Shown here one piece after another: positions 1 to 64,000 of a stretch of 64,000 nucleotides of DNA. The DNA comes from Antedon mediterranea (lineage: Eukaryota; Echinodermata; Crinoidea; Comatulida; Antedonidae), in contig NC_092680.1 in assembly GCF_964355755.1 (NCBI RefSeq), positions 1,527,001 to 1,591,000 of the forward strand. Reading direction: 5' to 3'. The notes under the pieces are model-generated. The model saw only the letters and a list, made by a program, of their open reading frames with translations. It was not told the origin of the DNA and searched no databases. The first letter of the stretch is position 1. The number at the start of each line of letters is the position of its first letter. Made by a program: the position numbers and the translations under genes.

Positions 1-486
1 TGTTTTAATCTATAAAAAGGTTTACTTGTCGAATTTGAACTAAGATGTAAATACCTATGTATAGAAATGACATTTACAGTAACCAATTAAATATTTAATT
101 TTAGTATGCAGATTTTACTTTAATGAATACATATTTTAGTAATCTGTTGGTGATTAGTTTCAGAAGTGATCATCAATAATAATCGATTATTCACTATCAA
201 AAAATTATTTTTATCACTAGACTTAGACTGGCAACGAGGCGGTCAAAATGACGTCTGTTTGTAACAAAGCAAATTAAAGAGAAAACAAATTCAAATGTGC
301 AAGCTAACAAACATTTGTTAAGATTGATTCACTATGCTATGGCACTGAGTCTAATGTAAAATGGATTGAACTGAATAAGAAATACCATTTAAAACATTTT
401 AACATGACAAGAATAACTTGAAAAAGGTTTTATCATAACTAAATAGTCAGTTTATAAAGTGTTAAAAATCCATAACACTGTAGAAC
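1..486. other. No gene seen
   Basis: This is AT-rich sequence within UNC13-like intron 2 with no convincing exon or repeat. Confidence 0.5.
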
Positions 487-926
487 CCTCCAAGATTAAT
501 AATCCAGAAGATAAGGCTACTCCAAGTAAAGACTAATGTAGATCCAAGATTAATAATCAAGAAGATAAGGCTACTCCAAGTAAAGACTAATGTAGATCCA
601 AGATTAATAATACAGAAGATAAGGCTACTCCAAGTAAAGACTAATGTAGATCCAAGATTAATAATCCAGAAGATAAGGCTACTCCAAGTAAAGACTAATG
701 TAGATCCAAGATTAATAATACAGAAGATAAGGCTACTCCAAGTAAAGACTAATGTAGATCCAAGATTAATAATCCAGAAGATAAGGCTACTCCAAGTAAA
801 GACTAATGTAGATCCAAGATTAATAATACAGAAGATAAGGCTACTCCAAGTAAAGACTAATGTAAATCCAAGATTAATAATCCAGAAGATAAGGCTACTC
901 CAAGTAAAGACTAATGTAGATCCAGA
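487..926. repeat. 54-bp tandem array, 8 units
   Basis: Units start GATCCAAGATTAATAAT and repeat every 54 bp. From the third unit on, AATACAG and AATCCAG variants alternate, which indicates a 108-bp higher-order unit. Because 54 is divisible by 3, both strands stay open; this is not coding. Confidence 0.97.
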
Positions 927-3832
927 AACATTGAAAGAAGCACGTTTAGACAATTTACTTATAAAACTATGTTTCCACATTTGAACTTGATTGGTCGAAA
1001 GGGGCTTATGTTGTTTGAAAAATTCCAAATAAAACAAGGATAGTTGTCAGAGAACTACCAGATGGAACAAAAGATATCACTTGATGAAAAACATTAGAAA
1101 ATTGACTTTAACTACTTTTTCCACAGTTTTATTGGTTGACAAGGATTGTTGTTAGAAAGCTACAGATGAAACACAAAGATATGTGAAAGAAACATATGAT
1201 TTTAGTCAAACCAAAACAAGTTTAGAAGATAGAGGTACTGCTGTTGCTAAACTAAAATGAGTGTTCATCAACTAAAGAAGATCATCAACAAATAAAAGGC
1301 TATGTCGCTAAAAGATACTTTCACATTCCAATCTTGCTTGTTGTACCAGTTGATGGCACCACTAATAAGAAGCAGAAGATCACAATAAGTTAATGGTGTG
1401 GAAACTGATTGTGTTTATAAGAAAGCACATCTGCCTGGTGATACATGGATGAATGCAACAGGAACGTGAAAGGAATAAGTACGATACATGGCACTTCAAA
1501 TTACACAAACGAAAACTTTAAAATGATAATAAAAAAGAAAATAATAAACAAATTTGTGGAAGGTAGGCCCCATTTACCGAGTTTTCACCAACCTGAAATA
1601 CTCAATACAAAATAATTATAGATATTGTCAAACATTTTCTACTCTAAATAAGAATGTTTTGCAAGTTCATAAAATAATTCAGAAACTTAAAGATGTCATA
1701 ATTCATATCGTACAGTAAATAAGAGATTTAGTTGTAAATTATTGATATGTGACCATTTGTATAGCTGTTAAACATTTATGGAAGATCTACAATTTCTATC
1801 TGATATATCAATATGAAACAGGTGATACAGAAACATTAAACTATTACAAGATGCAAAGCAAGCTTAAACTCAATTTAAAAGCATCATGTCTTGATGACAC
1901 AGATTTTATCAAATCTATTTTAGCATAACTCAACAAGAAATTAGCGCCATTAAACTTGAAATGATACAAAAAGTTAACTTTTTAACTTAACACCTATGAA
2001 ACTAAATCCAATTCCAATCTATAGTAACATAGGCTTTTGTTTTGAATTATGAAAAGCGATATCTTTGGTAAAACGTAAAGATGGAAACTTTGCCAGGCAT
2101 GAAGAAACTCTAGAACAGATGTTGGGAAACATTAGAGCAGGCATTAGGCTTAAGCTTGTTTAAGTTGTATCATTAAGGTTACAGATAGTAAGTAAGCTGG
2201 CAAAAGACAATAGAGAATAGTATTGATCAAGTTCTCACATTTAAACTTGATTCTTACTACGTTCTCTAAAAACCAAAACTCATTAATCAAATGGAAAATA
2301 TAGGTAGAGTTTACTAGAAAATTAAAGAGCCAATGTCACTTATCTTGGAAAGCATTTATAAGAAATAAACTGAGGAAGGATTTTATATAAGATTTTGAAA
2401 AAATGATGGAAAAGAAACTTTATTATTAATAGCACGATATGGTAGTACTGGCAATATTTAAATATTTTCAATCTTCTATCAACTAAAAGTCGTGGTTAGT
2501 CATGTCTCTCTCTGGTCGCTGTACAGATAGGCTGCTACATCAGTACTTCTATGAATGGATGGCTAGTTGGTCATACCAATAGTACTGTTTTGATTTTACG
2601 ATCATTCGGGAAACAACCTCACGATATTAAAATTTTAAAAAAAGAGTCTGAAACTGGTAAAAACCTTTGCAGACTCTTAAAACATCCTGATTGATCTACT
2701 ATCTATATCATACAGGGAGTTTGTACAATCATCATGACATTGTTCTATTACAGGCATCCATACACATGGGGTGTCAACATGACAGGAATTACTAAAAAGG
2801 TTATAAACCCCATTTCGACCCTCCTCCGGGTGGGTATTTACACTTGTGATTGGATAGAACCTTGTAAAAAACCAAAACAATAACATTTGAATTAATTGTA
2901 TTGTAATTGTATTATATACTACTTTAAAACATGCATTTTTCAATCGCATATCATTCATGTAAAACTGCATAATATTTTCTGAAATTGGTATTAAAATTTA
3001 AAATTAGGATAAAAATTGGCTAAAATTAAAGTAATCATTGAACCAGTTAAGTATGGCATTAGAATCACCTGTTTATATGTACTATTTAATCTTTGAGATT
3101 AAGTAAAGATAAAGATATGTAATATCCAGTTAAAAAAAAGAGTATCATAATATGATCATTTCAAAGGGTTTCTCTTTTTTAAACAGACTGCTATTCTACT
3201 GACTTGACTTGGCTGTCATGGTAGGAATTTAAGAAATAAAAAACAAAATTACCCAACTAGTCAATAAAACAACTACAGTAGAACAGTCCTATACCATTTT
3301 TCATCAATTTATTAAATTTTGATCCATTTTTACCTTCCCTGCTGACTTTGCAACTGCTCTTGCCTTTTTTTGACATTTGATGGTTTTTTTTTCTTTTGTT
3401 TTTTAACTTTTTATAAAATTTTAACATTTTTAATGCTGTCATAATTCTTACACATTTTTATGCGATATTTTTGACATGTTTTTTACATGCAAATTGGCCA
3501 CGAGATGTAAAGTTGGTCAGTATTTGTTGGAAATAAACAGAATATATATGTATAAATGTTTCTATATTTATTAGTACAAGAAGAAGAAACATACTTCAGA
3601 ATATATCTGAAAATATTTTTTATAAAGAATGTACAACAAAAGTAAGGATATAACAGTACTTAGCTTACCAGTAATTATGGTGTGTAAATGGTACAAGTAT
3701 GGCTGAAGTGCCATTTTCTAGAGTCTTGAATCAGAAGTGATGGTAAACATGCAATGAAACAAGATTATGGAGATTGATTCCCCTTTTAGGGCTACCGGCT
3801 TGTGGTAGGTCGTATACAGGGTGGTATACGCT
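927..3832. other. Unassigned intronic stretch
   Basis: Frames are heavily interrupted. Plus-strand pieces such as YVAKRYFHIPILLVVPVDGT look a little protein-like, so an old decayed element is possible, but I recognise no family. Confidence 0.35.
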
Positions 3833-4615
3833 TAGGGTATGTTCACATGTACGGCATAAGGCAGGCTACAGGCTTATGATAGAACACTTTAGGGTATGTT
3901 CACATGTACGGCATAAGGCAGGCTACAGGCTTATGATAGAACACTTTAGGGTATGTTCACATGTACGGCATAAGGCAGGCTACAGGCTCATGATAGAACA
4001 CTTTAGGGTATGTTCACATGTACGGCATAAGGCAGGCTACAGGCTCATGATAGAACACTTTAGGGTATGTTCACATGTACAGCATAAGGCAGGCTACAGG
4101 CTCATGATAGAACACTTTAGGGTATGTTCACATGTACGGCATAAGGCAGGCTACAGACTTATGATAGAACACTTTAGGGTATGTTCACATGTACGGCATA
4201 AGGCAGGCTACAGGCTTATGATAGAACACTTTAGGGTATGTTCACATGTACGGCATAAGGCAGGCTACAGGCTTATGATAGAACACTTTAGGGTATGTTC
4301 ACATGTACGGCATAAGGCAGGCTACAGGCTTATGATGGAACACTTTAGGGTATGTTCCCATGTACGGCATAAGGCAGGCTACAGGCTTATGATGGAACAC
4401 TTTAGGGTATGTTCACAGGTACTGTATAAGGCAGGCTACGGGCTTATGATAGAACACTTTAGGGTATGTTCACATGTACGGCATAAGGCAGGCTACAGGC
4501 TTATGATGGAACACTTTAGGGTATGTTCACAGGTACTGTATAAGGCAGGCTACGGGCTTATGATGGAACACTTTAGGGTATGTTCACAGGTACTGTATAA
4601 GGCAGGCGTAAGGCT
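3833..4615. repeat. 57-bp tandem array, about 14 units
   Basis: Units begin TAGGGTATGTTCACATGTAC. Units near the right end carry a CAGGTACTGTATAAGG variant, mixed with the standard form. The 293-codon frame across it is a product of the 57-bp period. It lies in UNC13-like intron 2. Confidence 0.97.
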
Positions 4616-4631
4616 TTATGCTGTACGTGTA

Positions 4632-6895
4632 TTGTTTTCTAATGATTATAACTGATATTACGTTTAAATAGTGCTTCTTTTTGTAGCAGAATCAGGCCCT
4701 AAACTCAGGAGTATGTACATCCCAATGGAATCATACCATTTGATTTGACCTTTTAAAAGAAACACATTTGATATTCGCCTTATCGCTGGTTGCATTAGAA
4801 ATATTCATAGACGTTTACTGTAACGTTTATGGCAAAATCTGGCCAGCAAGCAAATGGTAATCACTAATAATATTAAAATCATACTGTGAAACCTCGGGAT
4901 TGTTTTCAAGAGGGTAAGTATGGGCTTCTTTTCGAGATACTGAATTCAAAGAAAGAAAGAAATAAAAAAATACATGGTTAAGAGTTAGTTGGGTGATTTT
5001 AAATGCCAGATATTTGTAATAAAGACTGATAGACGTATGATCGTGTTTATCATTTTTATTTTTCTAAATAGTACTTTGATTGTATCCCGTATTATCTTAC
5101 CAGGGATATACAGTAGGGACCTCTACACAGTATTTTATGTAGATGGGCCATGTTTCTTAAATTTAGTTTTATTATTTTTCAGTTAAAACAGTTATTTAGA
5201 TAAAAATTTTAATCAATTATCAATCATGAAGAAGTGCTATACAAATAGTGAATAATACTATTATAATAGTATATAACACAGGGCCGTAGTCACCAGTACG
5301 GTTGGTAAGGTTTCAACTTGACCACTTTTTTCACAGAGGCTTTTGACATCCCAGTGGCTTGAACAGAGATTGTTCCATTTTCTTGCGAAAACCGGACCCC
5401 TTTATTTTTTATTGACTACATCACTGTAATACTACGAATCTACTACTACTACTAAAACGACAATAATAATAGGAAATTATGTTTATATACAATGTTTATT
5501 ATTTACAATTTGCATGATATTAGATGTACAATATTAAATTTCAATAATACTGAAACAAATACGTGACCGTTCACCTCTTAATGAAAAATATTAGCAATGC
5601 TAATAGAATAACAAAATATGATATGCAAAATATATATGAGAAGTTAAATGGGATTTAGTATAATCTGCTACATATTCTGCTTGTTAACTTCAAATCCTCC
5701 ATGATTTATAGGCCTAAATCCTAATTAATAAATCCTAAATAACATTGGGATATAGGGATTATCATTGCATTATAAAATAACAATATACATCATTTACTTA
5801 TGTACATAGGTATATTATCATAACATAATAATGAAAACAGTTTATATAACATTGATGGTAAACATACCTTAACATAACTTCTTCTAATATCAAACTATTG
5901 GTCAAGAATTTAACTACATTTGTAAAATTCCGTTATTGTTTATAATCCAGAGTATTGACCAAACCCCAAGTAGCACAAACAGAAATGCGAATACAACTTT
6001 ATTTCGACATCAGATGACCAAGATAAGAAATTATTGATATTTCAGCATGGCATGTTGATTATGTATGCACGGCGTATTTCAGTACATTATTTATAGTCCA
6101 ATCATACCTATCTCACAAACCTAATTATACACGCATGGTGGAACGGCTATACCGGTAGCCCTACTGCTTCCATTACGGCCTGTTCATCAATTATGCAATA
6201 TTCAATATTAAGACTTTAGGTAAATTTATTTACTAAAGTGTTAAGTACATACATATTATCAAGCGATCTATATGGTATTGTTATTATTTAGCACCATCAC
6301 AGTTTTAATATACTAATATAATATATTAATATGTTTTATGAGACCATAATTAGAAAAAACATTTTACAAAGTAACCATAATGCAACATACATACACTATA
6401 CCCTGTTTATACTAAATAAACTATTAATGATTAGCTTCTATTGTTGACAATTTCATTCAATCTTTATTGTTCCTTCAAAAACTATATTGTACTAATTTCT
6501 TATATTATGTTTCATTGCATTTGTTGTTGTTTTGGAAAAACAATGACGCTACATGATTGAGACCTCAGTATTAAAGCTGCTTATTATTAGTACCGTAGAT
6601 CATTTTCAGGCAGGCTTATGTGGACTGAAAGCAACAACATTCAGCTGAAGGAACTTGCTCAAGAACACTTGAGTTGACTTTCAAGCAACTGAACAGAACT
6701 GAAAGATCTAGTGTTCTAGCGCTTAAAAATGACATTTGGCATATAACGCTAAAGATACTTAGATATATCCATTGGTCCATTGGAAATACTATAATAAATA
6801 ATAAATACAATACTAAATCCTGTGTATCCTCATTTTACAGAGGTTTTCCATATTTGTCTCTAGGACTGATCCAATGACAATTTGCTTCAGTTAGA
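4632..6895. other. No gene seen
   Basis: AT-rich intronic sequence. A less AT-rich patch at 5280-5410 (GGGCCGTAGTCACCAGTACG) may be an old repeat. Nothing else stands out. Confidence 0.4.
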
Positions 6896-7080
6896 ACACA
6901 TTTATATAGCACACTCTAGTGTTTGGGGTTTTGCCATTTCTAAGAAATTACCATGTTCAGTTTAAAGAACACTGTTGTTCTAGTAATGGACAGTTGTAAA
7001 TATTTATAGCACACTCTAGTGTTTGAGGTTTGTTTAAGAAAAATGTTTTTTGCAATTTCTAAGAAATTACCATGGCAATA
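6896..7080. repeat. Direct duplication of about 55-65 bp
   Basis: AGCACACTCTAGTGTTTG followed by ATTTCTAAGAAATTACCATG occurs twice, starting at about 6908 and 7008. It lies in UNC13-like intron 2. Confidence 0.85.
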
Positions 7081-7309
7081 TAAACAAAACAGAAGAAATT
7101 AGAAGCCTGAGGATTGACACAAGTGTGCAGTTATTATTTAAGTTTCAAACACTTACTGGTGGCGCTAAACAAATTACCTATCAAACTAGGTAATTCCAGC
7201 TCGAGTAGTTATATGAAAAGATTTTTGTTTTATGAATATCAAGATGAAATTCCATCTAAAATATCTCATCTGGTTCCTCAGCATGAATAGAAAGGTTGGA
7301 CTACAAAGA

Positions 7310-7535
7310 ACTCGGCAGTACAGTTATTATAATACAGATACAGTAGTCAGAAATATCAATCTTTTAACCTAGGTAAACCTGATGGTAAACAAACTGGGCA
7401 GTACGGTTATTATAATACAGATACAGTATCCAGAAAAGTCAATCTTTTAAAACCTAGGTAAACCTGATGGTAAACAAACTGGGCAGTACGGTTATTATAA
7501 TACGGATACAGTAGTCGGAAAAGTCAATCTCATGA
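7310..7535. repeat. Triplicated segment of about 90 bp
   Basis: GGCAGTACGGTTATTATAAT, ACAGATACAGTA and CTAGGTAAACCTGATGGTAA recur at about 7313, 7400 and 7480. Confidence 0.87.
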
Positions 7536-8096
7536 CAATGGGAAAAATAATCAGGCAAGCGAGTGGCCACATGATGACAGGTCATAAACGTGACTTAAAG
7601 CATCAATATTATGATCTCATTTAATCTTATAGGCAGCGACTACAGGTGGTTTGGAGCTAAAACAGGAAGGTGTTCTTAATGAGTTTGTTTTATATTTCAC
7701 ATCCAACGGCAAACATGAATGAGGGATAGTTAGACGAAGGTATATTTATAATGCTCTGAAAAACAGCATTACCCATTACTTCTCGGATAGATAACGATAA
7801 TCAACGATAAACAGTTTTTTATTTTACAAAGTTTTGGAAGTGTTTACACCTCAATAAACAATACATTTTTTAAAGCAACAATTCAACAAAAATGTTTTTA
7901 ATTTTTATATCCATTTAAAGATACATTGTCTACCTTAAAAATAATTTTAACAAAAATATTTGTCGAACAGACCATTTTAATGGCACGTACATATTCTTTT
8001 GGACTAAAATTCAGATAAAAACAGATTTTCCAAAATAATAAATAGTAATTTAAAGATTAATAATTTATCATTATTCTGTATTTTTTTTTTTTTTTA

Positions 8097-8270
8097 TAGA
8101 TTAGATCGAAACACAACCTTGTACTGATTACTAGCTGCATTACGGGAGTATGTTTCCGTACGTGTTTGAGCCAAAATGACTGGGGTAATAATGTTTAGTG
8201 CTTAGAGGTTCACAACATTAGGTGCTATATCAATCCAGAATATCATTATTATTATTTTAAACTACAAATT
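8097..8270 (+). mobile_element. SINE family B, 5'-truncated copy
   Basis: It matches the body and 3' end of the copy at 39617-39923: ACTAGCTGCATTACGGGAGT, AATGTTTAGTGCTTAGAGGT and AGGTGCTATATCAATCCAG, ending in (ATT)n. The tRNA-like head is missing and a T-run precedes it. Confidence 0.85.
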
Positions 8271-8329
8271 AACATATTTTTACAACATTTTATTTTATTT
8301 TTTTTTCAGTTTTAAAGGACAATTACATC

Positions 8330-8572
8330 TTAAGGATTGCAGACCTGATTCCTTGATGGTGCAAAACAGATTCTAGAGAGAAAATTCTATATTTATACAG
8401 AATAATTATACAGAATTAATTACATTTTAATTAATTTATTTAAACACAAGCAAGCCTGTGAGCTACAGCGATTTCAATTGGTTTGCTTCCTTGCCTCTTG
8501 TTTTTGTTTTCTATGTTTTAAATGTATTTCGATTTTAAAGGCTAAATAAAGAATGAATGAATGAAAAGCTTT
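8330..8572 (+). mobile_element. Possible CR1/L2-like LINE 3' tail
   Basis: The stretch ends GGCTAAATAAAGAATGAATG-AATGA, a simple-repeat end of the kind seen in CR1/L2-type LINE 3' UTRs. No reverse-transcriptase frame remains. Confidence 0.4.
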
Positions 8573-9629
8573 TTACAAGTAAGTATTGTTCTGTCTGTAA
8601 GATTATTTTGTTTTTTTACTATTACATTTTACTTGTATAATTTGTTTCTTATTTAAGATTTAAATGTTATTTTTTATACTTTTCTTTTTGATTTTATATT
8701 GCCTTTTAAATAAACGTGTGCTGCTGGTAAAAAAGCGTTTGTTCAATATTTATCGTTCATCGTTTACAACTTTGTACAGTATTCAGGTATACCAAGGACA
8801 AATACAAGTAGGTATACTATAGAGGGCCTACTTGTTTCCTTGTCTGATGGTCCTGTGCATTGTTTGGATGGCACTCCTATATCCTTCCTAAATACCAGTT
8901 AATAATCATGATTTGTCAATTACTTTTCCATCTCAACATTCTTATTACTTATATCACATAATACTCTTTATTTCTGAACTTTGAACAAATTTAAACAATG
9001 TTCAAATATTAATTAATGATAAGACTTACTGTACACCGATTAAAAAAATTTTTTTATTAATTATCATGAAACTTATAGTTGATGAAATAAAATTGTTACG
9101 CCTAGACAATTAAGAAACCCACTGCATTAACGCCATAGAATATTACGAATAGTCACGCTAGAAAGTGCGGTCATCTACTGTCAGATATCAACAGACACAT
9201 TCTCAAGGTAGTCATACTTTACACAAGGTTTTCATTTGAATTTTTTTTAAAGATTTTAAAAAATAAATCAGTGTACTACAGTGGCTGTCTCATTTGTTCC
9301 CATTATAAATTTAATAATGGAAGAAAATAATAATATTTTGAAGGAAAAACACCTGTCTGTTGCGACATAGCCAGAGGATAAATTAAATAAATGAGCTGCA
9401 ACTCTACGACTAGAAAGTAAATATCACATTTTACGCTATCATCAGAAGGATATTACTAAAAAGAACATATTTACATGTATTAAATGAATTAACTACCTGA
9501 AAACGTCAATAAAAAAAAGTAAATTCAATGCATTGTGTTATTGTTTAAGGTAATCAATAGCATGATGTTTTTTAACGATTACTTAATTAAAATCGGAAGA
9601 GAAAATCGGGTACCTGACCTTACCACCTG

Positions 9630-9900
9630 AGGTCATACTGTGCATTTGGATCCATGTTCAGGTGGTACATAAAATGTTCAGGTTTTTAAACATTTTTAGA
9701 ATTTTGTACAAATTTGATGGACGGGTCCATTAAAAAAAATGGAACAGCCCATCTTTAAGGCTGATTACGTATCACATACTGTGCATTTGGATCCATGTTC
9801 AGGTGTTACATTCAACGGTCAGGTTTTTTAACATTTAAAAAAATGTGTAGAAATGTTATGGACGGGTCCATTTAAAAAAAATACAACAGCCCATTTTCAA
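9630..9900. repeat. Direct duplication of about 130 bp
   Basis: CTGTGCATTTGGATCCATGT, TCAGGTTTTT and GATGGACGGGTCCATT occur at about 9638 and again at 9778. Between them the copies differ mainly in A and T runs. Confidence 0.88.
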
Positions 9901-11027
9901 TTCTCCACATCCAAATCACACTGTAAACATTCATTATTTTCATACTCAACGAGGACTAGTCAAGCCATGCTTGGCACATTCGCATTTAAAAAAAAATGAG
10001 TCAATCCCTAAACATTTAAAATAAGATTGACTAAATCATTTTCCTGCGACCTAGTAACTATAAGTCTTACAGAGGAATTTTAGTATTGAGTCTTTTCTAC
10101 AGTAATACGAGATAAGGACATACAATAAAATTATGCAAGCTGTAAAGCAATATTCTAGTAAACCACATTTAGTAATGGTATAGATGTTGTTGACCATAAT
10201 ACAAAATAAATATTTGCTAAACTTCTGTATCTCAAGTCACTAATGATATGCACATCGTGTAAAGATAAAATGCCCCATTATAACATAGATAAGATAGGAG
10301 AATGAAAATAATGAATAACGCTATATTTGTTGAACTGTATTATACTCAGTCAGTTGCTTTATTGATTTTATTTTCTTGCCAATATGAAAATAATTCCATT
10401 CATAATTAAATTAGATGTTTCTTTCTTTTCACAGAAAATCAACAGCTGAATAACTATACATGCAGTTTAATAAATACAGAAATCCTGCTTGTTGTTACGA
10501 TGTCCTAAACAATTGGTAAATGTAATTTATCATGTGAGCAGTTTAATGTTAACACGATTGTCCGATATTGCTTGCTGCTATAAGGATCGATACACAATTT
10601 AATATTGCTAATATTTGAATGTAAAATGAGAATGCAAATTTGTTTAATATCATTAATAAGAGTTTAACCAAATAATTAATAGTTTAGCGTAGAAATTAAC
10701 AAATGGATTTATTTGAACTGGTAATTCTCGAATTATATTTTACATAATTTAAATATTGAGGTTAAATTTGAATATTTTACACAGAGAATAGTGGAATAAG
10801 ATTCTTTAGTACAGTATAGTAATGAAATACAAGTATTTATATAAATAATATAAATAATTTAGATAATGATCTAAAAAATCAACATTGCATCAACCATTTC
10901 TAGTGTTTGTTTTAATGTTTGAATCAAGGCTCATAGTAACATTCGCAGTCAAACAATTTGATTGTTTTAAAACATCAAGACGACAATTAGTTGAGACATT
11001 AATTAGTCGAGAAATGAGACATTGTCA
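9901..11027. other. No gene seen
   Basis: AT-rich sequence within UNC13-like intron 2. I see no exon, structured RNA or repeat with a partner in the window. Confidence 0.4.
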
Positions 11028-11292
11028 ATGACGGCTTGGCAAAGAGATCTGGATTGTTATATAATAAACATAAAGTCTTCTCGGATAAGGACTATAAACC
11101 GTAGGTCCAGTGTACACATCTGGTTCATGTGCACTTTAAAGAACCTAGTACATCTTTTAAGACAAGTAGGGGGTCACACCGGTGTACTTTTCACACACAG
11201 CCATCAAACTCATCATAGTACTACTGTATACTATACACTGGGCTCTCTGGGAGAACAGTTTTTGACTGAAGAGGCTACACAGTATAAAGAAT
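11028..11292 (+). mobile_element. SINE family A, copy without clear tRNA head
   Basis: It shares GTCTTCTCGGATAAGGACTA, AACCGTAGGTCCAGTGTACA, CTTTAAAGAACCTAGTACAT and GACTGAAGAGG with the copy at 19002-19319. It lies in UNC13-like intron 2. The 90-codon frame here is an accident of the repeat. Confidence 0.87.
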
Positions 11293-11411
11293 AGACTGAT
11301 TATCAATAGAGGTTCTAACAGTGTGATATAGTCATTGCATACCTACTATTACTTAAATGATGACCATGTGATAAGATTTAAATAATTACTCAAAATATAC
11401 ATGTTGAAGAA

Positions 11412-11732
11412 TCCTAATAGGCCCTTACTACTAACTTACTTTAGTCTGGGACATACCCAAACTTATATGACTAGATTCCTTCATAACTTTTTATCTGCCA
11501 TTGTGACAGCTAGTTCCTTACTCTACTCTACTCATTGCTATGTACAGTATAAACATGGCAACACTACAACATTAAAAAAAGGCCCTTACTTACTAACTTA
11601 CTTATTCCATGAGATACCAAATTTCCTCCATAACTTTCTATCTGCCATTTTGAAAGCTAGTCCCTTATTCTACTCTACTCATTGCTGTACAGTATAAATA
11701 ATCATGGCAACACTACAACATTAAAAAAAGTT
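11412..11732. repeat. Direct duplication of about 160 bp
   Basis: Both copies share GGCCCTTACTTACTAACTTA-like starts, CATAACTTTTATCTGCCATT-like centres and CATGGCAACACTACAACATT ends (about 11555 and 11703). The 98-codon frame is incidental. Confidence 0.88.
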
Positions 11733-12842
11733 CCCAGTTCAAAGTCACAGACTCATTAAGGTTTGAACAACAAATTAACAATTAATCTTTATCGTTAAAA
11801 TGAATTAAATTTCAATTTCCACTTGCTATAAGCCATTAAAGGCCTAATATGCACATTAAAATTTAATTGAAATGGTTCGCTATCATAAATTTTCAAATAC
11901 AATTTGACACTAGATTTATGCTTTATCATAAGAAATAAATATGATACAGATATTACACCAGTGATAATTATATTTGAGAGACCTGTACTTTTAATTAAAT
12001 TCTAAGACTGATAGTTGAGCACACCGCCACTGTTTGATCTGTTAAATTACGAATATATTACATGGTGCGTTTCAACGAAGCACATGATGAAAACTCATTT
12101 AAAAAGATAACGATGATCTATATAAATCTATCATGCTGCTAATTTTAGATCAGAATATAACTATGCGTAAACACAGCCATAAAAAACCTTGAAAATCGTT
12201 ACATACGTTTAGATTGGACATGTTGTATCACATGCTATGCCATAGTCATGAATGAAGAATTTTTTATCAGTGAAAGTTAACAGAGTAGATGTTAGGGATC
12301 ATCTTCAATTATTCAAAAAACCATTAAAATTACAAATTTAATACTTTAAATAATAAAAAGTAAGTTTACGTTAAAAATTAGGTAACAAACATTTTATTTT
12401 TTACAACACGTTTGATTTCCGACATGACCAGTCAACAACGTCGCGTGACAAACATTTTTAAAATGTTTACAGAAAGCTGCGTTAATTATCACCATTAGAT
12501 ATCACTTTTTCGTTAGTTGCCACGTGATTAGTAATCAAATTACATGAATACAACCAAGTGTGTTAATATAAATTTATATTAGTATTAGTATTTACTCAGC
12601 AAAAATGTGTTAGTTGTTTATTAATGATTTTTATAATGCTATACTTGTAGTGCATTATTAATCTTTTATATAAAGCTAGCTTGGTTTTTTATCAACACCC
12701 TAAAAAAATAGATACTAATGTTGAGCAATGTGCTTTAAGCATACCCTTACAAAATACTATACCATGGTCACTAGATATTAATAGAAACATTTAAATTTTA
12801 TGTGATCACTATTAATGATATTTAATCTATATTATGTCTTAC

Positions 12843-15800
12843 CTGGTGGGCCTTGGAGTCGAGCTCTTTTTACTGAAAAAAAAAAATAATGAAATTAATA
12901 ATTATATTCTTATAAATTGATAAAAAAAGTAATCATGTAATATTATGTGACAATAAATTGCATTTGAATAAAGCTCTACCTACACTATCAAACTTTATGT
13001 GACAAAACAATGTGATGTGCCCATATATGGATATGATGTCATATCATTACTATATTTGGGCATATCACTACCATATTTGGGCATATCACTACCATATTTG
13101 GCCACACTTTTTTTGTAAAACTAGTTTGATAGTGTAGACAGAGCTTTAGATTGTTTTATTGATTGTGATATATGATTTATATACGGTACTGCACTTTTCA
13201 ATTCACAACATCTGATTGGTAATAGCCTAGTACAATACTTTAAACTATCCCCTATAACTGAGGTATACAGTAACTATAGTGTTTTTTGTCTGAATTCAAT
13301 CGATCTACTGTAGGACTATGTTGCTCGATCTAGGACTATGTTGCTCGATCTAGGACTATGTTGCTCGATCTAGGACTATGTTGCTCGATCTAGGACTATG
13401 TTGCTCGATCTAGGACTATGTTGCTCGATCTAGGACTATGTTGCTCGATCTAGGACTATGTTGCTCAATCTAGGACTATGTTGCTCGATCTAGGACTATG
13501 TTGCTCGATCTAGGACCATGTTGCTCGATCTAGGACCATGTTGCTCGATCTAGGACCATGTTGCTCGATCTAGGACCATGTTGCTCGATCTAGGACCATG
13601 TTGCCCGATCTAGGACCATGTTGCCCGATCTAGGACTATGTTGCTCGATCTAGGACTATGTTGCCCGATCTAGGACTATGTTGCTCGATCTAGGACTATG
13701 TTGCTCGATCTAGGACTATGTTGCTCGATCTAGGACTATGTTGCTCGATCTAGGACTATGTTGCCCGATCTAGGACTATGTTGCCCGATCTAGGACTATG
13801 TTGCTCGATCTAGGACTATGTTGCTCGATCTAGGACTATGTTGCTCGATCTAGGACTATGTTGCTCGATCTAGGACTATGATGCTCGATCTAGGACTATG
13901 TTGCCCGATCTAGGACTATGTTGCCCGATCTAGGACTATGTTGCTCGATCTAGGACTATGTTGCTCGATCTAGGACTATGTTGCTCGATCTAGGACTATG
14001 TTGCTCGATCTAGGACTATGTTGCTCGATCTAGGACTATGTGGTAATGTGTAATTTTGTTAGCCTCTACTTTGTTACGGCTAACTCTACGGCAGTGAAAG
14101 GCCGACAGAATGGGATAAAGGAACGAAAAAAATTAAATTAAAGTAGTAAAAGGTGCAGAGGACAGGTGATACATTTATCACTAGTGCTGCACTCATTATC
14201 TGCCACTAAAGACAAGCTTAAAAGTTAATCAAAAGGATATCAAAGGTTTGCCTTCAATAATGTATTCTTAATGCATATATTAGCAATGGTGGATAAACTT
14301 TAAAATCTGAATATAGATTAGAGAGAAAGTAGGTAAGAATGGTCACATGACACGCAATTAACATAACATTGAATAACACATGAAATCAGCATAGGCAAAC
14401 GCAATGAATTCTTAATTACAATCAAACTAAAAAATTCATGAAGATTTTAAATGTGCTGTAGTTTGACGTCTGTCTGAAAGTATGGCAGCAATTTCTTTAT
14501 GAATAAATGTTGCGTTAAGCGTTTACTAACTGTAATAGAGCTATCAAAGAATATTCTTAGGTAGGGTGTAATTTCAAATAGCGCCACTAAGAGTGTATTA
14601 ATATAATATGTATGAGAAAGTTAATGAAAGGCTAGATCTTTAACTCTGAGTGAATAATAACATTGTTTTGTAAAAAAATGTTTAAATGCATGACATCAAT
14701 ATTCAAAGTTATTCTATTAAATTCAGTGTATAATTATACTTAATAGTTTCCAAAGGCAAAATATATTACAAATAATTCATGAGCAGATTCTTAGTTTTGA
14801 CCAAATCCAGTGGAAATGTAATTTCTTATTGTGTTGGATGGAAGAATGGAAGAAAATGTATGAGAATTATGATGGTGGGTCCAGAGTGGAAGCTATTTAC
14901 AGATGAAGAGAAGCGCTGAAGATGGCAGAAAGATGCCATGAAAGACAAGCAGACTACCTGATTGTAGGTTTATAGTTTGGTTGCGGCAATTGTTAAACTA
15001 TTCAAGGCACATTTTAATTATTCCATATGCAAACATTAAGAATTGGCTAGACTGAACCAGTTAGTCGGGCAACATTGAAGACTGGACCTGGACACATCAC
15101 CATCCTATGCAATGCATTGTTACCTAGCAATAAACATCGAAATTAAAAAACAGACTGGATTGATACTGTAGGCCAGGATTATACAGCAAGAACAACAATA
15201 TTTGAATGTTTATGATGTAAGAGACTACGAGCTGGGATTACTTTGAAGATACACTACAATATGACAAGGACTTGTAACACAGGTGTTGTACAAAATATGG
15301 TTAATTAAGCCAGAAAACCACCATATTTTTGTTCACAGTCAACTATTAATCTGCACACTCATGTTTTTTTTATTAGCAATTAAACTAAAATGATACCAAG
15401 TATAAACAATTACTTTACCTCATACTAAAAACAGCTTGTATGTGGAAACAATAGCAACAAATATCCCCGAAGGACGTACAAGTCTCCTGAGAGAGAAGTT
15501 GTTATAATGGATATTTCAAAGTGCTCTAGCGTTTTATGTTCATCATGGTATACTGTATAATACTCTATATATATTGGAGCAATCCTTTTTTTTTATCTAG
15601 ATACAGACGGCCATGATGAGGATGGAAAGATATTGCCTTTCACTTCCTGGTTTTATTTATTTATTTATTCAACTTCTCACTAAAGATCTTTGATTGGACC
15701 AAAAGGTGGTAAAGACCTCTAAAATGGTCCAGTCCCAATCGCATAATGAGCCCAGTTATGAACAGTGGCTGTGTGTGTGTACTACTTAGTTCTTTAAAGT

Positions 15801-18800
15801 GCACATGAGCTAGATTTGTACACTGGACCTACGGTTTATAGTCCTTATACGAGAAGACTTGTTCTACCACCAGAACCATGGAGCGATCATGAGCATCGAA
15901 CCCTTGCTAATGTTATGGCTAAATAATTACGGCTCTCAATTTTACCTCAAAGATTTTGTTTGATCAAAAAAATATTAGCTTACGTGCAAATACAACTCAT
16001 GTCTAATGCTACACCATCATATTCTCATCATGCTACATGCTACATGCTACATGTCTAATGCTACACCATCATATCCTCATCATGCTACATGCTACATGTC
16101 TATAAATGCTACACCATCATATCCTCATCATGCTACATGCTACATGTCTAATGCTATATCATCATATCCTCATCATGCTACATGCTACATGCTACATGCT
16201 ACATGTCTAATGCTACACCATCATATCCTCATCATGCTACATGCTACACGCTACATGTCTAATGCTATATCATCATATCCTCATCATGCTACATGCTACA
16301 TGCTACATGTCTAATGCTACACCATCATATCCTCATCATGCTACATGCTACATGTCTAATGCTACACCATCATATCCTCATCATGCTACATGTCTAATGC
16401 TACACCATCATATCCTCATTTTTAGAATACATGACTAGAATAATTAGAATTTTACAGATTTAGTTTTTGTCAGAATTGTAGCTGATCAATAAATTGTAAT
16501 TACAGAATACACACAATAACATTATTTTTACAAACCTTTTAAATATGAACCATTGTTAAACAGAACGGCCTAGTTTATAAAAATATATCAAGAAATTAAA
16601 ATAAATCTATACTGAGCTGAATATACCTGTTTGATTATTTAAAGCGATATACAATAAATAGCAACTACTGTGGAGTATCTTTGCGTCAGGGTGTTGAGTA
16701 ATTGGTCAGATGTTTTGCCCTACTCTGACGTAATTTGTACTAAGTATATTGAGGCTACTTGCTAAAAAATAGTGATCCGGAGGTCGTGGGTTCGAGTCCC
16801 ACTTAAGAATTAAGTATTCTCAATGTACTTGGTATATAGTACAATATATCAGAGTAGGGCATACATCTGACCAAAAATGTTTATACAATATCATACACGG
16901 ACACAACCTTTTTTTGACAATTTTCAATACTTTGGTAAAACCAATAAAAAAGATTTAACTGGCGGACAAAATTGTTTAATTGTCTACACATGATATTCTG
17001 CGAACAAGTTTAATACAAAACACTTCCCTCCGGCATTTGACGTGGGAACATAAAAATCCTAAATTATATTATAAATATTGCGCTGTACATATTGAAAAAT
17101 TAATTGGAAAGTTTGCTTTAAAATAAAGTTGCCAAAAAAAACCTTTCGAAGACAAAAAGGAATTTTTTTTTTAACCTTTTAATTAAATTTCAAACAATGT
17201 TTTGTAATTTCAAAGAAGAAAATTGATTTAAAAATACTTTTGTCGAAATACAAATATTGATAGGCCCTTGCACTGTGCATGCCCTGTGTCGATAGAGGGC
17301 CTAATCTGAAACCAATACAATAAACATAAAATATTCAGTCATTAGATGTGGTATAAAATATCATTAATGATCCATCATCATCATATTAAAGTTTATCACG
17401 ATAAAAAGAAATCGTTCAAGTAGAAAGCATATCATGATTTATGCTAATGAGGTGTTTTGTGTGCATGATGCTGGGCCAATAGGTAGTGTGTGCAATGACT
17501 TGAAATTACTTAATCAAATGCTGATTTGTGTTTGGTTCTATTTTATGAATTAATTTAGCTGTTAAACTAGAGTAAGTCATGTTTCTCCAACTTATGATCC
17601 ACGATATCACATTGAGGTAATTAAGCTGATCACGTTATGTTATCATTTTAGGTTCACTTGAAATGACTAGTTTGGTCATGATCAGTCAAAAGCATGATAA
17701 ATGGTAAATAGCTAGGTTCACATGTGATGACTAGTTTGGTCATGATAAGTAATCATGATAAACACTAAACAGCTAGGTTCACATGATGACTAGTTTGATC
17801 ATGATCAGTAATCATGATAAACAATAATAGCTAGGCCTAGGTTCACATGAAATGACTTGATCATGATCAGTTTGTATGTAAACCTGCAGGAAGTAAAATC
17901 ATGTGATCTTTTTATCTCATTAATTATTGCTAACATGATCTTGGAGATCATGAATAACTTAGTTTAACATGATGAATTTATAAATAGAATCAACCAATCA
18001 GCATTCATTATTTAGTATTTCCAAGTCACTGCATGCAACCTCATTAGTTTAAATCATCATGATTTATCTTTATCGTGTTAAACATATCAGGGATAGGTAA
18101 TCATTTCTCCAGGGTGTATATAAATAAAAACATTCAATTACGCCTTGATTATTGACAACGATTACTCAAATATTTCTGTCCCACCGACAACTTAACAAAA
18201 TATCTATACTATATACACAATTAACAAGTTCATTTTTATCAAATCTTAGCCTACATGTTCCAGACATCGACTCAAATATTTCTGTCCTGATAATTTTCAA
18301 CAAAATATCTGTACGACACATGATCAAGAAAACAAAAATAAGTGCATTATTATCCAATCTTAGTCTACATGTTCCAGACATCGATTCAAATATTTGCGTT
18401 CTGATAATGTTAATCCTTATGTTAATGCTACACATGATCAACAACAAAATAAATGCATTTTTATCCAATCTTAGCCTACATGTTCCAGACATCGACTCAA
18501 ATATTTCTGTCTGATTGGTAATTCTAAACATGTGACAATTTAACAATATGTGCACCACACGCTATCTCTCAGAGTAAACATCAGACTAATTAAATCTTAG
18601 AACTAAGTCCCGAACTAAGTGCATTATTGGTAGTTGCTAGGGAATAAGCACAGGATACAGAGATAAGCATGAAGAAATCAAACATTAGAAAATATTAAAA
18701 TAACAGGAATCATAATAAATAAAGGGATTTTGTATGAACTGTTAGTAGGGTTTGATAGAAAATGTGTAATTTGACACATTTTGTAATATGGTTTACGAGT

Positions 18801-21800
18801 AATTTTTATACTTACAGGTAGTAATTTTAGTACACTGGTCAAGGCGCTATAAAAATGCTGTATATTGTTTGCTGGTCTATCTAAATATTAAAGATTGCTA
18901 CTTTTTCTGGCTGTTTTACTTTTATCGTTTGGTTTAGATTTTTGCTTATTTTATTTTGTATCTCCATTGAGATCAAGCCACATGTTTAGAATTACCAATC
19001 AGAGTGAGTGAGTGGCCGAGCGGTTAAGACAATGGAACCGTAATCACGTAGCCATAACATCGGCAGGGGTTCGAGGCTCACTCACTCCATGGTTCTGGTG
19101 GTAGAACGAGTCTTCTCGGATAAGGACTATAAACCGTAGGTCCAGTGTACACAACTTGCTCGTGTGCACTTTAAAGAACCTAGTACATCTTTCGAGACGA
19201 GTAGGGGGTTACCCCGGTGTAGTAGTACATCACAGCCACTGATCACCAACTGGGCCCTCTGGGAGATCAGTCTTTGACTGAAGAGGTCACCCAGTATAAA
19301 GATAAAACAAACAAACAAACACTGATACCCACAGCATTGTAATTTTTCCAGTGCTTATTTTATTTGTATCTCCATTGAGATCCATCCACTGATACCCACA
19401 GCATTGTCATTATTTTTAGTAATTTGCCTTTGGATTTAAATATTAAAGATTGCTATACATGAAGGCCCCATGAAGGTCTGTCAATATTCAGACAACAGAC
19501 TGGAGCAAATACATTATAAATATCTGGACTCTCATTGAGCTTGTAAATGTACATCTTTCTTGTCATTTTTTTTTCCACCTAGATTTTGGTTTTGAATAAT
19601 AATAGAAAATGGTAAAATGTTCGCGCACAGACAAAGCTTGTGTTATAAAGCTGTTTTTATTGATCTGAACAAGTAAAGTCTGCAAAGTTCAGGCAGATCT
19701 AAAAGACTGAAAGTGTTATTAAGACAGAACAATTTGAACGTTTGCTACACATGCTGTTTGCCTAGAAAAGGTTTAACTGATATCATCAGCACACTACGGT
19801 CAATTTTAAAGGGTTATAGGACTACACGTGTCACAAACAAATGACCAGAAATAAAGTATGTTGAATGATTTGATTCTTTTTCATGGTTTTAAATTTATAT
19901 AGCGCAAAATACAAATAGTCTCTATGCGCTGTTTAGCACAAGTGTAAAATGAAAAAGTTGATGTAAAATAAACCAGGAAAAACCTAATACACCGAATAAA
20001 TTGACCAAGGCAACAGAAAAAACGGTCAGAAAACAGAATCACCACACTGTTTCACTTACTTGGCAAGACAAGCTAGCTTGTTAAATCCAGGTTTTTGATT
20101 TGGATCTATTAGTACTTAAAATAGCTGTGTAAGTGTTATGTTATGTAGGCCTATGCTAAAAAAAAAACAATAATTATATTAGTGGTAAACATGTACATAC
20201 AGTTGTTAAATCCAGGTGTTTTATTTGGACGAGCTACAGTATAGTACTTAAAATAGTATGGGCCTATGATAATAGACAATATTATATTGGTGGTCAACAG
20301 AACATCCACTTGCTGTGTTCCTAAAACAACATCATGTAAATAATCTGCACTTAAGACCTTGAAATTAACTAATTAGCAATCAAATAGAACATGCAATGGT
20401 AATCAATAACATTAAGTAAATTACAAGCAATGTGGCTTTTTGTATTGTAATCTCTACTACAACTCATTTCTAGTCTAATACGTATATTTTGTCATCATAA
20501 TGTAGAATAATAATGGTTATATGAATAAATGAATTAATATTACTAGTTACAGTATGAATAGAAAATGGTTCAGGTTGATTAATGAATATTAAATTAATAT
20601 GTAATGAAATCAATAAATGAAATGAAAAATGAAGTATTAGAGTTTTTATTGCCTATTATTGAATTATTTATTTTATTATTCATATTCATTTCAGAAAAAT
20701 GTCAAAAATTAAACATTACGCAAATACAAAATTTAATGAATCATGAATTCATTAAACGTTACAAAAAAATAAATACAAAAACAAGTTTATCCCTGTTTTA
20801 GGATGTTTTGAAATATTTAATAATATTCTAAAATAAATGTACATGATACAGAGAATATTTTAAATAAAAAAGTGAAATGTACAATGTAGAACAGTTAACT
20901 TTACAGTTTAAATTATGTACACAAACACTACATTGATCATATTTTACTTCATCTGCTAATAAACGGAATGTTGTTAATATTAATATTCCAACATATATCA
21001 ATACTTGTACACTATAAATCATTTCTTTTTGAATAATATTCAAGATTATTTGATTTTTTAAAAATATTTCATTCAATTAAGTTTAACAATTTGGTGAATG
21101 GTGATTGTAAAACTGACAAAAACTGTTTCTAATTTTAATTTGCACCAGTTTACAGGATTGTAATATAAATTGTTCTGCTTCGAGTACAATGTAAAAATGG
21201 TCTCTGAAAAAAGTGCTATATAAACCAATATATAACACATAAATATATTCCTGTCATTTGATTGGATGATTGCGGGTCACATGACATGCAATACTATGTA
21301 CTATTAACAGATTGTTTAATAGTACACTCATAAATATCCATTATTATTTGTATTATTTAATAATGTTATGAAGATATATCAAATTGACATATTAAAAACA
21401 GACACTGTAAACAGTTTTTCCTTAAAAATTTTTTTTTAAAAGTGCAGTTTTTATATAGATTTTTGTTTACAAAATGTGATCATCACTGTAAATGGGGTTT
21501 TTAGGCCAAAAGATATCTAATGTGAAAGTTGACTTCACATCCCATCTGAAGGACGAGACAATGAGAATGAAGCATCTTGCCTAAAGGATACAAGCAATAT
21601 AGACACAGACAACGTTGATGGACGACCTAGTGATGATATGTAATACAGTGCTCTTCTTATTCATTCATTCATCTTTTATTTCGGAAAAAAAATTATTCTC
21701 CAAATACAAATCAGTGTCTACATTATTATAAATACAAAGGAAAAACGTGGTTAATACAATAGCTTCATCCATCTACCATGTAGGAAGAGCACAATCATAA

Positions 21801-24800
21801 ATACATTTCGTGACCGTATTGTCTGTCCTCCCCAACATGCCATACACCACCTTTTATAAATTACCCCAACTAACAACACATCTTTGAATTATCAGCTATG
21901 TGTTATATTTCTACATTGTTTACTTCCACATTGTAATATTAAATGATGCCAGCCAGCAGCGAGTAATGGCCCACGGAGAGTTTTATGACTCGCATTCATG
22001 ACTAGCGCAACAAACGTGTCAAACATAAAAATGAAGAAATTCACAGTCAACTGTATTATGTGCCCAAGAACCTTTGATTGCATCGATGATTGCGGTCGAT
22101 TCGACAACAATACGCAAAGTAATCTATTTCAAGATGATGATTATGAATATTCAAACATGAATTTCATACAATAAATAGATAGCAAATATAGTATACACAT
22201 ATTTAATGTTTATGAGTGATTGGTGAGAATATAGAATATATGTAAATTTTCGTTTTATTGAATAAAAACCCTTGAATTATATATCATGAGTTGAAAAATT
22301 GAATGCTCTATTTAACGAGACTCCACTAGTCAAAAATCAGAGAAGGGAAAATTCTGGATTTTCTAGAATGTCTCTAGATAAACTGTGTATTTGAATGGCA
22401 TGCATAAACTATGCAGTATAGTACTTGTGTTTTCTGAACCAAGGGAGATTTTACTTTTTTTAGTAAAGTTTAATCTTAAAAAATAAGTATCTTTAAAATC
22501 TTTCTTTTATTTAAATTGCAACAAACAAATTAGCTTTTTCTCGTGTAAGGGTTGTTAAGCACATTAAGCCCACCCGTTTGTTCACCAAAGACCACAACTG
22601 TACTATGACATCATAATATAATATTAAACATCACAAACTGTTACAAACTTCTATGTTAAATCATTGGTGAATGTTGAATATTCGATAATTCTCAAGACAC
22701 TTTAGGAAATTACATTAAAGATTGAATAATCTTTAAATTAATTAAGACATTTTTTTATAATCACTTACCATAGAAATCATTGATGTAGAGAACCCATCCA
22801 TCCTATGATTGTATAATAGGATATATATTGAGATAATTGCCATGAGCAGAAGGGTATGATGACATCAGAGGAAAGGGTAATTGGGAATATGACATACATT
22901 GAGTACTATTAGTTGGAAGTATAGCTAAAATCACTGACATAAAATGTTTGTAATGATATTACACAAACAAGGCAGTTTTGTAACACTTAGCTCTGTCTAC
23001 ACCATCAAACTAGTTGATGTGTGTGATGTGCCCAAATATGGTAGTGATATTCCCAAATATGGTATTGATGACATCATCATTTCCATATATGGGCACATCA
23101 CTTTTCGTTTTCTGTATAAACTGGAGTAATAATAATAATACAGTACAGTCTGCCATTAACTACAGTACACACAGATACCAAATGTTTTCTTGAAGGCATG
23201 GCATTAACAGCATGTTAATATTCAAATATTGAAATTAGTCTCATCTAAATTCTGTTTTTAAGTGTTTAGTGCAATGACCTTGGACTGTAATAAACTATGA
23301 TTGAAGTTCAATTCATTATATTACCTGGAATATCTAAGGAAAACTAGGTGGAATGGAATACATTAGAAGGTAGTGTATCCTGTAGACATCAAATTCTTAC
23401 TTCTGGGGAGTTTGCAGTATTATGGGCCTGGGGCGCATTCAATTATTATCAGAAAAGCCAAAATACATAAAACCAATACTTTAACAAAAATATATATTAT
23501 TTATTTCCATATTTTATGAGGGTGGCCTATCTAGTCCCAGAGAAGGAACTGATCATCAAGTTCCCTTGATAAAACCATAGAGAAATTAGTGAATGTCTTT
23601 ATGATAAAATATAACAACAATTAAATAAAAACATATAAAATATTAATAGAATCATTAAAAAATGGAAGATGGATAAAAAGAGAAAAAATTCTAGAAAAAG
23701 TATACTTCATTTTGAAGACCACTATCGCAACCTCTCTGGACACTGTGGGTTGGTTCTAATCAAGGCCGTAGCGAGAGATTAAAACCAGATGAGGCAAAGA
23801 TGCTTTAACTATAATTATTAATATAAATATTACAATCTGTGCAGGGAAATTGGGGTGGCCCTGCAAATGAGTGTTCTGTAACTAGTAGTATCAGTATGTT
23901 TGAATCGTATCAGTATACTGTTTTGTAGTTATTAATTAATGGTGATCATAATTTTCATTGATGGTGACTGTTGTTTCAGCAAACATCTGTGTTTATTTCT
24001 TTTTCCTTTCAAGGTCAAATTATCTTCTCCAATTTCAATTTCATTGTGTTTCGGTCATTAAACTTTCATAACTTTTTTTTACACATTCAAAATCTATCAA
24101 TTTATTATGATGGTATCCTTTGAGTGTTTTTTAACTATGATGATGTCACTTAATTAAGGATTTTAATGTAGAATGGTAAAAATAGTTTGAAAAAAAGAGT
24201 GCCCAAATATGGTAGTGATATGCTTAAATATGGTAGTGATATGACATCATCCATATATGGGGACATCACATTATTTTGTCACATAAAGTTTGATAGTGTT
24301 GGTAGAGCTTTATAGAAGACTAATATAACATTGCTAACAGTAGAAAGAGTTGTTGAGAACAAGTTGTAGTGCATTTTGTTTGAGAGTTGATGAGATGCTA
24401 TAAAAAAAGAACCTTGTACTGAGCGATATTAGTTTTTAATGACAATAAAAAAAGTTTAATGACTATCAACATTAATTGTCAGGAGGCAGTTGTTAGCGAC
24501 TTTTGGTAATGAATGAAAAGAAAGTTCCTTGATCAACACACTGTGACAAACAATATTAGATTTTTATGGCAATAAAGAGTTTAATAAAGCACCTGTCATA
24601 TACACTATAGTATCTTTCAAGCTTAGTTGAAGACATAAATTCTATTAAAGAAACAATGGGGAAAAAACCTATACAACTACAATATGAAGTTTTAAAAAAG
24701 ATATGGTCAGATTCGGTATCATCACTGGTATTGTAATCACTCCGAGGAAATGACGATACTGTTAAATAAAAAAATAAAATGGTACCTGCATTGTATTTAA

Positions 24801-26325
24801 ATATTTGCGATGGCGTACAGTTAAACCGTTTCACGACTATCAGATTATTTTAATTTTTAACCAATATAGTACCAATAAAGAAGCCATCCTATTCAAATAT
24901 TATCAGTCGCATCGTTATCTACTCCCCCACAATTGACAAACATGTTCTGTGTTTGTTTTACAAAGATCTGTAACGATCCAATCAATTGGACTGTATTTAA
25001 CATTAACCTTTCTATAAGGCTTACAATCTCTCAACAAATATGAAGAATAGTATCCATCATTTACAAAATAAACAACTACAAATTTTACTTTTCTCACAGG
25101 TCAACGAGTTCCTATAATATAATCATAATCATGCCGGTATGGTCCTCTATGTTAAAGGGTCATGCGCATAAACAGGTCCTCTATGTTAAAGGGTCATGCG
25201 CGTAAACAGGTCCTCTATGTTAAAGGGTCATGCGCGTAACAGGTGACCTAGTAAAGATACCATGAGTTTTCATCATGCTAGAATAAATGTCAGACTTAGT
25301 CTAAAAAAAGTAGACTTGAATTTCACCTAGTAGGTTTTCAAGTATTGTTCTGCGCAGCGTGCAAAGACTTTTTTTCACAACAACGATCATATGCTAGCTG
25401 TAAGTGTGGCGTTGTCTAGTTTTCTGGCAGAATCCGTTAATAAAAAATTTTCGACAACCCAGTTACGGTTCTTCCAATTTTTTGATATAAATCCACACGC
25501 GGGCCGCTAAGATAATTAAAATCGACTTATATTTCATATTTTTAATGTTTAAAGACAAACAAATTATTGCAATAACCAAATATAGTATTTAAATTTACAT
25601 AAAATGCAGTTTGTGACCTTAAACTAGATCCAAAAAACCTCGGGAATGTGGCTTTAATAATAAATATTATTAAAAATGTATGGGCATTTCCTTGTATCCA
25701 AAAAAGATAGTAATATTTTTATGAATCTTTATGATTTTCAAGTTGTATTGTACTACCTATACCAATAATATATTGGATTATCAAATAATTACCTTTGACC
25801 TCCAATAAAAATGATAAATAAAAATTATTATTTATTAGGTGAACATTCAATAAAAACATGAATAAAATACTTATATTGAATCTTGACTCTTAATAATTTA
25901 TAAATATTACTATAATAGTAAATACTTGTAGTAAAACTATGATAAAAACATTACTAATAATATTGATTCCATAATTTTAGCAAAACCAAGACATATTGTG
26001 AAATTATGTTTTATTTATTTACAATAATAACAATAGATATTTAGCAGACACAGCAATATTAATGTTAGAGGTGCGCCAATTATAATAAACACTACGTACG
26101 ACAGATGGTAGTAGGCTTAAAAACATATTGTTAGGCTAATATATATTACGATATAGATATTACACGGATACACATGATAGTACAATGATAATTAGCAGCC
26201 ACAACAGAATATGAATGGGCGACCGCCGCATCACATCTTTCATCTGTCAATATGATGAAGGGATGCTGCCTAGCTGCCACACATAATATTAGTATGCACT
26301 TACCACGAACACTTAAAAGAGCCAT
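12843..26325 (-). CDS. UNC13: UNC13/Munc13-like gene, first two coding exons (partial)
   Basis: UNC13 proteins prime synaptic and secretory vesicles for fusion and begin with a C2A domain. Two short exons read together. Exon 1 (26304-26325) starts at an ATG, encodes MALLSVR plus one base, and ends at a GTAAGT donor. Exon 2 (12843-12872) has a polypyrimidine-AG acceptor and a GTAAGA donor, and continues in phase as VKRARLQGPP. The joined N-terminus (MALLSVR then VKRARLQGPP) closely resembles the start of vertebrate UNC13B, where the C2A domain follows. The rest of the gene would lie to the left of the window; I looked for the next C2A exon in 1-12842 and did not find it. Intron 1 is about 13.4 kb and holds MITEs, SINEs and minisatellites. 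The call rests on only 17 residues plus splice-phase agreement, so it is probable rather than certain. Upstream 5' UTR exons were not identified. Confidence 0.72.
12969..13149. mobile_element. TA-flanked palindromic MITE, family M1, copy 1
   Basis: The terminal inverted repeats are close to AAGCTCTGTCTACACTATCA and are flanked by TA. The inside carries repeated CATATTTGGGCATATCACTAC words. This is nearly full length. A TA duplication suggests a Tc1/mariner-type origin (inference). It lies 97 bp from UNC13-like exon 2. Confidence 0.88.
13308..14041. repeat. 20-bp tandem array, about 37 units
   Basis: The monomer is TAGGACTATGTTGCTCGATC, repeated almost without length change over 734 bp. A block of units at about 13513-13629 has ACCATG in place of ACTATG, and GCCC replaces GCTC in scattered or paired units. 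It lies in UNC13-like intron 1. Confidence 0.98.
14042..15715. other. No gene seen
   Basis: Sequence of UNC13-like intron 1 between the 20-bp array and a SINE. No exon with matching splice sites and homology was recognised. Confidence 0.4.
15716..15937 (-). mobile_element. SINE family A, reverse-oriented, 3'-truncated
   Basis: The minus strand contains ATAAGGACTATAAACCGTAG, GGTCCAGTGTACAAA and TGCACTTTAAAGAAC, plus remnants of the tRNA-like head near 15890-15937. It lies in UNC13-like intron 1. Confidence 0.83.
15998..16420. repeat. Nested minisatellite of ATGCTACAT words
   Basis: Runs of ATGCTACATGCTACATG alternate with TCTAATGCTACACCATCATA-TCCTCATC, giving a compound repeat of about 44 to 63 bp. 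It lies in UNC13-like intron 1. Confidence 0.95.
16704..16872. mobile_element. Foldback element enclosing a tRNA-like B-box
   Basis: The arms GGTCAGATGTTTTGCCCTAC at the left and the complement of the right arm (GGTCAGATGTATGCCCTACT) pair over about 60 bp. The centre at 16780-16803 holds GTCGTGGGTTCGAGTCCCAC, a T-arm/B-box-like stem-loop. No complete tRNA is present. It lies in UNC13-like intron 1. Confidence 0.78.
17640..17878. repeat. Degenerate repeat of about 58 bp, rich in TCATGATC
   Basis: Four imperfect units contain AGGTTCACATG, GACTAGTTTGGTCATGATC and AATCATGATAAACA. The palindrome TCATGATC/ATCATGAT recurs. It lies in UNC13-like intron 1. Confidence 0.85.
18150..18511. repeat. Tandem repeat of 106-114 bp, about 3.5 units
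   Basis: CTACATGTTCCAGACATCGA followed by CTCAAATATTTCTGT recurs with the latter part at 18165, 18271, 18385 and 18496. Both strands are open over about 120 codons by chance of composition; I do not call it coding. Confidence 0.9.
18511..19002. repeat. Perfect 24-bp inverted repeat pair
   Basis: 18511-18534 (starting CTGATTGGTAATTCTAAACA) is the exact reverse complement of 18979-19002 (ending TTAGAATTACCAATCAG). The pair lies between the end of one tandem array and the start of the family A SINE. Confidence 0.9.
18901..19436 (+). mobile_element. 67-bp-repeat retroelement, interrupted by a SINE, with 19-bp duplication
   Basis: It is flanked by perfect copies of TAAATATTAAAGATTGCTA at 18882-18900 and 19437-19455. 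The ends match the element at 56748-57045 (TTTCTGGCTGTTTTA at the start, then GTATCTCCATTGAGATC and CACTGATACCCACAGCATTG monomers). A family A SINE splits it. A 19-bp duplication suggests LINE-type insertion. Confidence 0.68.
19002..19319 (+). mobile_element. tRNA-Ser/Leu-like SINE, family A, full length
   Basis: The head (19003-19085) has a GAGTGAG/CTCACTC acceptor-like stem, an A-box GTGGCCGAGCGGTTAAGAC and a B-box GGGGTTCGAGGCT, as in class II tRNAs. The body contains TCTTCTCGGATAAGGACTAT and AAACCGTAGGTCCAGTGTAC, and the tail is (AAAC)n. It is inserted into a 67-bp tandem-repeat element. Confidence 0.88.
19870..19960 (-). mobile_element. Possible SINE/LINE tail fragment
   Basis: TTTATATAGCGCAAAATACA and CTCTATGCGCTG are the complement of a GCGCTATATAAA-type 3' end, as in family B SINEs. 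Confidence 0.4.
20075..20300. repeat. Direct duplication of about 110 bp
   Basis: GTTAAATCCAGG, TAGTACTTAAAATAG and ATATTAGTGGTAAAC-like blocks occur in the same order at 20075-20190 and 20203-20300. Confidence 0.82.
20301..22988. other. Mostly unassigned intron sequence
   Basis: AT-rich UNC13-like intron 1. Apart from a SINE domain fragment at 21540-21605 and an ATTC run near 21660, nothing is recognised. Confidence 0.4.
21540..21605 (+). mobile_element. Fragment of the central domain of the 5S-tRNA SINE family
   Basis: ACAATGAGAATGAAGCATCT then TGCCTAAAGGATACAAGCA matches 49460-49500 in the same plus-strand sense. No 5S or tRNA part is visible. Confidence 0.5.
22989..23125. mobile_element. 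MITE family M1, copy 2 (right end degraded)
   Basis: The left end AGCTCTGTCTACACCATCAA and the internal CCCAAATATGG and CCATATATGGGCACATCAC words match the family. The right inverted repeat is hardly recognisable. It lies in UNC13-like intron 1. Confidence 0.8.
24183..24312. mobile_element. MITE family M1, copy 3 (left end degraded)
   Basis: The internal words GTGCCCAAATATGGTAGTG and TGACATCATCC and the right end GATAGTGTTGGTAGAGCTT followed by TA match the family. The left inverted repeat is worn. It lies in UNC13-like intron 1. Confidence 0.82.
24313..26303. other. 5' part of UNC13-like intron 1
   Basis: Apart from the 34-bp triplet repeat at 25139-25240, the stretch is AT-rich with no recognised exon. 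Confidence 0.4.
25139..25240. repeat. 34-bp tandem repeat, 3 units
   Basis: GGTCCTCTATGTTAAAGGGT followed by CATGCGCGTAAACA is repeated three times with two or three differences. Confidence 0.93.
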
Positions 26326-26629
26326 AATGCGAACACGGTTTCACCGAAATTTTTCAACAAAACATCGTGTTAGACAAAAACATACATCACGTAAATACAG
26401 CTACATGGAACAGACAAAATATAAGCGTTAGTTAGTCCAGATTGAGATGCTTTTTAACAGGTTGACATACCGTTTTGTCGCACCTCCTCGCCATATTTCG
26501 CTCAAAAGATTGGCAGGTGGTGTAATTAAAAAACTACTGTCTTATGACGTAACATTTCTTTAATGTTGGTGGCGCTATATCTTTACATTTAATTGCTTTA
26601 CCATCTTCCGACAAAACGCAGGTGTTTTG

Positions 26630-26900
26630 AAAATTGAGGGCGCTAAACATAAAATTTACGAAAAACATGTTGCGCAAGCATTACAAAAATGTGCACTAAG
26701 GCCCTGCCACAGCCTTGGGGTCGTTCCCACCACATCACTACGCGGTGTTCTTAAAATCGAGGGCGCCAAACATAAAATTTACGAGATCGAATACAGGTTG
26801 GAAAAAAAATGTAATAAAAAAAAAAGATGTTAAATGTGCTGTCCCTGCCTCAGCACTAAGGCCCTGCACAGCCTTTTGGGGTCGTTTCCAGCACATCACC
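26630..26900. repeat. Duplicated words around GGCCCTGC(C)ACAGCCTT
   Basis: GAGGGCGC-AAACATAAAATTTACGA occurs at about 26636 and 26760, and GGCCCTGC-ACAGCCTT-GGGGTCGTT at 26700 and 26861. It abuts a tRNA-like SINE head and may be its body in two copies. Confidence 0.75.
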
Positions 26901-27046
26901 AGATGCATTGATGTTGTCGCCTCATGATCTGTGAACCCCAAACACAGGTGCTCGCATAGCATTAACTCTATTCCACCGGCCAGCGTGGGAATCGAACCCA
27001 CGACATACGTGTTGTGAACACGACGCTCAGGCGACTGAGCCAACTG
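26830..27046 (-). mobile_element. tRNA-like SINE head with downstream body
   Basis: On the minus strand 27046-26975 has an A-box TTGGCTCAGTCGCCTGAGC, an anticodon-like arm GTCGTGTTCACAACACG and a B-box GTGGGTTCGATTCCCAC. The stems are good, but the molecule lacks a matched acceptor stem and is followed by a repeat-like body. It is therefore called a SINE rather than a tRNA gene. Confidence 0.7.
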
Positions 27047-27383
27047 GTCATTTTGGTTTTAGAAAGGTTAATATGATACTTATGACGTAAAATTAAAAAA
27101 GTTCATAGTAAATCGAAACACAGACAGAAATTCTTTTCAATATCTGCAGTAAATGATTGGAATAGTTTGCCATATCATATAGTAAATGCATCCTCTATAA
27201 ATAATTTTAAATTGAAACACACTGGAAAACCCACAACCTAAAGTTTGAGCCATAATAACCAAGATGTTCAAAGAGGGACTCACAAACCTTAACAGGTTTA
27301 TAGTCTAAAGGTCAAGGTAAATCAAGGTAAATGATGAATTGCGTAATACACGTATAAATAGACTATTATCAGCTGTTCAGTCA

Positions 27384-27465
27384 TGTACGTTGCGGCGTAA
27401 CGGGTAATGGTCACGTTTGAGTGCTTTCTGCTCTAGATTGGGTGGGTTCGAACCTCTACGGATAT
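27384..27465 (+). mobile_element. tRNA-like SINE remnant
   Basis: GCGGCGTAACGGGTAATGG (A-box-like) is followed by GGTGGGTTCGAACCTC (B-box-like). The upstream 50 bases and the A-box recur at 34601-34676, so this is a dispersed repeat. Confidence 0.55.
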
Positions 27466-27469
27466 TTGT

Positions 27470-28877
27470 TTTTTTGAATGAAAATAATGAATATTTTTTT
27501 TCTTTTATTTTGACATCCTGATCAGAAACTGCGATTTTAAAAAGCCCTTTTAAAAATATTTCCATGATATTTATTTTATTTTTTTATATTTATTTGTTTA
27601 CGTGATATCTTTTTAAACTTACTACTACCTGGATGAATGTCTATATAAATTAGGCTTCCATTAAAACTAAAATTGCATTTTCTTGAGAACCACTTTTCCA
27701 AAAAACTTCATTTTTCTACAAGAGGCAAGAGTTATAAATTGTGATTTGTAATTTCAAAACATAATTTAATTTTAATAATGTACAGGTTTTTTGATACGAG
27801 CAGTTTTAAAAAACCGTTTATTGTTGGCGTTGCTGTTCTATTGTTATTCAAATTAAACTATTGTTTGTTGAAAGGCTAGTTACATAACCATTACACCAAG
27901 TTCGCATACACATGGTTGTAGTTAAATAGCCTAACAGCATTAAGACATACAAATTTATTTTTTTTTTCCGATGAAATCTTTTGTAGGAGAATTTTACAGT
28001 AGGCGGAGGTAAAATGAAAAATAAATATACATAGCGATTACTACCGTCAAATGCATTATCAACTGCCATGTTGAATACATAATCACTATTTACACCATGG
28101 ACCTATAAATTATTATTATATAAATTATAAATTCTAATTTATATATCCATGTTTACACTAATCGCTATCAATATTATTATTCTCAAAAAAGATAAAACAA
28201 ATAAAAAAGGCAAGGAAAGATTTTTGCTGTCATGAATTTCATGAATTGCATGCCTCGATGATTCGCAACACTCTACCATGGACCTTTTTTCCTTGTATTG
28301 CTAGAAGGTACGTTCACCCCAGTCAGTCCTGCAAGATACTACTAGTATAAATAAATAAATAAATAAATAATTGTATTTTCATCAAGATAATTAGATTTAT
28401 TTAAAAAAAATGTTGAATATATACGTTTCTGACGCATAGGTCTACCTACATATTTGCATAAATTTGTTAACACGGTTTACCTGTATCTCTTTTATAATCT
28501 TATTAAGGTTAAAAATGTTCTCGTTTAAATATTATACAAACTTCCCTTCGTTCTATTTGCAAACTCGAGACCATTGAAACACTGCAGAAAAGAAAAAAAA
28601 ATAGTCAACTTACAGATTGCATGCAAACATAAATTCAGTTTGCTAACGTAGACTAGACTTAACTTACTAGTGTTTATTCACAAGGCAAAGAACATTTAAA
28701 CAATATTGAATCTCTTTTGAGTTCAATGCTATTCCCTGTTAAATTAACGTTAAACGTTCCATATTTATGGAATTAAATTTCAAATTTACGTCATATCAAA
28801 TGTGCGATTAAATCATCCTTGCGTTGCGTCATAGTTAAAAGAACCAAGCCTAAATGAACATGTCACATGTCAGAAAG
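27470..28877. other. Intergenic region between UNC13-like and ST8Sia-like genes
   Basis: It contains a (ATAA)n run near 28340 and a possible AATAAA for the sialyltransferase at 28673-28678 on the minus strand. No gene is seen. Confidence 0.4.
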
Positions 28878-29977
28878 TTAGGATGACGCGCAAGGCGACG
28901 TAACCAATCTAATAATACCAGACGCATTTAGCTGTTTTAAAACCGTAAATTCCGCTGGCATGCGGTGACCGTTTTGAAAAGATGCGCTTCCGTAATAATG
29001 GTACTTGACGGGTTTCCCGATGGCTGTTTGATTGAAAGGGTAAAATCCATACAGTGACACCTTGCTACACATATTCCCAGCAAGAGAAAACAAGTAAAGG
29101 CCAGATGACGGTGATGATGTAATGTTCCATCTCCTAAAAAAACAAACGAAGAACAACTGAAAACAAAACGTGTTAACTGCTCACATTTCCCCTGGTATTA
29201 ACGAAAAAATAGGCTAGGTTCAATTGGCTATTCATTTCGTTGCTCATGATTTTGAAATTGTATCTGAGGCAAAAAGCTACCGTACAAAGAGTCGGTTACA
29301 TGAAGAAAATAGGTAGGCTACGAAATTCTTTATTCACCCAAGATCAGCATTAATAAAATTATCATATGTTAGATATATGTTTAGTTATACATTTTAATTT
29401 AAAAATAGTTTGTGAAAAAAAAACCCGTTCTTTTTTCTTCTTTAAATATTATAGTCTATTTTAATTGAAATTACCTTTTAACCGCTCTGCTTAGTAAGCT
29501 ACTTGGTCGAGCTAACACAATGTTGGGCTTAAACTTCTGCAGAGCATTGACAGTACCCATCTTAGGATATCTACCGCTTGCTTTTGTCACCCATATAATA
29601 GTAGAATTATTTAAATTGTTCAGATAACGAGACGTCGTTCGGTAACAACTATCATTTTTATTTTGTGAGCACCTGCCGTAAATTCTTCCCGCGTCACTGT
29701 TTATTGTTATTAAGGTCGTTTTTCTTCCAACATCTTTCTCGAAACCTTCCAGAGTGGCGCCATATTTGAACGAAACACGTGATCGTGCGCATCAATTTCC
29801 AAGCCGCAATTACTCCCGTGTAGGATTCCGGAGTTTCCGAGGACAGCGCACGTGTCCGCGGGTTTTATCCACGGTTCCCCATTGGCCTGAGCTGTTTGGG
29901 TATATGTTTGATTTTGTATCAGCTCGTTAGGATAGACACGGAGTAATCTATATGGTGAGAAACTCTTTAAACGATTT
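28878..29977 (-). CDS. ST8Sia-like alpha-2,8-sialyltransferase, catalytic part, with frameshift
   Basis: Members of this family are Golgi type II enzymes that transfer sialic acid from CMP-Neu5Ac to sialylated glycans. The first exon (29475-29977) carries sialylmotif L ([10 protein letters not shown], then [18 protein letters not shown]) followed by [13 protein letters not shown]. The second exon (28878-29133) carries motif S ([20 protein letters not shown]), the VS motif H-x4-E (HRMPAEF) and a C-terminal Cys shortly before the stop. The exons join in phase as AAA AG|G AGA. The layout is closest to ST8Sia3-type enzymes. Just after motif L, at 29751-29754, the minus strand reads CTCT where the family pattern fits CT. 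The two extra bases shift the frame to an early stop at 29710-29712, so this is either a pseudogene or a sequence error. The exon may start at the CAG acceptor at 29978-29980, or the frame may run up to an ATG at 30081 with a possible membrane anchor ([18 protein letters not shown]). Further 5' exons were not found. A possible AATAAA lies at 28673-28678. Confidence 0.85.
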
Positions 29978-31055
29978 CTGTTTAAGAAAATAAAGAAAGA
30001 GTGAGACAAGAACAAGGAGCAACTTAGTGCCAGAAAATGTGGTAAGTTGGTCTGTCTGAATGCAGTCACATTGTTATTCAATATATCTAAAGAAGCAATT
30101 TTAAGTTTTATTAATCATTAGACGACCCTACCTTGTTACATTTGCAGCTGATTGGTTAATGTGTTTTTTTAAGGTTAGTCGAATATCGATTCTTGCCGTG
30201 GGCTCCGTCATCTTTACATTTACTAAACTATGAACAATGATATTATTTATTACTCCATATTATTTGTCCATTATCATAATTTAATAATAGAAATGTTGTT
30301 GTGTAACAGTGATTACAAATCATAACAAATGGCGTTAATAATGTCATTATTATAATGTACACTATGAGCCGCATATTATACAGATAACAATCTGAAAGAC
30401 ATGGACATACATTTTATGACAACAAAAGCAACTTTTCTGTACCGTTAATGTATATTTAAAAGTATACGGTAAGAATATAATAAACGTAAAAATCCCACAC
30501 AACAATGGGTAGAGTCGGAATCGTATGACTATATTACCAGTGGTAAAAATAAATTTCGGTAGTCGCAAAGCGTATAAAAAATGAAATACTTTAGGGGCTG
30601 GGGGCCAAGAGGGCCGCCAAGGGATCTAGGGGCCTTCGCTCCTTGAGTAATTATTTATAGGTCGTTTTAATTGTTTTTTTTGAGCACATACAAATTCCGC
30701 CTCGAAGAGTACAATAATTTTGAGCTACGCACTTTTTAGGCACTGGTCCTGATTCTATCCTCCTTAGGTATTTGTATCTGTATTTTCTGAAATTACATTC
30801 GATACAACATCATGCATGTCATAGAAGTCTTACTTTCTATTTCAACAATTTAATGATTTTTCTGTTGAAAAGTCCCCCCCCCCCCACTCAAAAATGTGTG
30901 GGTGGTGGTCATGTCCCCTCCCCGCCTCGACACCCCCTCTAAGAACTGCAAACACTCAAATAGACCCGTCTCCTCTCCGTTTTAGTAATCTAGGACTCAC
31001 CCGCCAACCCTTTCATGTAAATCATAATCTAACATTCCTGCATTTTACATTTTTA

Positions 31056-31257
31056 AAATTTTTGATAACTTCATTTCGATAACATTATATACAATACTGT
31101 ACTTACTTTTGAGTGAAGTCATTACCTGTATCCAGTTTTGTAATTAGATACATCATATTATGCGGTAAAAACAAGTAAATCAACGTGTAAATAAATACAA
31201 GCGGTACTAGAAACACACATACACACTTCGTACTGGACGCCATCATTACGTATCTGT
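31056..31257. repeat. Dispersed repeat, copy 1 (partner 34347-34541)
   Basis: ATTTCGATAACATTATA, CATATTATGCGGTAAAAACA and AGTAAATCAACGTGTAAATA are shared with 34347-34541. The end after TATCTG is interrupted by the LINE fragment and seems to resume near 32651. Confidence 0.87.
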
Positions 31258-32650
31258 TTGTTGGTGGCGTTTAAGTGTACAAGTACATTTGAAAACCAAC
31301 TGCTTAAATCTATATAATATTTTAGATCAAACGTTATAATTAACATTGGCTCTGCTTACCATTGTTGTCAAAACCGCTTGTTGTCATGGCCACAAACGAA
31401 ACCAATCAAAACGTCAAGCCTGTGTTCGTGAAGGATGATGATATTAGAAAAAAGGGTGAGGAATATTTAAAAGAAGAGGTTATATTATATTTTGCACTGA
31501 AAGATGTAATTAACTGTGATCATTTTATCGGAGCTCAAAAAATAAAAAATCTAAGGCGAATTTATGTTAATGTGCTCTTGTATTCAATTCCATGTTTGTG
31601 GAAAGAAATCATCTTTAATTCAATAGAAAACAATCAAATTAACCTGCAAGTCAAAGAAACCGTATTTCATAAAAAAATACAAGGCATCTTTTCATTATAC
31701 CCTTTTTGTCAGCAAGGTTGCTAAAATCCCCAATATACAAGCAAAGTGGGAAGTTGAGTTAGGTAAAAATGAAATAGACTGGGACAAAACATGGTACTGT
31801 AAAGTTCACAATGTGAAACATTTACCAAAAGTCGCCAAATTTAATTTTAAATTATTACATCGTATCTTAGCTTGTAGAAAAAACTGAAAGAAGTGGAATC
31901 TTAATAAAAGTGATTGTTGCGAAAAGTGTTGTATAGAAATAGAAAGTGAAAACCATATGTTGTACACCTGTAATAGCATTCAATCAGATTTGAGGAAGTT
32001 CCGTAAACTGATCGTTAAATGCATTCCATGAAACATTACGGCCAGGTTTCCCCCGGAATGGTCAGACATAGTTATAGGAACTCAGAACACGCTTGTTAAT
32101 GAACTCATCTCTTTATTTACATTTAGTGAAGTATTTACAAATTTTGCATTATTTATAAAACAAGCAAACGGTTTATCACTTGGAATTTATTTAAGATAGA
32201 ACTAAAAAATTTAATTTCAAATGAATACTTATGTAATCTAAACAAAGCAGAAAGAAAATGGAACGACGTTAAAGAAAAACTCTTTGAATCAATTATCTAA
32301 AAAGAAAAATAATCAATACAATTTAATTTAATTAAGAAATACACAAGAATAAACATAAACGTACGGTATACAGTATATTTTCTTGATTTAGATCAATTGT
32401 TAGTTTACCATCATTATTATATTATTGTTTTCGGGATGACCGAGACGCAACTGGTGCTAGAACTATTAAAATAAACCTGGCTAGACGAGGGCGTATCCCC
32501 ATACTTCGGTTTGGGTTTAGCTTTGCAATATTTATTAGTTTGTTATTTTATCATATAAATAATAAAAGCAATATTATGTTCAAAATGTAAAACTATACAA
32601 TGTTATCAAAGTATTCAAACAAAACATAATCTTTAATGCAATATACCATT
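31258..32650 (+). mobile_element. Decayed LINE fragment (reverse transcriptase C-terminal region)
   Basis: Plus-strand frames broken by stops and a frameshift give pieces typical of a LINE ORF2 C-terminus. At 31404-31715 there is an open piece around QKIKNLRRIYVNVLLYSIPC. After a shift near 31710 it continues as IQAKWEVELGKNEIDWDKTW, AKFNFKLLHRIL and a zinc-knuckle-like C-x2-C...H-x4-C (CEKC...HMLYTC). It ends in an AT-rich tail near 32580. It probably interrupts an older repeat, because the flanks rejoin when compared with 34347-34590. The exact ends are estimates. Confidence 0.7.
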
Positions 32651-32720
32651 TTAGTTCAGTTTGCAGAATTCCAGTGTGCCGAATTCCAATTTGCCGAGTT
32701 CAGTTGGCCGATTACAGCGT

Positions 32721-34346
32721 GCTGCTAACGCGAACGCAACAGATTCAGATTCCTTTTAGTATCCAATTTAATGGAAATTAGAGTGCTCATATCTTGGCTT
32801 GCCTTAAATAAATATAAAGGAAAAAGAACTAAATTGTTATAATTTCGTATTCCAGCTGGGTAGAACGGAGTAGGCCTACTTGTAACGGTTGTCCGTCTGT
32901 GCATTCACCGTCCTCATCCTACCACTTCTAACGATAACGGAGCCGATAATGTCGAGAGGGTTATTGATTGGTGTCTTCCAATATGGCATGGAACATATCG
33001 GCAAGTGCTCGCTGTTGAAAGAGTCAAGCGTTTGTTTAGAGACAAACCAATTTCATAAGCCCCACGCGATTGAATCAGAAATCGATTGATTGATAAACTC
33101 ACTTGCGTTGCGCCTCCTCGTTGTGGTTACGTGCAAGTGGTGAGAACCACACACACACACTAAATAAATGTTATTACACAGTGCGATAGACAGTGTTACA
33201 ATTACGACAGCTCAATTTATCATAACAAGTATTTCAAGCGAACCAGGAAATAGTGAAATTAAAATTTTTCTCTTGCTCTCTGTCCAGTGCAGCAAAGTTC
33301 GACAACAGTTATCACAATTATTGCGATCTAACATAGGCCTACGTGCATCCTGTCATACATGAAACTCTTACAGCCGACTAACCTATTTCGATTGAAGATA
33401 TTTATAACATTTGTGTTTTATTTATAATAGTGTTCACCTTTGTCCTGTGTTTATGTTGTCTGTAATGTCACTGCACTGACAGGTGACCGGCAAACGAGCT
33501 TTGCTCTTACGGTTCCCATCCAAAAATGATGTTTTTCTCTTATGTTCAGAAATTGAAATGGTAAATCAATTGAAACTGAAACATTAAAAAAAAACATTCG
33601 ATGTCTTTTACGCAAATTTCCGTTGTGATTTTGTTTACATATAAGTTCCTCACTCTAGCAAAATAATAATACTAATACTTACGATATATGATAATGCATA
33701 ATGATTGTATTTCACCTGAAGAGTGTGTTCAACTTGCCAATAAAAATTTGTATTGGCAAGTTCGTAGTGACTAAATAATATGAAGTCATCTTAGTTTTTT
33801 TATCGTTTTATTCAATGTTTGCTGCGGGTTTAGAACCAATCTTTAATGTAGGCCTACAACATTAATTGTAAAACAAATTTGATAAAAATAATTTAAACAA
33901 TATATTTTTTCTCATCTAAACTTTTGCATAACTAATTAAATTATTCAACCGAATCATTTTCAAAATGTGGTCTAAAAACATGCTGAAGTCAAATCAAATA
34001 CAGTATACGGTAAGAATAACAAACGTAAAAATGATGTGACTACCTACTAGCACAAAAATAATTCTGGTAGTCAGCAAGTATCTGCTAACCCTCGACCTAT
34101 CTCCTTATAATCAAATATGTGATGAAATTTCAAAAACTGAAATTCGTTTATCTTAGCTAACCCCCAACCATGGAGAAACGTTCGCAATATATTTTCATCA
34201 TGTTGCCTACACGTGCTACACTCATATCCCTTTTCAGCAGAATTAAACTACTCCGTTTCGGTTCTTATGTACGGGGGCGGCGTATGGGACAATTAGCAAT
34301 GTCCCAAACGGTGCCCCGTACTTATGAGCTCCAATTATGGCGTTTA
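32721..34346. other. No gene seen
   Basis: No exon is recognised. A short segment at 34000-34080 (ACGGTAAGAATAACAAACGT) recurs in similar form at 30455-30560, so parts belong to a dispersed repeat. Confidence 0.4.
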
Positions 34347-34590
34347 AATGAATTAATTTCGATAACATTATACACTACTATACTTATTTTTGAGTGAATT
34401 TATTACCTTTATCCAGTCTTGCAATTAAATACATCATATTATGCGGTAAAAACAAGTAAATCAACGTGTAAATAAATACAAGAGGTGTGCCTACAAGAAA
34501 CACACATTTTGTACTGACCGCCATTATTAAGTATCTGCTCAGTTTGCCAATTCAAGGTTGTCGAATCCCAATTTGCCGAATCTCAATCTC
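34347..34590. repeat. Dispersed repeat, copy 2 (partner 31056-31257 and 32651-32720)
   Basis: It aligns with 31056-31257 and continues into CAGTTTGCC and AATTTGCCGA words also found at 32660-32700. It shows the uninterrupted form of the repeat. Confidence 0.8.
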
Positions 34591-35710
34591 TTGACGTAAT
34601 AATGAATTACGTAATATGAAGCGCGTGTAAAATTGTTCGCTGTTCAATCATGATTTGTGGCGTAACGGGTAATTGTTTTTCGTTTATTTTGAAAAGAGAT
34701 ATTTAGAGGATTAAGTTAATTTAGGAAATACAAATAGTCTTTCCGATTTTAATTCATTCATTTTTTTGAATTTCGGAATACCATGATGACATAATATCCA
34801 TAGCAAAACAGAAGCTTAATCTAAGAAACCGTTGTACAGATAACAAAAAAGAATTGAGATTGCACAAAATAACAGACAGAATAGGCTAGGGATATAAAGT
34901 CAATGCAACAAGGCATTCCACTGTATGTGCATTCTTGACACATTAAGAACGTGGCGATTAATGGCCATGATCAAAGAATTGTTTAATGAAACGGAACTAG
35001 TATTATTCTAGCTATAAACAAGATGAGCAGTTAGTTTTTTTGTTTGCTTGCTGTTTGTACAGTCGACTCCGCTTAAGTCAAAAAATCGCAAAAGTCGAAT
35101 TTTTTATGAAAGTCTCAATTCATTCCTATACATTACTGTGTAATTATTATTTGTAAGTCAAATTTTTCGAAATTCGTCTAAGTCGACGTCTTTTTGGGGT
35201 CCGAATACACACATTTTTTGTGTGATTTATATCGTATAAGTCGAAGTTACAAATCACGTGGCAACAACACCACTGTATTTCAAAATATTGTTCTGTTGAA
35301 TTACCGTCATCATTTACCGCATGAATTGCATGCCTCGCTGGCTTGCACCTTGGCAACGACCGGGACTGAGCTAAGACAATGTTGAAAAATAGAGCTGTAC
35401 TGCAGCTAGGTCCTCATAAATTACTGATGAATCTCTGTCAACGAAGCTGCAGCAACTTGTGTATAAGAATGTTTTGAAGTCATTTATTTGATCAAATCAC
35501 ATTTCAATACAATAATGATAAAACAAAATTTATATTACAGTCACTGGTTTAATCTTGAAGATATCTCAGTTTAATCTAAAAAAACTGAATTTAAGATTCC
35601 TTTTACAACATAATCATTAAACACAGCAGGTCATAGTTCAAGGCGTACCAAACCCCAGTTCCAAACAGGACAGACTAACAAACCTTCAAGAGGTTAGTGT
35701 TATGTTTCCT

Positions 35711-36235
35711 GTGTTTACCAATTCTGGCTCTATAACATAATTACAGAAGGAAACAGATTCGCTGTAGAGCACCAGGATCCAGATTGTGTTTACCAATTCT
35801 GGCTCTACAACATAATTACAGAGAGAAACAGATTCGCTGTAGTGCACCAGGATCCAGATTGTGTTCACCAATTCTGGCTCTATAACGTAATTACAGAGGG
35901 AAACAGATTCGCTGTAGAGCACCAGGATCCAGATTGTGTTTACCAATTCTGGCTTTATAACATAATTACAGAGGGAAACAGATTCGCTGTAGAGCACCAG
36001 GATCCAGATTGTGTTCACCAATTCTGGCTCTATAACATAATTACAGAGGGAAACAGATTCGCTGTAGAGCACCAGGATCCAGATTGTGTTTACCAATTCT
36101 GGCTCTATAACATAATTACAGAGGGAAACAGATTCGCTGTAGAGCACCAGGATCCAGATTGTGTTCACCAATTCTGGCTCTATAACGTAATTACAGAGGG
36201 AAACAGATTCGCTGTAGAGCACCAGGATTCAGAGA
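35711..36235. repeat. 75-bp tandem array, 7 units, overlapping the DAP3 stop codon
   Basis: Units start GTGTTTACCAATTCTGGCTC at 35711, 35786, 35861, 35936, 36011, 36086 and 36161 with few differences. The last unit contains the final 14 codons and TAA of DAP3 (36191-36235). The array therefore appears to be an amplification of the DAP3 3' end. Long frames on both strands arise because 75 is divisible by 3. Confidence 0.97.
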
Positions 36236-39200
36236 TGTTAAAAATTTTAATTCTTGTTTTCCACTTTCGGTATGAACTAAAAAAAGAGAAGATATTACAA
36301 TAATAAGAGTATACATATTTGTTCAATTATATTAAACAATGTGTTTTTGAAAACAATATTGATACAATAATAATAAATTGGCCACTACAATTCAAAGTAC
36401 AATGATAGCAATAATAATTCTACTTTGTTTAGAACTAAATTGAATGTGATAACACTTCACTTTTATCTTTAAATAAACAACCTTGATGTTATTGCCCTGC
36501 AGGGTTATACCTGGTCATATACAGTAATAATACGGTATGCTTACATTTTTCATTTTGAATCCACTTTTTATCTAATAAATACTGCATCATACATTCAAAT
36601 TCCTTTTCAGAATAATTGTCTACTTTGATAGGAATAAATGGATCCATCATTTCAAAGCCCTGTAACATAAAAATGTACTATTGTAAAACAATCAGTAATA
36701 GTTATAGTGTGTGCTTATTTTTTATTCTTAATTTCTTATTGTTGTACCACTACCTTTTTTCCCTTTGCAAAACATTTCAAGAAGGTAGGCGAAGGAACCG
36801 CAGAGTCAAATCTCAAAATGTTGTTATTCTACTTACTTCTTGTTTTAACAAGTATAGGGGCTTATAATCGGCCTTCAACTCCCTGTAACTATTATGCTGG
36901 TCAACTGTTGTAATAATAGCACCATTTTTCTGAAGAAAATTATAAATATAATATTACATGAAGGAAATTTGCAGACTCCAATATGTTTCAGGAAGAAGAT
37001 AAAAAGGTCTCTTTTATTATCAGGTTCTAGGCACATTATACATGAGTACATGACTTGTCAACATTAAGATTAATATCATTTTATGACTATTAATCGACGT
37101 GGCATCCATTATATCTGTCTAAAGAAAGAAGGGTAGACCTTATTTGAAATGGAGGGATGAGCTTGTCAAACGGACCGGTACCACAGCATGGCCAAGATTT
37201 ACAAAAGATAGGAACAACTGGCACCAATTGGTGTCAGTTGTTCCTATTCCAGACGATATGGGCTGAAGAAATAATTTGTATAATTAAATATTCAAAAACA
37301 TTTATGCAATTTATTTTACCCAATTTGCTTTCAAAAACTTTCTGAAGTGCATTAACATCGTAAGTTCTCGAACAGGAATCTGAAAAAAAAAACCACAATT
37401 ATTTGCATTAATGTTTTTTTTTCTTTTATTTATATATATTTAAAAAATTTGTGACATTATCATGTTTTATTTTTTATTAGTTTTATTTAATCGACTGGTA
37501 ATGGATTTTTCAACAAATTTTCATACCATGTATCCTCCTGTTTTTCGGATATTTGTCATCTCTGCAAAAAGTCCATTTACCGCTTTTACTGCATATAACA
37601 TTTTGCAATTATTTGACAAGCTATTTAGTTTCAACTCTTTTAAAACAACACCAATGACATCAGTTGAATTCTTTGGTCGATTTATTCCCTAAAATATACC
37701 AAAAAAAACCCAAAAAATGTAGAATATTAAAATTAATTCATTATAATTTTAGTTAATACATTTTAACTAAAATAAAAGTTCTATTTTACCACACAATTTA
37801 TTTATTCATTTTCAGTTACATTTTGACACCGGGAAAACCGCTACTACCTAACTAGAAACAATGTTAATCTATTTACCTGTTCTACAACACTAATAAGAGG
37901 TTGACCAGACTCGGTTAGTTCACGCTTGCTCCATACATATTTTTGATGTGTTTTTAACTGTAAAAGATGCATGATATGATAACTAGAAATCAGTTAATTT
38001 AATTAGTAAAAACCTTTAATGACCAATATAAGAATATGAAAATGTTGAATGTAGGGGTGAGGAAAAGGACCGTTGTACTTGGACAATGGTCAAACTCTGT
38101 CATTGTTTTAATCTATTCTCGGTTTTTGTTTTTCATTAAATGAAAATTGATTACAGTTCTGATGATGAGAATAGATTTCACATAATTTTAAGATGGTCTG
38201 CATTTTTATTATAATGCCTTACTGTATGATATTGAATCTCACTTGTAAATTTGGTGGTATTATACATAAAACATATATATAAACAAATAAATACAAAAAG
38301 CCATATAAAATGAATACAAGATCAGGACAAGACTTACATTAGATAACATAGATTCATTTCTATATTTAAAATGTTTAAGCCATTCACTTGAAAATGCTGG
38401 TTGATCATACATTCCTTCATGTGATACACTATCAAGGAAATCCCATTTGTTGTTTACATTCCAGTTATTAGCTACCAACAAAATATGAATAAAGAAATAT
38501 AAGAACAAACTTAAGCTCTGTCTACACTATCAAAACTATGTGACAACAACATTTGATGTGCCCATATATGGACATGATAATACTGTATTACTAACATATT
38601 TGGGCATATCACTACCACATTTGGGCATATCACTACCATATTTGGGCACATCACACTAGTTTGATAGTGCAGACAGAACTTTACATAGTATTAATAAATA
38701 AATTATAATGAATTATAATATAGTGTAATATTATTCACATAAAATAGTTTTTCTTGATATTTTTTTACCACAAGGTGTCTTTTCTTTATTACTTAATAAA
38801 GAAATAAATTGATGTTTATATTGTATGAAAATTATCAATTATTTATTATGACATATACCTACCATTAGGAATGTGTACAATCAGCCATCCTTGATTTAAA
38901 CAATAATGCATAATATGCATCAAAGACAATGTTTTGCCACTTCCCCTGCTGCCATATAATACATATCGTACTGGGGCTTGGTTATAATCACTCTTCTTCA
39001 AATAATCTATCACTTCTAATGCTGGCCTTCTAATCATAATCTTGCCTTCTCCAAGAACTTCACTCTGATTTAAAAAAAAATTCATATGCAATAAAAAACA
39101 AGAAATGCCAATTACAGGATGAATTGATTAAATTTATCATTCTTATAACAAAATTTAATTGACGCTTAGGGAGAGGAGGAAATAAAGAGTTGTTTGTAAC

Positions 39201-40699
39201 AATGTTGACACTATGTGTCAGGATTGAACCCTGGACTTTGGGATTGGAAGGCAAGCATGTTAACCACCAAGCTACAACTCCACTACAAGATAAGATTAGA
39301 GTGCTAAATAACACTGGTTAAAATAGATTTGGTAAAACATACCACTGAAAGTCTTTTGTGAACAATATTATTTAATAAATATTTCATTTCTAAACTTTCC
39401 AGCAATAATACCACATGGTATATTTAAGTTTAACAATATATTAAATAACAATTAATATAAATAAAATGTAATTACCAAGGAGAACCATTTGTTGGAATAG
39501 CCCACATGGAATATTTTACTGATGTCCTCCTGTGGTATGTGATACAGCTGACTTTGATGTTGTAATCCTTGTTTTGCCTGCAATCAAACAAAATAGCAGT
39601 AATAAAAAAGGTAAAGAAAGGCGTGTGGCGCAGTGTGTTGGACGTTCGACTACTAATCGTGAGATCAAGGTTCGAATCCAACTCTCGCCGCATTGCTTGT
39701 ATCCTTAGGCAAGATACTTTACTCACGTTTGCCTCTCTCCACCCAGGTGTATAATTGGGAACCCGGTTAGATAAAGACACAACTTTGCGCTAATTACTAG
39801 CTGCATTATGGGAGTATGTTTTTCCATAGATGTTTGATCAGGAATGACTGGGTAATAATGTTCAGCGCTTAGAGGTTTCACAACATTAGGCGCTATATAA
39901 ATCCAGGATATTATTATTATTTTACTGTACAAGGCGGGTATAATTACACACATGTTTGAAATGGTATTGGTTAATCCTAGTTAGGGTATAGAGGAAAAGT
40001 TTCAACTACAATAATAAATAATTTAACTGTCTTGGATTCTAGTTCTTCTATGCTGTTATTGAAATGGCAATTCCAGGTAGGCATAAAAAACCCCAAAACA
40101 TTTTAAATACAGTATAATTTATAAACCAATTAATTTAAAATACAAATTAGATTTGTGCTGAATGTGTGACAAATTTGTGATCAATTACTACTTTACATAT
40201 CACTTCTTTTATATAATTTTATATTTTTTTCTTTTTCTGTCTCAAAATGTCATTTTTTTGTAATTGTAATGCAGTTGTCTATGTTTTATGCTTGGGACTA
40301 CAAAGACAAGCAACTTTGGCTTCTGTGTATCTTTCTCATAAACTATGTAAACTGTTGAATAAATGTTGTTATTATAATCATATATTTCTTATAAAGGTTA
40401 TACTGTAATAACTTTGAATAATGCAATACCTATAAACCATAATTAAATTATTAAAATAATAAACATACTGGGTCATTTTCAGAACTTTGAAATGACATCC
40501 ACCGGATTGATTGGCAGGTTACGCCCACATTCCAGTATCTGGAATTTATAGCCTGTAAAAAATAATCATAAAAACAGTACAGATAAGGGAAAAAAATAAT
40601 ATTTCAAATATGTTAAAATTACATTCATTACGAAGATGACATAAAAATGTATATGTATATTATTAATATTACCGTTGCAATTTTTAAGATAGCCCTCAT
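36191..40699 (-). CDS. DAP3: DAP3 / mitochondrial ribosomal protein mS29, complete
   Basis: DAP3 is the P-loop nucleotide-binding protein of the mitoribosomal small subunit and is also linked to apoptosis. The coding exons are 40673-40699, 40469-40552, 39476-39577, 38863-39064, 38338-38471, 37877-37957, 37527-37688, 37320-37379, 36837-36929, 36545-36659 and 36191-36276. All junctions are GT-AG and in phase, giving 381 codons (human DAP3 is 398). The N-terminus MRAILKIATAINSRYWNVGV suits a mitochondrial presequence. The Walker A motif GSRGSGKT is at residues 109-116, preceded by the family signature RRPALEVIDYLKK. Further matches are QKYVWSKRELTESGQPL, GINRPKNSTDVIGVVLKELK, GFEMMDPFIPIKVDNY and the C-terminal ELKFLTSLNPGALQRICFPL. 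The position equivalent to the Walker B Asp is Lys245 (MLYAVKAVNG). The last 14 codons and the stop lie inside a 75-bp tandem array. The exon at 40673-40742 has an acceptor upstream, so a 5' UTR exon exists, perhaps ending at a GTGCGT donor near 41036. Confidence 0.95.
38512..38683. mobile_element. MITE family M1, copy 4
   Basis: Both ends are present: AGCTCTGTCTACACTATCAA on the left and TTTGATAGTGCAGACAGAAC on the right, with TA on each side. It lies in a DAP3 intron, 41 bp from the exon at 38338-38471. Confidence 0.88.
39140..39298 (-). mobile_element. SINE family C-like copy with a conserved head
   Basis: The minus strand shows GTAGCTTGGTGGTTAACATG (A-box-like) and CAGGGTTCAATCCTGACAC (B-box-like), about 35 bases apart, like the head at 51283-51500. 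The body differs. It lies in the DAP3 intron between exons at 38863-39064 and 39476-39577. Confidence 0.72.
39617..39923 (+). mobile_element. tRNA-derived SINE, family B
   Basis: A tRNA-like head (39619-39690) has an A-box TGTGGCGCAGTGTGTTGG and a B-box AGGTTCGAATCC. It is followed by ATCCTTAGGCAAGATACTTT, a body with TAGCTGCATTATGGGAGTAT, and a 3' end GGCGCTATATAAATCCAGGA plus (ATT)n. It lies in a DAP3 intron, opposite to the gene. The CGCTATATAA-(ATT)n end resembles CR1/L2-type LINE tails (family knowledge). Confidence 0.88.
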
Positions 40700-41036
40700 G
40701 GTATGTTTCTTTCTTGTACTGCACAATGGTGGCGACTACTGTCTGGAAAAAATATTTACATAATATATTAATGCACATTCTTTAATTTTCTCACTGGCAT
40801 CTGAGCGAGTGTTAATGTACCACGATACTGTCGATGTACAGTATTAATAATAAGAGACCACAGAGTAGTCTGGTTGTGGACTGTGGTTGGAACTACTATA
40901 GTATAACCTAATAATTCATTGACTAGCTAGTAGGCCTATCTTATGTTATGTTATCTATAGAAATAACAGATTGATTTCATGCACATCAATCATTCCAACA
41001 AAAAAATTATACTTGCAAGGTACAATTCCACGCACC

Positions 41037-42203
41037 TTCCTACTGAAAGTTTCCTAAACTAGCCTTTGAGTTTTAGGCAGGTCGTTTCGCCCCAAGCAAC
41101 ATCAACAATGTCCACTTGACGTTAGGCGTGGCAGTGCGTGGTGGATGCTTGCTTTTACTTTTAATTAAGGTAGGCCTAGCTGGGCCAGAGAATAGTCCAG
41201 TAAGCTTAATATACTTTCTTAATTGAACAACTAACTAATATGAGTTTACGGATCTCCTGAGTACGAGAAAGTACTATTTATAATATAGTGCGTAAAATGA
41301 AAAATCTAGGCCTAGTTTAGGCCACCTAGTATACCCACCATCCAGCACGGCATATAGGCCTACACACAGTACATGTGCTACAACAAGTGAATATGATACG
41401 TCATTGGCGCCTTTTGTAATGTATTTGTTTATTGACAAAACATGGCAGGAGGATCCGAACTAAGACAAATAAAAGCCGATTTTGCGACATCAATAAAATG
41501 AGTAATTTTGAATGTCTAAAGTACTACTTATACTTTAATATAGTAAAAGTATAAAGCATGTTATGTTTTTTATTTATGTTTTATGAAATACCTGTAATTT
41601 TAACATAACGTGACGTCGTCAAAGCATGGAGGTGGTATAAAAATAGTATAATAATATTTTTATACCTCCATGGTCAATGACAAATTGTAAACTTTCCTGT
41701 TGAAGGCATTACTGGGGTTTCATAAGAAGTGGGCGTTCCCGTTTTTATCTTGTTTTTGTTTTTGTTATGAGGAGCGTATTTTTTAATGTGACAAGCATCA
41801 TGTAAAGATTAAGAACCTCTTAGTTTTCTGATACATATTATAATATTATATTGTGTTTTATAATAAAGGACGAAGGTTAAGAAAATTAAAACAAATGTTG
41901 GTCGTAATTTTAAATTAAACTTAGTACGCCTACTTAGTCTAAGATAGTACGCCTATAGTACTAGTCTATAGGCCTAGTTAGGGTCTATTAAAGTTGGTCT
42001 AGGCCTAGGTACGTGAAGCGCCCACTTGCTTAGGAAGTTTAAATATTGTTTCGGCCGCGCAATTTATCACGGTCGCGTGTCAAGGGATATATTATGATAT
42101 TCCCATATTATGCGGGATTAGGTCTATTATATTGAAAAAGTAAGAATTGTTTTGATCATGTTTTAATTAATATATATCAACATTGGTTTGATTTTAAATA
42201 CAG
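41037..42203. promoter_or_regulatory. Divergent promoter region between DAP3 and the glutaredoxin-like gene
   Basis: The two genes point away from each other and both first coding exons are preceded by acceptors, so their transcription starts lie here. A possible DAP3 noncoding exon ends at the GTGCGT donor near 41036. The stretch 42041-42090 is locally GC-rich (TTTCGGCCGCGC). I cannot place start sites or name factors. Confidence 0.5.
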
Positions 42204-42264
42204 GAAATCAATATTAAAGTGTGCTGGGTTGGTACAATTTCAAAAGCAACCACTATCCAAACAG

Positions 42265-45200
42265 ATGAAGACAGCAGCACTGTTGAGGAGAGTTACCTCA
42301 AGCCAAGCTGGTTATTTGCCACTGTTGACACTTTATACAAAGGTAACTGTAAAGTTTGGATCCTACTAGAACGCAAAGCTGTGCAAACGATTGTGATTGG
42401 TTAAAAACAGGGAGTTGTGAGCATCTTAAGAATGATGACTGGTTCTCTCTCTCTCGAAGTGCCATATCATGAGACTTTGGCGATCATGTTGTGCCACAAT
42501 TCTCTGTCTATTGCCATATTCAGCAACTCCACTTCTTTGGTATTCTCGCCTCTATTCCGAATCCATTCAGCTATGCTGGCCAACCAAGTGACTCTTTTCC
42601 TCCCCCTGCTCCTTCTTCCTTCTATTTTCCCCGTTAATGCCAAGTTCTCCAGACCTCCCTTCCTCAACACATGTCCCATGAATCTCATCTGTCTAATCCT
42701 AATACCCTTCAGTAGTTTCCTGCATACTCCAGCTCTTATCAATACATCTTCATTACTAACTCTATCTGTCCATGGAATTCTCATCATTCTCCTTAGAAAC
42801 CACATCTCACAGCTTTCCAATCTTTTTCTGAGGTCAGTTGTGATTGACCAGGCTTCACTTCCATACATCAGCACAGGATAGATGTAGCAGTTTAATACAC
42901 GCAACCTGGTTTCCATACTCATCGCAAAGTTCTTCAAGATATTCTCCATTTCTCCAAATGCGGATTTCGCAAGGACTATCCTTCTCTTTATCTCCGTTAC
43001 ACACCTGGCATCATCTGTTATTTTGCTCCCAAGATAGTTAAAAGAGGACACCTGCTGAATTAACTGGTCTCCTGCTTGAAGGTTACACGTTGGACTCTCA
43101 TTTTTTGGCACTACTAAACACTCTGTCTTACTACAATTTATAGACAGACCCATCTTTTCGCTCTCTACTACAACCACATCCAGCAACCTTTGGAGATCTT
43201 CAGCTGACTCTGCCAGTAGAACTGTGTCATCTGCATATCTGATGTTTGTAATATTTCTACCACAAATTCTCAAACCCTTCTCATTATCTAGCTCCCTCAA
43301 GATCAACTCGCTATAGTAGTTAAACAAGTCTGGTGACATTACACAGCCCTGTCTCACTCCTCTTCCAATACTTGTGTAGTCACTGCACTCCCCATCTACC
43401 CTCATGCATGCAGTCTGTTTCCAGTACAAATTTTGCAACAATCTAAGATCCTTTCCATGTAGGTCAAGCTTGCTAAGTTCTTGAAATAGCTGCTCATGCC
43501 TTACTTTGTCAAATGCCTTGGTGTAGTCTATGAAACACATGTATACATCTTTCTGCATCTCCACTGCCCTTTCAGTTATCATTCTTATCACAAAGATGGC
43601 ATTCCTGGTGCCTGAATCCTTTACAAAACCAAACTGCTCACTCCCAATCTCTGGTTTTAATCTGCTTCTTGCTCTCATAAGTAGTATCCTCAGAATGATC
43701 TTGGTGACATGACTCATGAGGCTGATTGTACGATGTTTTTCACATTCTACAGCACCTGGTTTCTTCGGAAGGGCAATAAAAATGGACTTACTCAAGTCCT
43801 CAGGGAAGCTTCCATCCTCGTATATCTTATTGATCACTTCAGTTAACTTTTCCACTCCATACTCTTCTAATGCCTCAATCATCTCGATGGCTACACCATC
43901 CGGTCCTGCCGCCTTATTCTTCCTCAACCTCTTGATTGCTGTTCGTACTTCTGCTTTCAAGATCTTTGGTCCTTCTTCTGAGTCAGGAAAGCTTGGCATT
44001 GCTTGTCTAACATCAAAAAACAGCTCCCCGATATACTCTGTCCATCTTTTCAAAATATCAGTCTTTTCAACAAGCATTGTTCCATCTTTTGCCTTAATGC
44101 ATCCAGAGTTTGAGCAGCCAGACTTCCTTCCAGTGATCTCATTAAGTCTCTGATAAATCTTGTGGTTGTTGTTCTCTAGTCCACTCTCAATCTCCTCACA
44201 CTGTGTGTTAAGCCACTTTTCTTTTGCCTCCCTGCACTTTTGCTTAATTTCTCTATCTAGATCTTTATATTCTTTACTTGATCTACTACTAATCTTCTGT
44301 CTATCCCTCATCATTGATAGTATCTCTTCCGACACCCATTTGTTCTTCCTTCTTCTGTCTTTCTTAGGTAAGGATTCTTTGGCTGTCTCAACAAGGATGT
44401 CTCTCATTGCATCCCACGTAATCTCTTCACCTTCATCTACAAGGATGTCAAACTTATTCCTCACTTGAATGGAATATTCCAAACGGATCTCCGGACTGTT
44501 TAGCTGCTCAAAGTCTAATTTCTGTACATTTTTGGCTTTCTTCACCTTTTTTAACTTTGATTGAAGTGTGCAAACCACTGGAATGTGGTCACTTCCACAA
44601 TCTGCCCCTGGATATGTTTTTGCATGAGTCACTGCCCTTTTCCACCTACTGTTTACTGCAATGTAGTCAATCTGATTCCTCGTCACATCACCAGGGCTCT
44701 TCCATGTGTATATTCGTCTGGGATGCTCTTTAAACCATGTATTTGTTATGGTCATATCCTTAGCTTTACACCAGTTCACCCATCTGTCGCCACGCGCATT
44801 TCTTTCACCCATCCCATGCTCTCCAACTATGTTTCCATCTTGTTCATGGCCAACCTTTGCATTCAGATCACCCATGATGAAATTTATCTCATCTGATTTG
44901 CATTGGGATTTGGCCTGGTCTAAGGTCGCATAAAAGTTATCTATCTCTTCATCTGTGCTGTCAGCTGTAGGTGCATAAACCACTATGATAGAGATATTGA
45001 AGGGTTGTCCCTGCAGTTTGACCAGCATAACTCTTTCACTCACAGCCCAATAGCCCAGCATACATTTAGCCATATCACCATCCAAAAGCAACCCTACACC
45101 TTTTTCATGTTTGTCTCCTCCAGCGTAAATCATCTTGTAATCATCAATCATAAATTCACCATTATTTGTCCAATGAGTTTCATTTATCCCTAATATATTG

Positions 45201-46645
45201 ATATTGAGTCTTATCATTTCCTGCTTAACATTTTCAAGTTTGCCATCTTGATACAAGGTCCTCACATTCCACGTTCCTAGTCTGATTGTACTTCTATTGC
45301 GGACAGTAGCTTGATGACGGTCGAGCTCCACCTGTCGCACATGAGACACCCTACCGGGCGAGGAGCCTCCTTCATACGATGGATGTACCCCCTTTACGCC
45401 GTTAGCTTTCATTCTTGAATTGTGACACTTCATAATTGTTCTTGGAAAAATGATAGTGAAGTGGTTTCCCGTTGCCTTCTTCACCGCAGTCTATCAGCCA
45501 TAAATGGGATCACCATCTTGCCTGACAATGTGTGCTGAGGTCTGCCGTTGTCCTAGAAATGGATCTTCCGCCGAGACACCCATACTGCATCACTGCTGCC
45601 TAATGCAGGGCATGGCTAGGCCTATTTAGAGGCGGCCTAAACTCGCCTCTACTGCAGAACGTATTTGGGGATATGCCGGTTTTATGACCCTGTTGGTGCC
45701 ACCCAACAGCGCCCGACCCCCTGCTGTTACTGCAGTCCTCCTTTAGTCGCCTCTTACGACACGCGGAGCTTTCGTGGGGGGTATTCTTTTATCAGACCCC
45801 TCCCCCAGGCCAGATGACTGGTTACTGTCCAAAATTAGCTGTAGATATCAATCAATAACTGTATTTAAATTTCTATTTTATTTTTAGGAAGACTGTAGTC
45901 TGTGTGATACTGCTATGGAAGTAGTTAACAAGCATAAGCACAGGGTAAAGCATTATGTTGATAATTATAGATAATAAATTTATATTAATTAAATATATTA
46001 CCAAACTTTAAATAGTTTTAGTGCCTTATTTTCTGACCATCTCTCGTCTGATCATCTCACGTCTGATCATTATCTGAATCAAGCATCCAAGTGGAATACA
46101 ATCTGTTTGCTGATGCAAAACACATATACTGTATAGAACACATTCAATTTTAAAAACTTTTGAATTAAACCCAAATAAATTATTTTAAGTAAACTAATTA
46201 GCGAGCTTGCCTCAAATAATATGCATCATTTCAACACATAAATTTTGCCATATCATTAAATTTTATGTTGCAGAATTATGTGTATACCGCAGGTATATCC
46301 TTTATGCAAGATTAACACTTGACTTGAGTCCAATTTGGTGAAAATGGTGAGATTATACCCCATGAGATTGTATTAACCAATTGATTTACAGAATTCTTGT
46401 GTCTGAATTTTTGAGTAGGATTATACCCCAGTCATATAATGGTAATAAAAAATTATTTTTCATACTTTCAGTTTCAATTTGAAGAAGTCGATATTGAGGA
46501 AAAAGGCAACGAGATGTGGTTTGACAAATACCGCTATGATATCCCAGTATTCCACCTCAATGGGCGGTTCCTAATGAAACACAGAGCAGACGAAGAACAT
46601 TTCCTGAAGTCACTAGACTTGTGTGAGCAAGATGAACCTAGCTGA
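42265..46645 (+). CDS. C5orf63-type glutaredoxin-like protein, complete
   Basis: This is a small thioredoxin-fold protein of the C5orf63/YDR286C glutaredoxin-like family. The family's biochemical role is poorly defined. The coding exons are 42265-42342, 45888-45944 and 46472-46645, all phase 0, giving 102 codons. The first exon reads MKTAALLRRVTSSQAGYLPL then LTLYTK, a short basic N-terminus that could target mitochondria followed by the first beta strand. The second gives EDCSLCDTAMEVVNKHKHR, with the CxxC pair at Cys29 and Cys32. The third has FEEVDIEEKGNEMWFDKYRY and DIPVFHLNGRFLMKH, including the cis-Pro region. A different phase of exon 1 is also open for 61 codons but does not join to the other exons. 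An acceptor at 42201-42203 implies an upstream noncoding exon. Intron 1 is 3.5 kb only because a LINE sits in it; without that it would be 166 bp. The gene is divergent from DAP3 and convergent with the ACSBG-type gene. Confidence 0.92.
42445..45812 (-). mobile_element. Full-length RTE-like LINE with 11-bp target-site duplication
   Basis: The element is bounded by perfect copies of GATGACTGGTT at 42434-42444 and 45813-45823. On its own strand it starts with a GC-richer 5' UTR of about 330 bp, beginning TGGCCTGGGGGAGGGG and containing GTGTCGTAAGAGGCGACTAA. The single ORF follows, then a 3' UTR of only 22 bp ending in (GA)n. A very short 3' UTR with a simple-repeat tail is typical of the RTE group. 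It lies antisense in intron 1 of the glutaredoxin-like gene. Confidence 0.93.
42467..45484 (-). CDS. LINE ORF: APE endonuclease plus reverse transcriptase (RTE/BovB-like)
   Basis: This uninterrupted 1005-codon ORF belongs to a non-LTR retrotransposon. The N-terminal third is an apurinic-type endonuclease: RLGTWNVRTLYQDGK, NINILGINETHW, IIVVYAPT, MGDLNAKVG, RNQIDYIAVNSRWKR and GADCGSDHIPVV. The central part is the reverse transcriptase: NKAAGPDGVAIEMI, MCFIDYTKAFDKVRH, GRGVRQGCVMSPDLFN and the catalytic IRYADDTVLLAES. The C-terminal part has YPVLMYGSEAW, LRRMMRIPWTDRVSN, MRFMGHVLRKG and GRKRVTWLASI. These match the order and wording of the RTE/BovB group known from bovine BovB and the CFDP2 endonuclease domain. 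No RNase H or gag-like ORF is seen. The intact frame suggests a young, possibly competent copy. Open frames on the other strand here are shadows. Confidence 0.96.
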   Translation of the reverse strand: MKKATGNHFTIIFPRTIMKCHNSRMKANGVKGVHPSYEGGSSPGRVSHVRQVELDRHQATVRNRSTIRLGTWNVRTLYQDGKLENVKQEMIRLNINILGINETHWTNNGEFMIDDYKMIYAGGDKHEKGVGLLLDGDMAKCMLGYWAVSERVMLVKLQGQPFNISIIVVYAPTADSTDEEIDNFYATLDQAKSQCKSDEINFIMGDLNAKVGHEQDGNIVGEHGMGERNARGDRWVNWCKAKDMTITNTWFKEHPRRIYTWKSPGDVTRNQIDYIAVNSRWKRAVTHAKTYPGADCGSDHIPVVCTLQSKLKKVKKAKNVQKLDFEQLNSPEIRLEYSIQVRNKFDILVDEGEEITWDAMRDILVETAKESLPKKDRRRKNKWVSEEILSMMRDRQKISSRSSKEYKDLDREIKQKCREAKEKWLNTQCEEIESGLENNNHKIYQRLNEITGRKSGCSNSGCIKAKDGTMLVEKTDILKRWTEYIGELFFDVRQAMPSFPDSEEGPKILKAEVRTAIKRLRKNKAAGPDGVAIEMIEALEEYGVEKLTEVINKIYEDGSFPEDLSKSIFIALPKKPGAVECEKHRTISLMSHVTKIILRILLMRARSRLKPEIGSEQFGFVKDSGTRNAIFVIRMITERAVEMQKDVYMCFIDYTKAFDKVRHEQLFQELSKLDLHGKDLRLLQNLYWKQTACMRVDGECSDYTSIGRGVRQGCVMSPDLFNYYSELILRELDNEKGLRICGRNITNIRYADDTVLLAESAEDLQRLLDVVVVESEKMGLSINCSKTECLVVPKNESPTCNLQAGDQLIQQVSSFNYLGSKITDDARCVTEIKRRIVLAKSAFGEMENILKNFAMSMETRLRVLNCYIYPVLMYGSEAWSITTDLRKRLESCEMWFLRRMMRIPWTDRVSNEDVLIRAGVCRKLLKGIRIRQMRFMGHVLRKGGLENLALTGKIEGRRSRGRKRVTWLASIAEWIRNRGENTKEVELLNMAIDRELWHNMIAKVS

Positions 46646-46854
46646 GTTTTACCAGTAAAAGTATGATAGATTGTGTGATCATATGGGAAACATAGGAGTT
46701 AACTGGATGAGGCAACTGTCCTGTATTCTGTATTAAATAGGATGAATATTGAAAAACCATCGATATCAGCATAGCCACGTAAAAACGAAACATTGACATC
46801 CGATTGGATTTGCCAGCGCAGGACCAGAACCGTGCCAGAGCAGGTGTGAAAGAC

Positions 46855-47024
46855 CCTTTAAGTCGATTTTCCACTAGCTGAATTTGTTCGCACGAATTGA
46901 AAGCGTCAGCTTATATGCATGCGTATTCATGTTTCCATCTTCTAAATCCCTCTCTACACATGCATATAAGCTGACACTTGTGATTCTAGGAATAAATTCG
47001 CCTCGTGAAAAATCGGCTTAAAGG
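46855..47024. mobile_element. Foldback MITE downstream of the glutaredoxin-like gene
   Basis: The left arm CCTTTAAGTCGATTTTCCAC and the complement of the right arm (CCTTTAAGCCGATTTTTCAC) pair over about 60 bp, including GTCAGCTTATATGCATG inside. The element is about 170 bp. A possible AATAAA at 47083 just beyond it may serve the upstream gene. Confidence 0.8.
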
Positions 47025-49359
47025 CTGGTAGATCATGGACTGTATGACTGGCAACAACCAATTGTAATTCAAATTTCCTTTAATAAAAAAAGTCAATGCT
47101 GTATATGTTTCTAAGATTTTGTTTTATTCACATCACTACTGTAATACACATTGTTTGCATAGCACGATATACAGTGAGTTTACTTACAGAAGGTGAACGC
47201 TTACTTGCATTGATATATGCTACAACAAAATATTTAAACCGCTTTAATAATAATTACAAAATACAAAGTGAGTTAGGTGGTGCGTTCCTTATCAGCCCTT
47301 GTCATGCAGAAAATCTATTTCAGTAACAAATTCACCCTTGTTTCTCGTGTAACTTTCCGACTATAATTTACATATGCTTTTGATATTAAGTTGTAATAAG
47401 AGATTGTATGGTGTAATATTTAAACTATAATTTTGTGGTACAAAAAAGAACATGTTTTTACTAATTTACTTATTATGCAAGGTACACAGCAATTGTTAAT
47501 AAACGAACTCCAACACATTCTTCACTCTCACAACAAAATGGTAACACAAACTGAAGGCATGTTGCCCTACTTTTGAAATGTAATCTGCAGAATCTAGTAA
47601 ACGTACTGTAGCATGTGTAGCTCACAAACAATAATTCTTAGACACAATACTACAATATTTATGGTTATATTATTTACATTGTTATTTTACCTAAATTATA
47701 ACGATACATTAAGATACTATACTGTAGATTGTATTTTTGCATTAAGCTCTGTCTACACTATCAAACTAGTTTGACAAAAGAAGTGTGATGTACCCAAATA
47801 TGGTAGTGATCTGACCAAATACGGTAGTGATCTGACCAAATACGGTAGTGATATAACATCGTCATATCCATATATAGGAACTCTGACAATTTAATTGACT
47901 TTATAGACAAGAGCATGTGAACATACAGTATTCAAGTTTATTGGTTTGATCATGGAGCAAATTTGTGATTGATGAGGTGGATTGTTTAGTTTTTCTTGCC
48001 AGAGGCAGAACTTTGTATCATAGGAGTGTACTCCCCCTAGCCTCAGTAGTAATATGGTGATGGTAGGTACGGTACGGTATGTTTGACAAACTTAAACTAA
48101 TGCAATTCTTGAGAGGTTCTAACATAGAACAAATATTGTTGCTAAGGTTTTAAATGGCAACATGATAGCTTCATATTCACATATTGACTAGCTGATTTGA
48201 TATAGCGACTTTAAAAATATATGTTTATTACATTTTTTTGTTTTACATAAAGGTGAGTACATTACAGGAATGGTTTTCTATTTTAGCACATTATTTAGAT
48301 TAGGAGAGGATTATTGATTTTAAACTTGGTTTAAATTGCACACATTTTTTCATTTGTATAGATTGTTTTTTTGTCGGGAGAAATTACCCTTGCACACTAC
48401 ATACATTAAATGCCAGAAATTAGTAAAATGAGGTAGAATCTGATCTTTCTTAATGAATAAATTTATGAATTTTTATTTTGGCTCGAAACTCATTACAATT
48501 AACTTAATTACAAGGACACATTATACAGATATTGAGCCGACCCAAGAAGGTCTATTTTCAGAAAGTTGGAAATTGTATAATTTGAAATATTGTGAATTTA
48601 TTTACAAAACAAACACGTTGGAACTAACTGTGCAGTAACTATCACAACAATTTTTAACACAAATATCCAACAAATTTGAAGTTAACATCATTTTACAATA
48701 GACATGGCGTAGTAACAGTACTGAAAACAAATAAATGACATAACACCATTTTTGTAGACAAATTGAATAAAAGGAAGGTATTGTCACCTTTGTTAACAAA
48801 CGTACTTTTGACAGATATAAACTACTGTATAAGCACAGCTACTGTTCCACAACACACTGTATACACTAAACACAGGATAAATCTCCACGAGGCAAAACAT
48901 GAATGCAGTTTTATGTGATCACAGACTGGTGAATTGAATTTAACAAAGTAGTAAGTTACAGAATCTTATGTGAATTGGTTTTTAGAATGTTTATGAGATG
49001 ACTATTGTTATTTTTGATCCCTTTCAAACTATATACAAAATTTAACATTATAATTTACTTCTTTTGTTTAATTTTTGTAAATTTTTAAATAAATCACAAA
49101 AATCAACTCATTCAATAATAAACATTATTTACACAAAAAAAAATGCATAAACTACATAAGCATGACTATAGACTTTTTATGCTGTTTGCAATGTTTCAGT
49201 ATTAAACTGTGCAAATATTTTACAGTACCAGATCAAATATGTGTGCCATATCTTTTTTTTAAATCCAACTGTCTGGGACACTTACTTTATATTATTATGT
49301 TATTGTCAAAGACAATGGCAGGTCAACTGAAATAGGTCAAAGATGTACTTTTTGTATTT
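47025..49359. other. Intergenic region between convergent genes
   Basis: Except for MITE copy 5, this is AT-rich sequence. It should contain the 3' ends of the glutaredoxin-like and perhaps ACSBG-type transcripts. No further exon is recognised. Confidence 0.4.
47743..47892. mobile_element. MITE family M1, copy 5 (right end degraded)
   Basis: The left end AGCTCTGTCTACACTATCAA is intact, and the internal CAAATACGGTAGTGATCTGA word is duplicated. The right end is lost near 47890. It lies between the glutaredoxin-like and ACSBG-type genes. Confidence 0.82.
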
Positions 49360-49696
49360 TTTTTTTTTTGTATTTTGTATTAATATTTGTCCTCAGTGAG
49401 GAAATTCGGATTAGGCCCTCCACGGACCCACGGCAGCCAGCAGTGCAGCGCCTACCAGATTAGGCAATGAGAGTAAAGCATCTTGCCTAAGGATGCAATT
49501 AGTATGGTACAGATAACCTCGAACCCATGCCTATCACATGCTAGTCCGATATTACCATTACACCATCACTCTCCAGTATATACAGCACCCGCCACGATTT
49601 CTAGACGGTCTCCCATCCAGAACGCAACCGGGCCCAACGTTGCTTAACTTCGGTGATCTGACGAGAACCGGTGTTTCAACGCAGTATGGCCGTATA
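49360..49696 (-). mobile_element. 5S rRNA-tRNA chimeric SINE
   Basis: On the minus strand, 49696-49577 aligns along its full length with 5S rRNA: ATACGGCCATACTGCG, TCACCGAAGTTAAGCAACG, GGATGGGAGACCG and GGGTGCTGTA. It is directly followed by a tRNA-like segment (49571-49500) with an A-box-like GATGGTGTAATGGTAATATC and a B-box GGGTTCGAGG. Next come a central piece TCCTTAGGCAAGATGCTTTA and a T-rich end near 49360. Fused 5S and tRNA heads are known from AmnSINE1-like SINEs. The 5S part differs from functional 5S at many sites, so it is not an active rRNA gene. Confidence 0.82.
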
Positions 49697-50422
49697 TATC
49701 ACTTAATATGGCCGTATATATCAGTATGGCCGTATATATCACTTAATAATGAGAACGGTCAAGACAAGTATGATAACAATGAAGAATATTACTTTTCATT
49801 ATATTACTACAGTACATTGCCATATTTTGCAGGCAGTGAAGTTGGATGCAAGTTCACATACATATATGCACACAAAAGCACCATTTGAAAAGGTGTCTGT
49901 AAGGGACTTGTTTGTTTTTAGGGTGTTGAGCTAATAGGTATTCTAAATATGTAAGTAACCAATAGTTTCACTTTGCCATGGTTTGTTTTCCATTAACAAT
50001 ACAATATCTACAGATATTTATATATAACACAAAATAAACTAATTTATTTTTTTTCTATTTTTTTTTATGACTTTGGATTTGTACATTGCTTAGTTGCAGA
50101 TTTATATTTTTTACATGAAGAATTAACAGTGCTATTGTTTTCCTTTTTTACACTATGTTTGGTACTTTCTAAATATAATGGTTCAGTTTTATTTGTAAAT
50201 ATTATTTAATCCCTTTGCCGATTGTTATAGAACTATTATTATCACCCTGATATGATTACCCTGATTAGTACTCTTCTTTCCCAATTTGAATTATCACCCA
50301 CTTGGATCCTTACCATTAAACCCCACCCATCGCCCCACCCACCACTCCCTCTTTTGAATTACCACCTACATAATTTTAATTGTTCACAATATCCTATGCA
50401 AACACTTACAGCTAGTTTAACA

Positions 50423-53400
50423 TCAATTTCCAGGTGTAGCGGCATCTTGATACATTCCTTCAATTTCGTCAGTGTACATCTTCAACACAACTGGTCTTTT
50501 TAACTTCAGTGTTGGACCTTCAAAATAAAAAAACAAATATATAATATATAATTATACTGATTTTCGGAATAGATAATTATAAAGTCTATTGCTTCAAATT
50601 AATCAACCAAATTATTCTGATAGCAAAATTTTCTATATGCCGATAAAAACATGGAAAACACTTAAATCTGTTACATGTCTTCAATAAGGACCTTTCCTTT
50701 AGAAATAATAAAATAATATTACTTATTTGTATTTACTTGTACAGTAACTAATTGGAACACCTAATTGGAACTTTCTTTCATATGACCAGTTTTGAAACAA
50801 ATGTAAACGGAGTCAATTAGAAAAAAAAAATGAATAAATAAATGGCTGAATTCTGTAACCATGTGATGGATTACATCACCTGATAGATAGCAATCACTTA
50901 TGTCAAGCCTAAAGCTCTGTCTACTCTGTTTGGGCACATCACATTTTTTTGTTTGATAGTGTAGTCAGAGCTCAAGAGAAAAACTAACCTAATTCCCCTC
51001 CTGGTACTGAGAAGTCCTTCTGGATAAATATGTATTTCTGAATTTTTTGTGCTCTAGACTGTGAATGTTGGTTGTTATATATCTCAATGGCAGCTTGTAT
51101 TGAGTTCTTGATCTTTTCATCTGCAACAGCTTCTTCAACTGTCTTTGCTTTACTTCCAAGCTGTTTGCACACAATCAGAGCCTCAGGGCTAAGTTCGTTT
51201 GAGGGTTCCAAAGTGTTTTCATCTATTTTAACCTGCATTTAGAATTGTGATTATAAGACATATTTAATGAGGGTGATCCATCCAGCAATTGCTGATCATT
51301 AGGGACCCCCAGAGGTTCACAAGACAGCATACACAAGATGCTCTACATAAACAAAGTCTTATTACAAGTCTTTGGGAGTAGAGTTTTGGGAGTAATTTTG
51401 TCCTTAGAATAAATCCTGACATGTGACGGGACATGATCCCAGGACTCTTGGAGTGGTAGCCAAGCATCATAACCACCAAGCCACAACTCAACTCAATTAC
51501 TTTTACAGTAGCAGGAGCTGAGGATAACACATGCTGTATTTAGATTAGTAAATGAAAACAATCTGATAAAGCTTGATTCTCTCTAGAATGCAACATGCAA
51601 GAATGTACACCCAACACCAGTGAGTAATTTGTATTTGTATCATACAAAATGTTACTTGCAATTTTCTAAATTTGTTGACAATAAATCATAAATCGACTAG
51701 TGAGAACCAAGGTGTTTCTGATTGGAGCTCATTTTATGATCAATGGGTTTTAATGTCTTACAAACAATAGAAGTTCAATTCCACTTTATTCTATTCCATG
51801 TAAGAGTTTACAGTTAACTGATTGGCATCATGTCCCACACCCACAATTTACAAAGAGACCCTAATACATTATTATATAAAGCATTGTAACCAACCTTTAG
51901 AGTGACAAGTAAACTTAAGAACTTCTTCTGATCACCTATCAGCATGCAATTGCCAATCATCTGAGCCTCCTTCTTAACAACATCTTCAATTGGGACTGGG
52001 GCAACATTCTCTCCTCCGGCAGTAATGATAAGCTCTAGATACAGACACAAAATATTATGCATTATTATTATCTGGAAGTTCAATGCCTTTAGAACGATCA
52101 CGATGATAATAAAGTATACCAGTATTATAATTATTTTTAACTTCGCTGCTAGAATAGAATAGAACCACATGTTAGCCTGGCACAGTTGAACATGTATCAA
52201 TACTTTATGTTAACCTATGCCTGGCACAGTTGACCATGTGTCAATACTTTATGTTAACCTATGCCTGGCACAGTTGACCATGTGTCAATACTTTATGTTA
52301 ACCTATGCCTGGCACAGTTGACCATGTGTCAATACTTTATGTTAACCTATGCCTGGCACAGTTGAACATGTATCAATACTTTATGTTAACCTATGCCTGG
52401 CACAGTTGACCATGTGTCAATACTTTATGTTAACCTATGCCTGGCACAGTTGACCATGTGTCAATACTTTATGTTAACCTATGCCTGGCACAGTTGACCA
52501 TGTGTCGATACTTTATGTTAACCTATGCCTGGCACAGTTGACCATGTGTCAATACTTTATGTTAACCTATGCCTGGCACAGTTGACCATGTGTCAATACT
52601 TTATGTTAACCTATGCCTGGCACAGTTGACCATGTATCAATACTTATGTTAACCTATGCCTGGCACAGTTGACCATGTGTCAATACTTTGATTAAGTGGT
52701 CTGAAACCAAGCAAGAAGTAAGAATAATTATTAAGGTATAAAATAGTAGTAAAATTATTGTGGTAAAAATATTTTCTTCTTTTCTTCTTTCTTTTTTAGT
52801 TTTGAGAAAGCAAATTTGTAGTATATAATACAGTATCAGAATAAAGTCATAGTATATGGAGTTATTAACCGCATGCTACAATACCATATTGATAAAATAA
52901 GCAGATACAAGTGTTAGGCTCTGCTTACCTTTAATTCTGCCAGTAATATACAAGAAACCATCTTTATCTTCTTTGCCAATATCGCCTGAATGTAAGTAAC
53001 CTTCTTCATCAAAACATTCCTTGGTTTTACCTTCCATGTTGAGGTAACCCATAAAAACATGGCGACCATGCAAGCAAATCTATTATTAATGCATCCATAG
53101 AAAGATGGTTAGAAATTTGGACTGATTAGCTGTTGGCTTATGTGTCGCACTATCCCTAAAATCTGGACGACTCTATGTATAGTACTGTGTGTATAGTGCA
53201 CATTCCAAAGAAACTGGCATTCCACTGTGTGAAGAATGGCATATTACGTGGTGCCTGATTGAGTATACTGGGCGCAGGCGTAAATTACTTTACTGTATTC
53301 TATTAAGAATCCATAGAAAGATGTTTAGAAATTTGGACCTGACTGGCTGTTGGCTTGTGTGTCGCACTATCCTTAAAATCTGGACGACTCTATGTACAGT

Positions 53401-56400
53401 ACATATAGTGCACATTCCAAAGAAACTGGCATTCCACTGCATGAAGAATGACATGACACAATTACATCATAAGCAGTGCCTTGTTCTGAATATGTTTGTA
53501 TATGTATGTTATATCAAGGGCCCTTAATGATCAGTTCCTTCACTGGAACTGGAAAGGCCACTCTTATTAAAGATGGTAATAAATAAATGATTGAGTATTG
53601 TGGGCCCAGGTTTAAATTACTATACTGTATCTGATCATTTTGATGCAGCCATATTCGCTGGTGGGTCATTCTATCAGAAGGAATTGTATTTGACATTGTA
53701 GTTAATATAATAATTCTCTGCATCAAACGCATACCTCTCCATTGCCATCTTTGTCAGGATCACTAATCTTGGTTGTAGCCCCATCAAGTACCTTACCAAC
53801 GCTACCAAGACGGAAATTTCCAGGCATTGACAAAGAATGAGGCGCTGTAAATAAACAGACAATTGATTATGGTTAAATATAACTTTCAATAGAGAAACAG
53901 CTATTGTATGCCTATTAACAGACAACTCACTGTAAAACTAAAATAATTTCAAAATAACTTATAGCAAAATTTATACCATACAAAATATATTTTTAATATA
54001 GTACTCATCATTAGAAGTAGATTTGTTTTGATTGAATTTGTCTAACTTGTATTGATTTTTGTAAGGTCATTTTAAAACACAAACTTTAAAATTACGATAT
54101 AAACAAATTAGAATAAAAATAAATGACTGTGTGGCAATGAAAGGCAGGCAAGGACAAAACATTAAATGTTTATGGTATTTATATTTTCAACATGCATGGA
54201 ATGGATATAAAATGAATGGATAATAATCGTTATATGAATGAATGCTAATTAACTGAATTAAAAGCATCATAATAAAATGATGGATTTAGTAACAATGAAA
54301 AATTAATTATGATGACCATTGATCAATAAATTAATGATGATATTTAAATATGGAATTTTTCAGTGAGGCTTAGTACACAAGAGAAATCTAAATTGGGGAG
54401 GGGGAGGAGGGAGAGCCATATTGCAGTCATAACTCAGGGGAAAAACATGATTCTGGTCTAACTATATTCTGGTATGCCATTTAAAATAGAAAGATGGGAT
54501 TCAAAACAAACAGAAAATAAAAAAAGGGTTCTTTCTTTATGTGATGACACAGTGTATCAGCAAGCATATCTCTCAGAATTTAATAAAATGGCTTGAACTG
54601 GATTCAAACCTGCGACTTCTCTCTAACAAGACAAGCACTTAACCATTAGACCACACTGTACAAAATCAAGCCTAATTTTTACACAATTTAAATCATCTAA
54701 AATGATTTTCAATTTGTTCACTGAAAATAATATTTATTTTTTATTTTTGCATGATTCTTTTTATATTAAAATGATATTTTTTACATACTACTGTACTATG
54801 AATTGCTATATGGAGTAGCACATGCCTATGTATATATAGTTTACTTTAAATCCATGCATTTAAGTTTAGCAAAACATTAATTTCTACATTTCGTTATCTA
54901 CCTTCTACTTACAAAATAAAGTCTTTTTCATATTATTCAATACATAGGACATCCTAAGATAAAACATACTAATGCTGTAATAGGGTACTACAGTATCAGT
55001 ACACACGTAGCAAGTCACATTCACTACATAGGACATCCTAAGATAAAACATACTAATGCTGTAATAGGGTACTACAGTATCAGTACACAAGTAGCAAGTC
55101 ACATTCACTACATAGGACATCCTAAGATAAAACATACTAATGCTGTAATAGGGTACTACAGTATCAGTACACAAGTAGCAAGTCACATTCACTACATAGG
55201 ACATCCTAAGATAAAACATACTAATGCTGTAATAGGGTACTACAGTATCAGTACACAAGTAGCAAGTCACATTTAATATAATTGACACCCTAAGATAAAA
55301 CAGGGTACTATTTAGTACACAACTATCAAGTCACATTCAATTATACATTTATATTTGTAAATGCTAATATAATATTAATGCTAAGCTAATCGTTAACAAA
55401 ACCTTAAACTTTCAATTCTCCGTGTGTCAATTAGATGCAATTCTTAATTTCTTATGAAATCTGTATTTATTGGTGGGCCTATATTACCTACCCCTCATAT
55501 GGGTACTAATTGTATACTGCTGGTGTGTGTTGATTTTTTAATGTACAACCAAAATTGGTGGTTTAGATCTTTATGAACTTTATGACAAAGCCTAAATCAA
55601 ATATTTATCAAATCAAATAATTAACTCTTCATAAAGGAAAAAGAAAATTTAGAAAATTCCAACTAATATTTAGGAAAATACATTGGGAATTGTGAGCCAG
55701 ATTACAATCTAAATTAAATCCATGGTCTTTTAAATCATAATAAACATTATCATGCATTTCAAAGAGCACAATTAATGCAAAGTATAAATGAAATGTATAA
55801 TATTATCTCACTTTATCATGCAGGCAGTTTAATATATTATGCAGAAATAGAAAATGATAATTTGCTTTTTTTTTGCAATTTAAACAAAATATTGATATTA
55901 CGGTATTTGTATCTATATTGTTCAATTTCAAATTATTTTTCATACTTTTTTTAAACTAAAAATTAAATGTTTATGTTTTGTTTTGATAGAAATTAATCAA
56001 TTGAAATTTATGTATATTTAAAATATAAATAAATATAAATTAATTCAATTCAATATATAGTACTTACAAATTGGAAAATACTTTTTTTACAAGAGTATAG
56101 TTTTTTCTTATACAGTAGTTGGTCTATTGAGTTAGGTATTACACCAACATTGGTCTGTATTTTAACTACATCTTAAATTGTTTTAATTGTCATTTGAATT
56201 ATATCTATTCCCTTTTCTACTATTTTTCAAGAATTAATGCCCAAATATGGTAGTGATATGTCATCATCACACTTTTTTTGTCAAACTAGTTTGATAGTGT
56301 AGACAGAGCTTCACTTCCAAATTGTACCTACCTGAACTTTCACTCATACCATACAAATCATAAATAGGTATATTAACACCGAGGAAATATTCCACAGTTT

Positions 56401-59400
56401 CTTGCGACAATGGAGCTGCACCGGAAAAACAAAATATGCATCGGTCTAAGCCAAGTGTGTGTCGTACCTAAGAAAAGAAAAATAATTATTATTTTATTTA
56501 GTGTCTCAGTCTCATTCTCTCTCGGTTCAAGAAGTAGCCACAAATTTGTCACTTGAATTTGATAGAGCGCATACAGCTTAACCTTAACCCAATCTCAGAT
56601 TTTAAAATTTTGTTGCTCAATTATATCTCGTAGGAGTTACATCTTTGTATGTGCACCTATTCTTACGTACGTGCACATGGCGTTTGTTTGCGGACAATTA
56701 ACTCGTCAAAGTGACGAGTTTAAATATAATTTTGTATTATTTATTTCTGGCTGTTTTATTTTTTTTTTATTTAGCTTTTTGCTAATTTTATTTGTATCTC
56801 CATTGAGATCCAGCCACTGATACACACAGCATTGTAATTTTTCCAGTGCTTATTTTATATGTATCTCTATTGAGATCCAGCCACTGATACCCACAGCATT
56901 GTCATTTTTTCAGTGTTTATTTTATTTGTATCTCCATTGAAATCCATCCACTGATACCCACATCATTGTCATTTTTCCAGTGCTTATTTTATTTGTATCT
57001 CCATTGAGATCCAGTCATAGATACCAACAGCATTATCATTTTTGTTCCCTAGTAATTATTATATCTTATAATTAATAATATTGGTGTTATTGAATTTACA
57101 ACAAATAAATAATACAGTAATTTGGGTGGGTATGTGACTATAGATAAATGAACCTGAACTATTACATATTTATATTTCTGTTAATATTACCTGCAATATA
57201 ATATATGATGGTACCAGCATATTAACGAGCAACCAACAATAATAATTACACATACATTTTAAATATTTGTGAATGAAAGAATAAAAAGCTTGAATTGAAT
57301 ACATACCTTCCTGAATAGCAGCATATTGGCAAGAGTCCAACCCCATGGTTTTGGTTCTCTATGAAGTAAAAAAATATATTTAGTTTTAGTAGTTTTAGTT
57401 TTTTATATATTTAGGCAAAATGACAAAGATAACATTATCAATTTTATTCACTATCTTTCTTAAAGATGTGGCAAAACACAAGATGCTCTAAATAAAAAAA
57501 GTCTTATTACAAGTCTCTGGGAGAGGAATTGTAATTTGACATATGACAGGACTTGAAACCTTACATCTGTGTCGTACCCCTATAAGACTTGTATGTACCT
57601 CTCACACCACCGATAGGTACAACCGATTCAGAAAGGTTTCAGAATATAATTAGACAGGCGCAATTAATCAAGGTATATCAGGTGATTTAGCTAGCTAGAA
57701 ACTAGCTAAACCATGGGTATAATGAAATTTACCTCAAATGGATAAAAAAGTGTCTGTATTAATGTCTGTATTAAATGTTCAACCTATATATGTAAAACCA
57801 ATGATACTGTACATCAAGTTAATATAGAAATGATACAGTTGATTGTAAATGATAACATACCCATTCATGGTATTAATGTTTCCACGATATCCGATGCCTT
57901 TAGCCCATACTGCAACTCGCTTCTTGAAACCTGTCACATTTTGACTCACTAAACGCATCCTTTCCATAATCTTCTCCCAAACACGTGGCACTCCGAGAAT
58001 TGCTGTTGGCCGGACCTCCTTGATGGTATCCACCAATGTGCCCTGTTAACAAATGATTTCATAGATCATTACTTGACAAAAAAGCTTTTATGTACAATTT
58101 GTATGATTTATTTCTTTTTTATTTTTAAATGCGCCTTGAGCACTCTGGAGTGGTATGTGCGCTATAAAAATCTTATTATTATTATTATATTATTATTATT
58201 TTAAAAATGGCGAAAATTTAAATATGGAGGAGAGTTGAGTCATTAGGGCCGGATCCAAGGGGAAGAGGTGCTTCTTAAATTTCGCAAATTGTAATGCAAA
58301 AGATAGGACATCAAATTAAGCTCAGCCCTTCATTTCACCCATTTTTAGGCGCACTATTTCAAAATCCTAGATCCGCCACTGGTCATAGCCCAAAGCAACC
58401 ATCCACAGTTGGGCGATACATTGCCTACTTACCTTTAGAGCATCAGGTCTTGCGAAGTACACACACCCACCGCCAACCATTGGGATAAACATCTCCATAA
58501 GCTGTGCAGCGACGTGACTTAGAGGCAGATAGCTAATGCCACAATGTTCTCCAGGAATCAGACCTGTGGTCTCAAAGCTTACTTTAGCAGTCCACACATA
58601 CTATAAGACAACAATTATATATATTAATTTACTGTAGTAGGTACAGTAATAATAAAGAATACAGAATAGCTGATCATATATGAGGCCTGACATCACAAAA
58701 GTGGCGCAGAGTCACAACCCCAACTTTTGAGATATTTAGCCTTGAAGTTCAGAATGTGAAAAACGGCCTAACCTATACGTTTTAAAATTGCAATAAAAAA
58801 CGATACTATAAACACTTATCTTTAACATATTTATTTTAGACTGAATACTCATCAGATAAAGAGACAACTAGAATAGCATAAAATTAGGACAACTTATGGC
58901 TCAAGGTGATATTGAAAGTACATTTAAGTCTCTTGTAATCCTCTATTTGAACCGGCCTGCATTAACTGGTATACGTCAATTAAGCACTTAATTTTGGACT
59001 CATTTGTATGTATTTTATTTATATATACTGTATGATATGCCAGTTTTCAATACAAATTTAAAATGAAAATAAAGACACTATGACTTTATTAAAGTTTTGT
59101 TCACATCTTTGTTTAATTATATTATTTGTGTCATAATGTTCTATGAATAAGATTCACTTACATTGTCATGGCTGATCATCACCCCCTTGGGATTACCCGT
59201 TGTTCCTGATGTATATATCAATGTACAGCACTGATTTGGTGCCTGAGATTCCAAAATCGTGTTGATGACATCATCACTGGTGTCGGAACCAAGAGCCATG
59301 AACTCTTTCCACTGTAAAAAACAAAAAATAAATAATGCAGAAACAGAACTCAAACATGTAATTTCCTAAAGGTCTGTCTACACTATCAAACTAGTTTGAC

Positions 59401-62400
59401 AAAAAAAAGTGTTATGTGTACAAATATGGTACTGATGTGCCCAAATATAGTAGTCATATGACATCATCATATACATTTGATAGTGTAGACAGAGCTTTAC
59501 ATAGATAATTTTAACACTATACCTATGTATTTCAAAGTTATTCAACAATTAAAAAAAAAAGAATGAACTGATACAGCGCTGTGCAGTGACAAGTAAACAG
59601 AAAAAAAAAAACAGCATTCTGCAGTGAACAAAATAATCTTTGCAACAGAACTACCTCTGCTGTGTACTGTACATTGGATAGTTTAGGTTTTTCATCATTT
59701 TTTAGTACATACTGGGAAATGTTAGGATTGATTTAATACAAGGCACATAACTGTATTATTAACCCCCTACTGTATGATATTTTTATCTCTAATTGAACAA
59801 CTTTTTTTTGACCTACATTGTATAAATGTTCTCTCTTCTCTTGCACCTCTCCTTTGTACTGGACAATAGCTTTCAAGTGTGGTAACTTGTCCCATATTTT
59901 AAGAATCTTCTTCAGTTGAGTTTCATTCTCAACCACAATAACATTAGCCTCACAGTTGCTAGCAACATAATGACAAGCTTCTGGTGAGTTTGTTGTGTAG
60001 ATGCCAACTCCTAATCCCCTGCAAACAAATCAAATTCAATAGGGACCATTAAGTGTGGTTTCCACTAGATACGCAACGTAACGCAACATAAAAATTCCAA
60101 TATTGTGTTTGACCCCGCCTGCGATGTTTGTAGTCCTGTTGCGTGGGTTCCCACTTGTGATTACGCAATACAACACTTTGCGTCGATACGCCGCTGCGTT
60201 GCGTCTCTAGTGGGAATCAAGCTTACGATTTAAGACAACCTAGTACATATATAAATTATATATTAATTTGCAAAGTCAGAATGCTGCTCTGTACAATAAA
60301 ATCATTTTTTTTCTTTAAGAATCTTTAATTTAAATTTGATTTTTGGTCACATACCCAGCAAACATGGCTCCAAGATCAGATATAAACCATTCTGGTGAAT
60401 TGAATCCCATAATACCAACTCCATGATTTCTCTCTAAACCAAGCTAAAAAATAAAATTCAATTTAAAAATGAACAATACCAAGGTATTACATTATCCGCC
60501 ACTGAAAAGGTGTATAGTATAGGTACAGTAGTGATTTTCATGAACTTAAATTTAAAGTTAATTTTGAACACATTTACATTAATAGATGACTTTATGAAAT
60601 CATTTAAATTGTGTCAATGGATAGATTGTTCATAGCCTTGTGAGCCAACAAATACATACTGTTGCAGGTAGAAAACCTTAATGTGTTTTGCTAATTTAAT
60701 TTATCCTTTAATATTGGGCCAAAAACGTAGAGTAAAAAGTAAAACCATCAATTTAAACCAAATTATTGTTGAAAGCTAAAGAGGTTGTTTCAAATGTTTT
60801 TCATTCTGTATGTACCTGGTAGGTGGTTCATATCAATAAATATACCATTCCAATTCTTTGTTTATAAATCATTAAACATTAATACATACATATGGTTATT
60901 GATTGGTTGATCGCTTTAAATCAGTATAAAAATTCCATATATACAAGAAACAATACAAAATGGAAAATCACAATAAAAATAGGACTTTCTCCCATTTAGT
61001 GAAGAGATTAGAAGATTGTAAACAGATAGTTTGTAGTACACCAACAAGATTATTTTAAAAACTCTTATTCTAAATCCATATATAATCTATTGCAACTTAT
61101 ATCAAAAGAAGACAAACTTAAAAAATGAAATGCTCCATTATATTTTATACATATTTGTTTGCATTTATTTGTGTAAAATATCTAAAAGTAAATAAATAAA
61201 CAACCTTCATTTACCTTTAAGAATGATTTTGCTGCAGTGAAACACTCCCTATAGTATTCTCTGTATGTCCAGAACTTCCACTCATCTCCTACTTTATCAG
61301 CAATCGCAGGTGCATTTGGATGTTCCTTAACGATTTTTGCAAACAGCTTTGGTACCGTCTCAGGTGGAATGGCAGCGGTGCCTGATTTACCCATGCGAAG
61401 GGTTACAGCATTGTTGACATTACAAGTCCAAAGTGAATCGGCATCTGCTAACTCTCCTACAGTAGTTCCAGAAAAAAATGTTTATATACTGTAGACAAGG
61501 CACTATTGGAAAGTTATACCCCTTTCACACCAAAAGCAAAACTCCGGAGACACCCCGGAGTTGACGCCCCGCTGTTTGGTGTGAAAGGTAAAATCAACTC
61601 CGGAGTTTAAAACTGCGGGGTTGAACAGCTGAACATTCTCCGGAGAGCGAACTGCGGGGATACCCCGGTGTTTTGGTGTGAAAGGTACCAACATCAAACT
61701 CTGGAGTGTTTCGGGCCAAAAGGTCATCCTCACACGATCACTCATTGCTTTAGTTTTATTTCAAAATACTTAAAATATTTGTACAAAATATATAGCAGGT
61801 TTAAAAAATAATAAGTAGTATCAATAAAACATTATATTACTTCTGAGACTTTTGAAAGTAATTATTAAATTAAAAATATTGTTAATTAAAATTATTGAGG
61901 GCGACATTTACAATTTTATTTTATTAACCCCGGTGTTGCTAGGTTGGTGTGAAAGGGGTATCTCCGGAGTTTCTCGACGTTTTGAATGGTCATAAACCCC
62001 GGGGTGTCTCCGGAGACACTCCGGAGTTTTGGTGTGAAAGGGGTATATGTGCACAATGAGTTAAGTTAAATTGTTCAAATTGTTTTTGTTGAATATATCT
62101 AACACATAATAGTTGACCAAAAACTGGATAAAAAAAAATAAAAAATTCTACAAAAAAAAATGTAATTTAAAGTAAAATATACCTAAATTGTCTGTCAGAC
62201 AATGATTTTTGGTTAAAATTACCCAATTGTGCTGTTATAAGTGAAATAATTATTTTTGTTGATTTTTTTTTCTACAGAAGTGAATAACTTTGTTAAAACT
62301 GCAAAATGGCCTATTCAAAATCTCATTATATTGATCTTTATTTGTCATGTTTTTGGGGGACAAAACATTTTAAACTCACGGACTGTTAAACAATATAGCA

Positions 62401-63870
62401 TATCAAAAGAAATCTATTTTTTTTTTAAGATGCACCTTATATCGATGGCACTAGAAATCAATAGTTTGTTTATAAAAAAAGAGAGATCAAACTATATACC
62501 TACCATCTTTGAATACCTTTAAATTCTCAACTTGTATTTGTGATGAGTCTAAACCAGCAGTAGATCTAAATTAATACAGGTTTATATTTAATACAATTTA
62601 TCAACATGTTTGCTATTATATTATTCAATTTATTCAAAAATATCTAAATTCAATTTCTTTATTGCTGCAAATACCATCAAGGGCTATAACATACTACATC
62701 ATACAAACATATACATATTTACATTTAAAGTTTAAACACATACAAATTATAGTCATTACTACTGTTGTAATTATTATTTTTTTAAATTACTGTTATTATG
62801 ATTATTGTAATTGTTAAAGATGAGAGATAATACAAACACTACATCAAAATAGATAATCATAAACAAAAAAGCAATCAAAATGTTGATCATAAATCAAAAT
62901 ATATGTAATTAAACCAGTTAAAACACCCTATTACAGAATTTTGTTTAACAACAGCAGTTCACAGCAGAAAGAGTTTAATATCGTAAGTTAAAATTATAAA
63001 AAGAAATTTTAGATTTTTAAATGGGTTTTGGAAACTACTGTAGAATAATTTGCCATGTTAAAATGTAGAATGATTACATTATAGACTTTAAACACTAAAA
63101 GGGCATACTTTATCAATTAGTATAAACAGTGTATACAATGTATATAGAATGTCAAAGATAACAATTGGTCAAAAGTCAAGCAAAGAAAGCAAGTGTCATC
63201 TATTATACAGGGAAAAATTTCATTAAAAAATTTTGTTTTGCAAAATTGCTAATCAAACTGATTGTTGAGTCGGCAAACATAGTTTTGTATTGCATTATTT
63301 GCTACACAATTTGCGAAATGTGTAGCAATAAGGTTGTTTTGTATAGCTTTTTGCTATGCTACACTGGCGAAATTATTCTCTGCTATGGTACTTTGCAATG
63401 TTTGATGCTTAAAGAATTAACATACCACTTGTATTATCTCATACTCTACATTCTTTTTTGACATTTATTTTGTGATAAAAAATGGTCATGCATAAGACTT
63501 GCGCTAAATGCGTGACAAATGTGTGATCGCGCATGTATCTGTGCAAAATGCGTGTTTCATTCAAAATCACTCGAAAATACAGGACCGTCTCACATTGTGC
63601 GAATTGGTATAAAATATTGTAACCATCTTGTATGAAAATGAAAGACAGTTGAGAAACAGAATGAAGTCAGTGGTTCGTTGATTAATTCCAGTACAGTAGT
63701 AGTAGGATACCTTGACCTACCACACGTCACATATTACTTTAAAAGGACTAAAATTGCACTAAGTAGAGTACTTACTGTGTTTCCTGTGTCCCTGATGCAT
63801 CATGTGCAATGTTAGTGGTTGAACCATTGTTCAACTTGTGTGATGATTCATCTGTATTTTCTGTTGCCAT
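50423..63870 (-). CDS. ACSBG2: ACSBG-type (bubblegum) long-chain acyl-CoA synthetase, complete
   Basis: The enzyme activates long-chain fatty acids to acyl-CoA through an acyl-AMP intermediate. The coding exons are 63776-63870, 62504-62565, 61215-61456, 60355-60443, 59817-60018, 59162-59311, 58433-58600, 57861-58042, 57307-57358, 56332-56467, 53735-53844, 52929-53079, 51895-52034, 50989-51232 and 50423-50517. All are GT-AG and phase-consistent, giving 705 codons (human ACSBG2 is 666, ACSBG1 is 724). The AMP-binding P-loop YTSGTTGNPKG is at 263-273, YGMSESSG at about 453-460, GYLHSGDIG at 523-531, and GRIKE followed by LIITAGGENVAP at about 543-558. AGGLGVGIYTTNSPEACHYV and FSGAAPLSQETVEYFLG are characteristic of the bubblegum subfamily. 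I cannot separate the ACSBG1 and ACSBG2 orthologues. The ATG follows an acceptor at 63893-63895, so there is a spliced 5' UTR. A possible AATAAA lies at 50188-50193. The introns are rich in MITEs, foldback elements and minisatellites. Confidence 0.97.
50911..50973. mobile_element. MITE family M1, copy 6 (internally deleted)
   Basis: Only the two inverted repeats and a GGGCACATCACA core remain, about 62 bp in all. It lies 16 bp inside the intron after the ACSBG-type exon 50989-51232. Confidence 0.82.
51283..51500 (-). mobile_element. tRNA-derived SINE, family C
   Basis: On the minus strand the head has an A-box-like GTGGCTTGGTGGTTATGATG and a worn B-box near TCCTGGGATCATGTCCCG. Downstream are ACTTGTAATAAGACTTTGTT and AGAGCATCTTGTGTATGCTG. 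It lies in the ACSBG-type intron next to the exon 50989-51232. Confidence 0.78.
52160..52692. repeat. 44-bp tandem array, about 12 units
   Basis: Units read TTAACCTATGCCTGGCACAG then TTGACCATGTGTCAATACTT-TATG. Two units, about four apart, share TTGAACATGTATCAAT. There are no spacers, so it is a minisatellite. It lies in the ACSBG-type intron between exons at 51895-52034 and 52929-53079. Confidence 0.97.
54592..54662 (-). mobile_element. tRNA-like SINE head
   Basis: The minus strand reads GTGTGGTCTAATGGTTAAGT (A-box-like) and CGCAGGTTTGAATCCAGTTC (B-box-like). No intact acceptor stem is seen. It lies in ACSBG-type intron 10. Confidence 0.6.
54938..55320. repeat. 84-bp tandem array, 4 full units plus a degraded one
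   Basis: CATAGGACATCCTAAGATAA then AACATACTAATGCTGTAATA recurs every 84 bp, with a worn fifth unit from about 55270. The minus frame of 127 codons follows from the period. It lies in ACSBG-type intron 10. Confidence 0.95.
56239..56311. mobile_element. MITE family M1, copy 7 (left-truncated)
   Basis: It retains CCCAAATATGGTAGTGATAT and the right inverted repeat TTTGATAGTGTAGACAGAGC. It lies 20 bp inside the intron after the ACSBG-type exon 56332-56467. Confidence 0.85.
56748..57045 (+). mobile_element. Element containing four 67-bp tandem monomers
   Basis: TTTCTGGCTGTTTTATT begins the homology with 18901. Four monomers of 67 bp start TATCTCCATTGAGATCCAGC at 56795, 56862, 56929 and 56996. It lies in ACSBG-type intron 9. 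Confidence 0.8.
57465..57570 (-). mobile_element. SINE family C, partial copy
   Basis: The minus strand shares AGACTTGTAATAAGACTTTT and TAGAGCATCTTGTGT with the copy at 51283-51500. The head is lost except for a worn B-box region. It lies in ACSBG-type intron 8. Confidence 0.7.
58125..58203 (+). mobile_element. Short LINE/SINE tail with (ATT)n
   Basis: GCGCCTTGAGCACTCTGGAG and TGTGCGCTATAAAAATCTT followed by (ATT)n is a typical CR1/L2-like end. It lies in ACSBG-type intron 7. Confidence 0.5.
59368..59498. mobile_element. MITE family M1, copy 8
   Basis: Both ends are present (GGTCTGTCTACACTATCAAA and GATAGTGTAGACAGAGCTT), with TA on the right and near the left end. It lies 56 bp upstream of the ACSBG-type exon 59162-59311 in transcript direction. 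Confidence 0.87.
60050..60225. mobile_element. Small foldback MITE with CCACTAGA ends
   Basis: The left end TAAGTGTGGTTTCCACTAGA and the complement of the right end (TAAGCTTGATTCCCACTAGA) pair, followed inward by ACGCAACG. The element is about 176 bp, non-coding, in ACSBG-type intron 4. Confidence 0.83.
61517..62045. mobile_element. Foldback element rich in TCCGGAG, about 530 bp
   Basis: The inverted ends TACCCCTTTCACACCAAAA at 61517 and its complement ending at 62045 enclose many CTCCGGAG and CCCCGG words. An internal second set of GGTGTGAAAGGTA occurs near 61580 and 61675. The flanks read TATA on both sides. It is non-coding and lies in ACSBG-type intron 2. The GC-rich ends contrast with the AT-rich surroundings. 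Confidence 0.85.
62566..63775. other. ACSBG-type intron 1
   Basis: AT-rich intron sequence. An open plus-strand stretch of 98 codons at 63165-63461 resembles no known protein and has no splice context, so I treat it as chance. Confidence 0.45.
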
Positions 63871-64000
63871 TTTTTTTCAACCTAAAGTATACCTGAAAAA
63901 AAACAAAATAAAATGTCATTATACATATTGTACTGTACTACTGTAATAATAAACATTAATGTAAAGAGAGAACTTTGCTGTAACTTTGAATTGGTTCAAA

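Follow-up and report, generated by a model that had tools for sequence, protein, structure and literature searches.

We found that the last codons and the stop codon of a DAP3/mS29 gene in the crinoid Antedon mediterranea lie within one end of a seven-unit tandem array of 75-bp period. The match to mS29, the array itself, the codons that it shares with the gene, the stop codon in each unit and the in-frame period are seen directly in the window, i.e., the whole stretch of 64,000 bp analysed here. The array is very probably the outcome of a local duplication that spanned the stop codon, grew to seven copies and left the protein unaltered, the distal units being near-neutral passengers in the 3' UTR.

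The DAP3 gene and the age of its C-terminus

The gene occupies positions 36191–40699 on the minus strand and was predicted, by reading the sequence, to comprise 11 coding exons for a protein of 381 aa. The edges of the exons were set by eye (exons 1–4: 40673–40699, 40469–40552, 39476–39577 and 38863–39064; exons 5–8: 38338–38471, 37877–37957, 37527–37688 and 37320–37379; exons 9–11: 36837–36929, 36545–36659 and 36191–36276), and GT-AG borders are present in 10 of the 10 introns. The predicted protein matched the Pfam profile of DAP3 (PF10236) with 249.2 bits over profile positions 2–310 of 311, and a phmmer search of the 381 aa against mS29 chains yielded up to 345.7 bits over residues 31–379, the best-scoring chains being, we take it, mammalian. 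With this near end-to-end match to the family, C-terminus included, the protein belongs to DAP3/mS29. We also searched the whole genome (354 Mb in 18 contigs, 11 of 22–41 Mb and seven of at most 567 kb) with PF10236, and six exon-sized matches were obtained at E values up to 10, two of which pass the cut-off. Five of the six are located within the DAP3 gene; the sixth, a weak match on a different contig, scored 18 bits and falls below the cut-off. The short terminal exon of DAP3 is absent among the six.

The terminal coding exon (36191–36276, minus strand) follows a ttttttag acceptor in phase 1, encodes HTESGKQELKFLTSLNPGALQRICFPL past the split codon and ends with TAA at 36193–36191, and the DAP3 protein terminates in LNPGALQRICFPL. 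The earlier note on this DNA had taken this exon to be the last of DAP3 and to match the end of known DAP3 proteins, and our searches agree. When the C-terminal 27 aa alone were compared with the Protein Data Bank (E up to 10), nine distinct sequences were retrieved (best E 1.2e-4, weakest 0.043), and all nine are named mS29, 28S protein S29 or DAP3. The terminal exon shares 15 of 25 residues with the mS29 end in the printed alignment, and among the residues encoded within the array six of the 11 compared are identical. These 11 comparable residues have a BLOSUM62 score of 36 against the mS29 end, a value reached in 2 of 200,000 shuffles of window residues. As the end of DAP3 is conserved with the mS29 chains, the gene end is old and is not a creation of the repeat. 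The conservation bears on the idea that a repeat element landed on the gene, or was captured by it, and that residues encoded by the repeat took the place of the C-terminus. Minisatellites are indeed frequent in this genome; nevertheless, the residues encoded by the array align to the mS29 C-terminus, the array was found at a single place in the genome, and the conserved DAP3 end argues strongly against any such replacement, which we regard as scarcely credible.

Structure of the array

Tandem Repeats Finder reported a repeat at 35710–36233 (period 75, 7.0 copies, 95% match, 0% indels), phasing of the units placed the array at 35710–36234 on the minus strand, and its head-to-tail units fall in the range of about 10–100 bp by which minisatellites are recognized. 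Unit 7 is the one on the exon side, adjoining and overlapping the exon (36160–36234, minus strand, in the unit phase chosen for the analysis). Homology between exon and array ends at 36233, leaving 43 nt (36191–36233, minus strand; 13 codons, TAA and 1 nt) common to the coding sequence and the array unit. Each 75-bp unit is made up of 42 bp for codons and stop, 31 bp past the stop and 2 bp before. The remainder of the array (35710–36190, minus strand), predicted to be 3' UTR, contains six further in-frame copies of LDPGALQRICFPL and TAA, which units 3–6 encode as such, units 1 and 2 ending in FLL and FSL, respectively. The overlap of the array with the C-terminal codons and stop of DAP3, as the earlier note had it, is therefore confirmed, with seven gap-free 75-bp units that include the last 43 nt of the coding sequence. 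Its dimensions needed correction: the shared part had been given as 45 bases and 15 codons instead of 43 nt and 13 codons; the exon-side unit is where it had been placed, yet with bounds of 36160–36234 in our phase, not 36161–36235; and the array proper extends over 35710–36234, not as far as 36276.

The near-identical coding stretch reported for the other six units is also there, the shared 43 nt of unit 7 differing from units 1–6 at 2, 3, 1, 1, 1 and 1 bases, respectively. All six distal units carry GAT (Asp) at a site where both DAP3 and the mS29 chains have Asn; beyond this common GAT, the distal units show two more amino-acid changes, one each in units 1 and 2, and one silent change. The mean identity is 96.6% among units 1–6, and that of unit 7 with these six is 94.2%; the last base of the unit also sets unit 7 apart from all of them. 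Of the post-stop variants of unit 7, unit 3 has two and unit 5 one, and neither is found in the neighbouring unit 6; the unit closest to unit 7 is unit 3 (2 differences, versus 4 for unit 6). Unit likeness and physical position are not clearly related (r = 0.19 between physical and sequence distances, a value matched or surpassed by 1136 of 5040 orderings). As this order is unlike that of simple outward growth, block duplication or exchange probably occurred.

The post-stop variants that unit 7 shares with units 3 and 5, together with a coding part that differs from each of units 3–6 at only 1 of 43 bases, could be taken to mean that conversion or unequal exchange keeps homogenising coding and distal units, the array continually rewriting the C-terminus of DAP3. 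Nevertheless, the Asn/Asp site and the last base of the unit separate unit 7 from all six others, the variants common to units 3, 5 and 7 are equally explained as retained ancestral states, and a young array alone can give high identity. Such rewriting therefore appears unlikely to us. The parsimonious reading of the unit sequences would be that the state of unit 7 is ancestral, unit 3 having retained it and unit 5 partly so. As the gene retains Asn, like mS29, and all other units have Asp, that site shows no sign of the gene and the distal units being homogenised, and the earlier proposal that the units homogenise together with real codons did not find support. Exchange into unit 7 may have occurred outside the Asn codon.

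Reading frame and effect on the protein

As 75 bp correspond to 25 codons, each unit repeats the C-terminus and the stop in frame, and TAA occupies one fixed place, in frame, in seven of the seven units. Reading on in frame past the DAP3 stop, nearly the same C-terminus and stop are met six more times, the next in-frame stop being 25 codons downstream. With a stop in frame in every unit, only the unit adjacent to the exon should be translated; judged by these stop codons, the array would not be one in which several units are joined in a single protein. For the same reason, gain or loss of units should be silent and alter nothing except the post-stop sequence. The codons of DAP3 could be changed only by exchange or conversion reaching into 36191–36233, and conversion from the present units could give an Asn to Asp, a Pro to Leu or a Pro to Ser replacement and nothing else. 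Loss of the stop would append 25 residues, after which the protein would end nearly as before. An effect of the array on the DAP3 protein is thus unlikely by construction, and we saw no indication of an altered protein; the suggestion that array turnover alters the C-terminus is mostly contradicted by the in-frame stop in each unit. An altered 3' UTR, the other outcome suggested in the earlier note, is plausible.

The predicted 3' UTR and RNA folding

We scanned positions 34700–36276 for ten polyadenylation hexamers, and found neither AATAAA nor ATTAAA from the DAP3 stop through to where the array ends. A weak variant, TATAAA, lies inside unit 4 (35959, +232), ATTAAA motifs start at 35575 (+616) and 35553 (+638), and AATAAA, the candidate polyadenylation signal, is located at 35483–35488, 703 nt past the stop (all on the minus strand). 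Since the first AATAAA or ATTAAA is thus found beyond the array, we infer that all units are probably transcribed as 3' UTR, placing the distal units, as far as these motifs can tell, within that of DAP3.

Folded as RNA, the 525-nt array surpassed every one of 100 shuffles (z = -2.74), and units 5 and 6 taken as a dimer reached z = -1.79 (11 of 200 shuffles as good). Two units folded singly gave z values of -0.85 and -0.63, with 41 and 54 of 200 shuffles as good, respectively, and a hairpin over the stop was predicted in the centroid structures of both. A whole array that beats all of its shuffles would count against a passenger, which need not fold. Together with the dimer, the hairpin, the identical place of the stop in all seven units and the period of 25 codons, it forms the case for an array kept by selection, either as spare in-frame C-termini and stops against readthrough or stop loss, or as a structured, copy-number-dependent element of the 3' UTR setting expression. 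Nevertheless, a period is divisible by 3 with a chance of one in three, the single units are not clearly better folded than their shuffles, a weak hairpin would, when repeated, yield the value of the whole array, and the distal units have undergone amino-acid changes. We do not regard the folding scores as evidence of function, and hold maintenance by selection to be very unlikely. One may speculate, albeit with great doubt, that the array is a reservoir of spare C-termini that buffers stop loss, provides a template from which the last 13 codons are converted and sets the structure of the 3' UTR by its length; were this true, the end of a mitoribosomal protein and the regulation of its mRNA would depend on one unstable DNA element.

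Other open frames

An antisense ORF of 201 aa (35698–36303, plus strand) is open through the whole array. It matched the Pfam family VPR/VPX with 56.5 bits (E 2.9e-15), one stretch (131–191) passing alone. Two units scored 20.7 bits against the same family (E 4.4e-4; family cut-off 25.5), and a single antisense unit of 25 aa matched no Pfam family up to E 10. We find nothing in this ORF to suggest a viral gene, and take the VPR/VPX match for a weak, accidental resemblance that adds up over the copies. Three other weak Pfam matches of the ORF, including ASTN1_2_fn3 just over the cut-off, were discarded, as no stretch passes alone, and so was another minus-strand frame (35686–36228), open but separated from the DAP3 exon by stops.

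Three further ORFs on the minus strand of the window deserve mention. Upstream of DAP3, an uninterrupted frame of 1007 aa (42467–45490) resembles, by eye, a LINE endonuclease/reverse transcriptase. The ORF at 51814–52209 matches the C-terminal domain of AMP-binding enzymes (29.5 bits), the 5' end of its frame overlapping a 44-bp array at 52175–52689, and that at 29710–30114 matches sialyltransferase family 29 (54.8 bits).

Arrays in the window and the genome

Counting arrays of period at least 20, at least three copies and at least 100 bp, we found 10 in the 64-kb window (4336 of 64,000 bases, 6.8%) and 15 in 11 stretches sampled elsewhere, one per large contig at the same fixed position in each (6033 of 110,000 bases, 5.5%). 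A single stretch, L004, supplies 3243 of these 6033 bases, and 2790 of 100,000 are left without it. As arrays cover 5.5–6.8% of the sequence examined, some gene ends within arrays are to be expected; if arrays ignored genes, about 3–7% of stop codons would lie inside one, a figure that selection will lower. For humans, passages of one study put the minisatellites of a reference set at 0.52% of the genome and have its VNTRs overlapping 3512 exons, both under criteria that differ from ours (PMC8096271). Repeat density (units of 1–50 bp) is described in part of another paper as lowest in the coding regions of Daphnia, fly and bee (PMC3152781).

The genome search found the DAP3 array at one place; very common words were skipped in this search, and its absence elsewhere is thus unproven. 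When the window and 110 kb sampled from the genome were compared with the unit, a stretch of 18 bp at E 0.82 was the sole further match. A dispersed or transposon-borne minisatellite would have copies of its unit elsewhere, and with a single place in the genome search and no second match but these 18 bp in the sequence compared, we rejected a dispersed repeat family. Four short arrays in the window (13040–13101, 23023–23069, 38586–38654 and 47794–47852), one of which sits in a DAP3 intron, are built of 21-bp units that resemble each other, around CACTACCATATTTGGG on one strand or the other.

Origin of the array

Found at a single genomic place, the array is best explained by a local duplication that ran across the stop codon. 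The earlier view that it amplifies the gene's own 3' end is thus well supported, the codons being old, as their presence in mS29 of other animals attests. We infer that the gene end came first, and that a 75-bp tandem duplication across the DAP3 stop codon would have arisen in this lineage, the duplicated unit later expanding to seven copies. The upstream copy would have kept codons and stop intact, rendering the duplication silent for the protein; being silent, it would have met little selection. The extra copies would then be passengers of the 3' UTR, subject to near-neutral minisatellite evolution. A stop-spanning tandem duplication leaves the protein untouched, so that coding ends can give rise to minisatellites at small cost; by this rule, repeat-rich genomes should show an excess of arrays at stop codons relative to internal exons. 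The DAP3 array is likely an instructive yet ordinary minisatellite, and likely represents an ordinary kind of repeat in an unusual position, not a new mechanism.

Comparison with known systems

Translated repeat arrays in terminal exons are exemplified by the VNTR of CEL and the zinc fingers of PRDM9. The DAP3 array resembles both in lying in the last exon and extending to where the coding sequence ends; unlike them, with a stop in each unit, one of its units alone should be translated. Tandem stop codons, for which we rely on parts of the papers on yeasts (PMC1088959) and ciliates (PMC6879139), are comparable in that extra in-frame stops follow the DAP3 stop. They differ in lying within a few codons of the first stop, whereas the next stop in DAP3 is 25 codons on. 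Passages of the open-access literature held no clear precedent for minisatellites over stop codons or for repeats in DAP3, which does not imply absence from print, and the C-terminal tail of mS29 is not treated in the passages of PMC11106087 available to us. A further comparison is offered by human DAT1 (SLC6A3), whose 3' UTR, according to a portion of PMC1325255, contains a 40-bp minisatellite VNTR. As in DAT1, the minisatellite of DAP3 resides in the last exon, in what is here a predicted 3' UTR, and leaves the protein unchanged; unlike in DAT1, as far as that portion describes it, the first unit of the DAP3 array takes in the gene's final 13 codons together with its stop.
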